From Oscillospiraceae bacterium (GTDB lineage Bacteria; Bacillota; Clostridia; Oscillospirales; Ruminococcaceae), in the NCBI GenBank assembly GCA_017472735.1, contig JAFUOD010000007.1, forward strand, positions 248,001-312,000: a stretch of DNA of 64,000 nucleotides, in the 5' to 3' direction. The notes under the pieces were generated by a model. That model was not told the origin of the DNA and did not search any database. It saw only the letters and a list, made by a program, of their open reading frames with translations. The position numbers and the translations under genes were made by a program. Below are positions 1 through 64,000 of the stretch, in pieces (position 1 is the stretch's first letter; every line of letters begins with the position of its first letter).

Positions 1-325
1 CTTTGAATTTTACAGTTTTGGGACGTGTAACATAGCCATATATACCGGGGAAAGAAAGACATCCTTCTGCGGCGCGAACGGTTTCTTCTGAAACTTCTAA
101 AATTTCGGGGTTGACAAGCTCGATAAAGCCCTCACCGACATCAATTACAACTATTCGTCTTATAATTCCAACCTGAGGTGCAGCAAGACCCAAACCCTCG
201 GCATCATACATCGTCTCTTTCATATCATCTAAAAGTTCATGAAGTCTGTCGTTAAATTTTTCAACAGGCTTACATGTTTTTAAAAGAACAGGGTCACCGT
301 CCTTAACAATTTTTCTGATAGCCAT
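1..325 (-). CDS. def: Peptide deformylase (3' end cut by window edge)
   Basis: It removes the N-terminal formyl group from new proteins in the cytoplasm. The translation starts MAIRKIVKDGDPVL and shows deformylase motif I (GLGLAAPQ) and motif II (EGCLS, with the metal-binding Cys). The HExxH motif would lie beyond base 1, so about 108 residues are visible. The start is set by an AAAGGATG ribosome site just upstream. It follows priA in the same operon, the usual Firmicute order priA-def-fmt; fmt is probably next outside the window. Identification is secure; completeness cannot be judged. Confidence 0.95.
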   Translation of the reverse strand, partial: MAIRKIVKDGDPVLLKTCKPVEKFNDRLHELLDDMKETMYDAEGLGLAAPQVGIIRRIVVIDVGEGFIELVNPEILEVSEETVRAAEGCLSFPGIYGYVTRPKTVKFK

Positions 326-346
326 TTAAATCATCCTTTCCTGATG

Positions 347-2803
347 TTAAACTAAATCTCCGTTTATGTCTGCATATACTCTAACATTCGTAAAACGCTT
401 ATCCTTATAAGCCGCAAGCAGAAGGTTGGAAATAAAGCTTCTGAACTTGGCATTTACTCGGCATTTAAGCGTTAAAGCATATTTATATCTGTTATTAATT
501 CTTCCCTGTCCCGATTTTGCAGGACCCAAAACACGAAGCGGGAATTTTTCGCCCGACCCGCTTAATTCTTCCTTCATCAAGTCAACAAAAGCGTTAGCGC
601 ATTTAATGGCATCTGTTTCAACAGGTGAGCTGAAATAGATAGCACATATATCGCAAAACGGCGGGTAGATAAGCTGCTTTCTAAGTGCGATCTCCTGCGA
701 ATAGAACTCTTTATAATCCTGCTGAGAAGCAAGAGAGATTATGTGATGATCGGGTACATTTGTCTGAATGTAAGCAACAGCGGGAGCATCTCCTCTCCCT
801 CCTCTGCCAACTACTTGAGTTAACAAAGAGAAGGTGCGCTCATAGCTTTTGTAATCGTCTGCAAAAAGAGAATTATCAAGCGAAATCACTCCGACAACCG
901 TAACATTTGGGAAGTCCAGTCCTTTTGCAATCATCTGTGTACCGACCATGATATCGTATTCGCCGTTTTCAAATGCTTTGAATTTTTCTTCATAAGCACA
1001 GCGAGAGCAAGTCGTGTCAGCATCCATGCGCAGAACTCTGGCATTCGGGAATGCATTTTCAAGCTCCTCTGCCAAAAGCTGCGTGCCGAGACCTGTTGCC
1101 ATTACTTCATCACTGCCGCAATCGGGGCATTTGCCGCTAAAGCGTGAGGAATATCCACAGTAATGGCACATTAGTTTATCGTTAGATTTATGGTAAGTTA
1201 ATGGTATGGCGCAATTTGGGCATGAAACCGTTTTTCGACATCCTTTGCAAGTTATGTGTGTATTATATCCTCGCCTGTTTAAAAGCAAAATTGCTTGCTT
1301 TCCATTCTTTATAGCCTCATCAACAGAGCGCACCAAATCCTCACAAAAAAGGCTTGTGTTGCCCATTTCAGCTTCAAGTGTCATATCTGCTACAACTACC
1401 TGAGGTAATTTAGTATCGCCGTAGCGGTTGTTAAGCTCGAAAAGGCTGTATCTGCCCGATTTGGCATAATAATAGCTTTCAAGCGAAGGTGTGGCAGAGG
1501 CTAACACCAGCACGCTGTTGTGTGTGCCGCAACGCTGAATTGCAACCTCACGCGCGTGGTAACGTGGCGAAGATTCGGACTTATAGGAGCTTTCGCCTTC
1601 TTCGTCCATAATAATCACACCAATGTTCGATAACGGTGCAAACACAGCACTTCTTGTGCCGATAACGATTTTTGCAAGTCCGTTTTTAATACGCTTGAAT
1701 TCATCCAACCTTTGCCCTAAAGAAAGACTTGAATGAATTACAGCAACGATATCACCAAACATTGCTTTGAATCTGCCTACAAGCTGAGGGGTCAACGAAA
1801 TCTCGGGCACTAAAAGCATGGCTGTTTTGCCTTGCTTAACGCAAGAGTCTATCAGCTTTATAAATACCGCTGTTTTGCCGCTGCCGGTTACACCGTGAAG
1901 CAATGCACCCGCGGGCTTATCAGCGCATATAAGCTGCATTATGCCGTTATATGCCGACTGCTGTTCGTCAGACAAAACTATATCATCGGGGTCAGTCTTC
2001 TCACGTTGCGAAAACTCAGGGGTACGGAATGTTTCGTAAGAATATTCCTCAATTATACCCTTTTTAAGCATATTCGAGATTATTGTTTGAGTTATGGTTA
2101 ACAAGTAGCACGCTTCTTTAATCGAGGCTGACTCGTTTTCTTCTAAAAGCTCAACAACAAGGCGCTGTTTTGGGGTTAATGCCGTCTCTACCTCTCCACT
2201 AATAAATCGGGGTGAAAGTCGGATCATTCTTATCGTCTCATCGCCTACACGGCGCTTAAACTCATCAGCTCTTTCCAAGACACCTTTTTCTACGAGGCTC
2301 TCAATAACCTTTGCTTTGCCATTGTTAACGCTGTCGTCAAGCAGTAAATCGAACTCTTTTTTGCCTTCACACGCTAAAAGCATTTTGTAAAGCGCTGATT
2401 CTTCATCCGTCATTTCGCAATCAGGCTTCGAGTTTGCCAAGGCGTAAGTGCTTGAATAAACAACCGAATAGCCGGATGGAATTATTGTCCTAAATGCCTC
2501 AAAATAGGTACAAAACGTATGCTCTTTAAGCCATGCTACAAGCGATAAAAGCTCCTCGTTTATAAGGGGTTCTTTATCGATTATGCTTATAATAGGCTTG
2601 ATTTTTTCATCGGGTACTTCTTTCTCATAAACCCTTGTTACCAAGCCTATACGCTTTAAGTTTCCCTTGCCAAACGGTACTAAAACACGCATGCCGGCAC
2701 AAAGCGTACCCAAAAGAATATCGGGATATTTATATGTATACTCGATATCAAAGCCGTAAGCCGTGCCCTGCAAAACAACTTTTGCACAGTGCATATTATT
2801 CAT
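347..2803 (-). CDS. priA: Primosomal protein N' (PriA replication-restart helicase)
   Basis: An 818-residue superfamily 2 helicase that reloads the replisome at stalled forks. The N-terminal 3'-DNA-binding domain covers about residues 1-110. The Walker A motif GVTGSGKT is at 304-311. Walker B reads MDEEG at 399-403, where PriA usually has DEEH. Eight zinc-binding cysteines lie at 519, 522, 528, 531, 546, 549, 559 and 562. The late helicase motif QVVGRGGRG is near 663-671. AAAGGAG about 10 bases upstream sets the start. It lies between rpoZ and def. coaBC, often found before priA in this operon, is absent here. Confidence 0.97.
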   Translation of the reverse strand: MNNMHCAKVVLQGTAYGFDIEYTYKYPDILLGTLCAGMRVLVPFGKGNLKRIGLVTRVYEKEVPDEKIKPIISIIDKEPLINEELLSLVAWLKEHTFCTYFEAFRTIIPSGYSVVYSSTYALANSKPDCEMTDEESALYKMLLACEGKKEFDLLLDDSVNNGKAKVIESLVEKGVLERADEFKRRVGDETIRMIRLSPRFISGEVETALTPKQRLVVELLEENESASIKEACYLLTITQTIISNMLKKGIIEEYSYETFRTPEFSQREKTDPDDIVLSDEQQSAYNGIMQLICADKPAGALLHGVTGSGKTAVFIKLIDSCVKQGKTAMLLVPEISLTPQLVGRFKAMFGDIVAVIHSSLSLGQRLDEFKRIKNGLAKIVIGTRSAVFAPLSNIGVIIMDEEGESSYKSESSPRYHAREVAIQRCGTHNSVLVLASATPSLESYYYAKSGRYSLFELNNRYGDTKLPQVVVADMTLEAEMGNTSLFCEDLVRSVDEAIKNGKQAILLLNRRGYNTHITCKGCRKTVSCPNCAIPLTYHKSNDKLMCHYCGYSSRFSGKCPDCGSDEVMATGLGTQLLAEELENAFPNARVLRMDADTTCSRCAYEEKFKAFENGEYDIMVGTQMIAKGLDFPNVTVVGVISLDNSLFADDYKSYERTFSLLTQVVGRGGRGDAPAVAYIQTNVPDHHIISLASQQDYKEFYSQEIALRKQLIYPPFCDICAIYFSSPVETDAIKCANAFVDLMKEELSGSGEKFPLRVLGPAKSGQGRINNRYKYALTLKCRVNAKFRSFISNLLLAAYKDKRFTNVRVYADINGDLV

Positions 2804-2836
2804 TTGCAGGCACTCCTTTCGGCTTAATATGTTTTC

Positions 2837-3046
2837 TTATTTATTTCTTAAAGAGGGATCTTCAACAAGCTTATATTCGCTTTTTGCAAACTGCTCAACA
2901 GCAGTTTTTACAGGCTTTTCATCAATAATAACCTTGTTTTCATAAGCTTCATCAAGAATATCTCTTGCGCGCTTTGCAACAGCAATTACTAAAGAATAGG
3001 TGCTTTCGTTGTTCTTTAAAATCTGTGAGCTGGAAGGTCTTAACAT
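2837..3046 (-). CDS. rpoZ: RNA polymerase omega subunit
   Basis: A small subunit (69 residues) that helps fold and assemble the beta' subunit of RNA polymerase. The N-terminal MLRPSSSQIL and central YSLVIAVAKRAR segments fit omega, in which the second forms the conserved helix. It starts 2 bases after the gmk stop; the GGAG inside the gmk tail is the likely ribosome site, so translation is probably coupled. The length matches Firmicute omega. The gmk-rpoZ order is conserved. Confidence 0.95.
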   Translation of the reverse strand: MLRPSSSQILKNNESTYSLVIAVAKRARDILDEAYENKVIIDEKPVKTAVEQFAKSEYKLVEDPSLRNK

Positions 3047-3047
3047 G

Positions 3048-3653
3048 TCAGTTCAATACTCCTTTTATTGTATTAGAATTAAATTTTGTCATATATTTGC
3101 AGGACTTCATTATTGTTTCAAGTCCCTCAATAGCATCGATCAGGTTATCGTTAACTAAAACATAATCATAGTTATATGATTTTTCGATTTCGCTTGCGGC
3201 TTCGCCAACACGGCGTTCAATAACGTCTAAAGCCTCGGTTCCTCTGCCGATAAGGCGTTGTTTCAATGCTTCAACATTGGGAGGAAGAATAAAAATCAAA
3301 ACAGCATCGGGATAAGCTTGTTTAACCTTCATGGCGCCTATGGTTTCGATCTCAAGAATTACATCAATACCCGCATCAAGCTTCTCCATAACTTTTGCTT
3401 TAGGCGTGCCGTAATAGTTACCGCAAAATTCGGCATATTCAAACATGCCGCCGTTTGAGATTTCCGATTCAAACTCCTCACGGGTGATGAAGTAATAATT
3501 AATGCCGTTAAGTTCACCATCTCTGGGGCTTCGGGTAGTTGCAGAAACAGAATAGTGGATGTTTTTGAAGTTCTTTAAAACCTCGCTTAAAATTGTGCCC
3601 TTGCCACAGCCGGACGGAGCGGAAAGCACATAAAGAATACCTTTATTCTGCAT
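3048..3653 (-). CDS. gmk: Guanylate kinase
   Basis: It phosphorylates GMP to GDP with ATP. The P-loop reads SAPSGCGKGT near the N terminus, where most homologues have SGVGKST or SGAGKGT. The GMP-binding stretch SATTRSPRDGE and the HYSVSATTR context are present. The length of 201 residues is normal. I chose the second of two ATGs (MQNKG...) because the AAGGAGG site directly abuts the first ATG and sits at proper distance from the second. The start overlaps the end of remA by about 10 bases. Confidence 0.96.
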   Translation of the reverse strand: MQNKGILYVLSAPSGCGKGTILSEVLKNFKNIHYSVSATTRSPRDGELNGINYYFITREEFESEISNGGMFEYAEFCGNYYGTPKAKVMEKLDAGIDVILEIETIGAMKVKQAYPDAVLIFILPPNVEALKQRLIGRGTEALDVIERRVGEAASEIEKSYNYDYVLVNDNLIDAIEGLETIMKSCKYMTKFNSNTIKGVLN

Positions 3654-3897
3654 TTTCATCCTCCTTATCTTCTCCTTTAGAAAGAATATAATCGGCAGTA
3701 CGAGCAGACAAAATAACGTGGTCGGAATCCATTACGATCACCGTTTTTGTCTTCTTTCCATAGGTAGCGTCAATCAGCGTACCCTTGTCCTTAGCCTCCT
3801 GAATAAGTCTTTTTACAGGCGAGGAATCGGGCGAGACAAGCGCAATAATTCTTGACGACGAAACAAAGCATGAATAACCAATATTTATCATTTCCAT
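3643..3897 (-). CDS. remA: RemA-family regulator (DUF370)
   Basis: An 84-residue protein of the RemA/DUF370 family. In Bacillus, RemA is a ring-forming DNA-binding activator of matrix and osmoprotection genes. Family hallmarks seen are INIGYSCFV near the start, the SSRIIALVSPDSSPVKRL segment, and the KTKTVIVMDSDHVILSA stretch. The acidic tail (KGEDKEDENAE) overlaps the gmk start. The yicC-remA-gmk-rpoZ order is a classic Firmicute arrangement and supports the call. Its targets in this organism cannot be told. Confidence 0.93.
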   Translation of the reverse strand: MEMINIGYSCFVSSSRIIALVSPDSSPVKRLIQEAKDKGTLIDATYGKKTKTVIVMDSDHVILSARTADYILSKGEDKEDENAE

Positions 3898-3911
3898 ATT
3901 ATCGCACCGTT

Positions 3912-4790
3912 CTATTCAATATTCTGAATCTGTTCTCTTATTTTTTCAATCGTGCTCTTAAGGTCTACAACCATTCTGGTAATGGTCAGGTCGCTGCACT
4001 TTGAGCCGGTTGTGTTTACCTCACGGTTCATTTCCTGAACTAAGAAATCAAGCTTTTTGCCGATGGGCTCATTAAGCTGCAAAAGTTCACGATACTGAGC
4101 AATGTGACTTCTTAAACGAACGGTTTCTTCATCGACCGCTGTTTTATCGGCAAAAATCGCAGCTTCGGTAAGGATTCTTGACTCGTCAATATTCTTATCG
4201 CCCAGAATATCGCAAAGACGGGTATAAAGCTTTGTGCGGTATTCTTTTGTTACATCGGGAGAGCGTGTCTCTATCTGAGTTACTGTATCCTCGATAAAGT
4301 CGAGTTTTGAAAGAATATCATCTTTGAGTCTTTCGCCCTCGGCAGTTCTCATCGCAATAAAGCTGTCAAGCGCTTCATTAGCGGTTTCGCTTACCAAAGA
4401 CCATAGCTCGTCTTCATCAATTTCAGATTTTGAAACGGTGAAGACATCGCTCATTCTGAAAAGCTGAGAAAGCGTTAAGTCGTCTTTAAGGCCAAGCTGT
4501 TCGTTAGCATTTCTTAATGCACTTACGTAGTTGTTTGCAAGCTCTGCATTAACCTCAACAACACAGTCAGAGCCGTTTATGCGGTTTATTGAAACATAGG
4601 TTTCAACCTTGCCTCGGTTTATTTTAGAAGCGAACAAGCTTTTGAGTTTATCCTCTAAAAAAGAATACTGTCGTGAAATTCTTGTCGAAAACTCAAAGAA
4701 TCTATGGTTAACCGAACGCACTTCAACGGTTATCTCGTAAGTGTCAAACGACTTCGAAGCTCTGCCGTAGCCGGTCATACTCTTAGGCAT
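3912..4790 (-). CDS. yicC: YicC-family endoribonuclease
   Basis: A 292-residue YicC/YloC protein. The family was long a stress-induced unknown; E. coli YicC is now reported as an endoribonuclease. The N terminus MPKSMTGYGRAS is the family signature. The C-terminal part carries GKKLDFLVQEMNREVNT followed by SKCSD, also diagnostic. GGATGATT precedes the ATG. It is the first visible gene of the remA-gmk-rpoZ-priA-def operon and diverges from the HD gene on the plus strand, so the operon promoter should lie in 4791-4976. Confidence 0.95.
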   Translation of the reverse strand: MPKSMTGYGRASKSFDTYEITVEVRSVNHRFFEFSTRISRQYSFLEDKLKSLFASKINRGKVETYVSINRINGSDCVVEVNAELANNYVSALRNANEQLGLKDDLTLSQLFRMSDVFTVSKSEIDEDELWSLVSETANEALDSFIAMRTAEGERLKDDILSKLDFIEDTVTQIETRSPDVTKEYRTKLYTRLCDILGDKNIDESRILTEAAIFADKTAVDEETVRLRSHIAQYRELLQLNEPIGKKLDFLVQEMNREVNTTGSKCSDLTITRMVVDLKSTIEKIREQIQNIE

Positions 4791-4976
4791 TTTATAATCA
4801 TCCTTTCATGTTGAAAATAGCATAAGTATATAAGAATCCATAATACACCAATATATAAAAGTATTATAGCACCAATCGTTAAATAAAGCAAGGAATCAGG
4901 CAAAAATTTAAGATAATTTATGATTTGCAACTGATTAAGTTTTGTGATATAATGACATAAGATTGGAGATGGTAAA

Positions 4977-5582
4977 ATGAATTTGATGAACATGGACTTT
5001 AAAAACAGATTTATTGAGATATATAAAGAGAACATTAAGCGTGAGGGTGCCGACAAGCTTTTAGAATATCTTTGCTCTCGCAACTGCGATTTCTTTACGG
5101 CGCCGGCTTCAACAAAGTTCCATTGCTCTTATGAGGGCGGGCTTTGCGAGCACAGTTTAAATGTTTATGACTGCTTGAAATCATACCTTGAAACCGACAG
5201 AGCGAAAGAAAAGTTCGGGCTTTCGTTCTCGGAAGAAACGATCGCTATCGTCTCCCTCTTGCACGATGTTTGCAAGACCAACACCTATAAAGTAAGCATG
5301 AGAAACAAGAAGGACGAAAGCGGAACATGGATTCAGGTGCCTTATTATGAATACAACGACACCCTGCCCTACGGTCACGGTGAGAAATCGGTTTACATTG
5401 TTTCGGGCTTTATGCGTCTGACCCGCGATGAGGCAATGGCTATCCGCTGGCATATGGGCTTCTCGGGCGAGGAGGACAAAAAGCTTGTAGGAAACGCTTT
5501 AAGAGCTTACCCCTTGGCTCTTGCGCTTAACATTGCCGACTGTGAAGCTTCAAGCTTTGTTGAAGAAAGAAATGATAAATAG
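4977..5582 (+). CDS. HD-domain phosphohydrolase of unknown substrate
   Basis: A 201-residue soluble protein with an HD metal-binding fold. The first histidine is in CEHSLNVY (His59), the HD pair is in LLHDVCK (His96-Asp97), and a later His lies in RWHMGF. Such proteins are usually nucleotide phosphatases, phosphodiesterases or oligoribonucleases; the substrate cannot be read from sequence. GGAGAT lies 8-10 bases before the ATG, though the Met codons at positions 4 and 6 are possible alternatives. The gene stands alone, divergent from yicC, and ends at a strong bidirectional terminator. Confidence 0.85.
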   Translation: MNLMNMDFKNRFIEIYKENIKREGADKLLEYLCSRNCDFFTAPASTKFHCSYEGGLCEHSLNVYDCLKSYLETDRAKEKFGLSFSEETIAIVSLLHDVCKTNTYKVSMRNKKDESGTWIQVPYYEYNDTLPYGHGEKSVYIVSGFMRLTRDEAMAIRWHMGFSGEEDKKLVGNALRAYPLALALNIADCEASSFVEERNDK

Positions 5583-5583
5583 T

Positions 5584-5621
5584 AAATAGAAATCCCATCT
5601 TTTCAGATGGGATTTCTATTT
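5584..5621. terminator. Bidirectional terminator between convergent genes
   Basis: A perfect 17-bp inverted repeat with a 4-base TTTC loop. It is A/T-rich at the outer ends, so it gives a U-run on both strands. It separates the convergent HD gene and the GNAT gene, whose stop codon overlaps its right arm. Confidence 0.85.
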
Positions 5622-6048
5622 ATATCTTCTTTTTCATGTAGCGTGGCAAATACATCTCGTACCCGTGTTTGGGATAGAAATTCCAAGATTCATAGTAACG
5701 TTCCTTGTCACCAAGATGAACTCTGATCTCTTGAACACCTTTTGCCCTTGCAAAGTCTTCGGCAACTGCCAAAAGTGCAGAGCCAATTCCTTGTCGCTTT
5801 AAAGTCGGCTTGATAAACAGACGGCGAAGCCACATAAAATTATCTTCTGACCTTACACCTACACAGCCTATCACACGGTCATTATCATCAATTGCAAGCC
5901 AGAACATATCGCCGACACTGATATAATTTGCATTAATATCGAATAAGTCATCTCTTAACTTTGGTACGCCGCCTAAAGCATCTTTAGCCGACAGATACAT
6001 ATAAAACAGGTCATCGCGGTATCTGTCATCATATTTAATAATCTTCAT
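5620..6048 (-). CDS. GNAT-family N-acetyltransferase
   Basis: A 142-residue acetyl-CoA-dependent acetyltransferase fold. The segment WLRRLFIKPTLKRQGIGSAL contains the acetyl-CoA pyrophosphate-binding loop (R/Q-x-x-G-x-G/A as RQGIGSA). It is followed by an alpha helix and the C-terminal HYGYEMY-like end typical of GNATs (here HGYEMYLPRYMKK). AAGGAGCAAG directly precedes the chosen ATG; an upstream in-frame extension lacks such a site. It lies downstream of asnS, separated by a terminator. The substrate is unknown. Confidence 0.88.
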   Translation of the reverse strand: MKIIKYDDRYRDDLFYMYLSAKDALGGVPKLRDDLFDINANYISVGDMFWLAIDDNDRVIGCVGVRSEDNFMWLRRLFIKPTLKRQGIGSALLAVAEDFARAKGVQEIRVHLGDKERYYESWNFYPKHGYEMYLPRYMKKKI

Positions 6049-6066
6049 TCTTGCTCCTTGATATAA

Positions 6067-6096
6067 ACTGCCTCCCGCATATAAGAGGAAGGCAGT
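6067..6096 (-). terminator. Probable asnS terminator
   Basis: Inverted repeat ACTGCCT/AGGCAGT with inner CC/GG pairing, just after the asnS stop on the minus strand. The following T-stretch is only moderate. Confidence 0.6.
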
Positions 6097-6112
6097 GCTT
6101 TTATAATTTATA

Positions 6113-7504
6113 TTAGAACTTAAGATTTTTAGGAGTTCTTGCATAAGCGCAAACGTCGCGGATGTTTGCAACACCTGTTACATACATTAAAAGTCTTTCA
6201 AGACCCAAGCCGAAGCCCGAGTGAACAACGCCGCCGTACTTTCTAAGGTCAAGATACCATTCAAGCGATTCGGTCTCCATGCCGATATCTGCCATCTTCT
6301 TAACCAAAACATCATAATTCTCTTCACGCTGAGAGCCGCCGATAAGCTCGCCAACGCCGGGAACAAGCAAGTCGCAAGCTGCAACTGTCTTTCCATCGGG
6401 GTTAAGCTTCATATAGAAAGCTTTAATATCCTTCGGGAAGTCGATCAAGAACACGGGGCCTTTTGCAACCTTGTCGCAAATATAGATTTCGTGTTCTTTT
6501 GCAAAGTCCACGCCCCACTCTACAGGGAATTCAAACTTCTCGCCCGAGTTTTTAAGGTAGTCAACAGCCTCGGTATAGGTAATGACCTTAAAGTCAGAGT
6601 TAACAACTCTATCAAGCTTTTCAATAAGGGTATGATCTTTATCAACAAAATCGTTAAGGAACTTAAGCTCATCGGGGCAGTTTGTCATAACGTCCTTAAT
6701 AACATACTTAAGCATAGCTTCCATTACAGCCATGTCGCCCTTAAGGTCGCAGAATGCCATTTCGGGCTCGATCATCCAGAATTCGGATGCATGGTAAGGA
6801 GTGTTAGAGTTTTCAGCACGGAATGTAGGACCAAAGGTATATACCTTGCCCATCGCAAGAGCAAAAGGCTCAACATGGAGCTGACCCGAAACAGTAAGGC
6901 AAGCGTGCTTGCCGAAGAAGTCTTCAGCGTAGTTGGTATCCTCACGGGTCGTAACAGTGAAGGTCTCGCCCGCACCCTCGGCATCGTTACCTGTAATTAA
7001 CGGTGTGTGAATGTAGGTAAAGCCCTCCTGGCGGAAGAATTCGTGCAGGGACTGAGAAATGATGGAACGAATCTTGAAAACAGCCATAAAGGTGTTTGTT
7101 CTCGGTCTTAAATGAGGGATCTCACGCAAGAACTCAAGCGAGTGGCGCTTTTTCTGCAAGGGGTATGCTGCGTCACATGCGCCCAAAAGCTCAGCTTCGG
7201 TAGCGTTGATTTCAAAAGGTTGCTTAGCCTCGGGGGTGATAATAAGCTTACCTGTGATTTTAACAGCACAGCCGGTTAAAAGCTTAGCGATCTCGGCAAA
7301 GTTAGCAAGCTTATCTTCCTCGTAAACGATCTGAACGCAGCTAAAGCAAGAGCCGTCGTTCATGGAGATGAAACCGATTTTATTATTAGATCTGTTAGTT
7401 CTTATCCAACCTTCAACCGTAACGGTTGCGCCGTCAACAAGCTCGTCGATGGGCATAAGACCCTTAACACTCTTATAAATTTCGTCAAATAAATACTTAC
7501 TCAT
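6113..7504 (-). CDS. asnS: Asparaginyl-tRNA synthetase
   Basis: A 463-residue class IIb synthetase that charges tRNA-Asn. The N-terminal OB-fold anticodon domain (VEGWIRTNRSNNKIGFISMNDG) is followed by the catalytic core. The core has class II motif 2 in FRAENSNTPYHASEFWMIEPE; the N in this motif separates AsnRS from AspRS. Motif 3 is GFGLGLERLLMYVTG near the C terminus. The start MSKYLF has GGAGGAATAT immediately before it. It appears to be a single-gene unit. Confidence 0.96.
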   Translation of the reverse strand: MSKYLFDEIYKSVKGLMPIDELVDGATVTVEGWIRTNRSNNKIGFISMNDGSCFSCVQIVYEEDKLANFAEIAKLLTGCAVKITGKLIITPEAKQPFEINATEAELLGACDAAYPLQKKRHSLEFLREIPHLRPRTNTFMAVFKIRSIISQSLHEFFRQEGFTYIHTPLITGNDAEGAGETFTVTTREDTNYAEDFFGKHACLTVSGQLHVEPFALAMGKVYTFGPTFRAENSNTPYHASEFWMIEPEMAFCDLKGDMAVMEAMLKYVIKDVMTNCPDELKFLNDFVDKDHTLIEKLDRVVNSDFKVITYTEAVDYLKNSGEKFEFPVEWGVDFAKEHEIYICDKVAKGPVFLIDFPKDIKAFYMKLNPDGKTVAACDLLVPGVGELIGGSQREENYDVLVKKMADIGMETESLEWYLDLRKYGGVVHSGFGLGLERLLMYVTGVANIRDVCAYARTPKNLKF

Positions 7505-7586
7505 ATATATTCCTCCAACAAAAATGAAGTTAAGCACAATAAAACTATTTTATTACTGTAAGCAGAAAATGTCAAGTAAAATGGCA

Positions 7587-8153
7587 TTAATCTTTAGCTT
7601 CATTCATCTTTTTTACAGAATCGGATACAATTTCTTCACGAAGCTTTTTAAGCCAGTCGTGCCATTCAACCTTATCGGCGCCATAGGTTAAAGCATCGTT
7701 ATATTCATGAGGCATCCATGTTGATATGTCAGCCTCGTTATGTGCGATAAGCGCTTCCATGTTATCAAGTGCCTTATAAAGCTTTGCTTCTTTAGTCTCT
7801 AAAGCGTCCATTTCGGCAAAGAGGGTTGTAAATTCAGCCTCCAAATCATCGGGCAGATTGGAAAGCAGAGTTTTAATAGCTTCACGCTCAACAGCTTCGT
7901 GGTCGTCTGTTTTTAAATATGCAGGAATATCCCCTGTTATAGCTTCACCAAAGTCGTGAATGATGCACATTCTTATAACCTTGTTTATATCAACATCGGG
8001 AAAATCTTTTTCTAAAAGCATGGGCATTAATGCGAGTCTCCACGAATGGTCGGCGACAGTTTCTTTTTCGCCGTCCGGGTTCCAGCAGTGGCGCGTTGTA
8101 TACTTAAGTACACCGACAGTCGTTAAAAAATCTATAAAGTTTCTTTGAGTCAT
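7587..8153 (-). CDS. YfbR-like HD-domain phosphohydrolase
   Basis: A 188-residue HD protein resembling YfbR-type 5'-deoxynucleotidases. Metal-binding elements seen are ETVADHSWRLALM (first His) and CIIHDFGEAITGDIP, where the HD pair is followed by the E-x-x-x-GD pattern of this group. A late Asp lies in KALDNMEALIAHNEAD. The start MTQRN has GGAGGA 7 bases upstream; an upstream ATG overlaps that site and is unlikely. Substrate assignment to dNMPs is inferred from the family only. Confidence 0.85.
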   Translation of the reverse strand: MTQRNFIDFLTTVGVLKYTTRHCWNPDGEKETVADHSWRLALMPMLLEKDFPDVDINKVIRMCIIHDFGEAITGDIPAYLKTDDHEAVEREAIKTLLSNLPDDLEAEFTTLFAEMDALETKEAKLYKALDNMEALIAHNEADISTWMPHEYNDALTYGADKVEWHDWLKKLREEIVSDSVKKMNEAKD

Positions 8154-8222
8154 AAAATAATCCTCCAAAAAAGAAATTTGAATTTAATATATTCTATCAT
8201 ATTTACGCTGATAAATCAACAA

Positions 8223-8251
8223 AAGGAGCTTATCAAATTGATAGGCTCCTT
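8223..8251 (-). terminator. pyk terminator
   Basis: Inverted repeat AAGGAGC/GCTCCTT with additional inner TATCAA/TTGATA pairing, just past the pyk stop. On the minus strand it is followed by a TTTTGTTG stretch. Confidence 0.75.
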
Positions 8252-8257
8252 AAAAAA

Positions 8258-9673
8258 TCAGTGAATGGTTTCAATCTTTATTATATTTGTGTTGCCGGCC
8301 TTGCCGTTAATCTGTCCGCCGGTAAGAACGACGTTGTCATCTTTTTTAAGATTAAATATTGATTTGACCTTGTTAAGTGCTGTGTAGAACATTACTTCGA
8401 CCGAGTTATGCTCCTCACACAAAACAGGTGTAACGCCCCAGCTAAGGTTAAGCTTGCGCCAAACTTTTTCGTTTGTGGTAGCACCCATAATATCAACAGG
8501 GCAACGGAAACGGCTGACCATTCTTGCAGTTTTTCCGCTTATAGAGTTAACAACGATTCCTTTTGCGTTAAGATCGATAGCCATTGAGCAGGTTGAATGC
8601 GAAATAGCATCAATATTGTTTTTGATCTTGAATTCGGTAGTTTTGAAGCGTTTGATGTAATCAATTTTTTTCTCGGTATATTGAGCAATCTCGACCATGT
8701 TCTTTAGTGCCTCAACAGGATATTTGCCCGAGGCGGTTTCGCCCGAGAGCATAATTGCAGATGTGCCGTCATAAACAGCATTAGCAACGTCCGAGAGCTC
8801 AGCGCGGGTGGGCCTGGGATTATGGATCATTGATTCAAGCATTTCGGTTGCCGTAATTACACGAATGCCCAAAAGGCGGCACTTGTTTATGAGATATTTC
8901 TGAATAGCAGGTACCTCAACAAATGGGATCTCAACGCCTAAATCGCCGCGTGCGATCATAATACCGTCGGCAATCTCGCATATCTCTTCGACATTATCCA
9001 CACCCGAACGATTCTCGATTTTTGCAATAACGTCAATATCCTTACCGCCGTTTTCATCGAGGAAGTTTCTGATTGCTTCAACGTCAGACTTTCTTGAAAC
9101 AAACGAGGCTGCAACAAAATCGACATCATTTTTAATGCCAAACAAAAGGTCAGCCTTGTCCTGCTCACTCAAAAAGTCGTGCATCATAACCTTGTTGGGA
9201 AAATGCATACTCTTTCTGTCCGAAAGCTCGCCACCGACAATTACCTTGCATTTAGCGTCAGAGCCATTTATCTCCAAAACCTCGAAAACTACAAGACCGT
9301 TATTAACGGTTACAGTGTCTCCAACTTTCAAATCATCAGTCAGATGAGCATAGCTGACACTGACGCGCGAATTATCGCCTATAACATCATTGGTAGTAAA
9401 AGTAAACTCATCGCCGTCGTTAAGCATAATCTTTTTGTTTTCAAAGGTTTTAATTCGATATTCGGGGCCTTTGGTATCAAGCATAACTGCAACAGGTAAA
9501 TTAAGCTTTTCCCTAACCTTTTTAATAAGATCGATTTTATTCTGATGTTCGTCATGAGTACCGTGCGAAAAATTAAGACGAGCAACGTTCATGCCCTCGA
9601 GGCACATTTTTGTAATAATCTCTTCATTTTCGCAAGCGGGACCGATCGTGCAAATAACCTTTGTTTTTCTCAT
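8258..9673 (-). CDS. pyk: Pyruvate kinase
   Basis: It converts phosphoenolpyruvate and ADP to pyruvate and ATP in glycolysis. The N terminus MRKTKVICTIGPA and the ARLNFSHG motif are canonical. The active-site region IAKIENRSGVDN holds the catalytic Lys. The signature DGIMIARGDLGVEIP and the downstream ATEMLESMIHNPRPTRAE are intact. Length 471 residues, so it lacks the extra C-terminal PEP-utiliser domain seen in some Bacilli. AGAAGGAA precedes the chosen ATG. Confidence 0.97.
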   Translation of the reverse strand: MRKTKVICTIGPACENEEIITKMCLEGMNVARLNFSHGTHDEHQNKIDLIKKVREKLNLPVAVMLDTKGPEYRIKTFENKKIMLNDGDEFTFTTNDVIGDNSRVSVSYAHLTDDLKVGDTVTVNNGLVVFEVLEINGSDAKCKVIVGGELSDRKSMHFPNKVMMHDFLSEQDKADLLFGIKNDVDFVAASFVSRKSDVEAIRNFLDENGGKDIDVIAKIENRSGVDNVEEICEIADGIMIARGDLGVEIPFVEVPAIQKYLINKCRLLGIRVITATEMLESMIHNPRPTRAELSDVANAVYDGTSAIMLSGETASGKYPVEALKNMVEIAQYTEKKIDYIKRFKTTEFKIKNNIDAISHSTCSMAIDLNAKGIVVNSISGKTARMVSRFRCPVDIMGATTNEKVWRKLNLSWGVTPVLCEEHNSVEVMFYTALNKVKSIFNLKKDDNVVLTGGQINGKAGNTNIIKIETIH

Positions 9674-9827
9674 GATTAAAAATTCCTTCTTTCGATATTG
9701 CAAACTTTCGATATTTCTATACTTATATCAGAAGTCAAAATTCACAAGTTATATTCTATCACAAATTAAGAAAAATTCAATCGCTTTAAGATAAATATTT
9801 AAAATTAACGCCAATCATTTTATAAAA

Positions 9828-9857
9828 AAACCGCCTTCCGATTTGGAAAGCGGTTTA
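9828..9857 (-). terminator. Terminator of the sugar-binding lipoprotein gene
   Basis: Stem AAACCGC(C/T)TTCC pairing with GGAAAGCGGTTT around an ATTTG loop, followed on the minus strand by a T-run. It ends the gene transcribed from 11.3 kb. Confidence 0.8.
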
Positions 9858-9866
9858 ATTTATGAA

Positions 9867-11315
9867 TTAGCTGTTGCTGGCAATATATTCATCGATCAAA
9901 GTATTCTGTTCTTCCATGTAATAGATAAAGGATTCAGTATACTGTTCCTTAAGCTGTGCCCAAGATGTAGGTGTAGCGGATCTTGCAACGCCGTCGCGGA
10001 AGCTGTTGTAAGCCGAGTTAAGGCTGTCGGTGAAGTTACCGTTGTAGTACAAGCTTACGTTGCGCTGTGCAAGCTCATAGCAGTGGTCACGCATTTCAAG
10101 CATTTCATCAGTCCACTTATAGGTTTCCTTAAGCTGCTTGCGGTCAATATCGATAACGGTGGGGTCGATGATCTTGAATCTTTCACATGCTGCCAAAAGT
10201 GCAACGCCTTCAGGATTCTCAGCACCTGTTACGATCATATAACCCTGAGGAATAGAAGTAAGGTAATAGTTACCGTCGCCGTTTTCATATCTGGGAAGCG
10301 GAACGAACATGAGCTCGCCAGCCTCGATATCGCCCCAAACTGCAGAGATTTCTTCTACAGTTCCGGTGAAGTTACCGATAACTTCAATATAGAACAAGCA
10401 AAGGCCTTCCTTAACACCTGAACCGGGAGTATGGCTGTTTCTGCCTGCCCAGTAGTTGGTGCCTTCATGGTAAGTGCAATCATTCTTTACAAGATCATAA
10501 AGAAGAGAGTTTGCAGCTTCGATAATAGGATCGTCAAGGTTAGAGTAGTAGTGGCCGTTTTCATCCTTACCTACAAGCTTCTTGCCTGTTGACTGCTGAA
10601 CCAAAGCGTCATTGAAGGAGTAACCGTCAAGAGCGTATCTGTTCTCATCAGGATCAGAGAAGTCCATGCACATGTTATAGAATACTTCCCAAGTCCATTC
10701 GTCGTTAGCATAAAGCTCTGCGGGGTCATCAAAGCCCCACTCGTCAATAACTCTTCTGTTGTAAGGTACAACATGACGGAAAGTAACGTCGGTTACGAAA
10801 GCAAAGTGAGTATCGCCCAAAGCAAAGTACTCAGCAGCTTCTGCCATACCCTGCCACAAAGGGTCAGAATAATCAACATAATCATCTACAGGCTGGAATG
10901 TGCCCTTGATGCATGCCATGGGGAAGGTAGCTTCGGAAGAAGAACCTGCGGGGAAGAAGTCGGGAGCAGTACCTGCCAAAATAAGGTTAGCAAGTGTATC
11001 ATATCTTTCAAAATAATCACACTCGATCCATTCGACTTCACAGCCGTATTTTTCAGTAAAGGTCCAGTAACCGGTGTTTACGATCTCAGCTTCAGAGTAG
11101 TTGTGGAAACCGTCAAACCAAGAACAATATTCAATTGTTGTGCCGGCAGCGATTGTAGCTTCGGCATCAGGCAAGGTGATACCTGCTGCTGCCAAAATTG
11201 CCTCAGAGTCTTCTGTCGAAAGAGTGAGCTTAACGATCTTGCGCTCATTCTTCTTACAACCTACTAAAGTGAAAATCATCAGAAGAGCCAAAGCAAGTGC
11301 AAGAATTTTTTTCAT
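9867..11315 (-). CDS. Extracellular solute-binding lipoprotein, ABC sugar type
   Basis: A 482-residue lipoprotein. It has a signal peptide with a lipobox ending LVGC (Cys20) and a body of the family 1 solute-binding fold: an extended N-terminal domain, a WTFTEKYGCEVEW segment, and Trp/Tyr-rich carbohydrate-binding loops. It would capture a sugar at the cell surface for an ABC importer. No permease or ATPase gene lies nearby, so it either works with a shared transporter or acts as a sensor. GGAGGCAATAAC precedes the ATG. It shares strand and location with the surface protein gene upstream, with a hairpin between them. Ligand unknown; nearby GH98 suggests host-type glycans (inference). Confidence 0.85.
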   Translation of the reverse strand: MKKILALALALLMIFTLVGCKKNERKIVKLTLSTEDSEAILAAAGITLPDAEATIAAGTTIEYCSWFDGFHNYSEAEIVNTGYWTFTEKYGCEVEWIECDYFERYDTLANLILAGTAPDFFPAGSSSEATFPMACIKGTFQPVDDYVDYSDPLWQGMAEAAEYFALGDTHFAFVTDVTFRHVVPYNRRVIDEWGFDDPAELYANDEWTWEVFYNMCMDFSDPDENRYALDGYSFNDALVQQSTGKKLVGKDENGHYYSNLDDPIIEAANSLLYDLVKNDCTYHEGTNYWAGRNSHTPGSGVKEGLCLFYIEVIGNFTGTVEEISAVWGDIEAGELMFVPLPRYENGDGNYYLTSIPQGYMIVTGAENPEGVALLAACERFKIIDPTVIDIDRKQLKETYKWTDEMLEMRDHCYELAQRNVSLYYNGNFTDSLNSAYNSFRDGVARSATPTSWAQLKEQYTESFIYYMEEQNTLIDEYIASNS

Positions 11316-11365
11316 GTTATTGCCTCCTATTTGAATATGCGATAGAAAAAAGCGCTCATATCGCC

Positions 11366-11385
11366 CATCCCGCATAAGCGGGATG
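11366..11385 (-). terminator. Hairpin between surface-protein and lipoprotein genes
   Basis: Perfect 8-bp repeat CATCCCGC/GCGGGATG with loop ATAA. No good T-run follows on the minus strand, so it may be an attenuator or RNA-stability element rather than a full terminator. Confidence 0.45.
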
Positions 11386-11429
11386 TTCGACGTGAGGCTA
11401 ATTTATATTGGAGAAAGGAAATGATTTAA

Positions 11430-12587
11430 TTATTTCTTTTTCTTCTTAAGAACTACGAGTACTACAGCCAAGATTACAACTACAACAGCAACAATAACTA
11501 CAACAGTAATAGTAGTCTTTGTAGATGCTTCCTTAGCAGCAGCTTCTGCAGCAGCCTTTTCTTCAGCTTCCTTAGCAGCAGCTTCCTCTGCTTCCTTAGC
11601 AGCAGCGTTTGCAGCAGTAGCAGCCTTGTGGAGATCCTTGATCTCGTTAATGATGGTCTTAAGTTCCTTAACCTTTTCGGTTACAGCAGGAAGACCGTTT
11701 CCTTCGGCTTCCATAGTGTCAACAGCAGCTACAGCAGCGTCATAAGCAGCCTTGATCTTGGTGATGTCATTGCCTGCAGCCTTAGCATCTTCCAAAGCAG
11801 TGTTTACAGTATCAATATGTACCTGGAAACCGGCCATTACGATATCGCCCTGCATAGCATCGATCTGAGCCTGGAGATCATCGTTAGCAGACATTACAGA
11901 GGTGAAGCCCAAAGCAGCCTTAGCAGCAACTACATCAACAGCAGCCTGTGCAGCATCAATAGCAGCCTGCAAAGCAGCAACGTCACCGCCTACAGCAGCC
12001 TTAGCAGCATCGATAGCAGCCTGTGCAGCATCAATATCGGGCTGAGCTTCAGCCAAAGCAACAACGTCGAGGTCTGCCAAAGAACCGTAATAAACGCCAA
12101 CATAGTCAAGTCTGGTGTTTGTAAGGTTTGTACCGTAAGAGGGACCCTTAATAGCCAATTCTTCAGCAGATGTAAGGCCGGCACCGTCGTAATCCTGGAA
12201 TACTAATTCAATGTAGTATTCGAAATCACCGGTGGTGAAACCTACGTTAGAAGCCTTGAACTGGTTAGAGCAAGTCTTTTCCATTGCGCCTGCAGCTTCG
12301 TCAGCGCCTAAAAGCCATACTCTGAAGTCGCCTTCGGAGTTGCCCTTGATATGTACAACAACGGTGTCGCCGTCGTTAACAGCCTGGGGAAGCTTGAGGG
12401 AGAAGATTGCGGTGTCGGGTGCCAATACTGAGTTGTCGCCCCAAGTAAGAGCATCAGCAGCAGTTCCGGTATAAGTACCGTAGTTATCTGTAGTCAAAGC
12501 GATTTCTACTTCATCAGCAGCAAATACAGTGACGGACATTGACAGTACTAAAGCAACTGCCAAAAGAACTGATAACAGTTTTTTCAT
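11430..12587 (-). CDS. Secreted, membrane-anchored alanine-rich surface protein
   Basis: 385 residues that I cannot assign to a named family. In order: a cleavable signal peptide ending VFAAD; a globular N-terminal region of about 150 residues rich in Gly, Asp and aromatic residues; a central run of Ala-rich, coiled-coil-like repeats (variants of DAAQAAIDAAKAAV); a charged AKEAEEAAAKE helix; a C-terminal transmembrane segment of Val/Ile/Leu; and a KKKKK tail. No sortase motif is seen, so anchoring is by the C-terminal helix. The ribosome site is GGAGGATTTATT. It diverges from the AraC regulator with a palindrome in between, which suggests joint control. Confidence 0.75.
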   Translation of the reverse strand: MKKLLSVLLAVALVLSMSVTVFAADEVEIALTTDNYGTYTGTAADALTWGDNSVLAPDTAIFSLKLPQAVNDGDTVVVHIKGNSEGDFRVWLLGADEAAGAMEKTCSNQFKASNVGFTTGDFEYYIELVFQDYDGAGLTSAEELAIKGPSYGTNLTNTRLDYVGVYYGSLADLDVVALAEAQPDIDAAQAAIDAAKAAVGGDVAALQAAIDAAQAAVDVVAAKAALGFTSVMSANDDLQAQIDAMQGDIVMAGFQVHIDTVNTALEDAKAAGNDITKIKAAYDAAVAAVDTMEAEGNGLPAVTEKVKELKTIINEIKDLHKAATAANAAAKEAEEAAAKEAEEKAAAEAAAKEASTKTTITVVVIVAVVVVILAVVLVVLKKKKK

Positions 12588-12623
12588 AATAAATCCTCCA
12601 AGATATAAAATTTATTCAGTTTT

Positions 12624-12647
12624 ATGCGTTTAAGACAAAAAACGCAT
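12624..12647. promoter_or_regulatory. Palindrome in divergent region, candidate operator
   Basis: Perfect 8-bp inverted repeat ATGCGTTT/AAACGCAT separated by 8 bases, between the divergent surface-protein gene and the AraC gene. Size and position fit a regulator-binding site. Binding by the adjacent AraC protein is inference; a weak RNA hairpin is the alternative. Confidence 0.45.
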
Positions 12648-12655
12648 TTAACTAC

Positions 12656-12685
12656 TTGTATTTTACTACAGATTTGTGCTATAAT
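12656..12685 (+). promoter_or_regulatory. Promoter of the AraC-family gene
   Basis: A -35 box TTGTAT and a -10 box TATAAT separated by 18 bases, about 50 bases before the AraC start codon. The same -35 sequence precedes the GH98 gene. Confidence 0.55.
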
Positions 12686-12738
12686 CATTGCAGTTTCGAT
12701 AATATTTATTGCGTGAAATCGGTAAATGAGGTAGAAAT

Positions 12739-13590
12739 ATGGTAAACGAAGTATATCATCCTTTTGAAAGTTCTGTAATATGCTACAGTGAAAAAAGTGT
12801 AATCAGCGCTCCCCCGCTTGACCCTCACCCTTTTCACAGACACAACGCATATGAAATATATTATTTCATGTCCGGAAATGTGAACTTATACATTGAACAG
12901 CAATGCTACAATCTTCGCCCGGGCGATCTCGTTATCATAAGTCCCGAGCAACTTCACCGTGTTGTATATTTGGATTATCAGGTTTACGAAAGAACAATTA
13001 TTAACATAAAACACGAATATGTTGAAAAGCTTTCGAGTGACAGTACAGATTTGACGAAATGCTTTAACTTTAATAACGTTGATGACTTTAAACACATTCA
13101 CTTAAACCGTGAAAGCCGTGAAGAATATACATCTTTAGTAAATAAGTACAAAGAATTCCGCGAGGCTGCTGATTATGGATATGATCTGAAAGCAGACTAT
13201 GAGCTTACAAACATATTAATATTTATAAACAAGTTATTTGAAAATGCTGAACTGTCTCATAAAGAAAACGTTATGCCCGAGCTTATTAAAAATGTAATGG
13301 ATTATGTACAGTCGCATCTTGCAGAAACGATTACATTGGAAATGCTGGCAAACGAATTCTATTTAAGCGGCAAATACATAAGCAGCCAGTTTAAGCAGCA
13401 CACCGGTTTAACTTTAAGGACATACATTCTCGACCAGCGAATTGCATTTGCAAAAAGGCTTTTGCAAAGCGGCGCCAATGTTTCGGAGGCTTGCTATCGC
13501 TCCGGATTTTCTGATTATGCAAACTTTATAAGAACCTTTACGAATTTAGTAGGCATTTCGCCCGGGAAATTCGCTCGTGAAAACAAATAA
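12739..13590 (+). CDS. AraC-family transcriptional regulator
   Basis: 283 residues: an N-terminal cupin-like sugar-sensing domain (HPFHRHNAYEIYYF, then LRPGDLVIISPEQLH, residues about 28-75) and a C-terminal double helix-turn-helix. The latter contains LEMLANEFYLSGKYISSQFKQ and ends with the typical ACYRSGFSDYANFIRTF...GISPGKFA signature. Such regulators usually activate neighbouring glycan-use genes. It lies between the divergent surface/lipoprotein genes and the GH98-MBOAT-SGNH genes, so control of both is a reasonable inference. It ends at its own terminator. Confidence 0.92.
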   Translation: MVNEVYHPFESSVICYSEKSVISAPPLDPHPFHRHNAYEIYYFMSGNVNLYIEQQCYNLRPGDLVIISPEQLHRVVYLDYQVYERTIINIKHEYVEKLSSDSTDLTKCFNFNNVDDFKHIHLNRESREEYTSLVNKYKEFREAADYGYDLKADYELTNILIFINKLFENAELSHKENVMPELIKNVMDYVQSHLAETITLEMLANEFYLSGKYISSQFKQHTGLTLRTYILDQRIAFAKRLLQSGANVSEACYRSGFSDYANFIRTFTNLVGISPGKFARENK

Positions 13591-13597
13591 GTTTTTT

Positions 13598-13629
13598 GAC
13601 TCTTGCGTTTTACTCGCAGGAGTCTTTTT
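13598..13629 (+). terminator. Terminator after the AraC gene
   Basis: Stem GACTCTTGCG pairing with CGCAGGAGTC (one G-T pair) and a 7-base loop, followed by TTTTTA. Well placed 7 bases after the stop codon. Confidence 0.8.
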
Positions 13630-13695
13630 ATTTTGTAATTCTTTGCGATATGTCGAAAAATTATTGCATAAAGTAAAATATACATATTTGATACA

Positions 13696-13724
13696 TTGTA
13701 TTTTAAGCAATAACAAGTTATAAT
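13696..13724 (+). promoter_or_regulatory. Promoter of the GH98 gene
   Basis: TTGTAT at -35 and TATAAT at -10 with 17-base spacing, about 36 bases before the start codon. The flanking A/T-rich segment begins TTGC and ends GCAA as an imperfect palindrome that could be a regulator site. Confidence 0.6.
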
Positions 13725-13760
13725 CGTACCATAATATGCTTTGAAATTTAGGAGGTTATT

Positions 13761-16163
13761 ATGAAGCTTAAAAGACTATTTTCAGGCATTATTTGCGCGG
13801 CACTTATGCTTTGCTTAGCGGTCCTACCGCCTTTTAGCACTGTTATCAGCGCCGATGCAGATGTTGCTGATGTAATTGACCCATTGAGCGGTGTTTTATC
13901 TGACGGAACAATGAGACGCCCCTTGGGTCCCGATTCGCCAATGTATATTGTACACGTTGACACTTGGGTAACACCCGACCCTGAGGCAGTTATTGCACTT
14001 ATTCCCGAGGAAATAAGACCTTATGTTGTATTTAACATTTCGCTCTCTGTCAGTTGTGATGAAGTAGCTCAGAAATTCTTGGTTGTACAGTACGGATATG
14101 AAACAGCTAAATCATGGTTAAGAGTTCTTGCCGAAAACAACTGCTGGGCAATGATTCAGCCTGCCAGCGGCGGCCTCTGCCACTTCCCCGATTACGGAAC
14201 TGATGTTGACCTTGAAAACACTCTTTACGGTGAATTTTTCAGAGAATACCCTAACTTCTTGGGCTTTAACTACTGCGAACAGTTTTGGGGCTTTGACGGG
14301 ACACAGTTCCCCTTTGCGCCCTCTGCACAGGACAGATACCGTCACTTCGCTAACCTCTTGGAACTTACAAATAAGTACGGCGGATATCTTACGGTAAGCT
14401 GGTGCGCTAACCAGTGGAGCCCGGGAATCAGCCCCATTGCAATGCTTAAGGAAATCCCCGAATGGGAAGAAGCCTGCCTTAACTATTCCGAAAACTTCAT
14501 TCTGTGCGAAAAATACACACAGCTCAGCTATATCAGAGATACTGAGAGCCTTGTATTCGGCATCTGGCTTTCGGGCTATTGCGGTAACTTCGGTATAAGA
14601 TATGACGAAACAGGATGGACGGGAGGAACAAGCGATGACTATACAATGTCTACCGGTCTTCCTATCTATTTTGAAAGAATGGTATTAAACGGTGCAACCG
14701 TTATTGACGGACCTGAGCTTACACCTGTTGACTGTATTTTAGAGGGTGATGCCGCCGAAACCGAGGACGGTTACATTACAAGAACCTGGTATACGACCAG
14801 CGCTTTTGATAACGTAGCTATGGACTCGTTTAAAAAGATCGTTGACGGAACTTTCAGAATTCCTACTCGCGAAGAAGTTATTGATCGCACAAAGGTAATT
14901 CTGGTAAACGATGTCGAAGTCGGTGATATAGACAACAAATATTCAACTCCTGTTGATTTGTTTAAAGGACTTTATCAAACCGAGAACGACGGCGGGTTGA
15001 AAGATAATCATGACCTTTACAAGAGTACCGGCCGTTATCCTACAATTCCTATGTGCCATGATTTAAGCGACGATTTGTCTTATGATTTCGACCTTGTCGT
15101 ATACAAATCCAAATATAAGCAGACTTGGACTAACGTTAATGAAAAGGTTGAAGAATTCAATGAGCTCTTCCCGGAAGAATATACCGGCGATTTATATGCG
15201 GCTCATTATGATAATGTATGGGTCACCTACAATCCATACAAAGCAAACCAGACAGCTACCGGTCTTATTCCCTTGCAGTATAACACCTGCGAGAGCATGG
15301 AGCTTACATACTCAAGATACACAACAGGTCTCGTTAACGAATATGCCGATAAGATCACCTTCTATTTGAACAACTACGATGACAACAACCTGTTAAAAGC
15401 TCGAGAAGATGTCATTGTTATTAACGGTGCTACCGAGGAACCTACTGTAACTTATACCGACAGAGGTATAAGCACACTTAAGGCAAAAGTAACATCGACA
15501 TGGGAAAACGGCGTGTTTACCGTAACAGTAAACCACAACGGTCCTATCGACATTGAAATCAATTGTAAGGGCTCGGCAACCGGTCGCTCGACAGATTATA
15601 ATGAAGCTTCTTTGGTTGTTCCCGCTCCCTCAAACGATTATTACGGCACTTTGCAGCACGAGGTTGAATACTTCGAATATACCGGAATTGACCAGATAGT
15701 TAAAAATGCATCAAGAGCAGGAATCGACAACTATACCGCTTTAGGCTATACTGTCGTGGGCAATTCGGATGCTAAACTTAAAGAAACCGTAAACATTTTA
15801 ACTCCGGGCGTATATACACTATCGCTCAGATACACAAGTGAAGCTGATGTTAGCGGCGTAAACGTTTATGTAAACGGCAAAAAGGTAAGCATGCCTTCAA
15901 TGTCTGCCTCCCTTGCACTTGATGAATGGATGACTGTTTCTTCTGACGTTAAGCTTAAAGAGGGCGAAAACGTCGTTGAAATCAGAACCAAGGGCGGAGC
16001 AAAATCTCCTATCTATCTTGATAACTTCACTTTAACTGCTGTAAGCCACGGCAGCTCTTCAGCGGGCAGCGGAACGGCACTTTATTACGTCATCGGTGCT
16101 GCTGCAATTGTTATTGTTGCAGTTTGTGCAGTTGCAATAATCAAATCGCTTAAGAAGAAATAA
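13761..16163 (+). CDS. GH98-like endo-galactosidase, membrane-anchored
   Basis: 800 residues. A signal peptide (about 1-31) is followed by a catalytic domain resembling glycoside hydrolase family 98, whose characterised members cut blood-group A/B glycans at beta-galactosidic bonds. Matching segments are RRPLGPDSPMYIVHVDTW, EEIRPYVVFNISLS and FNYCEQFWG; Glu173 in the last is the likely catalytic acid. GIRYDETGW and IDGPEL fall where the other active-site acids are expected. A C-terminal jelly-roll region (about 630-760) looks like a carbohydrate-binding module. A final transmembrane helix and KSLKKK tail tether it to the membrane. AGGAGG precedes the ATG. The family call rests on recalled motifs; exact specificity is unknown. 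Confidence 0.82.
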   Translation: MKLKRLFSGIICAALMLCLAVLPPFSTVISADADVADVIDPLSGVLSDGTMRRPLGPDSPMYIVHVDTWVTPDPEAVIALIPEEIRPYVVFNISLSVSCDEVAQKFLVVQYGYETAKSWLRVLAENNCWAMIQPASGGLCHFPDYGTDVDLENTLYGEFFREYPNFLGFNYCEQFWGFDGTQFPFAPSAQDRYRHFANLLELTNKYGGYLTVSWCANQWSPGISPIAMLKEIPEWEEACLNYSENFILCEKYTQLSYIRDTESLVFGIWLSGYCGNFGIRYDETGWTGGTSDDYTMSTGLPIYFERMVLNGATVIDGPELTPVDCILEGDAAETEDGYITRTWYTTSAFDNVAMDSFKKIVDGTFRIPTREEVIDRTKVILVNDVEVGDIDNKYSTPVDLFKGLYQTENDGGLKDNHDLYKSTGRYPTIPMCHDLSDDLSYDFDLVVYKSKYKQTWTNVNEKVEEFNELFPEEYTGDLYAAHYDNVWVTYNPYKANQTATGLIPLQYNTCESMELTYSRYTTGLVNEYADKITFYLNNYDDNNLLKAREDVIVINGATEEPTVTYTDRGISTLKAKVTSTWENGVFTVTVNHNGPIDIEINCKGSATGRSTDYNEASLVVPAPSNDYYGTLQHEVEYFEYTGIDQIVKNASRAGIDNYTALGYTVVGNSDAKLKETVNILTPGVYTLSLRYTSEADVSGVNVYVNGKKVSMPSMSASLALDEWMTVSSDVKLKEGENVVEIRTKGGAKSPIYLDNFTLTAVSHGSSSAGSGTALYYVIGAAAIVIVAVCAVAIIKSLKKK

Positions 16164-16180
16164 CTTTATGTGCCAGCGTG

Positions 16181-16211
16181 ATAAAAGCCAAGAATGATTC
16201 TTGGCTTTTAT
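16181..16211 (+). terminator. Terminator after the GH98 gene
   Basis: Perfect 14-bp stem with a TGA loop ending in CTTTTAT. It separates GH98 from the MBOAT gene, so the latter needs readthrough or its own promoter in the short gap that follows. Confidence 0.85.
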
Positions 16212-16250
16212 CCTAACAAAATACTTGAACACTTTACTACGGAGAAAAAT

Positions 16251-17747
16251 ATGCTCTTTAACTCATTAGAATTTTTGATATTCTTCCCTATCGTTTTGGT
16301 GATATATTTTATTATCCCCACAAAAATCAAATACTTGTGGCTGCTTGCGGCAAGCTATTACTTCTATATGTGCTGGAACGCAAAATATGCTCTTTTAATG
16401 CTGTTTTCGACAGCGTGTACATATGCAGGCGGTTTGTTGATTGAATTTGTTAAAAACCGCAACTGGACTGATAAAAAGAAGACAACAGTTAAAAAACTCG
16501 GCGTTGCTTTCGTAATCATTTCCAACCTTGCGGTGCTTGGATATTTTAAATATACCAATTTTCTCATCGAATCATTAGAGTCGCTGTTTGCTATGATGAG
16601 TATTGAATTGAATATACCCGCTGTTGATGTTTTGCTTCCTGTCGGCATTTCATTCTACACTTTCCAGGCATTAAGCTATACTATTGATGTTTACAGAGAC
16701 GATATTTACGCTGAGAAAAACTTCTTTAGATATGCTTTGTTCGTCTCCTTCTTCCCTCAGCTTGTAGCAGGACCTATTGAACGCTCGAAAAACCTCTTAA
16801 AGCAGCTTGCCGTGCCTAAGAAATTTTCTTACGTTAAGGCAAGAGACGGTTTGTTTTTGATGGTATGGGGCTTCTTCTTGAAAATTGTTGTTGCCGACAG
16901 AATTGCAATGTTTGTTGACACTGTTTACGGCGACTATCAGAGATTCCCCGGCTGGTATATTATAATTGCTACAATTTTGTTTGCTGTGCAGATTTACTGC
17001 GACTTCTACGGTTACTCGACCATTGCGATGGGTGCTTCGGGTATACTTGGCATTGACCTTATGGAAAACTTCGATGCGCCTTACCTTTCTGTAACGGTCG
17101 CAGAATTCTGGCGCAAGTGGCACATTTCGCTCACCTCTTGGTTTAAAGATTATTTATACATACCGCTGGGCGGCTCTCGCAAAGGTGTTGTAAGAAAGTA
17201 TTTGAACAAGCTTATCGTATTTTTAGTAAGCGGTTTGTGGCACGGTGCTAACTTTACATTTGTTATCTGGGGCGCGCTTAACGGTGTTTATCAGGTTATA
17301 GGTGAAATGCTTATGCCATTAAGAGAAAAGATCTGCAAGGTGCTTCACATAAGCCGCAAGTTCTTCTTGCTTAGATTTGTTCAGATGCTTATTACATTTG
17401 CGCTTGTTGACTTTGCATGGATATTCTTCAGAGCGCCGACATTAGAGGCTTCGTTTGAAATGATTGGCAGCATATTTACCGCTGACAACTTCTCAATATT
17501 TGCAAACGGCGGACTTTTCCAGTGCGGACTTAACGAAAAGAACTTTATTTTAATGCTTGTTTGCATTGTGATTCTATTGATTGCAGATACATTCAAACAC
17601 TTTGGCATTAGCGTAAGATATTACATTCAAAAGGTACCTTACCCAGTTAGATGTGCCGCACTTATTATTGCAATATGCTTTATTTTAGTATTTGGTATTT
17701 GGGGCTCGGGTTACGATGCCGCAAACTTCATTTACTTCCAGTTCTAA
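16251..17747 (+). CDS. MBOAT-family membrane O-acyltransferase (AlgI/DltB type)
   Basis: 498 residues with about ten hydrophobic segments. The family core is clear: DVLLPVGISFYTFQ, FFPQLVAGPIER, the conserved WRKWHISLTSWFKDY stretch (His291) and the catalytic His331 in SGLWHGANFTF. Such proteins pass acyl groups across the membrane to modify extracellular polymers such as teichoic acid or exopolysaccharide. GGAGAAAAAT precedes the chosen ATG. It is followed 13 bases later by an SGNH protein, the standard partner. The acceptor polymer is unknown. Confidence 0.93.
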   Translation: MLFNSLEFLIFFPIVLVIYFIIPTKIKYLWLLAASYYFYMCWNAKYALLMLFSTACTYAGGLLIEFVKNRNWTDKKKTTVKKLGVAFVIISNLAVLGYFKYTNFLIESLESLFAMMSIELNIPAVDVLLPVGISFYTFQALSYTIDVYRDDIYAEKNFFRYALFVSFFPQLVAGPIERSKNLLKQLAVPKKFSYVKARDGLFLMVWGFFLKIVVADRIAMFVDTVYGDYQRFPGWYIIIATILFAVQIYCDFYGYSTIAMGASGILGIDLMENFDAPYLSVTVAEFWRKWHISLTSWFKDYLYIPLGGSRKGVVRKYLNKLIVFLVSGLWHGANFTFVIWGALNGVYQVIGEMLMPLREKICKVLHISRKFFLLRFVQMLITFALVDFAWIFFRAPTLEASFEMIGSIFTADNFSIFANGGLFQCGLNEKNFILMLVCIVILLIADTFKHFGISVRYYIQKVPYPVRCAALIIAICFILVFGIWGSGYDAANFIYFQF

Positions 17748-17760
17748 AGGAGGCGTGAAT

Positions 17761-19050
17761 ATGAAAACTAAAATTAAGCACTTTATTCAGGGCGTTGTAT
17801 TTGCAGTTTTGTTAGTTATTTCAATTAACGCCTGCGGCGAATTTTTGGAATATAAAGAAGCAAAAGAAAAATACACCGACTTTTTTGAAAGCGAAACAAA
17901 CTTCGATGTTATCTTCCTTGGCACAAGCCACACATGGAATAGTGTTTTGCCGATGGAGCTTTGGGAGGGCTACGGTATATCCTCGTATAACTGGGGATAT
18001 TCGAACTGCACACCTGCTGAAAGCTATTACATATTTAAAGACGTTGTAAAGTATACTGAACCTAAGGTCGTTGTTCTTGATATGTTCGGTCTTATGGAAT
18101 ATCAAGAGGGCAACGGTAAATACCGTCAGGACAGAATTGAGCAGCAGCACGTTCAGTTTGATGAGATACCCTTCTCGTTAAACAAGCTTGAAGCCGCACT
18201 TGACGTGTTTGATAACTATGACCACAGGCTTGACTATGTTTTTAATTTAATGATGTATCATAACCGCTGGGATGAGCTTGACGAAAGAGACTTTAATGTG
18301 AAAATCTCACCCGAAAAGGGCGCAAGCATGCTTACCGGTCTTGGCTGGGGCACGCAGTACTGGCCGATTGGAGAAAGCCAGAAAAGAGAGCTTGACAGCG
18401 TGAACTATGAATATTTTATTAAGTTCTTAGACTTCTGTCACGAAGAGGATATACCTGTTTTGTGTGTTTATCTCCCCTTCCCTGCAAGTGAGAATAATCA
18501 GAAGGCGGCAAACTCGATAGGCGATGTTGTAGACAAATACCTTACTGCCGAATATGTAAATATGCTTAACCTTGGCATTGTAGACTTCAGCACGGATATG
18601 TATAACGATAACAACCACCTTAACTTTACCGGCGCCTGCAAGGTAACTGATTGGCTTGGCGAATACCTCACTGAAAACTATAGGCTTGATGACTACTCGC
18701 AGAATGAGTTTTGGATCGCCGACCACGAGGAATATGTTGAGTATAAGGCTGAAAACATTAAAAACCTGTGGAGTCTTAATGACAAGCTTCTTTCGACCTA
18801 TGGTGGAGATTTTGATGTTGAGCTTGTGATTTCAAGCAGTAATGATTTGTATTCTAAAGATAAATATGTTAAAACCTTTATGGATAACCTTGGATGGAAC
18901 GGAACTGTAACCTATGGAGACAGTGAAGATCTTATTTTAGACAATAGGGCCTGTGAGGTAATTCTTAGAATCTACAATACGGATACATTAGAGCTTGTTG
19001 AGGAAGTAGGATATACCTATTTTGACGGTCAGCTACGGCCTGTAAAATAA
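17761..19050 (+). CDS. SGNH/DltD-like acyltransferase partner of MBOAT
   Basis: 429 residues with one N-terminal membrane anchor (about 8-25). The SGNH-hydrolase block I reads IFLGTSHTWNS, with Ser56 as nucleophile. The catalytic Asp-His pair is in YNDNNHLNF (Asp283, His286). Known MBOAT/SGNH pairs transfer acetyl groups to surface polysaccharides, the SGNH protein acting outside the membrane. AAAGGAGGCG precedes the ATG, and the gene is tightly linked to the MBOAT gene. The last about 130 residues match nothing I recognise. It ends at a strong terminator. Confidence 0.87.
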   Translation: MKTKIKHFIQGVVFAVLLVISINACGEFLEYKEAKEKYTDFFESETNFDVIFLGTSHTWNSVLPMELWEGYGISSYNWGYSNCTPAESYYIFKDVVKYTEPKVVVLDMFGLMEYQEGNGKYRQDRIEQQHVQFDEIPFSLNKLEAALDVFDNYDHRLDYVFNLMMYHNRWDELDERDFNVKISPEKGASMLTGLGWGTQYWPIGESQKRELDSVNYEYFIKFLDFCHEEDIPVLCVYLPFPASENNQKAANSIGDVVDKYLTAEYVNMLNLGIVDFSTDMYNDNNHLNFTGACKVTDWLGEYLTENYRLDDYSQNEFWIADHEEYVEYKAENIKNLWSLNDKLLSTYGGDFDVELVISSSNDLYSKDKYVKTFMDNLGWNGTVTYGDSEDLILDNRACEVILRIYNTDTLELVEEVGYTYFDGQLRPVK

Positions 19051-19087
19051 TAATTACCTTTCATGTCATTGATTAGAAAAGTATATG

Positions 19088-19121
19088 AAAAAGGACTGTT
19101 TTTTAGAAAACAGTCCTTTTT
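19088..19121 (+). terminator. Terminator after the SGNH gene
   Basis: 15-bp perfect stem AAAAAGGACTGTTTT with a TTAG loop and a T-run. It also marks the last clearly core feature before the mobile island. Confidence 0.9.
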
Positions 19122-19238
19122 TGGTTGGTCTGAGTGAAAAACAAACCGAGCGAAGCTCGCTTTGTTTGGACGTTGAACAATTTTGCGCCAACATTTTGCC
19201 TAATGCACTGCATTGCGAAGCGCAAAATCAGCAGATCC

Positions 19239-20774
19239 TTACGGATTTGCGGCTCTGCGTCGGTAAATCGGATAATACAAAATAAAGACCCCGGCTATTG
19301 CCAAGGTCTTCGTTTTGTATGGTGCAGTGAGTGATGATAAATCCGAACCAAATGCCTCTTCAATTTCGGCAAAGGTGATTGTTTTTGTGCCTTCCTTATA
19401 GTTGAATGTAATGACTAAGTAATCGTCAAACAGATAGATCGCATTGACGAAGCTATCAATCAGACGGCGGCGGTGGTCAAGCTGTTTCATATTGAGCTTG
19501 CGATACTTGACAAGATATGCGAGTATATCGTCTTTTGTAACTGTGGGTTTGGCAATTTCTTCTTTGAGAATCTGCACCGAGATCTCGCTCTTTTCGGCTT
19601 CGAGCTGCTCAAGACGTTGCTTGGTAGATGCGGTCAGAATTCCTGCTTGAATGGCGTTGACGAGATTGTCAATGCCTTTTTCTATTTCATCAAGCTGCTT
19701 GCGAAGAATCGGGAGAGTGCTGCTCTCGGCATTGAGCTTGGCGATCAGCATATCTGCAAGTCTGTCGAGTAATTCATCGTCAAAGATGAACTTCTGAATA
19801 AGCAGGATTACAACTTCCTCAATCCATTTCTTTTTGATGGTTTTCTTCTTGCACGTTCCGCCCTTGCGTGTGCCTCGGCATTTGTAATAGCGGTGGACTT
19901 CCATCGTATGACTCGTTCCGCTTTCTCCCGTAATCAGACACTTACAATAACCGCAGAACAACTTTGTAGTCAACAGATATTCGTCCTCGGCTTTGTGCTT
20001 GGCGGGAGCTTTCTTGTTTGCGGCGGCTCGCTCTTGAACTTGCTCAAACAACTTGGCAGGAACGATGGCGGGGATTCCATTGGGAACAACCACGTCACGA
20101 TATTGATACTCACCTATGTATCGGCGGTTGTGTAGCATTCGTGTCACGGTGTTAAGACTGATCTTCGTTCCTCGGACGGTGCGGATACCTTTGATGTTTA
20201 ACTCGTCGGTGATCTCTTGCATCGTTGCGCCTTTAGCATATTTCTTAAACGCATCAAGAACAGCAGGCGCGGCAACAGGATCGATTTGGAAGAATTGATT
20301 TTCGTCAACGGTGTATCCGATGGGAAGTGTACCGCCGTTGTATTTACATTTGAGCGCGTTTTCGGTCAGACCTCGCACCACCTTCTCGGAGAGTTCGGCA
20401 GAATAGTATTCCGCTATGCCTTCAAGCACAGACTCAAGCAGAATGCCCTCGGAACCTTCGGAGATGGATTCGGTTGCCGATATGACCTTCACGCCATTCT
20501 TACGAAGAACATACTTGTAGTGTGCCGAGTCGACACGGTTACGAGAAAATCTGTCGAGTTTCCATACAATGACAACATCAAACTTTTTCGCCGCACTGTC
20601 CTTGATCATTTTCAAGAAGTTCGGGCGGTGGTCTGTCTTTGCCGACAAGGCTCTGTCTATGTACGGCTCAAGCAGGGTGATGTCATTCTTCTTGGCAAAG
20701 GCTTGGCATTCACGAAGCTGACCTTCAATGGATTCCTCTCGCTGATAATAGCGAGCATATATTACTCCTGTCAT
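19239..20774 (-). CDS. Large serine recombinase, apparently without catalytic serine
   Basis: 511 residues in the order resolvase domain (1-150), recombinase domain (about 160-260), zinc ribbon (CGYCK...YKCRGTRKGGTC) and coiled coil (about 360-420). Active-site DRFSRNR is intact. The N-terminal motif, normally YARYSS followed by two residues and QREESIEGQ, reads YARYYQREESIEGQ. Three residues including the serine nucleophile are missing, so strand cleavage should be impossible. Its ATG overlaps the stop of the upstream gene (ATGA), giving coupled translation. The last about 25 residues cover a terminator-like hairpin and look unlike the family, as if the native 3' end had been replaced. Confidence 0.9.
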   Translation of the reverse strand: MTGVIYARYYQREESIEGQLRECQAFAKKNDITLLEPYIDRALSAKTDHRPNFLKMIKDSAAKKFDVVIVWKLDRFSRNRVDSAHYKYVLRKNGVKVISATESISEGSEGILLESVLEGIAEYYSAELSEKVVRGLTENALKCKYNGGTLPIGYTVDENQFFQIDPVAAPAVLDAFKKYAKGATMQEITDELNIKGIRTVRGTKISLNTVTRMLHNRRYIGEYQYRDVVVPNGIPAIVPAKLFEQVQERAAANKKAPAKHKAEDEYLLTTKLFCGYCKCLITGESGTSHTMEVHRYYKCRGTRKGGTCKKKTIKKKWIEEVVILLIQKFIFDDELLDRLADMLIAKLNAESSTLPILRKQLDEIEKGIDNLVNAIQAGILTASTKQRLEQLEAEKSEISVQILKEEIAKPTVTKDDILAYLVKYRKLNMKQLDHRRRLIDSFVNAIYLFDDYLVITFNYKEGTKTITFAEIEEAFGSDLSSLTAPYKTKTLAIAGVFILYYPIYRRRAANP

Positions 20775-21808
20775 TCAAACCCTCCTTCTATGCAATTTGC
20801 GGGAACATTATTTCGAATTTTGCCAAAGTATCTGTTAGCTTGGGTTTTCCTTCTTATTTCTTTTAGATATTGAGGTACAGCACGCACTTCTTTTACTGAC
20901 AAAACATCCAAAAAGGCGGTAGCGAAAGCCGCAGTAGGTTCAACACTTCCATTAATCAATGAAGCAACACTTGAGCAAGAGAGGAAGAGCGATGCAGTGG
21001 CAATACCGAGAGATTGTAGTATTTTTGCAATCTCCTCGCGAATTTTTAATTGAGAATTAAATGACATATTGGGGTCATCATCTCTAACTTTTAAGTATTT
21101 TTCAATCTCGTAGGTATAAGCTCTTCGACAATTTTCAAAGTCTCTGTTTTGTCTTAACTTTATAATTTGATTCATAGGAATATCTTTGATCCTACATGGA
21201 ATCGCAAATTCTATTTGGGTTTTGGCAATCTTATAATGCAATTTTTGAGATCTACAAATTATTCTATCATTCTTTTCTAATAGGATATTGTATTTACTAA
21301 CATCTGTAAGCATTTCAAGCTCTTGTCTCTTTGCAATTACATCCGCCAAAAAACTCATATAGGCAAAAGCTAAATCATTCGAAATTAAGATTCCGTAATC
21401 GAAGGGAGTTGCCAATCCATTTTCTAAACAAAAATCAAAAAACACTGGAGAAAATTTGCCTTCATACAAACGGCAATTTTGAAATCGGGGATTCCTCCAA
21501 TTGTTAACCAACTCTAATGATTGCGAGCGTGAAAAGAATGATGAATACCTTTCGGGATGATTTAAGTATTTTTCAAATTCTTCACACGCTATGATCGAGG
21601 CAATGTTGCCTTCTTCATACTCTGGGTGATATGGGCGAATTAGATTCGTATTATTCATTACATCTATCGCAGTTTGCGAAAGATATTGATTCTCCTTTAC
21701 CCACATATATGGAATGATAGGACGCAACTCTTCAAAATACAATAAAGCAAACTTTAACCACGATTCATCTTTCACTTCAAAACCGGGATAATAAATCATA
21801 CTTTTCAT
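20771..21808 (-). CDS. Uncharacterised protein, possibly DUF6236 family
   Basis: 345 residues, soluble, no signal peptide. The opening MIYYPGFEVKDESWLKFALLYFEELRPIIP recalls DUF6236 proteins (as recalled, begin YYP...W...ALLYWD), of unknown function; the assignment is tentative. The middle is rich in Arg, Lys and aromatics. A Ser/Ala-rich hydrophobic stretch near 275-310 might be a buried helix. GAGGGG lies 8 bases before the chosen ATG; a GTG three codons upstream abuts it too closely. It starts 5 bases after the upstream small gene stops and its TGA overlaps the recombinase ATG, so the three genes form one coupled unit. Confidence 0.6.
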   Translation of the reverse strand: MKSMIYYPGFEVKDESWLKFALLYFEELRPIIPYMWVKENQYLSQTAIDVMNNTNLIRPYHPEYEEGNIASIIACEEFEKYLNHPERYSSFFSRSQSLELVNNWRNPRFQNCRLYEGKFSPVFFDFCLENGLATPFDYGILISNDLAFAYMSFLADVIAKRQELEMLTDVSKYNILLEKNDRIICRSQKLHYKIAKTQIEFAIPCRIKDIPMNQIIKLRQNRDFENCRRAYTYEIEKYLKVRDDDPNMSFNSQLKIREEIAKILQSLGIATASLFLSCSSVASLINGSVEPTAAFATAFLDVLSVKEVRAVPQYLKEIRRKTQANRYFGKIRNNVPANCIEGGFE

Positions 21809-21813
21809 AAATT

Positions 21814-22146
21814 TCACCCCTCTTTATATGCAATCTTGCTATTTGTTAAGGCTGACGACTTGTTTTCCACCTCTTGCTCTTTCTTCCACGCTTCAAGCTC
21901 GGCGCGCCATTCATTCGAGGAGAAGAATTTTATAACACCGGGCAGGAGAACATCGGCAAGAGATTCAATTTCATCGTCGGGGATATCCAACCCCATGTTC
22001 GTGCCGCCGTGCTTGTCCTTTAGAATCGCAATGATTCTTTTGCGCAGCGCATCAACGTTAATTTGTGGAAGTTCCATGTAAACCCACGTGGTATGCTTAT
22101 CCTTTAGAATGTCGATCATTCTATTTAATATTTCTTTGATGTTCAA
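21814..22146 (-). CDS. Small island protein of unknown function (TTG start)
   Basis: 110 residues that I do not recognise. A perfect GGAGGT lies 9 bases before an in-frame TTG, giving the start LNIKEILNRMIDILKDKH; this fits better than any upstream ATG, all of which fall inside the hairpin array. The N terminus repeats a pattern: MIDILKDKH then IIAILKDKH about 30 residues later, which suggests a short internal duplication. The C-terminal half has an acidic segment (DIPDDEIESLADVLLPGV) and a charged helix (SNEWRAELEAWKKEQE). It is the first gene after the repeat array. Confidence 0.6.
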   Translation of the reverse strand: MNIKEILNRMIDILKDKHTTWVYMELPQINVDALRKRIIAILKDKHGGTNMGLDIPDDEIESLADVLLPGVIKFFSSNEWRAELEAWKKEQEVENKSSALTNSKIAYKEG

Positions 22147-22166
22147 GATACATTTACCTCCTAAGG

Positions 22167-22521
22167 TTTTGTCTGTCATGACAAAAGCAGTGCTTGCTAA
22201 GACTAATAGACGGATTTGGATGCCCAAATCCAGTGCTTGCTAAGGCTGACAGACAGCTTTGGGACACAAAGGCAGTGCTTGCTGCGACTGATGTATTTTC
22301 ATTCGGTTGGATTTGGGCGTCCAACCGCGATGCTTGCTAAGACAAGCAGACACGTTGAATATATTTTCATCTTCCGTTGGGATTTGGGACACAACGGCGA
22401 TGCTTGCTGAGACCGTTGGACCGTTTGTCATGGCAAACGCGATGCTTGCTAAGACCAACGGACATTTTGGCAAGAATGGCTTTTGGATGCCCAAAAGCAG
22501 TGCTTGCTAAGACTGATAGAC
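22167..22521 (+). repeat. Array of seven hairpin-plus-core repeats
   Basis: Seven head-to-tail units. Each has a hairpin with its own stem sequence, 2-4 bases, then a shared core near TGCTTGCTAAGAC that often ends in GAC about 8 bases later. Cores start at 22191, 22234, 22276, 22331, 22401, 22443 and 22501, so spacing varies from 42 to 70 bases. Stems include TTTTGTC/GACAAAA, GGATTTGG/CCAAATCC, CTTTG/CAAAG, CGGTTGGA/TCCAACCG, CCGTTG/CAACGG, CGTTTG/CAAACG and GCTTTTGG/CCAAAAGC. Stem bases differ between units but always pair, so structure is kept rather than sequence. It fills the gap between the LexA-like gene and the small TTG gene. It encodes no plausible protein. Confidence 0.9.
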
Positions 22522-22534
22522 AAGCAGAGCGTTG

Positions 22535-23140
22535 TCAAAGTTTCTTGATAACCTGCGTAGCAATTCCTTGAATTTGAACATCGCGTTCAATGCGATCATC
22601 ATAATCGGGATTTTCGGCGTGGAGCAAATAAGCTTTCTTATCGGGAAGATAGGTGATGGTTTTGAGTAAGGTTTCAGTTCCGTTTACAAGGACAACCGCA
22701 TACTCGCCGTCCCTGCAAGTGTTCTGCTCACGCACGATAACGAGATCACCATCGCCAACTCCGATGCCCGTCATTGAGTCACCTTTCGCGGTCAGAATGA
22801 AAAACTTTCCGTCACCGACAAGCGCGGTAGGCAACGGAATGATGTCCGCTTCTTCCACGTTCGGCTCACTCGGCAACCCACAGGACACCGTAGAATCGTA
22901 TCGAATCGCGGGCGTTGTTTCAAACATATTGCGCGAAAGGTTGGTGCCGATGCTGCGGCGACCGTTGTACTCGATCTCGCCGTGTTCTTTCATATCGGTG
23001 AGGTATCTCTGCACCGAGGTCTTGGAGATACCCGTGCCCGCCGCGATGTCGCGCACCGTCGGGGACTTGCGATTCTCCATAAAATATTCGTCAATAAACT
23101 CGCGGATTGCCTCCGCTCTTTCTGGACTCCACTTATTCAT
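22535..23140 (-). CDS. LexA-type self-cleaving repressor of the island
   Basis: 201 residues. An N-terminal winged helix (PTVRDIAAGTGISKTSVQRYL, about 26-47) is joined to an S24 LexA/UmuD-like autoprotease domain. Catalytic Ser122 is in AKGDSM and Lys160 in LLKTIT. The likely cleavage site is Cys87-Gly88 in STVSCGLPSE, a C-G bond as in some phage repressors instead of the A-G bond of LexA. GGAGGCATTT sets the start. Its promoter carries a perfect palindrome, so it probably represses itself and is relieved by RecA-driven cleavage after DNA damage. It may be a second, element-borne LexA rather than the host's own. Confidence 0.9.
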   Translation of the reverse strand: MNKWSPERAEAIREFIDEYFMENRKSPTVRDIAAGTGISKTSVQRYLTDMKEHGEIEYNGRRSIGTNLSRNMFETTPAIRYDSTVSCGLPSEPNVEEADIIPLPTALVGDGKFFILTAKGDSMTGIGVGDGDLVIVREQNTCRDGEYAVVLVNGTETLLKTITYLPDKKAYLLHAENPDYDDRIERDVQIQGIATQVIKKL

Positions 23141-23161
23141 AAATGCCTCCAAATTACGCAA

Positions 23162-23212
23162 GGTACAAATGTACCGCGTGTAAATTATAGCATACGAAAG
23201 AAAGTTTGTCAA
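23162..23212 (-). promoter_or_regulatory. Promoter and operator of the LexA-like gene
   Basis: On the minus strand: TTGACA (23207-23212), a 17-base spacer, TATAAT (23184-23189), then a perfect inverted repeat GGTAC-AAAT-GTACC (23162-23175) about 8 bases downstream of the -10 box. The promoter matches consensus exactly. The palindrome overlaps the expected transcription start, the usual place for a self-repressor's operator. Confidence 0.8.
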
Positions 23213-23252
23213 TAGGTTTTGGTGAAAATCTAAACTGATAATCACAAAGAAA

Positions 23253-23293
23253 AGCCGCTATCGCGGTGTGAGGTTCACGCGTTGATAGTGGCT
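23253..23293 (-). terminator. Terminator after the small 74-residue gene
   Basis: Stem AGCCGCTATC pairing with GATAGTGGCT (one G-T pair), extended by inner GCG/CGC. On the minus strand it is followed by a short T-stretch (TTTTCTTTG). Confidence 0.65.
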
Positions 23294-23304
23294 ATTTCTT
23301 GTGT

Positions 23305-23529
23305 CTACCAATTAAATTCTCTTGCCATTTCGGCAAGGCACGCCGAAAAAGCAATTTGTTGGTGCTGATCGTCCAACTGTTTTACTGCTTCACACAAATC
23401 ATGAATTGCTTTGACGGCATTTGTAACTTCTTCATTTTGTTTTGCCTGATATTGCATTTGTTCAATTCTACGGTAATATTCTAAGTTTACGTATTGTGGA
23501 TTGAACATTTGATTGTAAAATGTGTTCAT
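23305..23529 (-). CDS. Small Gln-rich element protein of unknown function
   Basis: 74 residues, soluble, strongly helical and Gln/Tyr-rich at the start (MNTFYNQMFNPQYVNLEYYRRIEQMQYQ). A conserved-looking C-terminal part reads AIHDLCEAVKQLDDQHQQ. I recall similar small proteins in Clostridia mobile elements, but no function. AAAGGAGCAAC directly precedes the ATG, making it a convincing gene. It lies just downstream of the broken zinc-ribbon gene and has its own terminator. Confidence 0.75.
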   Translation of the reverse strand: MNTFYNQMFNPQYVNLEYYRRIEQMQYQAKQNEEVTNAVKAIHDLCEAVKQLDDQHQQIAFSACLAEMAREFNW

Positions 23530-23552
23530 ATGTTGCTCCTTTAACTAACACT

Positions 23553-25865
23553 TTAAGTTTTTCGTTTGCTAATGCTTTTTCTACAAATAGGACAACTGCT
23601 TCCTTTGCTTCTGTTTTCAATAGATGCTTGCCATTCATGTCCTTTTTTACATAGCCACCATACCTTTTTATGAGATCCTGGCGATACCATTGTTGGCAAT
23701 AGAACTCCGTTTTTATCTGGATGCCATTCAGTGGCAAGATTAGGATTTGTAGTTGCTAAATCATTATATCCGCTTAATATTTTCTTGCCTGAGCAGTATG
23801 GGCATCCTCTGCCTTTTGCTCGATTAGCAATTGTTGCCTGCCACTCATGTTCTAACGAACACTTCCACCAAACATTTCTGCCAGAGTGAAGTCATACCAT
23901 TGAGGGGGTCAAATCCCCATTTCTTTCAAGATTCCATTCGGCTGCAAGTGTTGGATTGTGCGAAGCAAGATCGTTGACTCCGGATTCTATTATTTTACTT
24001 GAACAATAAGGGCAACCTTTACCGTTACTTCTATGATAAATTGCTGTTTGATAATCCTTGTTACAAACTGGACAAATCCACCAAACTTTTTGGCCAGCGC
24101 CTGCAGAGACCATAGAGGGCAGTAAATCTCCATTTTTTGTTGGATGCCATTCAGAAGCGATTTCGGGGTTCGTTGTGCACAAGTCATTATAGCCACTCAG
24201 TACCTTTTGCCCAGCGCAATATGGACATCCAAGACCACCTGAGGTTCTACTGCTTACAACAGCCTGCCATTCGTGCCCATTTTCGCATTTCCACCAAATT
24301 TTTTTATTTGAATTAGGCATTATCATTTCAGGCTTTAAGGATAAGTTTTTTTCAAAATTCCACTGTTTAGCTATTTCAGGATATTTGCTTGCTAAACTGT
24401 TTTCTTTTTCAAGGGCGATATACTGATTATAAATTTTAGATTCGTCTCTTGAAGCATCAATAGAAATATTGTCACTCTCAAGTAATTCAAATAGTCTTTG
24501 GATTGCCCAGTTTAACGAAGCTTTATTTGAAGAATTATAGATGTATTCTATTGTGTCACCAAATACAGCATTTTGATCGCTCTCGGCAACTGTGATTATT
24601 CTTATACCTTTTTTAGAAAAAAACTTCACCTTGTCTTTATCAGCGTCTTTTTTGTTTTTATGCCAAAATACACCATTGTATTCAATTCCAATTTTGTATT
24701 CTGGAAGATAAATGTCAATTTCTTTTCCGAAATCTACATTTCTACTTTCGGCATATGTTATTTGCTGACAATAATACAAAATGGTCTGTTCGGGGAAAGA
24801 AGTCTTATTTTCCAACCAACATACGGGACACCCTGTCTTCAAGCGAGTTCTACTGCTTACAACAGCCTGCCATTCATGCCCCTTGCGGCAGCTCCACCAC
24901 ACTTTTTTTGAGGATCCCGCTGTAACCATAGTTGGTAGCAAATCGCCGTTTTTTGATGTATTCCATTCTTTAGCAATATCGGGATATAAAGTTGCTAAAT
25001 CGTTAAATCCTGATAGTGCTCTGTGTCCGGAACAATATGGGCACCCGTTTCCATTAACTCGCTCTGCAACCGTCGCTTGCCATTCGTGACCATCAGTGCA
25101 ATTCCACCAAACTTTTCTACCAGACCCTGCAGTAACCATTGTAGGCAACAAGCCACCATTTTTTGTTGGATGCCATTCAGAGGCTACTTCAGGGTTAGTT
25201 GTGTGTAAGTCATTATAGCCACTCAATACTTTTTGCCCAGAGCAATATGGACAGCCGTTTCCATTAACTCTATTTGCAATCGTCGCTTGCCATTTGTGAC
25301 CATTATTGCAATTCCACCAAACTTTTTTACAAGATCCTGCAGTGACCATTGTTGGTAATAAATTACCGTTTTGAGACCTGTCCCACTCTGCAGCAACATC
25401 CGGATATAAAGTTTCTAAATCATTAAATCCCAACAATACTTTATTTCCAGAACAATACGGGCAACCAGTATTTTCTCTTACACGTTTTTCAACTGCCGCT
25501 TCCCATTCATGCCCAAACGAACACTTCCACCAAACTTTTTTGCCTGATCCTGGAGATACCATAGTTGGGAGCAAATCGCCATTTTTAGCTACATTCCACT
25601 CTGTAGCAATATCAGGATATAATGTTGCTAAATCATTGATTCCTGATGTTGCTTTTCGGCCTGAACAATAGGGACAACCTGTATTGCGAATAGCTCGATT
25701 AGCAATTGGTGCTTGCCACTCGTGCCCATTAGAGCACTTCCAATACGCTTTTCTATTACTACCTATAACAAGTTCGCGTGGTATCAGTCCTATCTGGTTG
25801 TTTTTCTCCCAATCCCACTCTGCCATCAATTCGGCGTTGTTAATTATGTATTTCTTTTCCTTCAT
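23553..25865 (-). pseudogene. Nine-unit zinc-ribbon protein with nuclease domain, broken by TGA
   Basis: A repeat protein of about 770 codons. Units of 70-71 residues carry WWxCxxGHEWQA...GCPYCSG zinc ribbons (DUF4379-type probable zinc ribbon). Five precede a domain at about 354-430 with FPEQ, EIDIYLPEY and IGIEYNGVFWH, which fits a PD-(D/E)XK (Vsr-like) nuclease. Further ribbons follow. After residue 657 a TGA (23892-23894) interrupts unit 8, yet the same frame continues for 112 codons through ribbons 8 and 9 to a TAA at 23553. A single TCA-to-TGA change would explain it. The part before the stop still holds seven ribbons and the nuclease, so a shortened product may be active. Neighbouring AbiH suggests phage defence (inference). 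Confidence 0.85.
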
Positions 25866-25936
25866 CGCAAGTCCTTATTAATATTCAAGTAATATCTGGT
25901 TTCGCCTCAAAAGTAAGCGTTATGATATTGTTGGTG

Positions 25937-26956
25937 TCAAACATTTTCTTTCTCCACTACAATATTCTCAAAAGTAAATATTTTGGAATTAGGAACCACA
26001 ATTATTTTATCTTGAATCGTTTCCATAATTTTCTCATCTGTACACTTACTTCGATTCAACATATTCGATCTTTTAGCATCTCTAAATCGTATTTTTTCTT
26101 GTCCCGAAAGTTGTACCATTGTATTTTCATTAACAAACAAAACTAATCTGTTTTCAGTACTCTTGCTTAACCATTGAATAATATACGACCACCACAAAGC
26201 ATCGGTGTCTCCAATAGAAAGTCCAAAAAGACAAATATATCTGCTTTTATCAATAATATCTTTGGCAATTTCCGTTTTTCTCTCGCCCAATGCCTTATTA
26301 ACCGTAGACTTAATAATATAATTTGTTAAACGAGGATTGTTTTTTAACTTCTCATTCATGATTTGATCTTTATTATCCAATCCCAAAATCAAATCTTCAG
26401 TCTACTTACCGTGAATATGATGTGCAGATTTCACAGTATCATTATGACCTGTACCACCAGACGAATGGTTGCCAAAAGGTTTGCATTTTTGCTGTGCGGC
26501 AAGAATTATCTTATCAAGAACGTCGGTATAATTGAAAGTTATAAATGAATAATTTATAGTTTCACGAATATTTGCAACTGCTTTTTTATAATCATCTTTG
26601 TCAGAGGCATTAAAATCATCAAAGAAGCCGGTTGTTTTCTTTTTGAATTCCTCTGCAATTGCTGATTCATTGGGTATGGAAACCCTTTGATTTTGTAAAG
26701 TTAAATATTCAGAAAGCATTTTTTCCAAGTTCCGCTTACTGTCGAGAAATTCCTCGATTTGAGTTTCATCGATTTTCTCCAAGAAAGCACCTAAACCTAT
26801 TTCCAAATCAGCCCACAATTCATAGTCTTTTGAGATTGATTTTGAAATTAGATCGTTTGGCTTATTCTCCATATAATACTTATAAAAATCTGTATACCTC
26901 GTTTTAAGACCTAAGTTCAGGTCGAAACCATTGCCAATTAAAAATGTTATGTTCAT
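25937..26956 (-). pseudogene. AbiH-family abortive-infection protein, broken by in-frame TAG
   Basis: The reading frame spans 340 codons. The opening MNITFLIGNGFDLNLGLKTRY and the later SFITFNYTDVLD and HHIHGK are AbiH family signatures; AbiH is a lactococcal phage-abortive protein. Right after HHIHGK a TAG (26402-26404) interrupts the gene. The next codons in the same frame read TEDLILGLDNKDQ, the expected continuation, and include the C-terminal CLFGLSIGDTDALWW motif. A 184-residue N-terminal piece could be made, and a second piece only if reinitiated. Spacing to the zinc-ribbon gene is 71 bases, so they probably formed one operon. Confidence 0.88.
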
Positions 26957-27013
26957 CCTGCCTTTTCCTTCTTCTGTATTTTACATAGTCGCTCCGTTTT
27001 TTTGATTAATTAA

Positions 27014-27916
27014 TCAATGTTCTTGCAACACATTCAAATATTCGTCAAGTCTTTCGTCCACATACTCCGCAATCAAATCGATCATAGCACCTGCGTCGTC
27101 ATCGCGGTAGAACGCATCGAAAGCATCGTAGTAACGCTTACGGTCGGTGAACTTTACGTTGATAGGCGGAAAACCATTTCGTATCAATTCAAGATTAAGA
27201 ATCAGTCGTCCCGTTCTTCCGTTTCCGTCGATAAAGGGATGGATACCCTCGAATTCAAGATGGAATCGTGCAATACGCTCAACCGTCGTCATCTGCGTCT
27301 TACGTTCTTCGTTGGTAGCAAGTAATTCGCCCATCTTCGGCTCAATCAAATACGGCTGAACAGGCTCGGTATATGCTCCCATAATACGAACGGGAATACG
27401 GCGATACAGTCCCTTATCCTCGGGGCGGTTCATCAAAACAAGCGCGTGGATGTTCTTGATAACGTATTCCGAAAGCTCTACCTCGTTCTTAGCTATCTCC
27501 TGCACGTAGAGAAACGCATCACGATGTCCTACGGCTTCAAGATGGTCTTTCAGCGGCTTTTGGTCGATAGTCATTCCTTCAAGAGCCAAAGCGGTTTCCT
27601 TTAGCGTAAGGGTGTTGCCCTCAATAGCATTAGAGTTATAGGTAAAGTCAATCATAAACTCCTGCGCAATTCTTTCCACTTCGCCGGGCGTCAAAGGACG
27701 CTTTGTCGAAAGAAGATCGCGCTTCTTTTCAATATCAAGCAAAAGTCCTGTTCTGCCTTTTCTTCCGTCCATAGGCTTTGCTGCGTTAGCGGGGATCATA
27801 TAAAGATTTCCTTTACGGATTACGCCATTGATTTTTCCCTCGGCGCACAAAACACGAACACGACGTGCGGAAATTCCCCATTTCTCAGCGGCTTTTGACA
27901 CCTTAATATATTCCAT
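27014..27916 (-). CDS. Fic-domain protein with inhibitory helix and N-terminal HTH
   Basis: 300 residues. The N-terminal 45 residues look like a MerR-type helix-turn-helix (VSKAAEKWGISARRVRVL). The Fic motif HPFIDGNGRTGR is complete with His226, so AMP transfer or a related reaction onto a protein is expected. The inhibitory motif SNAIEGN (95-101) lies before the core, as in class II self-inhibited Fic proteins; Glu99 would block ATP. Mobile elements often carry such genes. AGGAGGATGCTCTG precedes the ATG. Target unknown. The gene looks intact, unlike its two downstream neighbours. Confidence 0.92.
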   Translation of the reverse strand: MEYIKVSKAAEKWGISARRVRVLCAEGKINGVIRKGNLYMIPANAAKPMDGRKGRTGLLLDIEKKRDLLSTKRPLTPGEVERIAQEFMIDFTYNSNAIEGNTLTLKETALALEGMTIDQKPLKDHLEAVGHRDAFLYVQEIAKNEVELSEYVIKNIHALVLMNRPEDKGLYRRIPVRIMGAYTEPVQPYLIEPKMGELLATNEERKTQMTTVERIARFHLEFEGIHPFIDGNGRTGRLILNLELIRNGFPPINVKFTDRKRYYDAFDAFYRDDDAGAMIDLIAEYVDERLDEYLNVLQEH

Positions 27917-28294
27917 CAGAGCATCCTCCTAATCTAAATACAATCTTACAAGGTACATTATATCACATTTTGGGAATAATATCAATATATTTTTCAAAGA
28001 TTTTAGAAAATTATCGTTCCTATTTTGCGAATTCGAAGGAACAATCAAATTCCGCGAGTGGAAAAATAGGCATCAAAATTGAGGGGATAGGTATAAATAC
28101 CTTACCCACCTCAAAACTTTAATTAGAAAGCCTTGTAAAATAAGGTTTTTTCAAACTCTATTTGTCTACACTGTCACGTGTCTGAATGGCACTTTGAAGG
28201 CTCTTGATGAAATACATAACCATACTAAAAAACTCACTTCAAAATCGTTGTACAGCAAGCGAAAAAGATGTTCTGTTGCGTGACACAGAAATAA

Positions 28295-28336
28295 TCTGTC
28301 AATCTTAACAAGCACTGAATTGTGTGCCCACAATTC
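28295..28336 (-). repeat. Inverted eighth copy of the hairpin-plus-core repeat
   Basis: On the minus strand it reads hairpin GAATTGTG-GGCA-CACAATTC, then AGTGCTTGTTAAGATTGACAG. It matches the array units in order, hairpin-to-core distance and 11 of 13 core bases, but points the opposite way and lies about 5.8 kb from the array. A weaker possible ninth core (CAAGCACCG) directly precedes the stem at 28413-28429. Confidence 0.75.
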
Positions 28337-28374
28337 GTTTTGTGGGAAGTGTCGCATACCCTCGGCAGAGAAAA

Positions 28375-28463
28375 GAGGTGGTGGTCGATGCGACCACCAC
28401 CTCAAGCACCGTGTGGACATTTTGTCCACTTGGCGATCAATGGGTCATTTTGACCCTTTGATC
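28375..28463. terminator. Three consecutive stems after the DUF6809-like gene
   Basis: Stem 1 (28375-28403) is a perfect 13-bp repeat GAGGTGGTGGTCG with an ATG loop, followed by TTTTCTC on the minus strand, a plausible terminator. Stem 2 (28413-28429) is GTGGACA/TGTCCAC with a TTT loop. Stem 3 (28435-28463) is GATCAA-GGGTCA pairing with TGACCC-TTGATC around one T-T mismatch and sits directly at the stop of the DUF6809-like gene. Terminating the TnpV-DUF6809 unit is the simplest reading; three in a row is more than a terminator needs. Confidence 0.6.
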
Positions 28464-28470
28464 TTGAAGG

Positions 28471-28758
28471 TTAAATTGTATTTTCGCTTGGCTCGTACAT
28501 CACGGCAAGCATAATTCTTGCACCGAGCTTGAAAGCATAGGAGAATATCTCGCGCTCGTTGATGTCGGTCAGCTCGTTATAGCAATCATCGAACTTTTCG
28601 AGAATTTCCTTTTGCCGATCGTTCAGCGTGGCGAGTAGGTTATCGTGATGATCGGCTATGTATCCCATCAACTGCTTCGTTTCTTTATCGTGACTTCTGC
28701 AATCGGTGTTGGGGCAGATGTTGCCGTAGAATAATTCTTCAAGGATAATAGATCTCAT
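28471..28758 (-). CDS. Small mobile-element protein, DUF6809-like
   Basis: 95 residues. MRSIILEELFYGNICPNTDC, the central LLATLNDRQKEILEKFDD and the C-terminal EREIFSYAFKLGARIMLAVM resemble proteins named DUF6809, common on Clostridia elements and of unknown function. It is a helical, soluble protein with two conserved-looking cysteines near the start. GGAGGTGG about 10 bases upstream sets the ATG, which overlaps the TnpV stop region (ATGA), so the two are translationally coupled. Confidence 0.8.
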   Translation of the reverse strand: MRSIILEELFYGNICPNTDCRSHDKETKQLMGYIADHHDNLLATLNDRQKEILEKFDDCYNELTDINEREIFSYAFKLGARIMLAVMYEPSENTI

Positions 28759-29111
28759 TGATAGACCACCTCCCGCAAAACGATTTCCTCGGCAGTTACC
28801 TTGATGTTGTTCATTTCGGCAACCCATTGAAGCGGGTTGTGAGCCTTTAATTCTTCGTCTATGCCGCGTTCTTGGGCAAGGCGAGGAATTATATTATCGA
28901 GCAATTCTTGAGCTTGAATATCAATGTCGTGTAGGTATTCATTCAATCGTCCTTCGGTGAGCAGGGTGGTGTAAGTGCCGCGACGATGCTTTTTCATAAA
29001 GTCGAGGCGCAGATTTGCGGATTTACCAAGGGGATAATTGGTCTGCTCGGGGAGCGCAAGATCGGGGTAGTAAAGTCCGTTATGTTCGGTATAAGTAATT
29101 TGATTTTTCAT
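28755..29111 (-). CDS. tnpV: TnpV-family transposon-encoded protein
   Basis: 118 residues. The pattern ITYTEHNGLYYPDLALPEQ, then GKSANLRLDFMKKHRRGTYTTLL, then LKAHNPLQWVAEMNNIKVTAEEIVLRE is the familiar TnpV layout found on Clostridia transposons near serine recombinases. Its biochemical role is not known. AGGATATTTATA precedes the ATG. It is the outermost element-type gene on this side and starts a coupled pair with the DUF6809-like gene. Confidence 0.88.
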   Translation of the reverse strand: MKNQITYTEHNGLYYPDLALPEQTNYPLGKSANLRLDFMKKHRRGTYTTLLTEGRLNEYLHDIDIQAQELLDNIIPRLAQERGIDEELKAHNPLQWVAEMNNIKVTAEEIVLREVVYQ

Positions 29112-29235
29112 TATAAATATCCTTTCTTAAAATTTGTTTTGGTTTGGCATCAACTATCAAGGATATTTACTTAGGCGGTGCTCGGGCGTGATGCCAATAA
29201 CAGCAGATTGACATCACATATCACCGAACACAAAA

Positions 29236-29279
29236 AGAAATCCGAACCCTTCGCCTATCGGCTTTGGGTTCGGATTTCT
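29236..29279 (-). terminator. Terminator directly after tRNA-Leu
   Basis: Perfect 14-bp stem AGAAATCCGAACCC pairing with GGGTTCGGATTTCT around a 16-base loop, starting 7 bases past the tRNA 3' end. Confidence 0.8.
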
Positions 29280-29285
29280 ACTGTT

Positions 29286-29372
29286 TGGTGCGGGTAACAG
29301 GACTTGAACCTGCATGAAATTGCTCTCACATGGACCTGAACCATGCGCGTCTGCCAATTCCGCCATACCCGC
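29286..29372 (-). tRNA. tRNA-Leu (CAG)
   Basis: 87 bases including an encoded CCA. The acceptor stem is GCGGGTA/TACCCGC. The anticodon loop TTCAGGT gives anticodon CAG. There is a long variable arm (GAGAGCAATTTC region), and the T-arm contains GGTTCAAGTCC. The mobile island begins just past its terminator, so this tRNA may have been near the insertion point, although large serine recombinases seldom choose tRNA genes. Confidence 0.95.
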
Positions 29373-29403
29373 ATACTATTGAATTGTCTTTTTACTTTTA
29401 CTC

Positions 29404-29484
29404 ACGCAGGACTCTTGCGGTGCCCAAAACCGACGGTCGCTCCTGCTCGTCGCTGTCTGTTTTGACCGCTGCGCCATGCCCGAA
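29404..29484 (-). other. GC-rich stretch, possible tRNA-like remnant
   Basis: About 80 bases, clearly more GC-rich than the surroundings. On the minus strand it opens GGGCATGGCGCAGCGGTC, like a tRNA 5' arm with an A-box. It lacks a T-arm GGTTCRA motif and a matching acceptor end. CAAAAC and GTTTTG within it pair as a hairpin. It could be a decayed tRNA or leftover from an older insertion. Confidence 0.25.
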
Positions 29485-29487
29485 GAT

Positions 29488-29520
29488 ATAACTGACGCTG
29501 CGTAATGCAACGTCAGTTAT
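29488..29520 (-). terminator. Terminator of the glycogen operon
   Basis: 10-bp stem ATAACTGACG pairing with CGTCAGTTAT plus inner TGC/GCA pairing, 30 bases after the glgA stop. The T-run is weak. Confidence 0.7.
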
Positions 29521-29550
29521 TTTACCACAAAACAATTAATTTGTAAAGAC

Positions 29551-30966
29551 TTATCCTACAATTTCTTTATAAAGACCGATATAAAGCTGAGCAGATCTAT
29601 CCCAGCTGAAATCCTCACGAAGAGCATGACTTACAAGTCTGCCCCACTTGATTTTTTGATCATAATAAGCACGGGCACGAACAGTAGCATCGAGCATATC
29701 ATGAGCATTATAAGTCTTAAAGGTGAAGCCGTTGCCGCCCTTGCCGCCGCAGTCTTTTATGCTGTCCTTTAATCCGCCTGTCTCACGAACGATCGGGATA
29801 GTGCCATATCGAAGCGATACCATTTGCGCTAAGCCGCAAGGCTCACTTTGCGAGGGCATTAAGAAGATATCAGCACCTGCGTAAATCCTGTGTGCGAGGT
29901 CAGGAATAAAGCCGATGGTTACAGCGACTCTATCGGGATAGCGGAATGCCATTTCGCGGAAGAAGTCTTCATAGACCTTTTCACCCGAGCCGAGAATTGT
30001 AAACTTGTAACCAAGGTGTACCATGTCCTCGAATACGCATTTAACAAGGTCAAGACCCTTGTGAGATACTAAACGTGTAACAATACCGATAACAGGTTCC
30101 TTACCGTCGGGAAGTCCCATTTCCTTTAAAAGCTCGCGCTTGCAAATTGCTTTTCCTGCCTTATTATCAGCACTGAAATGTGCAGGAATAGCAGGGTCGG
30201 TTTCAGGGTTATAAACAACCTGGTCGATACCGTTCAAGAAGCCTGTGAGTTTATACTGCATGCCTCTTAAAACAGGGTCGAGGCCGTGAGAGAAGTAAGG
30301 GTGCAAAATCTCCTCGGCATAGGTGGGAGAAACTGTTGTAATCTTATCGGCAGTTTCAAAAGCGCCCTTCATGAAGTTAACACAGCCGTCATATTCAACG
30401 ACCCACTTAACATAATCGGGCAACCCCAAAATGTCGCCGCATACATCCATGCCATATTGTCCCTGATATTGAATGTTATGAATGGTGAAGACGGTCTTGA
30501 TATTCTCATAACCCTCAACCTCTTTGTAATAAATATTATAAAATACAGGAACCAAAGCGGTCTGCCAGTCGTTGCAATTCATAACATCGGGCTTAAAGTC
30601 GATGTGTGCAAGCATCTCTAAAATTGCACGAGAGAAGAAAGTGAATCTTTCGGCATCATCGTAATGACCGTAAATTGTGTTGCGCTTGAAGTAATATTCG
30701 TTATCTAAAAGGTAATATGTAACGCCGTTTGCTTCGCCTTCATAAACGCCGCAATACTGATTTCTCCACGAAACGGGTACTGAAAACTCGCAGATGAATT
30801 TTAAAGAATCTCTGAGCTCTTTTTTTATTGTAGAATAAAGAGGCATAACAACACGGCAATCGTTGCCTGCAGCATTTAACGCAACTGGCAAAGAACCTGC
30901 AACGTCGGCAAGTCCGCCTGACGCGACGAAGGGCAAAGCCTCACTTGCAGCATAAAGAATTTTCAT
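29551..30966 (-). CDS. glgA: Glycogen synthase
   Basis: 471 residues, a GT5 enzyme that adds glucose from ADP-glucose to growing glycogen. The N-terminal KILYAASEALPFVASGGLADV contains the KxGGL-like ADP-glucose loop (here ASGGLADV). The C-terminal domain has SEPCGLAQM and GTIPIVRETGGL, both family hallmarks. GGAGGTTTATT sets the start MKILYAA; a long upstream in-frame extension has no support. It is the last gene of the glgB-glgC-glgD-glgA operon, with a hairpin between glgD and glgA. Confidence 0.97.
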   Translation of the reverse strand: MKILYAASEALPFVASGGLADVAGSLPVALNAAGNDCRVVMPLYSTIKKELRDSLKFICEFSVPVSWRNQYCGVYEGEANGVTYYLLDNEYYFKRNTIYGHYDDAERFTFFSRAILEMLAHIDFKPDVMNCNDWQTALVPVFYNIYYKEVEGYENIKTVFTIHNIQYQGQYGMDVCGDILGLPDYVKWVVEYDGCVNFMKGAFETADKITTVSPTYAEEILHPYFSHGLDPVLRGMQYKLTGFLNGIDQVVYNPETDPAIPAHFSADNKAGKAICKRELLKEMGLPDGKEPVIGIVTRLVSHKGLDLVKCVFEDMVHLGYKFTILGSGEKVYEDFFREMAFRYPDRVAVTIGFIPDLAHRIYAGADIFLMPSQSEPCGLAQMVSLRYGTIPIVRETGGLKDSIKDCGGKGGNGFTFKTYNAHDMLDATVRARAYYDQKIKWGRLVSHALREDFSWDRSAQLYIGLYKEIVG

Positions 30967-31007
30967 AATAAACCTCCAAAAAAATAAATCAGCAAACAAT
31001 ACCGAAA

Positions 31008-31031
31008 ACGGCAGCATGAAAAAGCTGCCGT
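31008..31031 (-). terminator. Hairpin between glgD and glgA
   Basis: ACGGCAGC pairing with GCTGCCGT around an 8-base loop, followed by TTTTC on the minus strand. It may lower glgA expression relative to upstream genes or protect the mRNA. Confidence 0.55.
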
Positions 31032-31054
31032 GTATTCGGTTTATGCTTATTTTA

Positions 31055-32182
31055 TCAAAGCTTGCGGTTTTTAGCAATATATAAAGGATAATTTCCGGAA
31101 GAAGAAATTGACAGATCGTCACCAATGGTAACCTGTTTGTCAGTGATGATGTTGGAAACTCGAGTGTTTTTGCCAACAACAGTATCCTGCATTAAGATAC
31201 AGTTTTTAACGACAGCACCTTTAGCAATCTTAACGCCTCTGAAGAGGATGGAGTTTTCAACGATACCGTCGATAACACAACCGTCGGCAACCATCGAGTT
31301 GGTAACCGAGCTGTCGAGACCGTACTTAGCGGGAGCATCGTCACGAATCTTGGTGTAAACGGGTCTCTTCTTTAATATAAGCTTAGAAACCTTGTCGGGG
31401 TTGACAAGCTCCATGCTTGCCTTGTAATAGCTTTCAAGGTCGGTAATTCTTACATATTCCTTGGTATATTCATACATATGAATGTTAAGCTCGTTAATCT
31501 TAGCCTGCAAAACATCTTTACCCCAGCTATATTTTCCTCTGGGCACGAGGTCGGATACGAGATCGATCAAAAGCTGCTTTTTAAGAACATAGCAGTTAAG
31601 ACCCATTGAGCAAACGCCTGCCTTGGCGCTGTTGATGATAACCTCACGAACTCTGCCGGATTCATCAGCACTGTAGGTAACAGAAACTTCTGTTTCCTTA
31701 GCTGTGAATTCTGCGGTGTTTGCCAAAACGGTAATATCGGCATTGCACTTAATATGAGCTTCGATAAGTCTGGAATAATCTGAACTGGTAATAACGTTAC
31801 AATCGGAAATGATAACGTATTCGCAGTCAACCTTTTTGATGTAACCGATAGCTTTATATAAAGCGTCGATCTTGCCGGTATATCTGCCTGCATCAACATT
31901 GCCGTAAGGAGGCAAAATGGTCAAGCCGCCGTCGGAACGCGCAAGATCCCAGTTCCTGCCCGAGCCGATATGATCAAGAAGCGACTGATAGTTCTCCTTG
32001 GTGATAACAGCAACAGTAGACATGCCTGAGTTAACCATGCCGGAAAGTTGGAAATCGATAAGACGGAAACGACCGCCGAAAGGTACAGAGCCCATTGCTC
32101 GGTTAGAGGTAAGCTCGGGAATTGCTTCATCGTGAGCATTTGCAAATAAAATGCCCAAAACATTTGTCATATTATAACTCAC
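31055..32182 (-). CDS. glgD: GlgD, glucose-1-phosphate adenylyltransferase regulatory subunit
   Basis: 375 residues, a GlgC paralogue. In Firmicutes it joins GlgC to form the ADP-glucose pyrophosphorylase. The family opening TNVLGILFANAHDEAIPELT replaces the GGxGxRL catalytic loop of GlgC, as is typical for GlgD and consistent with a regulatory role. A left-handed beta-helix end (KIAKGAVVKNCILMQD) is present. AAGGAGGCGG precedes a GTG start. It lies 13 bases after glgC. Confidence 0.95.
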   Translation of the reverse strand: MSYNMTNVLGILFANAHDEAIPELTSNRAMGSVPFGGRFRLIDFQLSGMVNSGMSTVAVITKENYQSLLDHIGSGRNWDLARSDGGLTILPPYGNVDAGRYTGKIDALYKAIGYIKKVDCEYVIISDCNVITSSDYSRLIEAHIKCNADITVLANTAEFTAKETEVSVTYSADESGRVREVIINSAKAGVCSMGLNCYVLKKQLLIDLVSDLVPRGKYSWGKDVLQAKINELNIHMYEYTKEYVRITDLESYYKASMELVNPDKVSKLILKKRPVYTKIRDDAPAKYGLDSSVTNSMVADGCVIDGIVENSILFRGVKIAKGAVVKNCILMQDTVVGKNTRVSNIITDKQVTIGDDLSISSSGNYPLYIAKNRKL

Positions 32183-32195
32183 AGTTACCGCCTCC

Positions 32196-33398
32196 TTAAA
32201 TATCCTTAGAAATAATCTGCTTGGGAGCGACAGCAGCTCCTTCGCTTACGGTTACTTCGTGACCGACAACTGCAACGCCCCAGTCGTCTCTGTTTTCCAT
32301 GGTTTCGGGGCTTGCGCCGATGTGCGCGCCTTCGCAGATGACGCTGTTTTCGCCAACGATAGCATATTCAACAACAGCGCCTTTTTTAACGGTTGCACCG
32401 GGCATAAGAATGGAACTGGTAACAACAGCGCCCTCCTCGATCGTAACGCCGCCGGAAATCATCGAGAACTCGACCTCGCCGTCGATAACACAGCCTGTTG
32501 TAACCATTGAGTTCTGGATCTTAGCGTTTTTACCGATGATATGAGGAGCACGGGAATCGTTGTTAGAATATATCTTCCAGCTGGGATCATAAAGATCTAA
32601 AGAAACAGTGGGGCTAAGAAGATCCATATTAGCTTCCCACAAGCTGTCGATAGTACCGACATCCTTCCAGTAGCCGTCAAATCTGTAAGCAAAAATGCGT
32701 TCTTTATTATCTAATAAAGCAGGAATTATGTTCTTACCGAAGTCCTTGGTAGCTTCGGTATCCATTTCGTTTTCTATAAGATACTTTTTAAGTACAGGGT
32801 AAGAGAAAATGTAAATACCCATCGAAGCCAAGGTGCTCTTTGGTTCCTTCGGCTTTTCAACAAAGTCGTAAACGGCATCGTTTTCATCGGCAAACATAAT
32901 GCCGAAGCGAGAAGCCTCCTGCAGTTCAACGTCGATAACAGCGATCGTGCAAGCAGCATTCTTCTCTTTATGGAAACTGAGCATATCAGAGTAATCCATC
33001 TTGTAAATATGGTCGCCCGAAAGGATAACAACATATTCGGGGTCATATCTGTCAATAAAGGAAAGGTTCTGATAAATGGCGTTAGCCGTACCCTCATACC
33101 ACTGTGCGCCCGAACTCGACTGATAAGGCGGCAGGATGTGAACGCCTCCGTTAAAGCGGTCCAAGTTCCAAGCCTGACCGTTGCCGATGTAATCGTTAAG
33201 AACCAAAGGCTGATACTGAGTGAGAACGCCAACGGTGTCGATACCCGAGTTTACACAGTTGGAAAGCGGGAAATCGATGATGCGGTATTTTCCGCCGTAA
33301 GGTACTGCGGGCTTTGCTACATTCTGGGTCAAAGCATAAAGTCTCGAGCCCTGACCGCCTGCAAGCAGCATTGCCACACATTCTTTTTTGTTATACAT
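32196..33398 (-). CDS. glgC: Glucose-1-phosphate adenylyltransferase
   Basis: 400 residues. It makes ADP-glucose from ATP and glucose-1-phosphate, the committed step to glycogen. [16 protein letters not shown] is the nucleotide-binding loop; [18 protein letters not shown] and the [14 protein letters not shown] catalytic Asp region are intact. The C-terminal beta-helix reads [20 protein letters not shown] precedes MYNKKECV. It is the second gene of the glycogen operon, 25 bases after glgB. Confidence 0.97.
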
Positions 33399-33423
33399 AC
33401 TACTTCTTCCTTTCAATAATATA

Positions 33424-35334
33424 TTATCCCAAGTTATTAGGTTTTGGTTTTCTGCCCGGTGATTTTCTCACCTTAAAATACATTACCGTCAAGCCGGGAA
33501 TATTAACTTTAATAGATTGGTCAAATCCGTTTAAGGGTATATCTTCGGACTTGACAGGAGCGTTTGTAACCGCTTGCCCGGTAGCAGATGAAGAGTTGAA
33601 CACTTCGGTATATGTTCCTTTATGAGGAACGCCAAAGCGATATCCCTTCCTGTCAACAGGACAGAAATTACAAACAGCATAAATCTCGTTGCCTTTTTTA
33701 TCAATTCGGCAATAAATGATTATGTTTAAGTCTTTATCATCACAAGCTATCCACTTAAAGCCATCCCACGAGGAATCATCTTGCCACATGGGTGGGGTAT
33801 CAAGATAGAATTTGTTGAGGTTTTTAACATACTCTTTAAAATCTGCATGGGTTTTGAAGTTGTCTATCATAAACCACTCGAGATTTGAATTGCAGTCCCA
33901 TTCTTTAAACTGAGCGAACTCGCTGCCCATAAACAAAAGCTTTTTTCCTGGATGGCTTAGCATATAAGCCAAGAATGCCCTGTCGCCTTTTAGCTTCATG
34001 TCAGCGTCTCCATGAAACTTACCTGCAAGAGAGCGCTTGCCGTGAACAACCTCATCGTGAGAAATGGGCAAGATAAAATTCTCGGAAAAAGCGTAAACTA
34101 ACGGAAAAGTAAGCTTATCGTGATGGTAAGAACGGTATATAGGGTCTAAAGAATTATAACTGAGCAGATCATTCATCCAGCCCATATTCCATTTAAAGTC
34201 GAAGCCCAAGCCGCCCTTTTCGACAGATGTTGTAACGCCTTTCCAAGCGGTAGATTCCTCTGCTATCATGATAACATCGGGATTACGGGATTTTACAGCG
34301 TTATTAAGCTGTTGCACAAACTCGATCGCTTCTAAGTTTTCAATTCCGCCGAACTTGTTAGGTCTGAAGCCTCCATCGGGTCGGTCATAGTTAAGATATA
34401 GCATCGAGGCAACAGCATCGACACGCAAGCCGTCGATATGATACTTCTCGACCCAATGCAGGGCACTTGAAATTAAAAACGACCTGACCTCGGGTTTAAA
34501 GAAATTGAACACACACGTCCCCCATGCTTTATGCTCACGCTTAAGCGGGTCGGAATATTCGTAGCAAGGTGAACCGTCAAATTGATAAAGTCCGTTTTCA
34601 TCTTTAGGGAAATGTGCAGGAACCCAATCCAAGATCACACCTATCCCCTGCTGATGAAATTTATCTATCAGATTCATTAAGTCATAAGGCGTACCGAGCC
34701 TTGAAGTCGGTGCGAAGTAGCCAGTTACCTGATATCCCCACGAGCCATCGAACGGGTACTCGGTCAGCGGCATAAACTCGACATGGGTGTAGTTCATTTC
34801 TTTAACATATGGCACAAGCTCATCGGCAAGCTGAGAATAAGTGTAGTAACTTCCGTCGCTGTTTCGACGCCACGAGGCAGCGTTAACCTCGTAAATATTC
34901 AGTGGTTGACGCACGAGGTTTTGTTTTTTACGTTTATTTAGCCAACCGGAATCATGCCAGTTGTAACCGCTTATATCGCAGATGAAAGTTGCGCCCTTGC
35001 CTCCGGTTTCCATCATAAAACCGCAGGGATCAGACTTAAGGCGAACTGAATTATCGGCGCCTAAAACGCAGTATTTATAAAGCATATCTGCTTCGAGGTT
35101 TTGCACTTTGCACTGCCATATTCCGAGATCGTCTTTTTCAAGAGGGTCAGACAATGCGTTCCAGTGATTGAAATCGCCGACTAAAGAAATTCTGCGCGCA
35201 TTTGGCGCCCATACTCTAAAAACATACTCGTTATCTGTAATTCGGTGGCAACCAAAGAAATCAGAGCAGTCATAGTTTTTCCCGCTGATAAAACGTGAAA
35301 TGTGGTCATGCTCTAACGCCGTTTTGCAGGACAT
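33424..35334 (-). CDS. glgB: 1,4-alpha-glucan branching enzyme
   Basis: 636 residues. It makes alpha-1,6 branches in glycogen (GH13). The N-terminal CBM48 ([23 protein letters not shown]) leads into the catalytic barrel. GH13 motifs are [18 protein letters not shown] with the nucleophile Asp, MIAEESTAW with the acid Glu, and [18 protein letters not shown] lies 9 bases before the chosen ATG (MSCKTAL). It is the first gene of the glg operon; its promoter should lie in 35335-35480. Confidence 0.97.
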
Positions 35335-35480
35335 TCTTAACCACTCCCCTATCACATTAAACAGGCATAAAAGTACAGATATATTCTAACAAAAAGCGTA
35401 ATAATATGCAAGGTTTTTTATACATTTTCTTTAAATATTACATTTTGCAACCGATAAATTTGTGCATAATAACAACAATG

Positions 35481-37622
35481 TTAGCCTGTTCTGTTTTCGA
35501 TTTTAATAACTGCAATCGTTACGTCGTCATTTTGGCTGTGCTTAAGCGCTTTTTGGGAATTTTCGAGGATTTTTTCGGCTATCTCCTCGCTTGAGACTGC
35601 GAAATTTTCACAAACGGTTTTTTCAATCAGTTGGTAAGGTATATCCTTTGCGCCGTCTGTAAACATAACAATTGCGGTATTAGTTTTAACACTTGCATTA
35701 CTTTGTTTTACGTTAATCTCGTTTAAAATCCCGATCGGATATCCACCTGTCGGAACGTCAACTATCCCCTCGCCTATAATATAACTTTTGCAACAACCAG
35801 ATTTATGAAACTCACATTTGCCTGTATTAAGGTTTACTCTGAGCATATCGAGCGTTGAAAAGCTTTCATCAAGCTCGATAAGGCGCATTAAAAGTGCTGA
35901 GAGTGATATGGCAGCTGACGAAGAGATATCATGCATGAGCTGCTGTTTAATAAGAGATATTAAAAGCGAAGAGCTGACTTTTGCCTCTTTGCCCGTTCCC
36001 ATTCCGTCACAAAGTATGTAATAAAGCATGTTGCCATGAATAAAGCAGTCATAGCTGTCACCGCAACCATCAGCATTTGCGCTTACCTGTACAGTACCGA
36101 AATCGGCACAAAATGCAGGCTTTGGATAAAACGAGTATCTTATAGTGTTATCATAAGCTATAACTTCCGGCATTGAGTAATCATGCGACATAAGCTCGCT
36201 TACAAGCAAGCACAGTCTTACTTCGCTTATCCGCTTATGCTTTGAATATTCAACGAACAAGGACTTGTCTTCAAAAACTGCAAAGTTTGAAGCCTCTGCC
36301 TTGTTCTCGGTAAGGGTAACAGCAAGCTTTTTTGTTAAAACAAGGTCAAGATTCGTTATATCCTCACACAGCTTCGAGCTGTCATTAATATAATCGTTTA
36401 TGGTCATTAACGCCGACTGTGCTTCATTGAATTTTGCAAGGCGTTTAGAAGACAGAATTTTCATGTGACTATTTCTATCTTTTAGCTTCTCGGCATAATT
36501 AATTAATTGATTAGGTTTTGAGCAGCCTTTTATTGCTTTGCTGAATTCAAGAGATTTATCAAAAAAGCAGCGGTCATGGTTTGAACATGATAAGCATATG
36601 CCCGAATAAATTCCCGACGAAATATCCAAAGGCTTATATAAAGCCGCCGCTGATGAAAGCGATTTAATATATCGATTTAATGACGACAGTGAATATACAC
36701 GAGATTGAGAATAAGAACTTACAACATTTAAAAACGAGTCAGCAGCTTTGGATTTTGGGGCGAATCTGGCGATAAGTGCATTAACCTTATCTTCGGTGAA
36801 AACAAATGCTGCAACTGCAACAAGAGTGTCTACAACAAAACCTATTTCATAATTATCTGCACCTGAAACAAAAGCACAAATGACTGATGTTGCAACTGCA
36901 TACAGCGGCAAACGAACCTTATCTTTGTATCCTCTGCCCGAACAAATTATGCCGATTATACAAACGAAAACAGTTGAAGAAAACATATCAGGATTATAAA
37001 GAGCTATGGCAATCGAGCAAAGTATACCTACAAAGCATGAATAAGCCGCCCCTTTGAAAAAACCGATTGCGAGTACGGAATAAATTCCTAACGCTCTGCC
37101 TATATTTAAGTAAACGAGGTCAAGGCTTGCCAGTGTTGAAATAGCAGCAACAAACAAAAACGAAATCATCTGCTTTGAAGACCGGTTATTATAAGCCATA
37201 ATAAGTGTCGGAATTGAAAACGAAAATATAATTGCTACTAAGTAATCGGTAAAAGATGAAGAAAAAAGCACCAAAAGCACAACAGTACATATTAAGTATA
37301 TGAAAAAAGAATATGCATAACGTGTAAAGCTATATTTCTTTACAGTATCATTCTGCTTTAGGCATCTGATAAGGCAGACGATTATTGCCGAAAAAGCCGT
37401 TCCGAGTGAATGAGCGTTTATTCCAAAAACTATCACCCACAAAAGTGTCGATAAAGAAAAAACAAAGCTCAGCGGCAAAGACAAAACCGTACATACAGCT
37501 ACACTTATCGGAGACGCAAAGCCCAGTACAGTTGAATTTGCAGCAATTAAAGAGAATATAATACACAAAGAAGCATTTTGTAAAAAGCCTTTTGGCAAAG
37601 CCACTGTCAGTTTTTTAAGCAT
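35481..37622 (-). CDS. spoIIE: Stage II sporulation protein E, serine phosphatase
   Basis: 713 residues. The N-terminal about 270 residues form roughly ten membrane segments. A central linker follows, then a PP2C phosphatase domain. Its metal-binding Asp is in the region of GDSYDCF and YILCDGMGTGKEA, and it ends with MFTDGAKDI and NDDVTIAVIKI. In Bacillus SpoIIE dephosphorylates SpoIIAA to activate sigma-F in the forespore and helps polar septation. It is shorter than the Bacillus protein (about 827). It is strong evidence that the organism belongs to a spore-forming lineage. GGATGATTTTAA precedes the ATG. Confidence 0.93.
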   Translation of the reverse strand: MLKKLTVALPKGFLQNASLCIIFSLIAANSTVLGFASPISVAVCTVLSLPLSFVFSLSTLLWVIVFGINAHSLGTAFSAIIVCLIRCLKQNDTVKKYSFTRYAYSFFIYLICTVVLLVLFSSSFTDYLVAIIFSFSIPTLIMAYNNRSSKQMISFLFVAAISTLASLDLVYLNIGRALGIYSVLAIGFFKGAAYSCFVGILCSIAIALYNPDMFSSTVFVCIIGIICSGRGYKDKVRLPLYAVATSVICAFVSGADNYEIGFVVDTLVAVAAFVFTEDKVNALIARFAPKSKAADSFLNVVSSYSQSRVYSLSSLNRYIKSLSSAAALYKPLDISSGIYSGICLSCSNHDRCFFDKSLEFSKAIKGCSKPNQLINYAEKLKDRNSHMKILSSKRLAKFNEAQSALMTINDYINDSSKLCEDITNLDLVLTKKLAVTLTENKAEASNFAVFEDKSLFVEYSKHKRISEVRLCLLVSELMSHDYSMPEVIAYDNTIRYSFYPKPAFCADFGTVQVSANADGCGDSYDCFIHGNMLYYILCDGMGTGKEAKVSSSLLISLIKQQLMHDISSSAAISLSALLMRLIELDESFSTLDMLRVNLNTGKCEFHKSGCCKSYIIGEGIVDVPTGGYPIGILNEINVKQSNASVKTNTAIVMFTDGAKDIPYQLIEKTVCENFAVSSEEIAEKILENSQKALKHSQNDDVTIAVIKIENRTG

Positions 37623-37719
37623 TTAAAATCATCCTTTTAAAAAGTATTTATAATCATGGATGAATTTATTTTAATACAAGCAATTGGGATAATTTGTCAT
37701 AACATAGACAAATAAAAAT

Positions 37720-37749
37720 GCGGTGTAAAGCATAATTGCCTTACACCGC
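37720..37749 (-). terminator. Terminator after the PTS IIC-like gene
   Basis: Stem GCGGTGTAA(GG) pairing with (CT)TTACACCGC, followed on the minus strand by ATTTTTATTTG. A standard intrinsic terminator. Confidence 0.8.
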
Positions 37750-37774
37750 AAAGTAATTCAAATGCAATATTAAA

Positions 37775-38854
37775 TTATACGCTAAGCTTCATATCACCAT
37801 ATTTGATAAGGCCAAGCTTACGCATAGCCTCAGCAATACCTAAGCAGATAATGCCGGGGGCAACGAAGTGCATGATCGCGATTTCCAAAAGTGCAATTAC
37901 AGGTTCAACACCCGCCTCAACCATTGAAGCGTAGCCCATGAACTGACCGACCAAACCAGCTGTGCCCATGCCCGAGCCTGTTGCATTGTTAACCATGCCA
38001 AGCACAGCGGTGGAAATGGGACCCAAGATAGCACTTGTTAAAATCGGAGGAATCCAGATAAGCGGATGCTTGATGATATTGGGCATCTGAAGCATTGAAG
38101 TGCCTATGCCCTGAGAGATGAGACCGCTTACCTTATTCTCGCGGTAGCTCATAACAGCAAAGCCTATCATCTGCGCACAGCAACCGGTAACAGCAGCACC
38201 TGCGGCAATTCCGCTGAGTCCTAACGAAACACCGATTGCGGCAGAGCTGATGGGAAGCGTGAGCGCTATGCCCATTAAAACAGAAACAATGATACCCATT
38301 ATTATCGGCTGACTTTCTACGCCGTAATTAATTATTTCACCTATCCACTTCATGAAGGTTGAAATGGGAGGGCTTAAGAGGATGCCGACAGCAGAGCCGG
38401 CTAAAATTGCGACCATTGGTGTGACGATTATATCGACCTTGGTTTTGCCCGAAACAAGCATGCCGATTTCGATTGCGACATATGCGGCAATAAATGCGCC
38501 CAAGGGCTCACCGGGACCGACAAAGGTCATGGAGCCTGCGGTAAAGTTGTCGAGAGTGATTTTGCCCGCAAATGCGCCTACCATACCGCACACAGCGGCA
38601 GAAACAGTTACAAGAGGGCTTGACTTGAACTTGGCTGCAACACCTACGCCGATGCCTGCACCTGTGAGTGCTTTGGCAAAGCTTGCAATATACTTTAAAT
38701 ATTGACCGATGTCACCATGGATCAATCCACCGATCTGATCGATAATAGTACCGATAATTAATGTTGCAAACAAACCAAGTGCCATTCCCGATAAGCCATC
38801 GATAAACAAATGATTAAGATATGATTTTATCGCTTTCAAATGTATCTCCTCCAT
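37775..38854 (-). CDS. PTS EIIC-type membrane transporter (PTS_EIIC_2 family)
   Basis: 359 residues with about nine hydrophobic segments. GLSGMALGLFATLIIGTI near the start and the Gly-rich LGLSGIAAGAAVTGCCAQMIGFAVMSYRENK fit the standalone EIIC-like family (PTS_EIIC_2). No IIA or IIB domain and no PTS partner gene is seen, so transport of a specific sugar or even PTS coupling cannot be claimed. GGAGGAGATAC precedes the ATG. It stands as a single gene with its own terminator. Confidence 0.82.
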   Translation of the reverse strand: MEEIHLKAIKSYLNHLFIDGLSGMALGLFATLIIGTIIDQIGGLIHGDIGQYLKYIASFAKALTGAGIGVGVAAKFKSSPLVTVSAAVCGMVGAFAGKITLDNFTAGSMTFVGPGEPLGAFIAAYVAIEIGMLVSGKTKVDIIVTPMVAILAGSAVGILLSPPISTFMKWIGEIINYGVESQPIIMGIIVSVLMGIALTLPISSAAIGVSLGLSGIAAGAAVTGCCAQMIGFAVMSYRENKVSGLISQGIGTSMLQMPNIIKHPLIWIPPILTSAILGPISTAVLGMVNNATGSGMGTAGLVGQFMGYASMVEAGVEPVIALLEIAIMHFVAPGIICLGIAEAMRKLGLIKYGDMKLSV

Positions 38855-39011
38855 TATGCATTAACATTTTATATGATTATATTGCTTTTTAAATATGTAA
38901 GTCAAGGTTTTGCGACATATTCTACATTTTATCGAATTAACGGCTTATAGTGTAAAATGTATTAAACATTTTTACCATAAAAACAAATTAAAAATTGAGC
39001 AAAAATACCTA

Positions 39012-39060
39012 TTGACAAGTTTGTGTTGTTTTGATATTATAATTTTGAGAATGATTCCTA
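39012..39060 (+). promoter_or_regulatory. Promoter and Fur/PerR-type box before perR
   Basis: TTGACA (39012-39017), a 17-base spacer and TATTAT (39035-39040). Just downstream, TGAGAAT-G-ATTCCTA (39046-39060) is close to the 7-1-7 Fur/PerR-family box (TGATAAT-N-ATTATCA). This suggests self-control of perR and the linked rubrerythrin. Confidence 0.7.
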
Positions 39061-39075
39061 AAACAAGAGGTAAAA

Positions 39076-39432
39076 ATGACGAAGCAAAAGCTATTGATTA
39101 AAAAAATAATTGAATCTGCAAACGGTCATTTAACAGCCGAGGAGATATATCAGCTTGCAAAGGCACAAATGCCTCACATTGCGTTGGGCACGGTTTATCG
39201 AAATTTAGGCAAGCTTTGTGAAGCAAACGAGATCGGACTGATAAGCGTTAGCGGCAAGCCTGACCATTATGATAAATCGGTTATTGCACACGGACATTTG
39301 ATTTGCGACAGTTGCGGTAAGATTGTTGATTTTCATCTTGAGGACATTAAGGACCGAGTTGAAAAACTTTTAGATGTTGAGGTTATTTCATATGACTTTA
39401 ACGCACACTATGTTTGCGACGATTGCAAATAA
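39076..39432 (+). CDS. Fur-family regulator, probably PerR-like
   Basis: 118 residues. The winged helix includes [27 protein letters not shown]. The metal region has [15 protein letters not shown], and the second CxxC is at the C terminus (CDDC); together they form the structural zinc site. The adjoining rubrerythrin gene suggests a peroxide-sensing PerR role rather than iron control; this is inference from neighbourhood. AGAGGTAAAA precedes the ATG. A Fur-type box overlaps the promoter. Confidence 0.9.
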
Positions 39433-39509
39433 AACAAGTAAATAATGATGCTGAGCGTCGTATATCAGCCTCATTTAATAAATTTTATAAATTGATAGGA
39501 GTAAAAAAT

Positions 39510-40043
39510 ATGGAACTTAAGGGCTCTAAAACCGAAAAGAATTTGATGACTGCTTTTGCAGGTGAATCTCAGGCAAGAAACAAGTATACTTACTTTGCAT
39601 CTGTAGCAAAGAAGGAAGGCTATGAGCAGATCGCTGCTATTTTCCTTAACACAGCCGAAAACGAAAAGGAACACGCTAAGATGTGGTTTAAGGCATTGGG
39701 CGAATTGGGAACAACTGCTGAAAATTTAGCTGCAGCTGCTGCAGGCGAAAACTATGAGTGGACCGATATGTATGACACATTTGCTAAGGAAGCTGAAGAA
39801 GAAGGCTTTACAAAGCTTGCTTATCAGTTCAGAGCAGTTGCTGCAATTGAAAAGGCTCACGAAGAAAGATACCGTGCGCTTCTTTCCAACGTTGAAATGC
39901 AGAAGGTATTCGAGAAGTCTGAAGAAACAATGTGGGAATGCCGCAACTGCGGTCACCTTGTAATGGGCAAAAAGGCTCCCGGAGTATGCCCTGTTTGTGC
40001 TCATCCTCAGAGCTTCTTTGAAGTTAGAAAAGAAAACTACTGA
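39510..40043 (+). CDS. rbr: Rubrerythrin
   Basis: 177 residues. It reduces hydrogen peroxide in anaerobes with a di-iron centre. The N-terminal ferritin-like domain carries the expected Glu ligands ([40 protein letters not shown]). The C-terminal rubredoxin-like domain is CRNCGHLV and [18 protein letters not shown] precedes the ATG MELKG. It lies 77 bases after the PerR-like gene, likely in one transcript, and ends at a hairpin. Confidence 0.95.
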
Positions 40044-40054
40044 TTAGAACAAGA

Positions 40055-40080
40055 TCGCCCATCGGTAAATCGGTGGGCGA
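40055..40080 (+). terminator. Terminator after rubrerythrin
   Basis: TCGCCCATCG pairing with CGGTGGGCGA (with G-T and A-C offsets) around GTAAAT, followed by AATATTTTTTT. Confidence 0.7.
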
Positions 40081-40094
40081 AATATTTTTTTGAT

Positions 40095-40403
40095 ATGAAC
40101 ACATTTGAACGAATTTATGAAGTTGTGAAGCTGATCCCCAAGGGCAAGGTCGCCTCATATGGCACAGTGGCGGCACTTGCAGGTAACCCACGGTGGTCAC
40201 GAGTTGTGGGATATGCTTTGCACGTTAATCCTGACCCGGACACTATCCCCTGCTACCGAGTTGTGACAAAACAAGGCGAGCTGTCACAAGCTTTTGCATT
40301 TGGAGGAATTAACCGCCAGCGAGAGCTTTTGGAGGCTGACGGCGTTGAGTTTGATGATGAAGGACGAGTTGTGATGAAAAAGTATGCGTGGTGGGGAGAG
40401 TAA
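40095..40403 (+). CDS. MGMT-like DNA-binding domain protein
   Basis: 102 residues forming only the C-terminal DNA-binding and active-site domain of O6-methylguanine methyltransferases: GKVASYGTVAALAG, WSRVVGYALHVNPD and TIPCYRVV. It keeps the acceptor Cys in PCYRV (canonical PCHRV), unlike ATL proteins, where Trp replaces it. The neighbouring His is Tyr here, so alkyl transfer may be weakened. It lacks the usual N-terminal domain. There is no strong ribosome site; the ATG lies 15 bases past the rubrerythrin terminator. DNA alkylation repair or flipping is the family role. Confidence 0.85.
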   Translation: MNTFERIYEVVKLIPKGKVASYGTVAALAGNPRWSRVVGYALHVNPDPDTIPCYRVVTKQGELSQAFAFGGINRQRELLEADGVEFDDEGRVVMKKYAWWGE

Positions 40404-40410
40404 AAATTTA

Positions 40411-40435
40411 AAGAGCTTCCGCAAGGGAAGCTCTT
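40411..40435. terminator. Bidirectional terminator
   Basis: 10-bp stem AAGAGCTTCC pairing with GGAAGCTCTT, with A-rich left and T-rich right flanks. It serves the MGMT-like gene on plus and the sigma-factor pair on minus. Confidence 0.85.
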
Positions 40436-40439
40436 TTTG

Positions 40440-41177
40440 TTATCTGTTAACGAATTCATTTTTGTATGAATCGCTTCTTATTACATCCTCATATGATTCG
40501 GCAAATTCAGTAGCCTTATCATTCAAACGGCTGTATCCTCCTCCGCCATATAATTTACCATACCACATATTTTCTGCAAAAGGAAGCCCATATTCGTTTA
40601 TAGCTTCTCCGGAGAAGTATACTTGAGAGCCAAATACTTTCCAGCCTTCTTCTACATCATGGATTATAACGGTTGTACCATTACTCTTTACATACTCCGT
40701 ATCGGCTTTAAACTCGTCAATATCTTCGTTGCAAAGATATTGATGGGTTTCCATTTTAATTTCGCTTTCATCGTCGTTTGTAAGATAGAACGCAAAAATT
40801 TTCGATGCTGTTTTGACATATCCGTATTCATAATAATAATCACCGGAATATTTTGTGTCTAACCAATATCCGCCTGTTATGTCAATATCCGTTGGTATAC
40901 CGTATTCTTCGCATATCTCCTTCAAGCGCACTTCACCCTTCTCCAATCTGCCGTCATACAAAAACAAATCGTTTTCTACGGGATCTACGATAATTGCTAC
41001 ATCGTATCCAATGCACACTACTGCCGTAAGCATAACCAAGACCGCGGCAACGGCAATTGCGATTATTTTCTTTGAAAAATTGTGTGTACGTTTTGCAGAA
41101 GTCAATATCTCGGCAGATTCCTCAATAATTTTATCATCAATATTCGTAAGCTCGTTTACAAAATCGTCAAGTTTCAT
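40440..41177 (-). CDS. Membrane partner of ECF sigma factor, copy 1
   Basis: 245 residues: a short cytoplasmic N-terminal part (about 1-38, KLDDFVNELTNIDDKIIEESAE), one transmembrane helix (about 38-60) and a Tyr/Glu-rich extracytoplasmic domain with no match I recognise. It starts in an ATGA overlap with the upstream sigma gene. Position and topology argue for an anti-sigma factor or signal sensor. The N-terminal motif is shared with copy 2 at 41936 (TDIDENYIEEAAEA). The outer domains differ, so the two could sense different signals. Confidence 0.7.
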   Translation of the reverse strand: MKLDDFVNELTNIDDKIIEESAEILTSAKRTHNFSKKIIAIAVAAVLVMLTAVVCIGYDVAIIVDPVENDLFLYDGRLEKGEVRLKEICEEYGIPTDIDITGGYWLDTKYSGDYYYEYGYVKTASKIFAFYLTNDDESEIKMETHQYLCNEDIDEFKADTEYVKSNGTTVIIHDVEEGWKVFGSQVYFSGEAINEYGLPFAENMWYGKLYGGGGYSRLNDKATEFAESYEDVIRSDSYKNEFVNR

Positions 41178-41734
41178 AGGTTATATCCCTCCTTAATAAG
41201 ATATTTTTTGAGTTTGATTCTTGTTCTGTAAAGCGATACTGTAACCTTCGATTCGGTGATCGCCATGTCATCGGCTATCTCCTGCACGCTTAAGAAGAAC
41301 CAGTATCTCTTTACAAAGATCATTCGGTTGTCTTTTGAAAGAGAAAGTAAGAATTTGTTGATTATTTGGCTAAGCTCTGTCGATTCAACTTCACGTTCGA
41401 CATCCGCATCGGACGGTATGATCTGTGCAAGCTCATCAAGCGCTGAATCATAACTGCCTGCACTGCGCTTACCGGTTTTAAGATGCTTAAGCCTGTTGAG
41501 CGAAAGATTTCTTGCGATTTTGCAGGCATATGAAATTAATCTCGCGGGTTTGTTCGGCGGAATCGTTTCCCAAAGCTTCATATATGTATCGCTAACACAT
41601 TCCTCAACATCAGGCAGACTGTTAAGTATATTATGCGACACATTCTTTATCAGCTTACCGTATTTTTTATCGGTCTCATCAATTGCTGATTGATTGCGCT
41701 CAAAATAAAGCTCAATTATCTTCTCATCTTCCAA
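41174..41734 (-). CDS. ECF-type RNA polymerase sigma factor, copy 1
   Basis: 186 residues with sigma-70 regions 2 and 4. Region 2 lies about LPDVEECVSDTYMKLWETIPP...ARLISYACKIARNLSLNRLK. Region 4 is MIFVKRYWFFLSVQEIADDMAITESKVTVSLYRTRIKLKKYL. I place the start at a TTG because AAAGGAG lies 10 bases before it and the product then begins MEDEKIIELYF, as usual for this group. An ATG 12 codons upstream has no clear ribosome site. The last bases overlap the membrane-partner ATG. The 5' 200 bases are nearly identical to copy 2. Confidence 0.9.
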   Translation of the reverse strand: MEDEKIIELYFERNQSAIDETDKKYGKLIKNVSHNILNSLPDVEECVSDTYMKLWETIPPNKPARLISYACKIARNLSLNRLKHLKTGKRSAGSYDSALDELAQIIPSDADVEREVESTELSQIINKFLLSLSKDNRMIFVKRYWFFLSVQEIADDMAITESKVTVSLYRTRIKLKKYLIKEGYNL

Positions 41735-41851
41735 ATCTATCACACTCCTTTCGTGAAAGATATCTTTCATTATATAAGACAATATAAGAGGCGTGGATAC
41801 TACACTTTGTAAATATTTTTGCAAATTGTTGTGCTAAAGTCAACGGATAAG

Positions 41852-41888
41852 AATAAAAATCCACCCGCCAAGCGAGTGGATTTTTATT
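41852..41888 (-). terminator. Terminator between the two sigma-factor operons
   Basis: AATAAAAATCCAC pairing with GTGGATTTTTATT, inner CCGC/GCGA partly paired. It ends the operon of copy 2, transcribed on the minus strand. Confidence 0.85.
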
Positions 41889-41935
41889 ATATACCAATAA
41901 ATCGGATCCCCTAAGAAGAGGTCTGGGTTTTATTC

Positions 41936-42757
41936 TCATCTAGGAATAAACTCTTCGCCGAACAAAACATAGTCGACAAAATCTGCTGTCGCTGTATGGA
42001 ATCGGCTAACGAATTGAGTATAATCCTTTTCAGTGAGATTTCCGCCGGGAACAAGACCGCTGTGCCCGCCGATTGGTTCTTCATTATACATAAACATCAT
42101 AAACGCGCCTTCGAGCGTCCAACCCTCGTCGTCTGAAATTACAGCTGTATACGCACCAACCTTGTCAAAAATCACATACTCATATTTTTCTTCTTTGGTT
42201 TCGGGATCGCTATAAAGAAGACATAAGAGCGTGTGGTTTTCGAAATCGGGATCATTTGTGTGGCAGAATACAAAGACATCACCATTTTCATCGTAAAATG
42301 CCCCTGCTTCAAAATAATAAGCATCATTGTCGCCGATTTCATCAAAATATTCATAAAGAATTCTGCCTTTATAAGCATGACCGTAATTTTCCGCGATATG
42401 CTCAAGCCTCGTAAAACCGTACATGTATGAAGCATACTCTCTTTCAAGCTCTGTCATTTCTTCTGCTGTCAGGAGTTCAAGTTCTTCTAAATCCCTTCTC
42501 AAATCTTCAGGAATGTCTGCTTTGGGTATATTAAGCTCATAACCCTCATCAGTTGTTCCAAGTTCTTCTACATCAACACTCAAGCTCGATACCACCCACG
42601 CCGCACCCGTTGCAAGTAAAACAAGCATCACCGCCGCAACGAGCATGACTATTTTGCGGTTGTGGCTGAATTTTGCGGTGTATGAAGCTTCGGCGGCTTC
42701 CTCGATATAATTTTCATCAATATCAGTCAAGGCTTTTATATATTCAAAATTTTTCAC
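41936..42757 (-). CDS. Membrane partner of ECF sigma factor, copy 2
   Basis: 273 residues: a cytoplasmic N-terminal stretch ALTDIDENYIEEAAEA, one transmembrane helix (about 35-57), then an acidic extracytoplasmic domain (EELELLTAEEMTELEREYAS and a Tyr-rich sandwich-like part). It begins with GTG inside GTGA, overlapping the sigma stop; GGAGGGCTAC lies upstream. Anti-sigma function is inferred from context. It aligns with copy 1 around the helix and in a shared outer pattern (YYFEAGAFYDENG versus the YYYEYGYVK region). Confidence 0.7.
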   Translation of the reverse strand: MKNFEYIKALTDIDENYIEEAAEASYTAKFSHNRKIVMLVAAVMLVLLATGAAWVVSSLSVDVEELGTTDEGYELNIPKADIPEDLRRDLEELELLTAEEMTELEREYASYMYGFTRLEHIAENYGHAYKGRILYEYFDEIGDNDAYYFEAGAFYDENGDVFVFCHTNDPDFENHTLLCLLYSDPETKEEKYEYVIFDKVGAYTAVISDDEGWTLEGAFMMFMYNEEPIGGHSGLVPGGNLTEKDYTQFVSRFHTATADFVDYVLFGEEFIPR

Positions 42758-43314
42758 AGTGTGTAGCCCTCCTTTATTAAATAAACTTTAAGTTTTTTGC
42801 GGGTTCGGCTTAGCGAGGTTCTGACCTTAGCAAGTGAAACCCCAAGCTCGCTTGATATTTCCTCGTCGGATTTTAAAAACCAATAACGCTTTACAAAAAT
42901 TATGCGTTGCTCGGTGCTGATTGACGACAGAAAGCTGTTTATAGCTTCGGTTAAAGCGGTCAGCTCTATTTTTTCCTCAACATTTTCTTTCGAGGGAATG
43001 GCTTCGGCAAGCTCGTCTATAATCTCGCAGCTCTTCCCTGCTCCTCTCTTATCGGCACACAGAAACTCGAGCCTGTTAATTGACAGGTTTCTTACAATCT
43101 TGCAGGCATATGTTTTAAGACTCGGGGGCTCTTTAGGCGGAATTGAGTTCCAAAGCTGCATGTATGTATCGCTAACACATTCCTCAACATCAGGCAGACT
43201 GTTAAGTATATTACGCGATATATTCTTTATCAGCTTACCGTATTTTTTATCGGTCTCATCAATTGCTGATTGATTACGCTCAAAATAAAGCTCAATTATC
43301 TTCTCATCTTCCAA
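42754..43314 (-). CDS. ECF-type RNA polymerase sigma factor, copy 2
   Basis: 186 residues, with the same layout, TTG start and AAAGGAG site as copy 1. Region 2 has LPDVEECVSDTYMQLWNSIPP; region 4 has IIFVKRYWFLKSDEEISSELGVSLAKVRTSLSRTRKKLKVYL. The first about 60 codons nearly match copy 1 at DNA level, while the rest is clearly diverged. This points to a tandem duplication with recent gene conversion of the 5' part. Coupled to its membrane partner through a GTGA overlap. Confidence 0.9.
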   Translation of the reverse strand: MEDEKIIELYFERNQSAIDETDKKYGKLIKNISRNILNSLPDVEECVSDTYMQLWNSIPPKEPPSLKTYACKIVRNLSINRLEFLCADKRGAGKSCEIIDELAEAIPSKENVEEKIELTALTEAINSFLSSISTEQRIIFVKRYWFLKSDEEISSELGVSLAKVRTSLSRTRKKLKVYLIKEGYTL

Positions 43315-43388
43315 ATCTATCACACTCCTTTCGTGAAAGATATCTTTCATCTATAATAACAGATTATTTAAACAATTTGTTACACAAA

Positions 43389-43410
43389 AAGCAAAAAACG
43401 GATGTGCAAA
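43389..43410 (-). terminator. Terminator after the DUF1622 gene
   Basis: CGGATGTG pairing with CACATCCG, followed on the minus strand by TTTTTTGC. Confidence 0.8.
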
Positions 43411-43435
43411 AACACATCCGCTTAGGTTGTTGATT

Positions 43436-43765
43436 TTATTTCTTATCGTTGGTTTTCATCTCGAAGTGAATAAGAATACTTAGCAAAGCGCGCAAAAGAA
43501 TTACAGCACCTAAAATATAAAGCTCTTCCATATCTCTTACAAGCACTGTTTTAAGTATTTCTGCTGCCATTTTAAATTCGAGACCTGTTGCAAGACCTTT
43601 TGCAAGATGAGACTGCAGATCAAGATTCTTTTTCATAAAAGAATTTTGAATGTACTCCCAAAATGCCTTTATACCTGTCCATGTAACCACAAATATACCC
43701 ATTATTTCAAAAACAGAAATAATGTAAGGCAAACCTGTTTCGATTATTGTATGCAATACGTTCAT
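43436..43765 (-). CDS. DUF1622-like small membrane protein
   Basis: 109 residues with one hydrophobic segment near the start (ETGLPYIISVFEIMGIFVVTWTGI) and one near the end (YILGAVILLRALLSILIHFE). Between them lies LQSHLAKGLATGLEFKMAAEILKTV, the recognisable DUF1622 stretch. Function unknown. GAGGT 7 bases upstream favours the ATG at MNVLHT over one seven codons earlier. It stands alone with its own terminator. Confidence 0.82.
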   Translation of the reverse strand: MNVLHTIIETGLPYIISVFEIMGIFVVTWTGIKAFWEYIQNSFMKKNLDLQSHLAKGLATGLEFKMAAEILKTVLVRDMEELYILGAVILLRALLSILIHFEMKTNDKK

Positions 43766-43880
43766 TTGGTAGACCTCGTAATTCATTTACTGCCTTAATT
43801 ATATCTCACGCTCACTGAGTTGTCAATACAAGTCGAATATATGCAGTTTGTTATATTTAGTATAGTAGGCATGACGTTAA

Positions 43881-43906
43881 AAATCCCCCGCAATAACGAG
43901 GGATTT
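43881..43906 (-). terminator. Terminator after the MBL hydrolase gene
   Basis: AAATCCC pairing with GGGATTT around a 12-base loop, with T's following on the minus strand. Confidence 0.65.
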
Positions 43907-43960
43907 AAATTTTGTTTATAATGATAAACCGTATGTTTAATATAACAGCAATTATTATTC

Positions 43961-44749
43961 TCAGCGATTCAGTTTTTTCTCGTCATAGCAGATTACATGG
44001 TGGTTCTGCTGATATTGCTTGTCAGCCAAGCATTCAAACGGATGCTGCTTTGCAAGTCCGCCGAAAAACTGATAGTCGCTGTCCTCATCATTCTTACCTT
44101 TGCATATTTCCTCGGCGCCGTTGCGTAAACAACGCATTAAGGAAATATCATCGAACCCTCCGGAATGACCGTGAAGAATGTAATCTGCTTCACTCTCCAA
44201 AAACATAACACGGTCGAGGTTCTTCACCAATTCTTCCATAGGCAGAGAATGATCAAGCTGCATCCACAAATGGTGGTTGATTCCATCACCGGTGAAGAGA
44301 ATTCTGTCCTCTTTCAACAACAAAAGAATTCCGCCGGCCGTATGTCCGGGAAGTTCATACACAACAAGATGTTTTTCACCGAGGTCAAACACGTCACCCT
44401 CACGAATCTCAGTAAAAGAGGGTACATTATAGCCGTTCTTACGGCAGTTTCCAACAAAGTCAGATCCTTCTAAAAACATTTGGGCCATTGGTAAATCCGC
44501 AGGATGAATATATGCCTGCTTGAAATATACGTTTCCCAAAACATGGTCGGGGTGTCCGTGAGTGTTAATGACAAACACCGGCTTTTCAGTAATCCTGCGC
44601 ACTGCTTCACACAAATTGTTATAACCGTTCATAGTGTCTATAACACAAGCTTTTTCCTTACCAACAACAAGATAGCCTGTCGACTCGTGCGCTTCATCCA
44701 TTAAATATACGCCCGGGCGCAATTCTTTAATATACAGTTCCTTTTCCAT
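43961..44749 (-). CDS. MBL-fold metallo-hydrolase
   Basis: 262 residues, soluble. The metal motif is NTHGHPDHVLGN (HxHxDH, about 61-67). Further ligands are likely in ELPGHTAGGILLL and the Asp of ILFTGDGINHH, with the last His in ADYILHGHSGGFDD. The family ranges from glyoxalase II to lactonases and ribonucleases; the short C-terminal tail gives no further clue. No partner gene is near. The terminator lies 55 bases downstream. Substrate unknown. Confidence 0.9.
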   Translation of the reverse strand: MEKELYIKELRPGVYLMDEAHESTGYLVVGKEKACVIDTMNGYNNLCEAVRRITEKPVFVINTHGHPDHVLGNVYFKQAYIHPADLPMAQMFLEGSDFVGNCRKNGYNVPSFTEIREGDVFDLGEKHLVVYELPGHTAGGILLLLKEDRILFTGDGINHHLWMQLDHSLPMEELVKNLDRVMFLESEADYILHGHSGGFDDISLMRCLRNGAEEICKGKNDEDSDYQFFGGLAKQHPFECLADKQYQQNHHVICYDEKKLNR

Positions 44750-44933
44750 AATGTATTACTCCCTTCCGCAAGTTTGGTAATAATATTATAATATTTATAT
44801 ATCGCGTTGTCAAATAACAAGCGGTTTGTATGGATGCTTCAAATCTTAAATTTTCTTAAGATTCATTGACACGCAATTGCCGATAATATACAATAAAAAT
44901 ATAATATGTAAAAAGCAGAGGGGGCGACAATCT

Positions 44934-45587
44934 TTGACGCACGAAGAAAAGGTTTTGCTTGACTATAAATACTGCCGCAAATCCGCTTTTAAAGAGGCTT
45001 TGGGTGCGCTTGTGTCGCTTTCGCTTTTTGTTGTCCTTTGTTTCTACATTTATTGGCTGTCTTTGCCTGCAAAAGCTCCTACAATCGAACTTGTTGAGGA
45101 AAACCCAACCAAATATCTCGAAATCGAATGTGAAAAGCAAGGCACAAACAACTGTTGGCTTATGGCGGCAATGTCTGCTGCATCATACCGTGCAGGCATT
45201 TCGGCAGAGACTGACGATGTTTCGGAGTATGTTAATTCCAAGCACAGAATTGCCCAGGGCGGAGGAGATTCGACCCATGAAGGGCTTGTTTATGAATACT
45301 TCGGGCTTACGAGCACCTCGGGAACAGAAAAGCTGATGTGCAAACAGGTTATTGATATTATAAATCAAGGCTATCCGATATACTGCGTTATTGCCGACGA
45401 GAGATTTAAAACCGCGCACGCCGTTGTCATTTGCGGTTATGAAATAAATGCCGGAAACATCACCTACTTTATAATGGACCCGTTTACAGCGTACGTCAGT
45501 TCTGTTGAAGTTGATAAGAAAACAGGCGAATTCAGTTTTGAATCAAACAGGGTTTTATATATCAATCAAGTGCGACACAGATATTAA
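44934..45587 (+). CDS. Membrane-anchored papain-like cysteine peptidase (C39-like)
   Basis: 217 residues. A cytoplasmic N-terminal stretch of about 20 residues and one transmembrane helix (about 23-45, ALVSLSLFVVLCFYIYWL) are followed by an outer domain. It has a probable Cys-His-Asp triad: Cys74 in GTNNCWLMAAMSA, His162 in TAHAVVICGYE and Asp182 in IMDPF. This is the pattern of C39_2-type bacterial peptidases. GAGGGGG lies 10 bases before an in-frame TTG, and no ATG fits, so the start is TTG. Target unknown; a bacteriocin or surface-protein processing role is only a possibility. Confidence 0.75.
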   Translation: MTHEEKVLLDYKYCRKSAFKEALGALVSLSLFVVLCFYIYWLSLPAKAPTIELVEENPTKYLEIECEKQGTNNCWLMAAMSAASYRAGISAETDDVSEYVNSKHRIAQGGGDSTHEGLVYEYFGLTSTSGTEKLMCKQVIDIINQGYPIYCVIADERFKTAHAVVICGYEINAGNITYFIMDPFTAYVSSVEVDKKTGEFSFESNRVLYINQVRHRY

Positions 45588-45595
45588 TATACTAA

Positions 45596-45621
45596 AAAAG
45601 CAGGGTATAAACCCTGCTTTT
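45596..45621 (+). terminator. Terminator after the cysteine-peptidase gene
   Basis: AAAAGCAGGG pairing with CCCTGCTTTT around TATAAA, directly after the stop codon, with TTTTGTTTTG following. Confidence 0.9.
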
Positions 45622-45803
45622 GTTTTGCTGAGAAATATGTCTTGCGCAATTTTATCAAACGGTAGTTTTGCTCCGCAAAGGTATTTCTTCCTATAGCTCT
45701 ATAGCTGATTTTGCTTCGCAACAAATCAATAGCGTGGAAAAATTGCGATTTCGCCAACGGCGAAATTCGGGAATTTCGTTCCCGAAAGCAATTTCTTCCG
45801 ATA

Positions 45804-45828
45804 GCTAATTTTGCTTTGCAAAATTAGC
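45804..45828 (-). terminator. Terminator overlapping the kdgK stop
   Basis: Stem GCTAATTTTGC pairing with GCAAAATTAGC, containing the kdgK stop codon in one arm. The preceding 45630-45800 holds several short inverted repeats (GCCAACGGC, CGGGAA...TTCCCG) but no gene. Confidence 0.65.
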
Positions 45829-46849
45829 GTTGTACTCTGCCCGAGCCATCGCCGCCTGCAAGCTTTTCAACCTCGGAAACGCTTACGCGGTTGTAGTCAC
45901 CCTCTACCGAGTGCTTAAGAGCAGAAGCCGCAACTGCGAATTCGATAGCATCCTTAGAAGACTTGCCGGAAAGGATGGAGTAAATAAGTCCGCCGCCAAA
46001 GCTGTCACCGCCGCCGACACGGTCAACGATGTGGAGGTGGTAAGACTTCGAGAAGTAATAATCCTCGCCGTCGTAAAGCATGCCTGCCCAGTCGTTATCG
46101 CTGGCAGAAATAGAAGTTCTTAAGGTAATTGCAACCTTAGAGAAACCGAATTTATCAGCTAACTGCTTTGCAACGCTCTTATAACCCTCGTGATTGAGCT
46201 TGCCGCCGTAAATGTCGGTGCCTTCTGCCTCAATACCAAAAACATCCTTAGCATCTTCTTCGTTAGAGATACAAACGTCTACATACTTGCAAAGCTCTGT
46301 CATTGCCTTGTTAGCTTCTTCTCTTGTCCAAAGCTTACCTCTGTAATTGAGGTCGCAGGAAATAGTTACGCCACGTTTCTTAGCGGCAATGCAAGCCTCT
46401 TTACAGATTTCAACAACATTTTCACCCAAAGCAGGAGTAATGCCGGTGAAATGGAACCAATCAGCACCTTCAAAAATGCTGTCCCAGTCAAAGTCAGCGG
46501 TGGTTGCCTGCTGAATTGCAGAATACTTACGGTCGTAAATGCAGACAGAACCTCTTTGAGAAGCGCCCTTTTCGAGGTAGTAGATACCGACTCTTTCGCC
46601 GCCTCTTACGATCTTAGAAGTGTCAACGCCGAAATAACGCAACGAATCAACTGCTGCCTGACCGATAGCGTGCTTAGGGAGCTTGGTAACATAAGCGCTG
46701 TCGAGACCATAGTTTGCAAGGCTTACTGCAACGTTAGCCTCACCGCCGCCGAAGGTTGCCTGCATCTGATCATTCTGAAAGAATCTGTAATATCCGTTAG
46801 GTGCGAGTCTTAACATGATCTCGCCGAATGTAATAACCTTTTTAGCCAT
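45824..46849 (-). CDS. kdgK: 2-dehydro-3-deoxygluconokinase
   Basis: 341 residues, a PfkB-family kinase. It phosphorylates KDG to KDPG in hexuronate breakdown. The N-terminal TFGEIMLRLAP and the FGGGEANVAVSLA substrate loop are present. The C-terminal signature is VDRVGGGDSFGGGLIY with the catalytic Asp, and it ends at FAVAASALKHSVEGD, as expected. GGAGGTATTTTAA precedes the ATG. It lies 31 bases after eda-VOC in the same operon. Confidence 0.95.
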   Translation of the reverse strand: MAKKVITFGEIMLRLAPNGYYRFFQNDQMQATFGGGEANVAVSLANYGLDSAYVTKLPKHAIGQAAVDSLRYFGVDTSKIVRGGERVGIYYLEKGASQRGSVCIYDRKYSAIQQATTADFDWDSIFEGADWFHFTGITPALGENVVEICKEACIAAKKRGVTISCDLNYRGKLWTREEANKAMTELCKYVDVCISNEEDAKDVFGIEAEGTDIYGGKLNHEGYKSVAKQLADKFGFSKVAITLRTSISASDNDWAGMLYDGEDYYFSKSYHLHIVDRVGGGDSFGGGLIYSILSGKSSKDAIEFAVAASALKHSVEGDYNRVSVSEVEKLAGGDGSGRVQR

Positions 46850-46880
46850 TTAAAATACCTCCAAATAATAATTTACTTAA

Positions 46881-47846
46881 TTACTTCTTTTGAACAAGAT
46901 GAATAGCAAAGCCTGCGATCTCATTCTTGAAGTATACCATTCCTTTAGCGATCGTTTCTTCGTTTACAAATTCGTAACCGCGAGACTTGAAGTAAGCCAC
47001 TGCTCTATCAAGGGTGTTGGTTGTAATGCCGATATGACCGTTCTTGCCGTAAACGGGGTTCTTAATAACTTCGATCTTGCGGTTAGCAGTGAACAAGCTG
47101 GAGTTGCCGTTGTTTACTTCGAAGCCGAACATTGAGCCCAAAAGATTTGCTGTTGCCAAGGCATCGTCGGCATTTTCGGCATTTATGCCAAGGTGAGCAA
47201 ATTCAAGGCCGAGCATGGAGTTTACAGCCTCTTGAGTGAGGCGGGTGATCTCATCCCAATTCTCGGCATCAATAAGATCCTGCTTAACCATCCAGGTGCC
47301 GCCGCAAGCAAGTATCTTGTTAAAGCTTAAATAATCGTTAAGGTTCTTTGCATTAACACCGCCCGTAGGAATGAATTTAAGCTTAGAGTAAGGCGCAGCA
47401 ACAGCCTTGAGCTTTGCGATACCGCCGTTCTGCTCTGCCGGGAAGAACTTTACAACGTCAAGACCCAAAGTCATTGCCTGCTCCATTTCGCCGGGGGTTG
47501 CAGTGCCGGGCATGATTTCAACGCCCTTAGAGATAGCATATTTAACGATCTGAGGGTTAAAGCCGGGTGTAACGATAAACTCAACACCTGCTTCGATAGC
47601 TTCGTCTACCTGAGCTTCGGTAAGTACAGTACCTGCACCGACAAGCATTTCGGGAACAGATTCTTTAATGCGCTTGATAGCTTCGGCAGCACAAGCAGTT
47701 CTGAAAGTGATCTCAGCAGCAGGCAAGCCGCCCTTGCAAAGAGCCTTTGCCAAGGGAACAGCCTTATCGGCATCGTTAATTGCGATTACAGGCAGAATTC
47801 CAAGATCGTGAATTCTTTTACAAACAGATTCGTGATTGGTTGACAT
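46881..47846 (-). CDS. eda: KDPG/KHG aldolase fused to a VOC-type domain
   Basis: 321 residues. The first about 205 form a class I aldolase barrel: GILPVIAIND, the catalytic Glu in AAEITFRTACA, GAGTVLTEAQ, then FIVTPGFN, MPGTATPGE and VVKFFPAE with the Schiff-base Lys in KFFPA. It splits KDPG into pyruvate and glyceraldehyde-3-phosphate. From about 208 a second domain begins (EFAHLGINAENADDALATANLL) and ends GFAIHLVQKK, fitting the vicinal-oxygen-chelate (glyoxalase/VOC) fold. AGGAGGATGTTT sets the start at MSTNHES. The role of the VOC part is unknown; it may help sense or bind substrate. Confidence 0.9.
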   Translation of the reverse strand: MSTNHESVCKRIHDLGILPVIAINDADKAVPLAKALCKGGLPAAEITFRTACAAEAIKRIKESVPEMLVGAGTVLTEAQVDEAIEAGVEFIVTPGFNPQIVKYAISKGVEIMPGTATPGEMEQAMTLGLDVVKFFPAEQNGGIAKLKAVAAPYSKLKFIPTGGVNAKNLNDYLSFNKILACGGTWMVKQDLIDAENWDEITRLTQEAVNSMLGLEFAHLGINAENADDALATANLLGSMFGFEVNNGNSSLFTANRKIEVIKNPVYGKNGHIGITTNTLDRAVAYFKSRGYEFVNEETIAKGMVYFKNEIAGFAIHLVQKK

Positions 47847-47866
47847 AAACATCCTCCTACTATAAC

Positions 47867-47926
47867 TGACGAAATTAACGTCATAATATATCAATATAAT
47901 TATACAATGTTTAATGAATAAGTCAA
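47867..47926 (-). promoter_or_regulatory. Promoter and palindrome upstream of eda-kdgK
   Basis: On the minus strand TTGACT (47921-47926), a 16-base spacer and TATAAT (47899-47904) form a promoter. The inverted repeat TGACG-AAATTAA-CGTCA (47867-47883) lies between it and the eda start, where a repressor would block transcription. A LacI- or GntR-type uronate regulator is a guess; none is encoded here. Confidence 0.6.
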
Positions 47927-47987
47927 TTAAAAAGAAAAAATTCTGCGAAAAAGCAATAATTCAGTACATATATTCTGACATTTTCTC

Positions 47988-48016
47988 TTGATAATTTAAA
48001 GGCTATGTGGTAACAT
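47988..48016 (+). promoter_or_regulatory. Probable uxuA promoter
   Basis: TTGATA and TAACAT separated by 17 bases, about 45 bases before the uxuA ATG, in the divergent region shared with eda-kdgK. Confidence 0.45.
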
Positions 48017-48061
48017 AATTGTGTATGGTAATTCAAATTTTTACGAAAGGAATTATTGATT

Positions 48062-49141
48062 ATGAAAATGACATTTCGTTGGTTTGGCTCGAACAGCGAC
48101 AGCGTTACCCTTGAACAGATCAGACAGATTCCTGCAATGACGGGAATAATGGGCGTGCTTGATTATAAGCCCGCAGGCGAAGTCTGGACAGAGGAAGAAA
48201 TTAAGGCTTATGTTGATGAGGTTCATGCTGCAGGACTTGAATGCGAGGTAATTGAAAGCGTTAATGTTCACGAGGACATTAAGCTTGGTCTGCCTACAAG
48301 AGATCAGTATATCGAAAACTATCGTGTAACTATCAGAAACCTTGCAAAGTACGGTATTAAGTGCATTGTTTATAACTTCATGCCTGTTTTGGACTGGATG
48401 AGAACAGACCTTGCAAGACCTAACGAGGACGGCTCGACCAGTATGTATTATGACCAGGCTGAGCTTGAAAACCTCTCACCTATTGATATTGTAAGACGCA
48501 CTGCCGAAAATTCAAACGGCTTTACTCTTCCCGGTTGGGAGCCTGAAAGACTTGGTAAGCTTGAAGAAGTTTTGAAGATGTATGAAAGCGTTGACGAAGA
48601 AAAGCTTTTGGAAAACTACAAATACTTCCTTGACGGTATTATTCCCACTTGTGAGGAATGCGGCGTTGTAATGGCATGCCATCCGGACGATCCGGGATGG
48701 AAGATATTCGGTCTTCCCAGACTTGCACACACTCAGGAAGGATATGACAAGATCGTTAAGCTTAACGACAGCCCTTATAACACCCTTTGCTTGTGCACAG
48801 GTTCTTTGGGCTCGAATGTTAAAAATGATATTCCTGCAATTATCCGTCACTTTGGCGAAATGGGCAGAATCGGTTGCATGCATGTAAGAAACGTTAAGCA
48901 TTACAGCGATTTCAGATTCTGCGAATCGAGCCACCTTTCTTCGGACGGTGACCTTGATATGTATGAGATCATGAAGGCTATTTATGAAACCTGCCCGAAT
49001 GTATATGTAAGACCTGACCACGGCAGAATGATCTGGGGCGAGGTTGGACGTCCCGGTTACGGACTTTATGACAGAGCTTTGGGCTGCACTTATTTAAACG
49101 GACTTTGGGAAGCTATTGATAAGGCTTCGAAAGGAAAGTAA
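48062..49141 (+). CDS. uxuA: Mannonate dehydratase
   Basis: 359 residues. It dehydrates D-mannonate to KDG. The opening [26 protein letters not shown] and the internal [24 protein letters not shown] are UxuA hallmarks. Metal ligands are in MACHPDDP and in [10 protein letters not shown], and the C-terminal [13 protein letters not shown] is intact. AAAGGAATT precedes the ATG; a TTG two codons earlier is possible. It is followed 4 bases later by uxuB. Confidence 0.96.
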
Positions 49142-49145
49142 GATT

Positions 49146-50753
49146 ATGAAGCTTAGTTTAAATTCGATTAAAGACAGACATTCTTGGGAATCTAAGGGTG
49201 TTAAACTGCCTGCATTTGACATTGAAGCAGTAACAGCCAAAACAAAGGCTAACCCCACTTGGGTGCACTTTGGCGCAGGCAACATTTTCAGAGGATTTAT
49301 TGCCTCTTTACAGCAGGAGCTTTTGAATAAAGGCTTAGCCGACACCGGCATTATTGCGGCTGACACATTTGACTATGAGATCATTGACAGAATTTTCAGA
49401 GCAAATGATAACCTTACCTTAAACGTTACTCTTAATGCTAACGGAACGACCGACAGCGAAGTTATTGCATCGGTTGTTGAATCTTTGAAGGCTGATTCCT
49501 CGAACGAAAAGGAAATGGCAAGATTTAAAGAGATCTTTACTAATCCATCGTTGCAAATGGTTAGCTATACCATTACCGAAAAAGGCTATGCAATAAAAGA
49601 TATGGCAGGTAATCTTTCGGGTCTTGTAATGGCTGACATTGAAAACGGTCCCGAAAAGGCACGTCACGCAATGAGCTTTACCTGCGCTTTGCTTTTGGAA
49701 AGATATAAAGCAGGCAAATACCCTATTGCTGTTGTAAGCATGGATAACTGCTCGCACAACGGTGAAAAGGTGCAGAGCGCTGTTTTGGAAATTGCTAAGG
49801 CTTGGGTTAAAAACGGTTTTGCAGACGAAGGCTTTGTTGAATACCTCAGCGATGAAAGCGTTGTAAGCTTCCCTTGGTCGATGATTGACAAAATCACGCC
49901 ACGGCCTGACGCAAGCGTTGAAAAAATGCTCACTGATTTAGGTATTGAATGTATGTCTCCCATCGTTACCGAAAAGAAGACCTTTATCGCTCCGTTTGTT
50001 AACGCAGAAAGACCTCAGTATTTAGTTGTCGAGGACAAGTTCCCCAACTTAAGACCTGCGCTTGAAAAGGCAGGCGTTTATCTTACCGACAGAGACACTG
50101 TTAACAAGACCGAAAGAATGAAGGTTACAACCTGTCTTAATCCCCTGCACACCGGTTTGGCTGTTTACGGTTGCTTATTGGGTTACACCCTTATTTGTGA
50201 GGAAATGAAGGACGAGGAGCTTAAAAAGCTTGTTATGAGACTTGGTTATGTTGAAGGTTTACCCGTTGTTACCGACCCCGGAATTGTAAGCCCCAAGGCA
50301 TTTATTGATGAAGTTGTTAACGAGAGACTTCCTAACCCCTTCATGCCCGATGCCCCTCAAAGAATTGCAACAGACACTTCTCAGAAGGTGGGAATAAGAT
50401 TCGGTGAAACCATTAAAAGCTATGCCGCTCTTGGCAGAACCGACGAGCTTAAGGCTATTCCTTTGGTTATTGCAGGCTGGTTGAGATATCTTTTGGGAAT
50501 TGATGACTGCGGCAACGAAATGGCTGTTTCGAGCGACCCATTGCTTAGCGAGCTTCAGCCCAAGCTTAAGGGTATTGAAGTGGGCAAGCCCGAAAGCTAT
50601 AACGGTCAGATCAAGGAAATTTTGGCAAACAAGAATATCTTTGGTTCGAACCTTTGCGAACTTAAGATGGACACAATTATTGAAGAAATGTTTGTGAGCT
50701 TGATCTTAGGCAAGGGTGCTGTTAGAGAAACTTTGAAGAAATATTTAGCCTAA
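49146..50753 (+). CDS. uxuB: D-mannonate oxidoreductase / fructuronate reductase
   Basis: 535 residues of the long-chain mannitol dehydrogenase family. It reduces D-fructuronate to D-mannonate with NADH, supplying UxuA. WVHFGAGNIFRGF is the nucleotide-binding loop. The catalytic region reads FPWSMIDKITPRPD, with the family Lys (K-I-T-P) present, followed by ERPQYLVVEDKFPN. GGAAAG just upstream of the ATG overlaps the end of uxuA. A terminator follows. Confidence 0.94.
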   Translation: MKLSLNSIKDRHSWESKGVKLPAFDIEAVTAKTKANPTWVHFGAGNIFRGFIASLQQELLNKGLADTGIIAADTFDYEIIDRIFRANDNLTLNVTLNANGTTDSEVIASVVESLKADSSNEKEMARFKEIFTNPSLQMVSYTITEKGYAIKDMAGNLSGLVMADIENGPEKARHAMSFTCALLLERYKAGKYPIAVVSMDNCSHNGEKVQSAVLEIAKAWVKNGFADEGFVEYLSDESVVSFPWSMIDKITPRPDASVEKMLTDLGIECMSPIVTEKKTFIAPFVNAERPQYLVVEDKFPNLRPALEKAGVYLTDRDTVNKTERMKVTTCLNPLHTGLAVYGCLLGYTLICEEMKDEELKKLVMRLGYVEGLPVVTDPGIVSPKAFIDEVVNERLPNPFMPDAPQRIATDTSQKVGIRFGETIKSYAALGRTDELKAIPLVIAGWLRYLLGIDDCGNEMAVSSDPLLSELQPKLKGIEVGKPESYNGQIKEILANKNIFGSNLCELKMDTIIEEMFVSLILGKGAVRETLKKYLA

Positions 50754-50770
50754 AGAGTTTATAGCTATTA

Positions 50771-50795
50771 AACCTCTCACCATTGGTGGGAGGTT
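50771..50795 (+). terminator. Terminator after uxuB
   Basis: AACCTCTCACC pairing with GGTGGGAGGTT around ATT, then TTTTAG. Confidence 0.8.
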
Positions 50796-50849
50796 TTTAG
50801 TGCAAAAATATTAAACAAAAAAGAATAATTTGAATAGATATTTTTTATA

Positions 50850-50878
50850 TTGAAAATGTAATATATAACTGGTATAAT
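50850..50878 (+). promoter_or_regulatory. Promoter of the CapA-like lipoprotein gene
   Basis: TTGAAA (50850-50855) and TATAAT (50873-50878) with 17-base spacing, 33 bases before the start codon. Confidence 0.65.
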
Positions 50879-50910
50879 TTAAGAGATAAATTTAATTGAG
50901 AAGTGAAGTT

Positions 50911-52191
50911 ATGGCAAAATTGTATAAATTATTGGCGTTTTCAATTGCTGTGTGCATTACGCTGTGCTTTGGCGGATGCGTTAAGATAAATGTTGATAAA
51001 CAAACCGATATTGTGACTGAAGATATCTCTTCTGATACACTCCCCTCTTCTGAGGTTACGACGACAACCGAGGCTACTACCTCGGCGACAACGACTGAAG
51101 CTACGACCACAGTTACAACCACTACCGAAGCTACAACGACAGCCGAACCCGAGCCGGAGTTTGTAAGTGTGCGTATTGTTTGTGCGGGCGACAACCTTAT
51201 TCACCGTTCGATTTATAATCAAGCAAAAAGGCGTGCAGACAAGAACGACATTGACGGTTATGACTTTTCTTACGTTTACGAGAGGGTTGAGAGTTATATT
51301 AAATCGGCTGACTTGGCGATTTTAAACCAAGAGACGATTGTTACCGATGAATTTGAGCCGAGCGATTATCCGAGATTTTGCACGCCTGCGGATTTAGGAT
51401 CGCATATGATCGAAATTGGTTTCGATGCTTTCTCGCTTTCGAACAACCATGTTTTAGATAAAGATGAAGCCGGTCTTTTATCAACTCTTAATTTCTGGGA
51501 TTCACAGGAAAATATTATAAGATACGGTGCTTATAAAGATAAAGAGGATATGGAAAATATCCGCACCATGGTGGTTAACGGTATTACTTTTGCCTTTTTG
51601 GGATATATGGAGCATACAAACGGACTTTCGCTTGCCGATGATGCCGTTGCCGAGATTACATATTTGCGTGAAACCGAGCTGATTGAAGCACAGATTAGAA
51701 AAGCAGATGAGATTGCTGATGTTGTTATTGTATCCCCTCATTTTGGAACAGAAATTTCGAATGAGCTGAAGACCAATCAGATTAACATGGCGAAGATGAT
51801 GATTGAGTGGGGCGCAGATATTGTTATCGGCACGCAGGCTCATACAGTGCAGACTATGGAATTTATTGAACGTGAGGACGGCTCACGCGGATTTGTTTAT
51901 TATTGCCTTGGAAATTTTGTATCGGCGCAGGCTGACCCAAAAGCTTTGGTTGGAATTTTGGGAGATTTGACAGTTACCAAAAATCTTGAAACAAATGAGA
52001 TAAATATTGAAAACGTTAAAGCGATACCGATTATTACTCAATATGGCTATAACTACTCAAACATTCACATTGTGCCTTATGCCGAGTATACCCAAGAAAT
52101 GCTTGAAAAGCACGGGGCTGACGGTTTTACTAAAGAATCCATTGATAAAGTTTTGAGCTATATACCGGAAGAATATCTTTCGGTTGAATAG
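50911..52191 (+). CDS. CapA-family lipoprotein (PGA_cap-like metallophosphatase fold)
   Basis: 426 residues. The signal peptide has a lipobox ending FGGC. A Thr-rich linker (about 45-80, repeats of TTTEAT) follows, then the CapA domain: VCAGDNLIHRSIY, a nearby NQET motif, SNNHVLDKDEAGL, VVIVSPHFGTE and VIGTQAHTVQ. CapA proteins help make or anchor poly-gamma-glutamate or act as surface phosphatases. No capB or capC is near, so PGA synthesis cannot be claimed. The ribosome site is weak (GAAGTGAAG). It probably shows the domain outside the membrane on a flexible Thr stalk. Confidence 0.9.
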   Translation: MAKLYKLLAFSIAVCITLCFGGCVKINVDKQTDIVTEDISSDTLPSSEVTTTTEATTSATTTEATTTVTTTTEATTTAEPEPEFVSVRIVCAGDNLIHRSIYNQAKRRADKNDIDGYDFSYVYERVESYIKSADLAILNQETIVTDEFEPSDYPRFCTPADLGSHMIEIGFDAFSLSNNHVLDKDEAGLLSTLNFWDSQENIIRYGAYKDKEDMENIRTMVVNGITFAFLGYMEHTNGLSLADDAVAEITYLRETELIEAQIRKADEIADVVIVSPHFGTEISNELKTNQINMAKMMIEWGADIVIGTQAHTVQTMEFIEREDGSRGFVYYCLGNFVSAQADPKALVGILGDLTVTKNLETNEINIENVKAIPIITQYGYNYSNIHIVPYAEYTQEMLEKHGADGFTKESIDKVLSYIPEEYLSVE

Positions 52192-52225
52192 ATTAGGTAA
52201 TAATTTAGAAAGGAATAGATAAATT

Positions 52226-54565
52226 ATGAAATTTGCAGACGGATATTGGCTTAATCAGCGCGGCTACACAGTTAACTACGCTAATCAGGCATATGAGGTT
52301 GAGACGACAGAAAACTCGATCAAAGTGCTTGCAACGCCTACACACATCTGGAACCGCGGACAAACCTTGGGAGGCCCTAACTTTGAGCTGACATTTACCT
52401 CGACAATGGAAGATGTTATTAAGGTAAGCGTTGTTCATTACAGGGGCACTGTTGACTGCGGCCCTCATTTTGAGCTTAACGAGGACATGGGCTATACTCC
52501 CGTTATTAACAACACCGACAAGTATGTTGAAATGATCTCGGGCAAAACAAGCGTTAAGATAAGCAAGGAAAACTGGAGCGTTCAGTATTATTATAACGGC
52601 AAGCATTTAACAGGCGGAAGCTATAGAGCTTTGACATATGTTGAAGAAGAAAAGAGCCGTGCAAAGAGAAGACTTGACACTCAGATTGATGACAACTTCT
52701 GGTCTTACCCGAAGGACGCTAACACATCTTATATAAGAGAGCAGCTTACACTTTCTGTTGGCGAATATATTTACGGATTTGGCGAGAAGTTTACAACATT
52801 CACTAAAAACGGTCAGAACGTTCAAATTTGGAATGCTGACGGCGGCACCTGCTGTGACCAGAGCTATAAGTCGGTACCTTTCTATGTATCCTCTAACGGA
52901 TATGGTGTGTTTGTAAATTCGTCTGACAATGTTTCTTACGAGGTAGCGTCAGATACCGTATCCAAGGTTTCAATCACCGTTCCCGGTGAAAGCTTGGAAT
53001 ACTTCATTATTGGCGGCGAGGACTTACAGGGCGTTATTTCTAACTATACCACCCTTACAGGTAAGCCCGCACTTCCCCCTGCATATACCTTTGGTTTGTG
53101 GCTTACTACCTCGTTTACAACAAAGTATGACGAAGAAACCATTAATTCGTTTATTGACGGCATGGCTGAGCGTGACATTCCTTTGCAGGTATTCCACTTC
53201 GACTGCTTCTGGATGAAAGAATTTGAATGGTGCAACTTTGAATGGGATACAAGACAGTTCCCCGAGCCTGAAAAGATGCTTGCAAGGCTTCACAATGACA
53301 AGGGACTTAAGACCTGCGTTTGGATAAACCCTTATATTGCACAGCGTTCGAAGCTGTTTGACGAAGGTGTTGAGAATGACTACTTCATTCTTAACAAGGA
53401 CGGCTCGGTATTCCAGTGTGATATGTGGCAGCCCGGTATGGCAATTGTTGACTTTACTAACCCCGAGGCTTGCGAGTGGTATGCTTCTAAGCTTCGTGCA
53501 CTTTGTGAAATGGGCGTTGACTGCTTTAAGACCGACTTTGGTGAAAGAATACCTACCGATGTTGTTTACTATAACGGCGCTGACCCGATTAAGATGCACA
53601 ATTATTACACTCATCTATATAACAAGACAGTATTCAATGTTTTGAAGGAATATTATGGCGAAAACAAGGCTTGTCTGTTTGCAAGAAGTGCAACAGCCGG
53701 CGGTCAGCAGTTCCCTGTTCACTGGGGCGGCGACTGTTCGGCAGAATACTCATCAATGGCTGAAACAATCAGAGGCGGTTTGTCGCTTTGCATTTCGGGC
53801 TTTGGCTTCTTCTCGCACGATATTTCGGGCTTTGAAGCTACTGCTACACCCGATATTTATAAGAGATGGTGTGCATTCGGCTTAATGTCTACTCATTCAA
53901 GACTTCACGGAAACTCCTCTTACAGAGTGCCGTGGTTGTTTGATGACGAGGCTTGCGATGTTTTACGCTTCTTTACAAAGCTTAAGGGTAAGTTAATGCC
54001 CTATTTATTCTCTCAGGCTGTTAAGACACATGTTAAGGGTGTGCCGATGATGAGAGCAATGGTTATTGATTTTGCTAACGACCCTGCTGCTTTGACCCTC
54101 GACAGGCAGTATATGTTGGGTGACAACCTGTTGTGCGCTCCTATTCTTAATGATGAGGGCAGAGCTGAGTTCTATGTTCCACAAGGAAGATGGACTGACA
54201 TTATTACAGGTAAGGTTTATGAAGGTGAAAAGTGGTACAGAGAAACCTGCAATTACTTTGAAATGCCTATTTTGGCAAGACCTGACTCGATTGTTACATA
54301 CGGCGATTTTGTAAAAGACTTTGAATATGACTACCTTGCAAACGCTGAAGCCGTTATTTATGAGCTTGGCGACGGATGCGAAGCTTCGACTGTTATCTAT
54401 GACAAAGAAGCTAACAAGCTTGCTGACATTAAGGCAGCAAGATGCGGCAACACCGTTACTGTTTGCTACACCAAGACTGACTGCGACTTTACTGTTAAGA
54501 TTTCTGGAACTGATATTGCAGTTAAGTGTGAAGCCGGTACTGAATCGGTAACTATTGAGCTTTAA
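52226..54565 (+). CDS. GH31 alpha-xylosidase (YicI-like)
   Basis: 779 residues without a signal peptide, so cytoplasmic. N-terminal beta-sandwich, then a barrel with FHFDCFWMKEFEWCNFEWD, as in YicI. The nucleophile Asp437 is in CFKTDFGE, and the acid Asp is probably in HWGGDCSAEY. YicI-type enzymes release xylose from xyloglucan oligosaccharides such as isoprimeverose; other GH31 activities are possible. AGAAAGGAATAG precedes the ATG. Together with GH5 and the uronate genes it suggests plant cell-wall glycan use. Confidence 0.92.
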   Translation: MKFADGYWLNQRGYTVNYANQAYEVETTENSIKVLATPTHIWNRGQTLGGPNFELTFTSTMEDVIKVSVVHYRGTVDCGPHFELNEDMGYTPVINNTDKYVEMISGKTSVKISKENWSVQYYYNGKHLTGGSYRALTYVEEEKSRAKRRLDTQIDDNFWSYPKDANTSYIREQLTLSVGEYIYGFGEKFTTFTKNGQNVQIWNADGGTCCDQSYKSVPFYVSSNGYGVFVNSSDNVSYEVASDTVSKVSITVPGESLEYFIIGGEDLQGVISNYTTLTGKPALPPAYTFGLWLTTSFTTKYDEETINSFIDGMAERDIPLQVFHFDCFWMKEFEWCNFEWDTRQFPEPEKMLARLHNDKGLKTCVWINPYIAQRSKLFDEGVENDYFILNKDGSVFQCDMWQPGMAIVDFTNPEACEWYASKLRALCEMGVDCFKTDFGERIPTDVVYYNGADPIKMHNYYTHLYNKTVFNVLKEYYGENKACLFARSATAGGQQFPVHWGGDCSAEYSSMAETIRGGLSLCISGFGFFSHDISGFEATATPDIYKRWCAFGLMSTHSRLHGNSSYRVPWLFDDEACDVLRFFTKLKGKLMPYLFSQAVKTHVKGVPMMRAMVIDFANDPAALTLDRQYMLGDNLLCAPILNDEGRAEFYVPQGRWTDIITGKVYEGEKWYRETCNYFEMPILARPDSIVTYGDFVKDFEYDYLANAEAVIYELGDGCEASTVIYDKEANKLADIKAARCGNTVTVCYTKTDCDFTVKISGTDIAVKCEAGTESVTIEL

Positions 54566-54627
54566 TAAACAAAACAGATCGGCATAGGTCGCGCGACTTA
54601 TGCCGATGAATTTAGGAGTAACTATAT

Positions 54628-54759
54628 ATGAATGATATTAAAATATCGGATATGATGGCTATGCAAAAGGAGCTGTATGAGCTTCACAAAGACAGTTGGC
54701 CGCCAATGGAGCCCGAATACGGCAAAGATTTTATTCTTTATATGATTGAAAATGTATAG
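54628..54759 (+). pseudogene. N-terminal remnant of a MazG-like nucleotide pyrophosphohydrolase
   Basis: 43 codons, MNDIKISDMMAMQKELYEL through GKDFILYMIENV and then a stop. This matches the opening of Clostridia MazG-like NTP pyrophosphohydrolases, in which the same text continues WMIEEIGE with the metal-binding Glu residues. Those residues and the rest are missing. TTTAGGAGTAACTAT is a good ribosome site, so the peptide may still be made. No continuation is seen in the following bases, which form a terminator. Read as a recent truncation; a genuine small protein is the alternative. Confidence 0.65.
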
Positions 54760-54773
54760 TGAATAAGAGTAAA

Positions 54774-54795
54774 GCCCCTATCTAACGATAGGGGC
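54774..54795. terminator. Bidirectional terminator
   Basis: GCCCCTATC pairing with GATAGGGGC around TAAC, between the MazG-like remnant and the convergent GH5 gene. Confidence 0.75.
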
Positions 54796-54804
54796 AATTC
54801 TATA

Positions 54805-55824
54805 CTAAAGATATTTAACCACTTCATCCACTACATCTTTCATGTGGTCGTCGATAAGGCCAAAGCTCATGTGCTTATAGCTCCAGCAGGCTCTGCCGAT
54901 GCCGTATTTTTTAAATGCAGTGTTAATGGCTTTATACCACTCGAGGGTTTCATGCGGGTCGGCATGATTAATGACGCCGTATTCGCCGCAGTAAAGCATA
55001 ACGCCTCTTTCCTCTGCCAGTTTAGCTGCACGTTCAAAACGCCATTCAAAGAATGTGTGGTCGATTACATCGTTAGGTGCATAAGGCATGAAGCCATCAA
55101 AAAGTTTAAGCTCGTTTTGGGCTTTCAAATAATCCTGCTTGGTTGCAGAAAAGTTCAATCTGAAGTCATTAGGCATTCCCCATGCCCAGCTTGCGCCTTG
55201 ATGTGTGAAGAGGAAGGGGTCGTAGCAGTGGAAGTTATAAACTATTTTGTCATCGTAAGGCATATCGAGGTCATGCATTGAGTCGATGGCGTTGTTCCAA
55301 TAACTGCCCACAAGGATATATGCATTTGGAGCAACAGTGCGGATTCTCTTAATACATTCGTTAGCAATTTCGTTCCACGGTTTCGAATACTTAGGCTCGG
55401 TAACCTCGTTTAAAAGCTCGAACGCAATGCGGTCGCTGTATTTGCCGAAAGCGGTCGCCAAGCGCATCCAGAGTGCATAGAATCGCTCTTTAAGGTCATT
55501 ATCATAGAAAAACTTCTGCTCTTCCCTATCGTTAAAGAAATAACCGGGAGCTTTGTGTAAATCGAGCACCATGTTAAGGTTATACTTTTCGCACCAATCA
55601 ACAGCACGCTGCAAATACATCATGCCGTGAGGGGTGGGTGTACCGTCTTCCTCCTCTAAAAGAGGATAATCAACAGGGATTCTGACATGGTCAATATCCC
55701 ACTGAGAAAAACGTTTGAAATCCTCTTCGGTTATGAATGTTTCATATCTTTCAATTGTGTAATTGCACTGGGACAACCAGCCGCCAAGGTTTATGCCTTT
55801 TTGATAGCCTTTAAACTCTTTCAT
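54805..55824 (-). CDS. GH5-family endoglucanase/exoglucanase-like hydrolase
   Basis: 339 residues, no signal peptide. KGINLGGWLSQCNY at the start, then VRIPVDYPLL, VLDLHKAPGYFF, the acid/base Glu140 in FELLNEVTEP and the nucleophile Glu281 in YCGEYGV mark clan A GH5. These motifs resemble exo-beta-1,3-glucanase-like members more than secreted cellulases. Being cytoplasmic, it would act on imported oligosaccharides. There is a weak GAGG site before the ATG. It is transcribed toward the GH31 gene. Confidence 0.9.
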   Translation of the reverse strand: MKEFKGYQKGINLGGWLSQCNYTIERYETFITEEDFKRFSQWDIDHVRIPVDYPLLEEEDGTPTPHGMMYLQRAVDWCEKYNLNMVLDLHKAPGYFFNDREEQKFFYDNDLKERFYALWMRLATAFGKYSDRIAFELLNEVTEPKYSKPWNEIANECIKRIRTVAPNAYILVGSYWNNAIDSMHDLDMPYDDKIVYNFHCYDPFLFTHQGASWAWGMPNDFRLNFSATKQDYLKAQNELKLFDGFMPYAPNDVIDHTFFEWRFERAAKLAEERGVMLYCGEYGVINHADPHETLEWYKAINTAFKKYGIGRACWSYKHMSFGLIDDHMKDVVDEVVKYL

Positions 55825-55934
55825 ATCGCACCTCGCAGTGTTAATTTATGCTTATATTATAAGCGATATTTTAGCAAATGTAAATAGTTTAATATAATAT
55901 TATTGATTATTTTGATAGCTGTGAATATGGAAAA

Positions 55935-56435
55935 TCAATTCAATAAATTGTATATAAAACTCATAGCAAAAAGGAACGCAGGTAGATATATGATACTGGT
56001 CAGAATATCGATTATGAAGCCTTTTGCAGATGGTTGAGCGCTTCTTACTTTTAAGTAGACACCGATTAATACGATGAATACCATTAAGCTTACAAGCCCT
56101 GTAATGACGCTGATTGGATATTCTATCGGATATTTGGAGACCTCACTAAAAGCTGTAATAGCGGACCAATTAAGTGCACAGGTTAATCCAATTGCGCCCA
56201 CGGCCGACAAGCATAAGGATATGGCAGTAGTTTTTAAAGTTAAGCTTAATTTGACAGCTTTTGGGAAAATCAAGCAAAACAGCGCTGTTGTGATTAATGC
56301 AATTCCAAAAAGCATCAAACAGGTGCATAATATCAAAAAAGCATAACCGTCATTTAGTAACAGCAAGAGATTTCTTCCGATGAACAGAATTACACCGATA
56401 GAAAGTATTAATAAAGAAAAATGTTTTAAATTCAC
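55935..56435 (-). CDS. Hypothetical membrane protein, about five helices
   Basis: 166 residues, strongly hydrophobic, with segments near 5-25, 30-55, 68-88, 108-128 and 142-164. No family recognised. AAGGTGG lies 8-9 bases before a GTG start. It is a lone gene between GH5 and tRNA-Thr; 56436-56590 has no gene. Confidence 0.65.
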   Translation of the reverse strand: MNLKHFSLLILSIGVILFIGRNLLLLLNDGYAFLILCTCLMLFGIALITTALFCLIFPKAVKLSLTLKTTAISLCLSAVGAIGLTCALNWSAITAFSEVSKYPIEYPISVITGLVSLMVFIVLIGVYLKVRSAQPSAKGFIIDILTSIIYLPAFLFAMSFIYNLLN

Positions 56436-56591
56436 AGCATCACCACCTTAAGGCAATTATAGCATGTGGTAATATAAAAGAGAAGCGAAAAGGTTTACAG
56501 TTCGGTTAAGATAAGGTTACAATATGGTTTGATAAGCGCAAAATAAGCGAATAAAAGATTCGCGGTTCTGCATCGATTGCAACTGTAAAAT

Positions 56592-56625
56592 AAAATAAGC
56601 ATAGGCTAAAGCCTATGCTTATTTT
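56592..56625 (-). terminator. Terminator after tRNA-Thr
   Basis: Perfect 15-bp stem AAAATAAGCATAGGC with a TAAA loop and flanking A/T runs, 4 bases past the tRNA end. Confidence 0.9.
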
Positions 56626-56629
56626 ATTC

Positions 56630-56705
<76 letters not shown>

Positions 56706-56807
56706 GTCCACTCCAGCACGGCTTTATCCGTGCCACGAGTATTAATTATACTCTTAAGAGTGTGATTTGTCAAGTGTTTTTTTGAAAAATTTCGATATTT
56801 TTTAGTA

Positions 56808-57488
56808 TTATAAAAGCAAATATTCTTTTATCTTGGAATAGATATCTTCAGTTATCAAGTCGCAAAGCAGTACCTCTTGAATATTATTATAAACACCCAA
56901 TCTTTCACGCATAGATACGATCTGCTCTGCCTGTTCAATATCAAGAAGCAGGCACGAAGAGATATCTATAGCCGAGGCTGTATTTATGTTTACTTTTCTA
57001 AGAGTTGTAATTATGTCTGTATCGTTCAGCGACAAATAATCCTCACCTTCCTCAGGTGAATCGATAACATTATCAATATTTTCGGTTATTACCGAGTCGG
57101 TTTTTTCACTGTCGTGTTCATCAGATGTTTGACCCATAAAGTAAAAGTAAACAATAATGTCTTCAAAATTCTGAGATGTAAGATTGTTTAGATCAAGAAG
57201 CTGATATATGCTTTCAAAGCCGCCAAGCGATTCGCGGTAAGAAATAATAGAATTCGCTTTAACCTCGCCAATTCCGTTGACACGCATAAAGTCCTCAACT
57301 GTGGCAGAATTTATAACAGAAGCATCATATCCGCCATCGAAGTTAGAAAAGCCAACAGTTATTTCATCAGGTGTTTTGTCAAGCTTTGTTAACAAGACAA
57401 AGCAAAGAGAACCGACAAAGACCGCAAAAGCTATTACAAGATAAACTACTTCAATCGGGGTGAACTTTTCTTTATGCTTATTTGTCAT
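56808..57488 (-). CDS. ComEA-like double helix-hairpin-helix membrane protein
   Basis: 226 residues: a short cytoplasmic start, one transmembrane helix (about 12-34), then two helix-hairpin-helix regions. The first is [33 protein letters not shown] (about 59-90). The second is [33 protein letters not shown] (about 167-200). ComEA binds incoming DNA in competence; having two HhH regions with an acidic linker is unusual. Its start overlaps the metK stop (ATGA), so it is co-translated with metK, an odd pairing. Role in DNA uptake is inference. Confidence 0.8.
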
Positions 57489-58657
57489 TCATCTATCGCC
57501 GCCAAAAGCTCATTAACCTTATCGGTCTTTTCCCACGACACACCAAGGTCTTCCCTGCCCATGTGGCCGTAAGCCGCAAGCTGACGGTAGATAGGCTTTC
57601 TTAAGCCGAGGGATTCGATAATTGCGGCAGGGCGAAGATCGAACACCTTGTTAACAGCCTCAACAAGCTTAGATTCATCAACAGTGGCAGTGCCGAATGT
57701 GTCAACAAGCAAAGATACAGGCTTAGCAACACCGATAGCATAAGCGATCTGAATCTCACACTTAGATGCAAGGCCTGCTGCTACGATGTTTTTAGCAACA
57801 TAACGCGCAGCGTATGCAGCAGAACGGTCGACCTTTGTCGGGTCTTTTCCCGAGAATGCCCCTCCCCCATGGCGTGAATAACCGCCGTATGTATCGACGA
57901 TTATTTTTCTGCCGGTGAGGCCGCAGTCGCCCTGAGGGCCGCCGATAACAAATCTGCCTGTCGGGTTAACATAGTAGTGGGTGTTTTCATCCAAAAGCTC
58001 TGCAGGAATTACAGGCTTGATAACTTTTTCTATAATATCTTGCTCAATTTCGTCATGGGTAATCTCAGGTGCGTGCTGGGTCGAGATGACAACTGTATCA
58101 ACTCTTACAGGCTTATCATCAACATACTCAACGGTTACCTGGCTCTTGCCGTCGGGTCTTAAATATGAAAGAGTGCCGTCTTTTCTAAGCTCGGTCAAAC
58201 GCTTTGTAAGCTTATGAGCATAGGAAATGGGCATGGGCATAAGCTCGGGGGTCTCGTTGCAGGCATAGCCAAACATCATGCCCTGATCGCCTGCGCCCGT
58301 ATCGAATGCGTTATCTTCCCTACCCTCTAAAGCGTTATCAACGCCCATAGCGATATCGGCAGACTGCTTGTGAATGGTGGTAAGAACAGAGCAGGTCTGG
58401 GCATCGAAGCCGTATTTGGCTCTGTCATAGCCGATTTCGGCAACAACCTCACGAACAATTGAGTCAATATTCAAAGTAGCTTTTGTTGTAATTTCGCCCA
58501 TGCACAAAACAAAACCTGTTGTTGTAGCAGTTTCGCAAGCAACACGAGACATAGGGTCCTGACGGAGCGCTTCATCGAGCACAGCGTCGGATATCTGGTC
58601 ACAGATCTTATCGGGGTGACCTTCGGTAACTGATTCAGAAGTGAAAAACTTTCTCAC
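57485..58657 (-). CDS. metK: S-adenosylmethionine synthetase
   Basis: 390 residues. It makes SAM from methionine and ATP. The N-terminal [24 protein letters not shown] has the catalytic His. [26 protein letters not shown] and [16 protein letters not shown], the ATP/phosphate loops, are all intact. GAAAGGATG precedes the ATG. Control is by the SAM-I riboswitch just upstream. Confidence 0.98.
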
Positions 58658-58699
58658 GCTTATACATCCTTTCTTTCATAAAAAAATTGCGCTCGGATT

Positions 58700-58822
58700 C
58701 CGGGCACAACAAAAGAATTGGTATATACCTCATCTTCCGGAATTAACCGCAGGATTTAGCACCTTGATAACAGGTTGCCGGGCTTCACAGGACCTGATTC
58801 CTCCACCACTCTTGATAAGGGT
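58700..58822 (-). promoter_or_regulatory. SAM-I (S-box) riboswitch for metK
   Basis: On the minus strand it opens with CTTATCAAGAGTGGTGGAGG. It continues with the conserved CCTGTGAAGCCCGGCAACCT block and GGTGCTAAATCC, the classic S-box core, and closes with a P1-like strand near GAT-GAGG. High SAM should stop metK expression. The exact 3' limit and terminator are approximate; GCCCGGAATCCGAGC followed by T's near 58680-58700 is the likely expression platform. Confidence 0.92.
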
Positions 58823-58905
58823 TATTTCGGTTAGTATTATACTACAAGAATTTATAGTTGTCAACATAAAAATCAGCCTTTGTATAACAAAAGCTGATTT
58901 TATAT

Positions 58906-59553
58906 TCAAGCATTTATAAGAATAAGCACAACAGCAGCAATGGCTATTACAATTACGGCAATAATGTTTATTGTAATAGCAAGATTGCTTTGCGGCTTTT
59001 GTGCATCGCTTTTTGGCAAGAGGCCGGCTTTGCGCAGAACATTCATAATTGGCTTATAAAGCAAAAGAGTTACCGCTGTGTTAAGTATACCCTTTAAAAG
59101 GTTGAAAGGCAGAAAATAAGGCAAAAGCATATCTGCAACGACCTCGCGCGGGGTTTCCATATACCACGGGGTAATAAGATAATTCCACAAAAGCATACCG
59201 GCTGTCATTATTACAGCGCCCAAAACCAGACCCGTGACAGCAGTGGGTAATGTCTTTTTACGTTTATACAAAAGTGCTGCGGGCAGAATGTATGTAACCG
59301 TTGAAAGCACGTTCATAACAGCACCGATAGGACCTGTACCGCTTATTGTAACCATCTCGATAAGTGAGACAACAAACGAGGTTATAACAGCATACCAAGG
59401 GCCTAAGATAAGAGCCTCGAGAGCAATGACAGCGTCTTTAGCCTCATACTTTAAAAACAGTACGACAGGGATTCTGAAAAGAAAGACAGTTAAAAACGCA
59501 ATTGCCGAAAATAATGCCGCAAGAGTAAGCTTTAGAATTTTTGAGTTGTGCAT
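58906..59553 (-). CDS. ribU: Riboflavin ECF transporter substrate-binding subunit
   Basis: 215 residues, about six helices. LTLAALFSAIAFLTVFLFRIPV and FLKYEAKDAVIALEALILGPWYAVITSF are RibU-like (the L-x-Y-x-x-K/D part faces riboflavin). The FMN riboswitch directly upstream makes riboflavin the expected vitamin. It binds riboflavin and works with a shared ECF energising module encoded elsewhere. GGAGGCTTATT sets the start MHNSK; an upstream in-frame part lies within the riboswitch. Confidence 0.92.
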   Translation of the reverse strand: MHNSKILKLTLAALFSAIAFLTVFLFRIPVVLFLKYEAKDAVIALEALILGPWYAVITSFVVSLIEMVTISGTGPIGAVMNVLSTVTYILPAALLYKRKKTLPTAVTGLVLGAVIMTAGMLLWNYLITPWYMETPREVVADMLLPYFLPFNLLKGILNTAVTLLLYKPIMNVLRKAGLLPKSDAQKPQSNLAITINIIAVIVIAIAAVVLILINA

Positions 59554-59574
59554 AATAAGCCTCCAAAAAAAGAA

Positions 59575-59600
59575 TGCGCCCACGAAAAAACGAGGGCGCA
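59575..59600 (-). terminator. Expression-platform terminator of the FMN riboswitch
   Basis: TGCGCCC pairing with GGGCGCA around an A/T-rich loop, followed on the minus strand by TTCTTTTTTT, between aptamer and ribU start. It would form when FMN is bound. Confidence 0.85.
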
Positions 59601-59617
59601 AAAATGCTTTGATAATA

Positions 59618-59736
59618 ATACGTTCTATCATCCGGACTATACCGTCGGTCACGGAATTTCACCGTGTCGGCAAGGCTTGCGCCTTGTTTGCGGACTTTAC
59701 CGCCGGTGAGGAATTACACCTCGCCTCGAAACGAAT
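59618..59736 (-). promoter_or_regulatory. FMN riboswitch (RFN element) for ribU
   Basis: On the minus strand: CGAGGCGAGGTGTAATTCC, then CACCGGCGGTAAAGTCCGC, a variable GCAAACAAGGCGC stem, CACGGTGAAATTCCGTG, and CCGACGGTATAGTCCGGATGA. These are the conserved RFN segments in the right order. High FMN should switch riboflavin uptake off. Confidence 0.95.
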
Positions 59737-59760
59737 CAGTGTTAAGTTTTTAATAAACGA

Positions 59761-60219
59761 TCAGTCTTCATCGCAGCAACCGCAGTCGCATTCTTCTTCG
59801 ATGTCGAATTCCAAAAGCTCGCCGCAGTTAGGGCATTCAATAGAGCCCTCTTCCACCATTTCAAGAGTGAGCTCGATAGTGTCGCCGCAGGTGGGACAAA
59901 CAACTTCGTAACGGTCGTCATCGCAGTCTTCACAATCGCAGCAATCGTCACAGTCACATTCGTCATCGCAATAGTCATCATCGTAATCGTCGTCTTCATC
60001 ATCATAAAGATCGTTTTCGATGTTTGCAAGGTCTTCGTCCAAAACGTTGCAGAACTCAACGATGTCGTCTACATCCTGATCGATTTCGTCAACAGACTCA
60101 GCAAGTTCGCTTAAAAGGTCATACATTGCAAGCAAAACCTTGCCTTCGTTAGTCGAGTCATCAATCTTAAGTCCGTCCATTAATCCCTTAAGATATGCAG
60201 CCTTTTCGGTTAAATTCAT
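59761..60219 (-). CDS. CD1247-type acidic zinc-ribbon protein
   Basis: 152 residues. The N-terminal helical region (NLTEKAAYLKGLMDGLKIDDSTNEGKVL, about 1-65) matches the CD1247 N-terminal domain of Clostridia, of unknown function. A very acidic stretch (DDEDDDYDDDYCDDECDCDD) follows. Then comes a zinc ribbon, VVCPTCGDTIEL and IECPNCGELLEF, and a Cys-rich end. CAGGGAGG precedes the ATG. It sits after efp, the common order in Clostridia, which suggests a translation- or metal-related role (inference). Confidence 0.85.
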   Translation of the reverse strand: MNLTEKAAYLKGLMDGLKIDDSTNEGKVLLAMYDLLSELAESVDEIDQDVDDIVEFCNVLDEDLANIENDLYDDEDDDYDDDYCDDECDCDDCCDCEDCDDDRYEVVCPTCGDTIELTLEMVEEGSIECPNCGELLEFDIEEECDCGCCDED

Positions 60220-60252
60220 AAATAGACCTCCCTGAAAATAAGTTTTAAACAA

Positions 60253-60279
60253 ATCGCTGCCGTTAAATCAGGCAGCGAT
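60253..60279 (-). terminator. Terminator after efp
   Basis: ATCGCTGCC pairing with GGCAGCGAT around a 9-base loop, followed by TTTGTTT on the minus strand. Confidence 0.8.
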
Positions 60280-60306
60280 ATTGCATTTTGATATTTAAGC
60301 CTAAAA

Positions 60307-60864
60307 TTAAGCTCTTCCCAAATATTCGCCGGTTCTTGTGTCGATCTGAACAAGCTCGCCTTCTTCAATGAACAAGGGAACCTTGATCTCTGCACCGGTT
60401 TCAAGAGTTGCGGGCTTTAAAGCGTTTGTAGCTGTATTGCCTGCAAAACCGGGGTCTGTCTGAGTAACAACAAGCTCAACGAATGTCGGAGGCTCTACGC
60501 CGAATACCTTGCCCTTGTAAGAAAGAACCTTACAAACCATATTTTCCTTAACAAACTTGAAATTGTCTCCAAGGTCAGAAGCATTGACGGGAGTCATTTC
60601 ATAGGTTTCGGAATCCATGAAGTAGTAAATATCGCCATCGTTATAAGAATATTCCATATCCTTTCTTTCGATGAAAGCTGTGGGGAACTTAGCTGTGGGG
60701 TTGTAAGACTTTTCGATTACGGAACCGGTAATGACGTTCTTGGTCTTGGTTCTTACGAAAGCTGCACCCTTGCCGGGCTTAACGTGCTGGAATTCAATTA
60801 CCTGCAATACGTTGCCGTCTTCTTCAAATGTTACACCGTTTCTGAAATCACCTGCTGTGATCAT
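60307..60864 (-). CDS. efp: Translation elongation factor P
   Basis: 185 residues. It rescues ribosomes at polyproline stretches. [37 protein letters not shown] includes the tip loop with Lys32 (PGKG) that may be modified. Three-domain length and the C-terminal [24 protein letters not shown] are standard. AAGGAGG precedes the ATG. It follows pepP in a conserved yqeG-pepP-efp neighbourhood. Confidence 0.97.
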
Positions 60865-61024
60865 GTAGTGTTTCCTCCTTTTTTCTGAGGGAATCCGCTA
60901 AGCAAATTCATAAGCAATACTTGCCTTTTACCTCAAAGAATAATTTTCAAATCATTGTTGCATAGTTAGCAACAATAAGTTACAGTTTATTATAACCTAT
61001 AAACTTAAATTTTGCAAGTACTTA

Positions 61025-62092
61025 TTACAAAGAAATGAGAGATTTATTTGCCAAAGTCATGTTTTCACAGCCATCTGGTTTAACAACAACAAAGTCTTCA
61101 ATTCTTACGCCAAACTCACCGGGCAGATAAATACCGGGTTCAACAGTTACTATCATATTTTCTTCAAATATATGCGTGCTTGAGGGAGCTGCATTGGGGG
61201 CTTCGTGAATTTCAACGCCAACGCCGTGACCCAAAGAATGACCGAATTTGTCGCCGTAGCCGGCATTGGTAATAATATCACGGGCGATCTTATCAATATC
61301 AGAGCCTATAACTCCTGCCTTAATAGCCGACAAAGCATCTAACTGAGCTTTTAAAACCGTGTTATAAACCTGCGCCATTTTGTCGGTAGGTGTGCCTACG
61401 CAAACAGTTCTTGTCATGTCGCTGTGGTAGCCATCGTAAACGGCGCCGTAATCCATCAAAACAAAGCTGTTAGGAGCTACAGCGGTGTCTCCGGGCACAC
61501 CGTGAGGAAGCGATGTGTTTGCGCCTGTAAGTGCAATGGTATCGAACGACAAAGCCTCTGCCCCGTGCTTGAGCATGTAATAATCGAGATGCAAGCCGAT
61601 CTCGCGCTCGGTAACTCCCGGCTTGATAAAGTTTAATACGTCCTCGAAAGCGGCTTCGGCAATGCGCTGAGCTTTAATCATCTTGTCGATTTCATCCTGA
61701 GTTTTTACAATTCTGAGCTTGCCGATAGCAGAGCTTAAGTCACGGGTAGAGATAACCTCGGCAGATGTGATTCTTTCTTTATACATAGATAAAGAAGTAA
61801 CTGTCATTGTGTCGGATTCGATTGCAACTGTCTTTGCGCCATGCTTAGTCAAAAGATCGTTTATCTGGTCGAAAAGCTTGCCCTGCAAAATAACCTCGGC
61901 ATCTTTAACGGTTTTGGTTGCTTTTTCAATGTAGCGGAAGTCGATGATAAGATATGCTTTTTCTTTAAATACTATAACTGTGCCTGCCGAGGATTTCATG
62001 CCTGTAAAGTAACGGCGGTTAATATCATCGGTGATGATTGCAGCATCTATACCCTCGGGTAACACGCTGAAAAGCTTTTCAAATTTAGTCAT
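61025..62092 (-). CDS. pepP: Xaa-Pro aminopeptidase/dipeptidase
   Basis: 355 residues of the M24B family. Creatinase-like N-terminal domain, then the pita-bread metal site: FVLMDYGAVYDGYHSDMTRTV (two Asp), GHSLGHGVGVEIHEAP (His), MIVTVEPGIYLPGEFGVRIED (two Glu). It cuts Xaa-Pro bonds. It starts 1 base after the TIM-barrel gene and is followed by efp, the common context. Whether it acts as aminopeptidase P or prolidase is not resolved. Confidence 0.93.
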   Translation of the reverse strand: MTKFEKLFSVLPEGIDAAIITDDINRRYFTGMKSSAGTVIVFKEKAYLIIDFRYIEKATKTVKDAEVILQGKLFDQINDLLTKHGAKTVAIESDTMTVTSLSMYKERITSAEVISTRDLSSAIGKLRIVKTQDEIDKMIKAQRIAEAAFEDVLNFIKPGVTEREIGLHLDYYMLKHGAEALSFDTIALTGANTSLPHGVPGDTAVAPNSFVLMDYGAVYDGYHSDMTRTVCVGTPTDKMAQVYNTVLKAQLDALSAIKAGVIGSDIDKIARDIITNAGYGDKFGHSLGHGVGVEIHEAPNAAPSSTHIFEENMIVTVEPGIYLPGEFGVRIEDFVVVKPDGCENMTLANKSLISL

Positions 62093-62093
62093 A

Positions 62094-62954
62094 TTAATCT
62101 TCCTTTCTATATCTTAAATAGCTTTGTTTCATTGCAAGCGCATCGAACGACTGGGTACCTGCGCTCTCGCAAATAAATGTGGGTGATAGATTCTTTTTCG
62201 CTATAAGCTCCATTAACGGCTCATAGTCGGGGCCGAAAATGTTATCTTCAAAGGTTAAGTGTTTTAGTTCTCCGCCCTTTTGAGTATACTCGATTTTTGA
62301 GAAATGAGAGTGGAAAACTTTAAGTCTGTCGCTGCCCAAGCGATTTTCGATAGAATCTAATATATGCTCGAAAGCTTCTTTAGAATTGACCTCGCCCAAT
62401 GTTCTTGCATTAAGGTGACCAAAGTCGATACAAGGAATGAAAGTGTCGTCTAATTTGCAGAGGGTTAAGACCTCCTCTAAATTGCCGAGCTGATTGATCT
62501 TGCCCATTGTTTCGGGGCAAAAATGAATTTCTTCAAAGCCTTGTGAAATTGCAGCCTGCCGCGCTCTTAAAAGAGTATCCTTTGCAAGCTCAAGCGCCTC
62601 TTGACGAGTGATTTTGGCGCACGAACCCGAATGGATCACAATGCGCTTTGCACCCATTTTTAGGGCCGCAGCGGCACTTTGCAAAATATAATCAATGCTT
62701 TTATCACGCTTTTCGGCTTCAATGCTTGAAAGAGAGATAAAGTAAGGTGCATGAAGCGACAAGGTTATGCCATGCTGTAAAGCATTAGTCTTAAGAGATG
62801 CACCAAGTGTGTCGGAAACCCTTACTCCCTGACCGCATTGATACTCGAATGCGTCAAGTCCGATCTCGCTTAAATATTTTGGCATATCAAGCGAGGACTT
62901 ATATTTTTTGAGGAAGTCCTCCGAGCTTCCCGCAGGGCCGAAAATTGCGCTCAT
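62094..62954 (-). CDS. Endonuclease IV-like TIM-barrel protein
   Basis: 286 residues of the xylose-isomerase-like TIM-barrel superfamily, close to endonuclease IV: LGASLKTNALQHGITLSLHAPYFISLSS, KRIVIHSGSC, EIHFCPETMGK, IPCIDFGHLNAR and KVFHSHFSKIEY. The His, Glu and Asp metal ligands are in place. It may be an AP endonuclease, but distance from classical Nfo leaves sugar isomerase-like roles open. It overlaps yqeG by 4 bases (ATGA). Confidence 0.85.
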   Translation of the reverse strand: MSAIFGPAGSSEDFLKKYKSSLDMPKYLSEIGLDAFEYQCGQGVRVSDTLGASLKTNALQHGITLSLHAPYFISLSSIEAEKRDKSIDYILQSAAAALKMGAKRIVIHSGSCAKITRQEALELAKDTLLRARQAAISQGFEEIHFCPETMGKINQLGNLEEVLTLCKLDDTFIPCIDFGHLNARTLGEVNSKEAFEHILDSIENRLGSDRLKVFHSHFSKIEYTQKGGELKHLTFEDNIFGPDYEPLMELIAKKNLSPTFICESAGTQSFDALAMKQSYLRYRKED

Positions 62955-63445
62955 TTTGATCCTCCTTTTCTTTTAGGCAAAAGAGGTTTTTCTAAAAACC
63001 TTTTAACTCTGAACCAAAAACCGGTTTCATACTCGATCGGATATGTAAATATCGAGCGTATTCCGGTTAACTTACAGCCCCACACATCGGTGAAGATCTG
63101 GTCGCCGACTGCGGCGATTTCGCTTTTGCTAAGCCCTAATCGCTTGCAAGCCTCGTTATAGCCATAACTTAAAGGCTTTCTTCCGTCGGGCACAAAAGGC
63201 AGACCCAAAGCCTCCGCAAACGGGCGCACACGCTCGTAATGGTTGTTTGAAACAATTATCATAGGTAAATCTTTTGCTCTCATACTTTCAAGCCAAGCCT
63301 TTATCTCGGGTTTTGGAATGGGGTTGTTATGAGTTGTAAGGGTATTATCCAAGTCCAAAATCAGCGCCTTTATTCCTTCGTTATTCAAAAAATCAAGGCT
63401 TATATCTGAAATTGAATCAAAAACATAATCGGGTTTGTGAAGCAC
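62951..63445 (-). CDS. yqeG: YqeG-family HAD-IIIA phosphatase
   Basis: 164 residues. HAD motif I is LILDLDNTLTTHNNP, motif II IIVSNNH, and motif III/IV GDQIFTDVWGCKLTGI. YqeG-type proteins are small HAD phosphatases related to PGP phosphatase (GEP4). It leads an operon into the TIM-barrel, pepP and efp genes. GGAGGATTTCAG precedes the start. Confidence 0.9.
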   Translation of the reverse strand: MLHKPDYVFDSISDISLDFLNNEGIKALILDLDNTLTTHNNPIPKPEIKAWLESMRAKDLPMIIVSNNHYERVRPFAEALGLPFVPDGRKPLSYGYNEACKRLGLSKSEIAAVGDQIFTDVWGCKLTGIRSIFTYPIEYETGFWFRVKRFLEKPLLPKRKGGSK

Positions 63446-63465
63446 CTGAAATCCTCCGTAAAAAC

Positions 63466-63494
63466 AAAAGCGAACAGATACACTGCTCGCTTTT
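63466..63494 (-). terminator. Terminator after rpsU
   Basis: AAAAGCGA-CAG pairing with CTG-TCGCTTTT (one mismatch) around a short loop, followed by TTTGTTTTT on the minus strand. Confidence 0.8.
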
Positions 63495-63520
63495 ACTCAA
63501 TTTTTGTTTGCACTATTAAA

Positions 63521-63694
63521 TTAGTACTTACGCTTACGAGCAGCTTCAGACTTCTTCTTGCGCTTTACTGAAGGCTTTTCGTAGTGTTCTCTCTTACGTA
63601 CTTCAGCGATAACGCCGTCTCTCGCGCAAGATCTCTTAAAACGCTTGAGCGCTGTATCCAAAGATTCGTTTTTACCAACACGAACTTCTGCCAT
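63521..63694 (-). CDS. rpsU: 30S ribosomal protein S21
   Basis: 57 residues. [22 protein letters not shown], then [22 protein letters not shown], is a complete Firmicute S21. GGGAGGGAAC lies before the ATG. Confidence 0.96.
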
Positions 63695-63833
63695 TTACTG
63701 TTCCCTCCCTTTGCTGACCTATAGCAGAGGTATTTTTTACATTTATACATAATGTAACTTGGTACATTATAACCCAAACAAACCAATAAGTCAATAGGCT
63801 TTTCAAAAATTATTGTGCAAAATTTATTAAAGC

Positions 63834-64000
63834 TTATCTTGCTACAATGTTTACAAGCTTGCCCTTTACATAAATTTCCTTAACGATCTGCTTGCCTGCA
63901 AGCTCGGAAGCTATTTTTTCATTAGCTTTAACGATTTCTAAAACTTCTGCTTGTTCAGCATCAGCAGATATCATTACTCTTTCCTTAAGCTTACCGTTAA
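63834..64000 (-). CDS. leuS: Leucyl-tRNA synthetase, C-terminal end only
   Basis: The last 55 codons; the gene continues beyond the window. NGKLKERVMISADAEQAEVLE and KEIYVKGKLVNIVAR match the C-terminal tRNA-binding domain of LeuS (QVNGKLR... IYVPGKLVNIV). Confidence 0.92.
   Translation of the reverse strand, partial: NGKLKERVMISADAEQAEVLEIVKANEKIASELAGKQIVKEIYVKGKLVNIVAR

Follow-up and report, generated by a model that had tools for sequence, protein, structure and literature searches.

A tandem array of candidate origins of transfer in a putative relaxase-less integrative element of an Oscillospiraceae bacterium

Seven hairpins, each followed by the same short core, lie on the plus strand at 22167-22513 of the window, by which we mean the whole 64 kb stretch of DNA that was analysed. 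The genes around them run on the minus strand, in the order LexA-like repressor, array, small gene with a TTG start, cargo gene and large serine recombinase, see Table 1. The first-pass annotation had put the array between a LexA-type repressor and a recombinase operon, and the Pfam matches of the two genes agree. Relatives of the small-gene protein are present in 38 of 297 genomes of the family; the gene itself holds an internal 32-nt duplication (22010-22041 and 22094-22125, 81% identity).

Table 1. Features of the element and its array, in window coordinates
Feature	Position	Strand	Basis or sequence
Whole integrative element, about 3.9 kb (putative)	19313..23218		homology borders
Large serine recombinase, 511 aa ORF	19239..20774	-	Pfam Resolvase 2.8e-26, Recombinase 1.7e-17, Zn_ribbon_recom 1.3e-09
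Cargo gene, weak DUF6236 similarity	20771..21817	-	DUF6236 E 0.0012, short of its cut-off
Small gene, TTG start	21814..22146	-	ORF; Shine-Dalgarno-like stretch (CCTCC on +) at 22157-22161
Unit 1	22167..22186	+	TTTTGTC/GACAAAA; core TGCTTGC 22191-22197
Unit 2	22212..22231	+	GGATTTGG-atgc-CCAAATCC; core 22234-22240
Unit 3	22257..22271	+	CTTTG-ggaca-CAAAG; core 22276-22282; closest linked centre 3 bases away
Unit 4	22304..22327	+	CGGTTGGA-8 nt-TCCAACCG; core 22331-22337
Unit 5	22374..22397	+	CCGTTG-12 nt-CAACGG; core 22401-22407; closest linked centre 3 bases away
Unit 6	22422..22439	+	CGTTTG-6 nt-CAAACG; core 22443-22449
Unit 7	22479..22498	+	GCTTTTGG-atgc-CCAAAAGC; core 22501-22507; centre 2 bases from GGATATCC
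LexA-like repressor (winged helix + peptidase S24)	22535..23152	-	Pfam Peptidase_S24 2.1e-19, HTH_IclR 2e-07
Promoter-like TTGACA-17-TATAAT, right element end, facing into repressor	23184..23212	-	sequence reading

Every unit consists of a perfect stem of 5-8 bp, then 2-4 bases, then the core TGCTTGCT with its TGCTTGC. As had been described earlier, all seven units are present, point in one direction and are spaced 42-70 bases apart. The stems are perfectly paired in 7/7 units, as was also claimed: from unit 7 to unit 1 they measure 8, 6, 6, 8, 5, 8 and 7 bp, 48 bp in total. When the seven 34-mers of the array are shuffled by mononucleotide 2000 times, this total averages 6.4 and reaches 23 at most, and no shuffle (0/2000) has all seven stems at 5 bp or more. 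Two details of the earlier description stand only in part. The core had been written TGCTTGCT(A/G)AGAC, which is exact in five of the seven units; unit 2 ends in AAGGC and unit 3 in GCGAC, and TGCTTGCT is what all seven units have in common. The stems had been called all different from each other, which is true mainly of their outer bases, while the inner ends are mostly TTG...CAA.

The core alone has 12 matches in the window at up to two mismatches, compared with 6.2 expected, and 2 of 100 shuffles reach 12. By itself this count is weak; the arrangement of the units is what is non-random. The array region also folds better than shuffled sequences, with a z-score of -5.5 on the plus strand and -4.2 on the minus strand. 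However, palindromes must fold on both strands, so folding cannot separate RNA from DNA.

In the genome of the window (1.94 Mb) two-unit patterns match at the array only, and the 12 one-mismatch core matches elsewhere lack the hairpin when inspected by eye. The two-unit pattern was not found in the 30 other genomes of the same genus that were searched, and nothing in the phage and plasmid collections matched the window array.

A scan of species genomes for arrays returned at least 118 stretches, with titles for the first 80. Among the matches listed, six loci are of the window kind (L094, L108, L129, L138, L161 and L184) and ten have two or three units with a 36-nt period (L095, L098, L112, L127, L133, L137, L139, L158, L159 and L189); all of these ten except L189 are titled Lachnospiraceae or Roseburia. 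The ten Lachnospiraceae-type arrays are built of near-perfect palindromes with the centres GTCATGAC, GTATATAC and GGACGTCC. Six of them (L095, L098, L112, L139, L159 and L189) are followed by a small HTH gene, relative to which the array is reversed. L108, which is the same place as L060, has two arrays of four and three units on opposite strands. A two-unit array is found in Longicatena caecimuris (L115), where no relaxase was matched. This array belongs to a mobilizable-looking island at 5066-7500 of the locus, with ORFs that by eye resemble a tyrosine integrase, an RHH protein and an AAA-ATPase. Counts of stems and palindromes gave no further array in the remaining stretches listed by the scan. 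As for viruses, 27 stretches from one scan are by eye simple or coding repeats. In a second scan of 60 stretches, for which palindromes and stems were counted, L266 has one 12-nt palindrome and L254 a coding-like repeat.

The arrays can be compared module by module if they are cut at each core. L161 then contains modules 6 to 1 of the window in order, the contig end cutting the array, and L138 contains 7, 4 and 1. L129 contains 7, 5, a variant of 4, 2 and 1; L184 contains 7, 6, 5, a variant of 4, and 1; L094 contains 6, 5, a variant of 4, and the repeat part of 2. In L138, L129 and L184 the absent modules are gone core to core, with the junctions at GCAAGCA. A relaxase can join oriTs (origins of transfer) that lie on the same strand, according to the accessible text of PMC4652767; slippage between repeats of 13-20 nt could equally produce core-joined modules. 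Inside each array the stems differ, and thus the homologous arrays are not the simple duplications with identical stems that had been named as one alternative.

Units of the same type also stand singly, next to relaxase genes. One unit of the Roseburia array L139 is identical over 31/31 bp (blastn) to one in MT836936.1 (L308), where a single unit is placed about 250 bp upstream of the genes for a MobC-like RHH protein and a relaxase (NikA-like 3.9e-13, MobC 1e-05, Relaxase 2.9e-34). A position ahead of MobC and relaxase genes is where oriTs lie, which argues for reading the unit as an oriT. Together with the 31-bp identity it suggests an oriT made of a variable inverted repeat and a conserved core. 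MT836936.1 was deposited as Bacteriophage sp.; with its MobC, relaxase and oriT-like unit it resembles part of a conjugative element.

The relaxase of MT836936.1 was searched in 197 genomes of the family and matched in 92. Among the matches listed we read 90 relaxase loci, 30 as returned and 60 as stretches upstream of listed relaxases. These relaxases, for which Pfam gives a MobA/VirD2-like domain, we take to be MOBP. The strict motif, GCAAGCA, 2 nt and an inverted repeat, is found at 39 of the 90 loci and is absent from 51. With a loose rule (core plus inverted repeat) there are 51 sites at 44 of the 90 loci, compared with 2.6 in first-order Markov sequences. Downstream of the site an ORF was obtained in 49 of 54 sites tried, mostly RHH MobC-like, although a few are in wrong frames.

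A second hairpin, of the type TTGGGA..TCCCAAACCC, follows the unit at 36 of the 51 linked sites, against 1/51 in an upstream control of equal size, and is absent from the other 15. It also follows eight of the ten Lachnospiraceae-type arrays. With the same pattern there was no match at the window array and its five sisters, nor at L108 and L115. The second hairpin is not clearly a defining feature of oriT membership. By eye, a small hairpin TTAGGG..CCCTAATACCC occurs after the arrays at L060 (1940-1965 and 2705-2735) and in L115 and resembles the second hairpin of the linked sites; in L108 and L115 it was read as TTAGGG..CCCTAA.

Exact patterns were used in place of a covariance model. The pattern GCAAGCANNGNNTTTGN{5,10}CAAA is present in 41 of 294 genomes of the family, the window genome included, and the reversed pattern in 0/294. 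Among the 30 pattern loci listed, eight have a relaxase match (L431, L443, L449, L450, L452, L453, L455 and L456) and three a MobC match alone (L429, L430 and L434). L442 and L446 have one unit beside the small gene and the recombinase, and L440 is the window itself; at the other 16 there is no match to relaxase, MobC, small gene or recombinase within about 3 kb or less. When 20 places were extended to at most 8.1 kb, a relaxase was matched in two (L466 and L478) and in none of the other 18. These counts mean that the site GCAAGCATAGCGTTTGGATATCCAAACGC occurs in some places near a relaxase and in others where none is seen close by. Some of the extended stretches without a relaxase resemble, by eye, integrase-bearing islands with one unit.

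Further, 200 genomes were searched in the family to which the L139 genome belongs. Ten have a match, in the form of three arrays and nine single sites. Seven of the nine single sites have a MobC match (only 22 residues long at L480), and three of those seven a relaxase match, while L486, L488 and the three arrays (6 loci, 1.6-3 kb) have neither; the MobC search used a single query, by which distant MobCs would be missed.

The variable part of the unit can be compared directly between arrays and relaxase loci. We define the palindrome centre as the 8 nt located 12 nt past GCAAGCA. Among relaxase-linked sites, those that share a centre have a same-looking MobC N-terminal strand, for example RKRNIQVKFYVT with GAGTACCC and RKRNVHVQFWLD with GTGATACC, as judged by eye and uncorrected for kinship. 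Among 61 array units (L115 left out) the centre is identical to one linked to relaxase or MobC in 35 and at most one base off in 44, although the sister arrays are related and the 61 units are therefore not independent. By chance, random 8-mers would match exactly in 0.06% and within one base in 0.6%, and random palindromes in 2.5% and 4.9%. There are 20 distinct array centres, and six of them are matched: GTCATGAC, GGATATCC, GTATATAC, GGACGTCC, GTGATACC and TGATATCA.

In the window itself an exact centre is seen in one of the seven units. This is unit 1, whose centre GTCATGAC is identical to that of relaxase/MobC-linked sites (L319, L308, L480 and others). Allowing one base raises the number to three of seven: unit 4 is one base from GGACGTCC, which is relaxase-linked at L443, and unit 6 is one base from GTCATGAC and exact in the sister arrays L161, L184 and L094. 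Units 2 and 7 are two bases off, and units 3 and 5 three. In the sister arrays L094 and L129 unit 2 is a perfect palindrome with the centre GGATATCC, as in the relaxase-linked L338, L466 and L478. Over 20 nt the best matches of the window units to linked sites have 4-8 mismatches. The small number of exact centres in the window would mean either that most helpers are unsampled or that some units have decayed. The relaxases of the window genome have two oriT-like sites of their own, both with the centre GAGTACCC, which match no array unit; at a third relaxase locus of this genome no oriT-like site was found.

The DNA that carries the array has ends that can be traced by homology. At the left border, about 19313, homology to L094, L129, L161 and L184 ends, and at the right border, about 23218, homology to L094 and L138. 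The module is common to five relatives (L094, L129, L138, L161 and L184), of which the L138 stretch stops short of the recombinase. Among these sisters two blocks are homologous at the DNA level, the recombinase (19313-20787) and the stretch of repressor, array and small gene (21869-23218). The gap between the two (20787-21869) is filled by other genes, and in L094 it is nearly empty. The slot is seen with the DUF6236-like gene, a SWIM zinc-finger gene, a 387-aa ORF or nothing, and the rest of the element is about 77-92% identical. Our reading, from homology and gene content, is that of an integrative element of about 3.9 kb with swappable cargo.

Both borders adjoin hairpins that by eye resemble intrinsic terminators and differ between elements. 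The last codons of the recombinase (19239-19313 in the window, and likewise in the sisters) also vary by element and continue into a terminator-like hairpin. DNA next to terminators may be the target of integration, which may in this way alter the C-terminus of the recombinase. Some neighbours of the elements should also be mentioned. Beside the window element, 23892-27916 encodes a DUF4379 repeat protein, and ORFs in this stretch presumably resemble AbiH and Fic proteins. In L138, ORFs at about 2700-5000 that resemble a read-through CRISPR array adjoin the element, and in L161 a Gut-1 RNA (Rfam RF01706, 74.8 bits) lies at 3054-3128, just beyond the recombinase end.

Neither the 64 kb window nor any of 17 array loci gave a relaxase match by tblastn with 22 queries from one relaxase lineage; the array loci searched span 3-8 kb, and the Lachnospiraceae elements were covered near the array only.

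Given its place in front of a gene, the array may have a regulatory role as a 5' leader. The first-pass annotation had considered an RNA ladder in the operon leader, that is, tandem hairpins in a 5' UTR that act as an attenuator or as protein sites controlling integrase expression. In the window, the five sisters and both L108 arrays the units do all face the same way and sit upstream of the point where the small gene or the recombinase begins, the arrays fold better than shuffles, neighbouring stems in L060/L108 could by eye pair alternatively, and the second hairpin of the linked sites is missing at the window array. Against this, the array is reversed relative to the following HTH gene in 6/10 Lachnospiraceae-type loci, single units stand at mobC-relaxase genes, and many centres show more self-complementarity than a hairpin would require. 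Rfam 15 has no match at the gathering cut-off on the array or on the arrays of 13 loci, and for 22100-22560 there is none with an E of 1 or less. Because the orientation differs between the groups and single units are found at relaxase genes, we reject an RNA leader as the main role and consider it quite unlikely.

Another explanation is that the units derive from oriTs but have no current transfer function. Such decay would fit the imperfect palindromes of window units 2 and 6, each perfect in a sister, and the 4/7 window centres that differ by at least two bases from every helper sampled. It fits poorly with the stems, which are still paired in 7/7 units, and with the centres of the other arrays, which match those at relaxase loci; we regard it as very unlikely. 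Operator sites, with palindromes bound by the adjacent repressor, are suggested by the DNA-binding regulator that is often near (LexA-like or HTH_11 by Pfam, XRE-like by eye), but the unit is constant across regulators that are unrelated to each other, the palindromes vary inside one array so that one repressor could hardly read all of them, and identical units precede relaxase genes. Since the repressors differ, we reject operators as most improbable.

Other known repeats can be dismissed briefly. The repeats have only the core in common, the sequences between cores form paired palindromes and are seen again in other species, and no Cas domain is present in six neighbouring proteins scanned, all of which agrees with the earlier statement that the array is not a CRISPR. 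Neither an integron attC array (the units are 42-70 bp apart with no genes between them, and the recombinase is a serine recombinase) nor REP/BIME with RAYT (there is a single array in the genome) matches, although both had been named as alternatives. Type III antitoxin repeats were thought of for the 36-nt period, and no toxin-like gene was noticed among the ORFs read. The idea, from G-U wobble by eye, that the two array groups use opposite strands was dropped.

Since mobC-relaxase genes have a single copy of the same unit beside them, each unit of the array can be read as an oriT. We consider it probable, at roughly 85%, that the units are oriTs of the MOBP-relaxase/RHH-MobC type and that the array belongs to a relaxase-less integrative mobilizable element that uses different helpers. 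DNA hairpin sites for a protein had been among the earlier suggestions; a hairpin followed by a core is the layout of an oriT, and the single units at mobC-relaxase genes point the same way. This reading is based on sequence comparison.

The proposed mechanism is as follows. A unit would comprise the palindrome, 2 nt and the conserved TGCTTGC as the nic region. The element would supply the integrase but no relaxase, and its excised circle would be the substrate. MobC and relaxase of a co-resident conjugative element, i.e. its relaxosome, would bind the matching unit on this circle, and the relaxase would nick within the core and export the element. The different palindromes would be keys to different helpers, with the choice of helper made through MobC. 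The nick itself we place between G and C of TGCTTGC, a guess by analogy. The letters of the nic site are not given in the accessible part of PMC6514445. Nicking and its position, helper choice by MobC, excision and mobilization are thus all predictions from sequence. On the plus strand the inverted repeat is 5' of TGCTTGC in 7/7 units. In known oriTs a hairpin followed by the nic core is the usual order on the transferred strand (PMC4652767, accessible text), and the order in the window array would correspond to this.

The element probably rides with several different helpers. A more general proposal, which we favour with clearly less confidence, is that a 4-kb relaxase-less island keeps a key-ring of up to seven same-strand oriT specificities for unrelated conjugative elements. 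Relaxases, exchanging strands at the nic core, would add or remove keys as whole modules, and in several gut Firmicutes families similar key-rings would have arisen next to serine integrases and, by eye, tyrosine integrases.

Like the window array, REP/BIME palindromes, integron attC arrays and CRISPR arrays consist of short repeats that have hairpins or a conserved core. The window unit differs from them in that its type is linked singly to mobC-relaxase genes. The first-pass annotation knew of no named family that fits; the oriT mimics supply one. In staphylococci such mimics combine a single core with inverted repeats of five subtypes and an RHH specificity protein (PMC8136818, PMC4652767), and some plasmids hold two or three of them (PMC8136818), going by the accessible parts of these papers. 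The mimics of the pWBG749 family, as there described, are similar to the window array in that the carriers lack a relaxase, the inverted repeat varies next to a conserved core, and an accessory RHH protein, SmpO, sets the specificity (PMC8136818, PMC4652767). They differ in having the core CTTATGCTCTT with IR1-IR3, in being on plasmids and in numbering two or three. In contrast, the arrays described here are in integrative elements, have a one-hairpin TGCTTGC unit and contain up to seven of these in tandem, on the same strand within an array.

The iOriT elements (PMC11389934, PMC5704250) are similar in another respect: they have an integrase and an oriT but no relaxase, and the helper gives the mobilization proteins; the accessible text of these sources describes no set of different oriTs in tandem. 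Several oriTs on one mobilizable plasmid also occur, as in pEC156 (PMC11389934, accessible text). A tandem same-strand oriT array was not found in the literature searched, a search to which most subscription papers and bioRxiv preprints are outside scope. Given the known oriT mimics and iOriT elements, the kind is known, while the variant, a tandem array on one strand, looks new.

If the reading is true, the array bears on the largely open question of how relaxase-less integrated islands move, it would show selection for many helpers simultaneously, and the helper range of an island would be readable from its DNA. Further, GCAAGCA, 2 nt and a palindrome would be a simple motif by which to find, in gut Clostridia, the oriTs of conjugative elements as well as the parasites of these oriTs. 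Staphylococcal plasmids with two oriTs are reported, in the accessible text of PMC4652767 and PMC8136818, to have no same-strand pairs. The array would stand in contrast to that absence, and would make relaxase-driven loss between adjacent oriTs testable.
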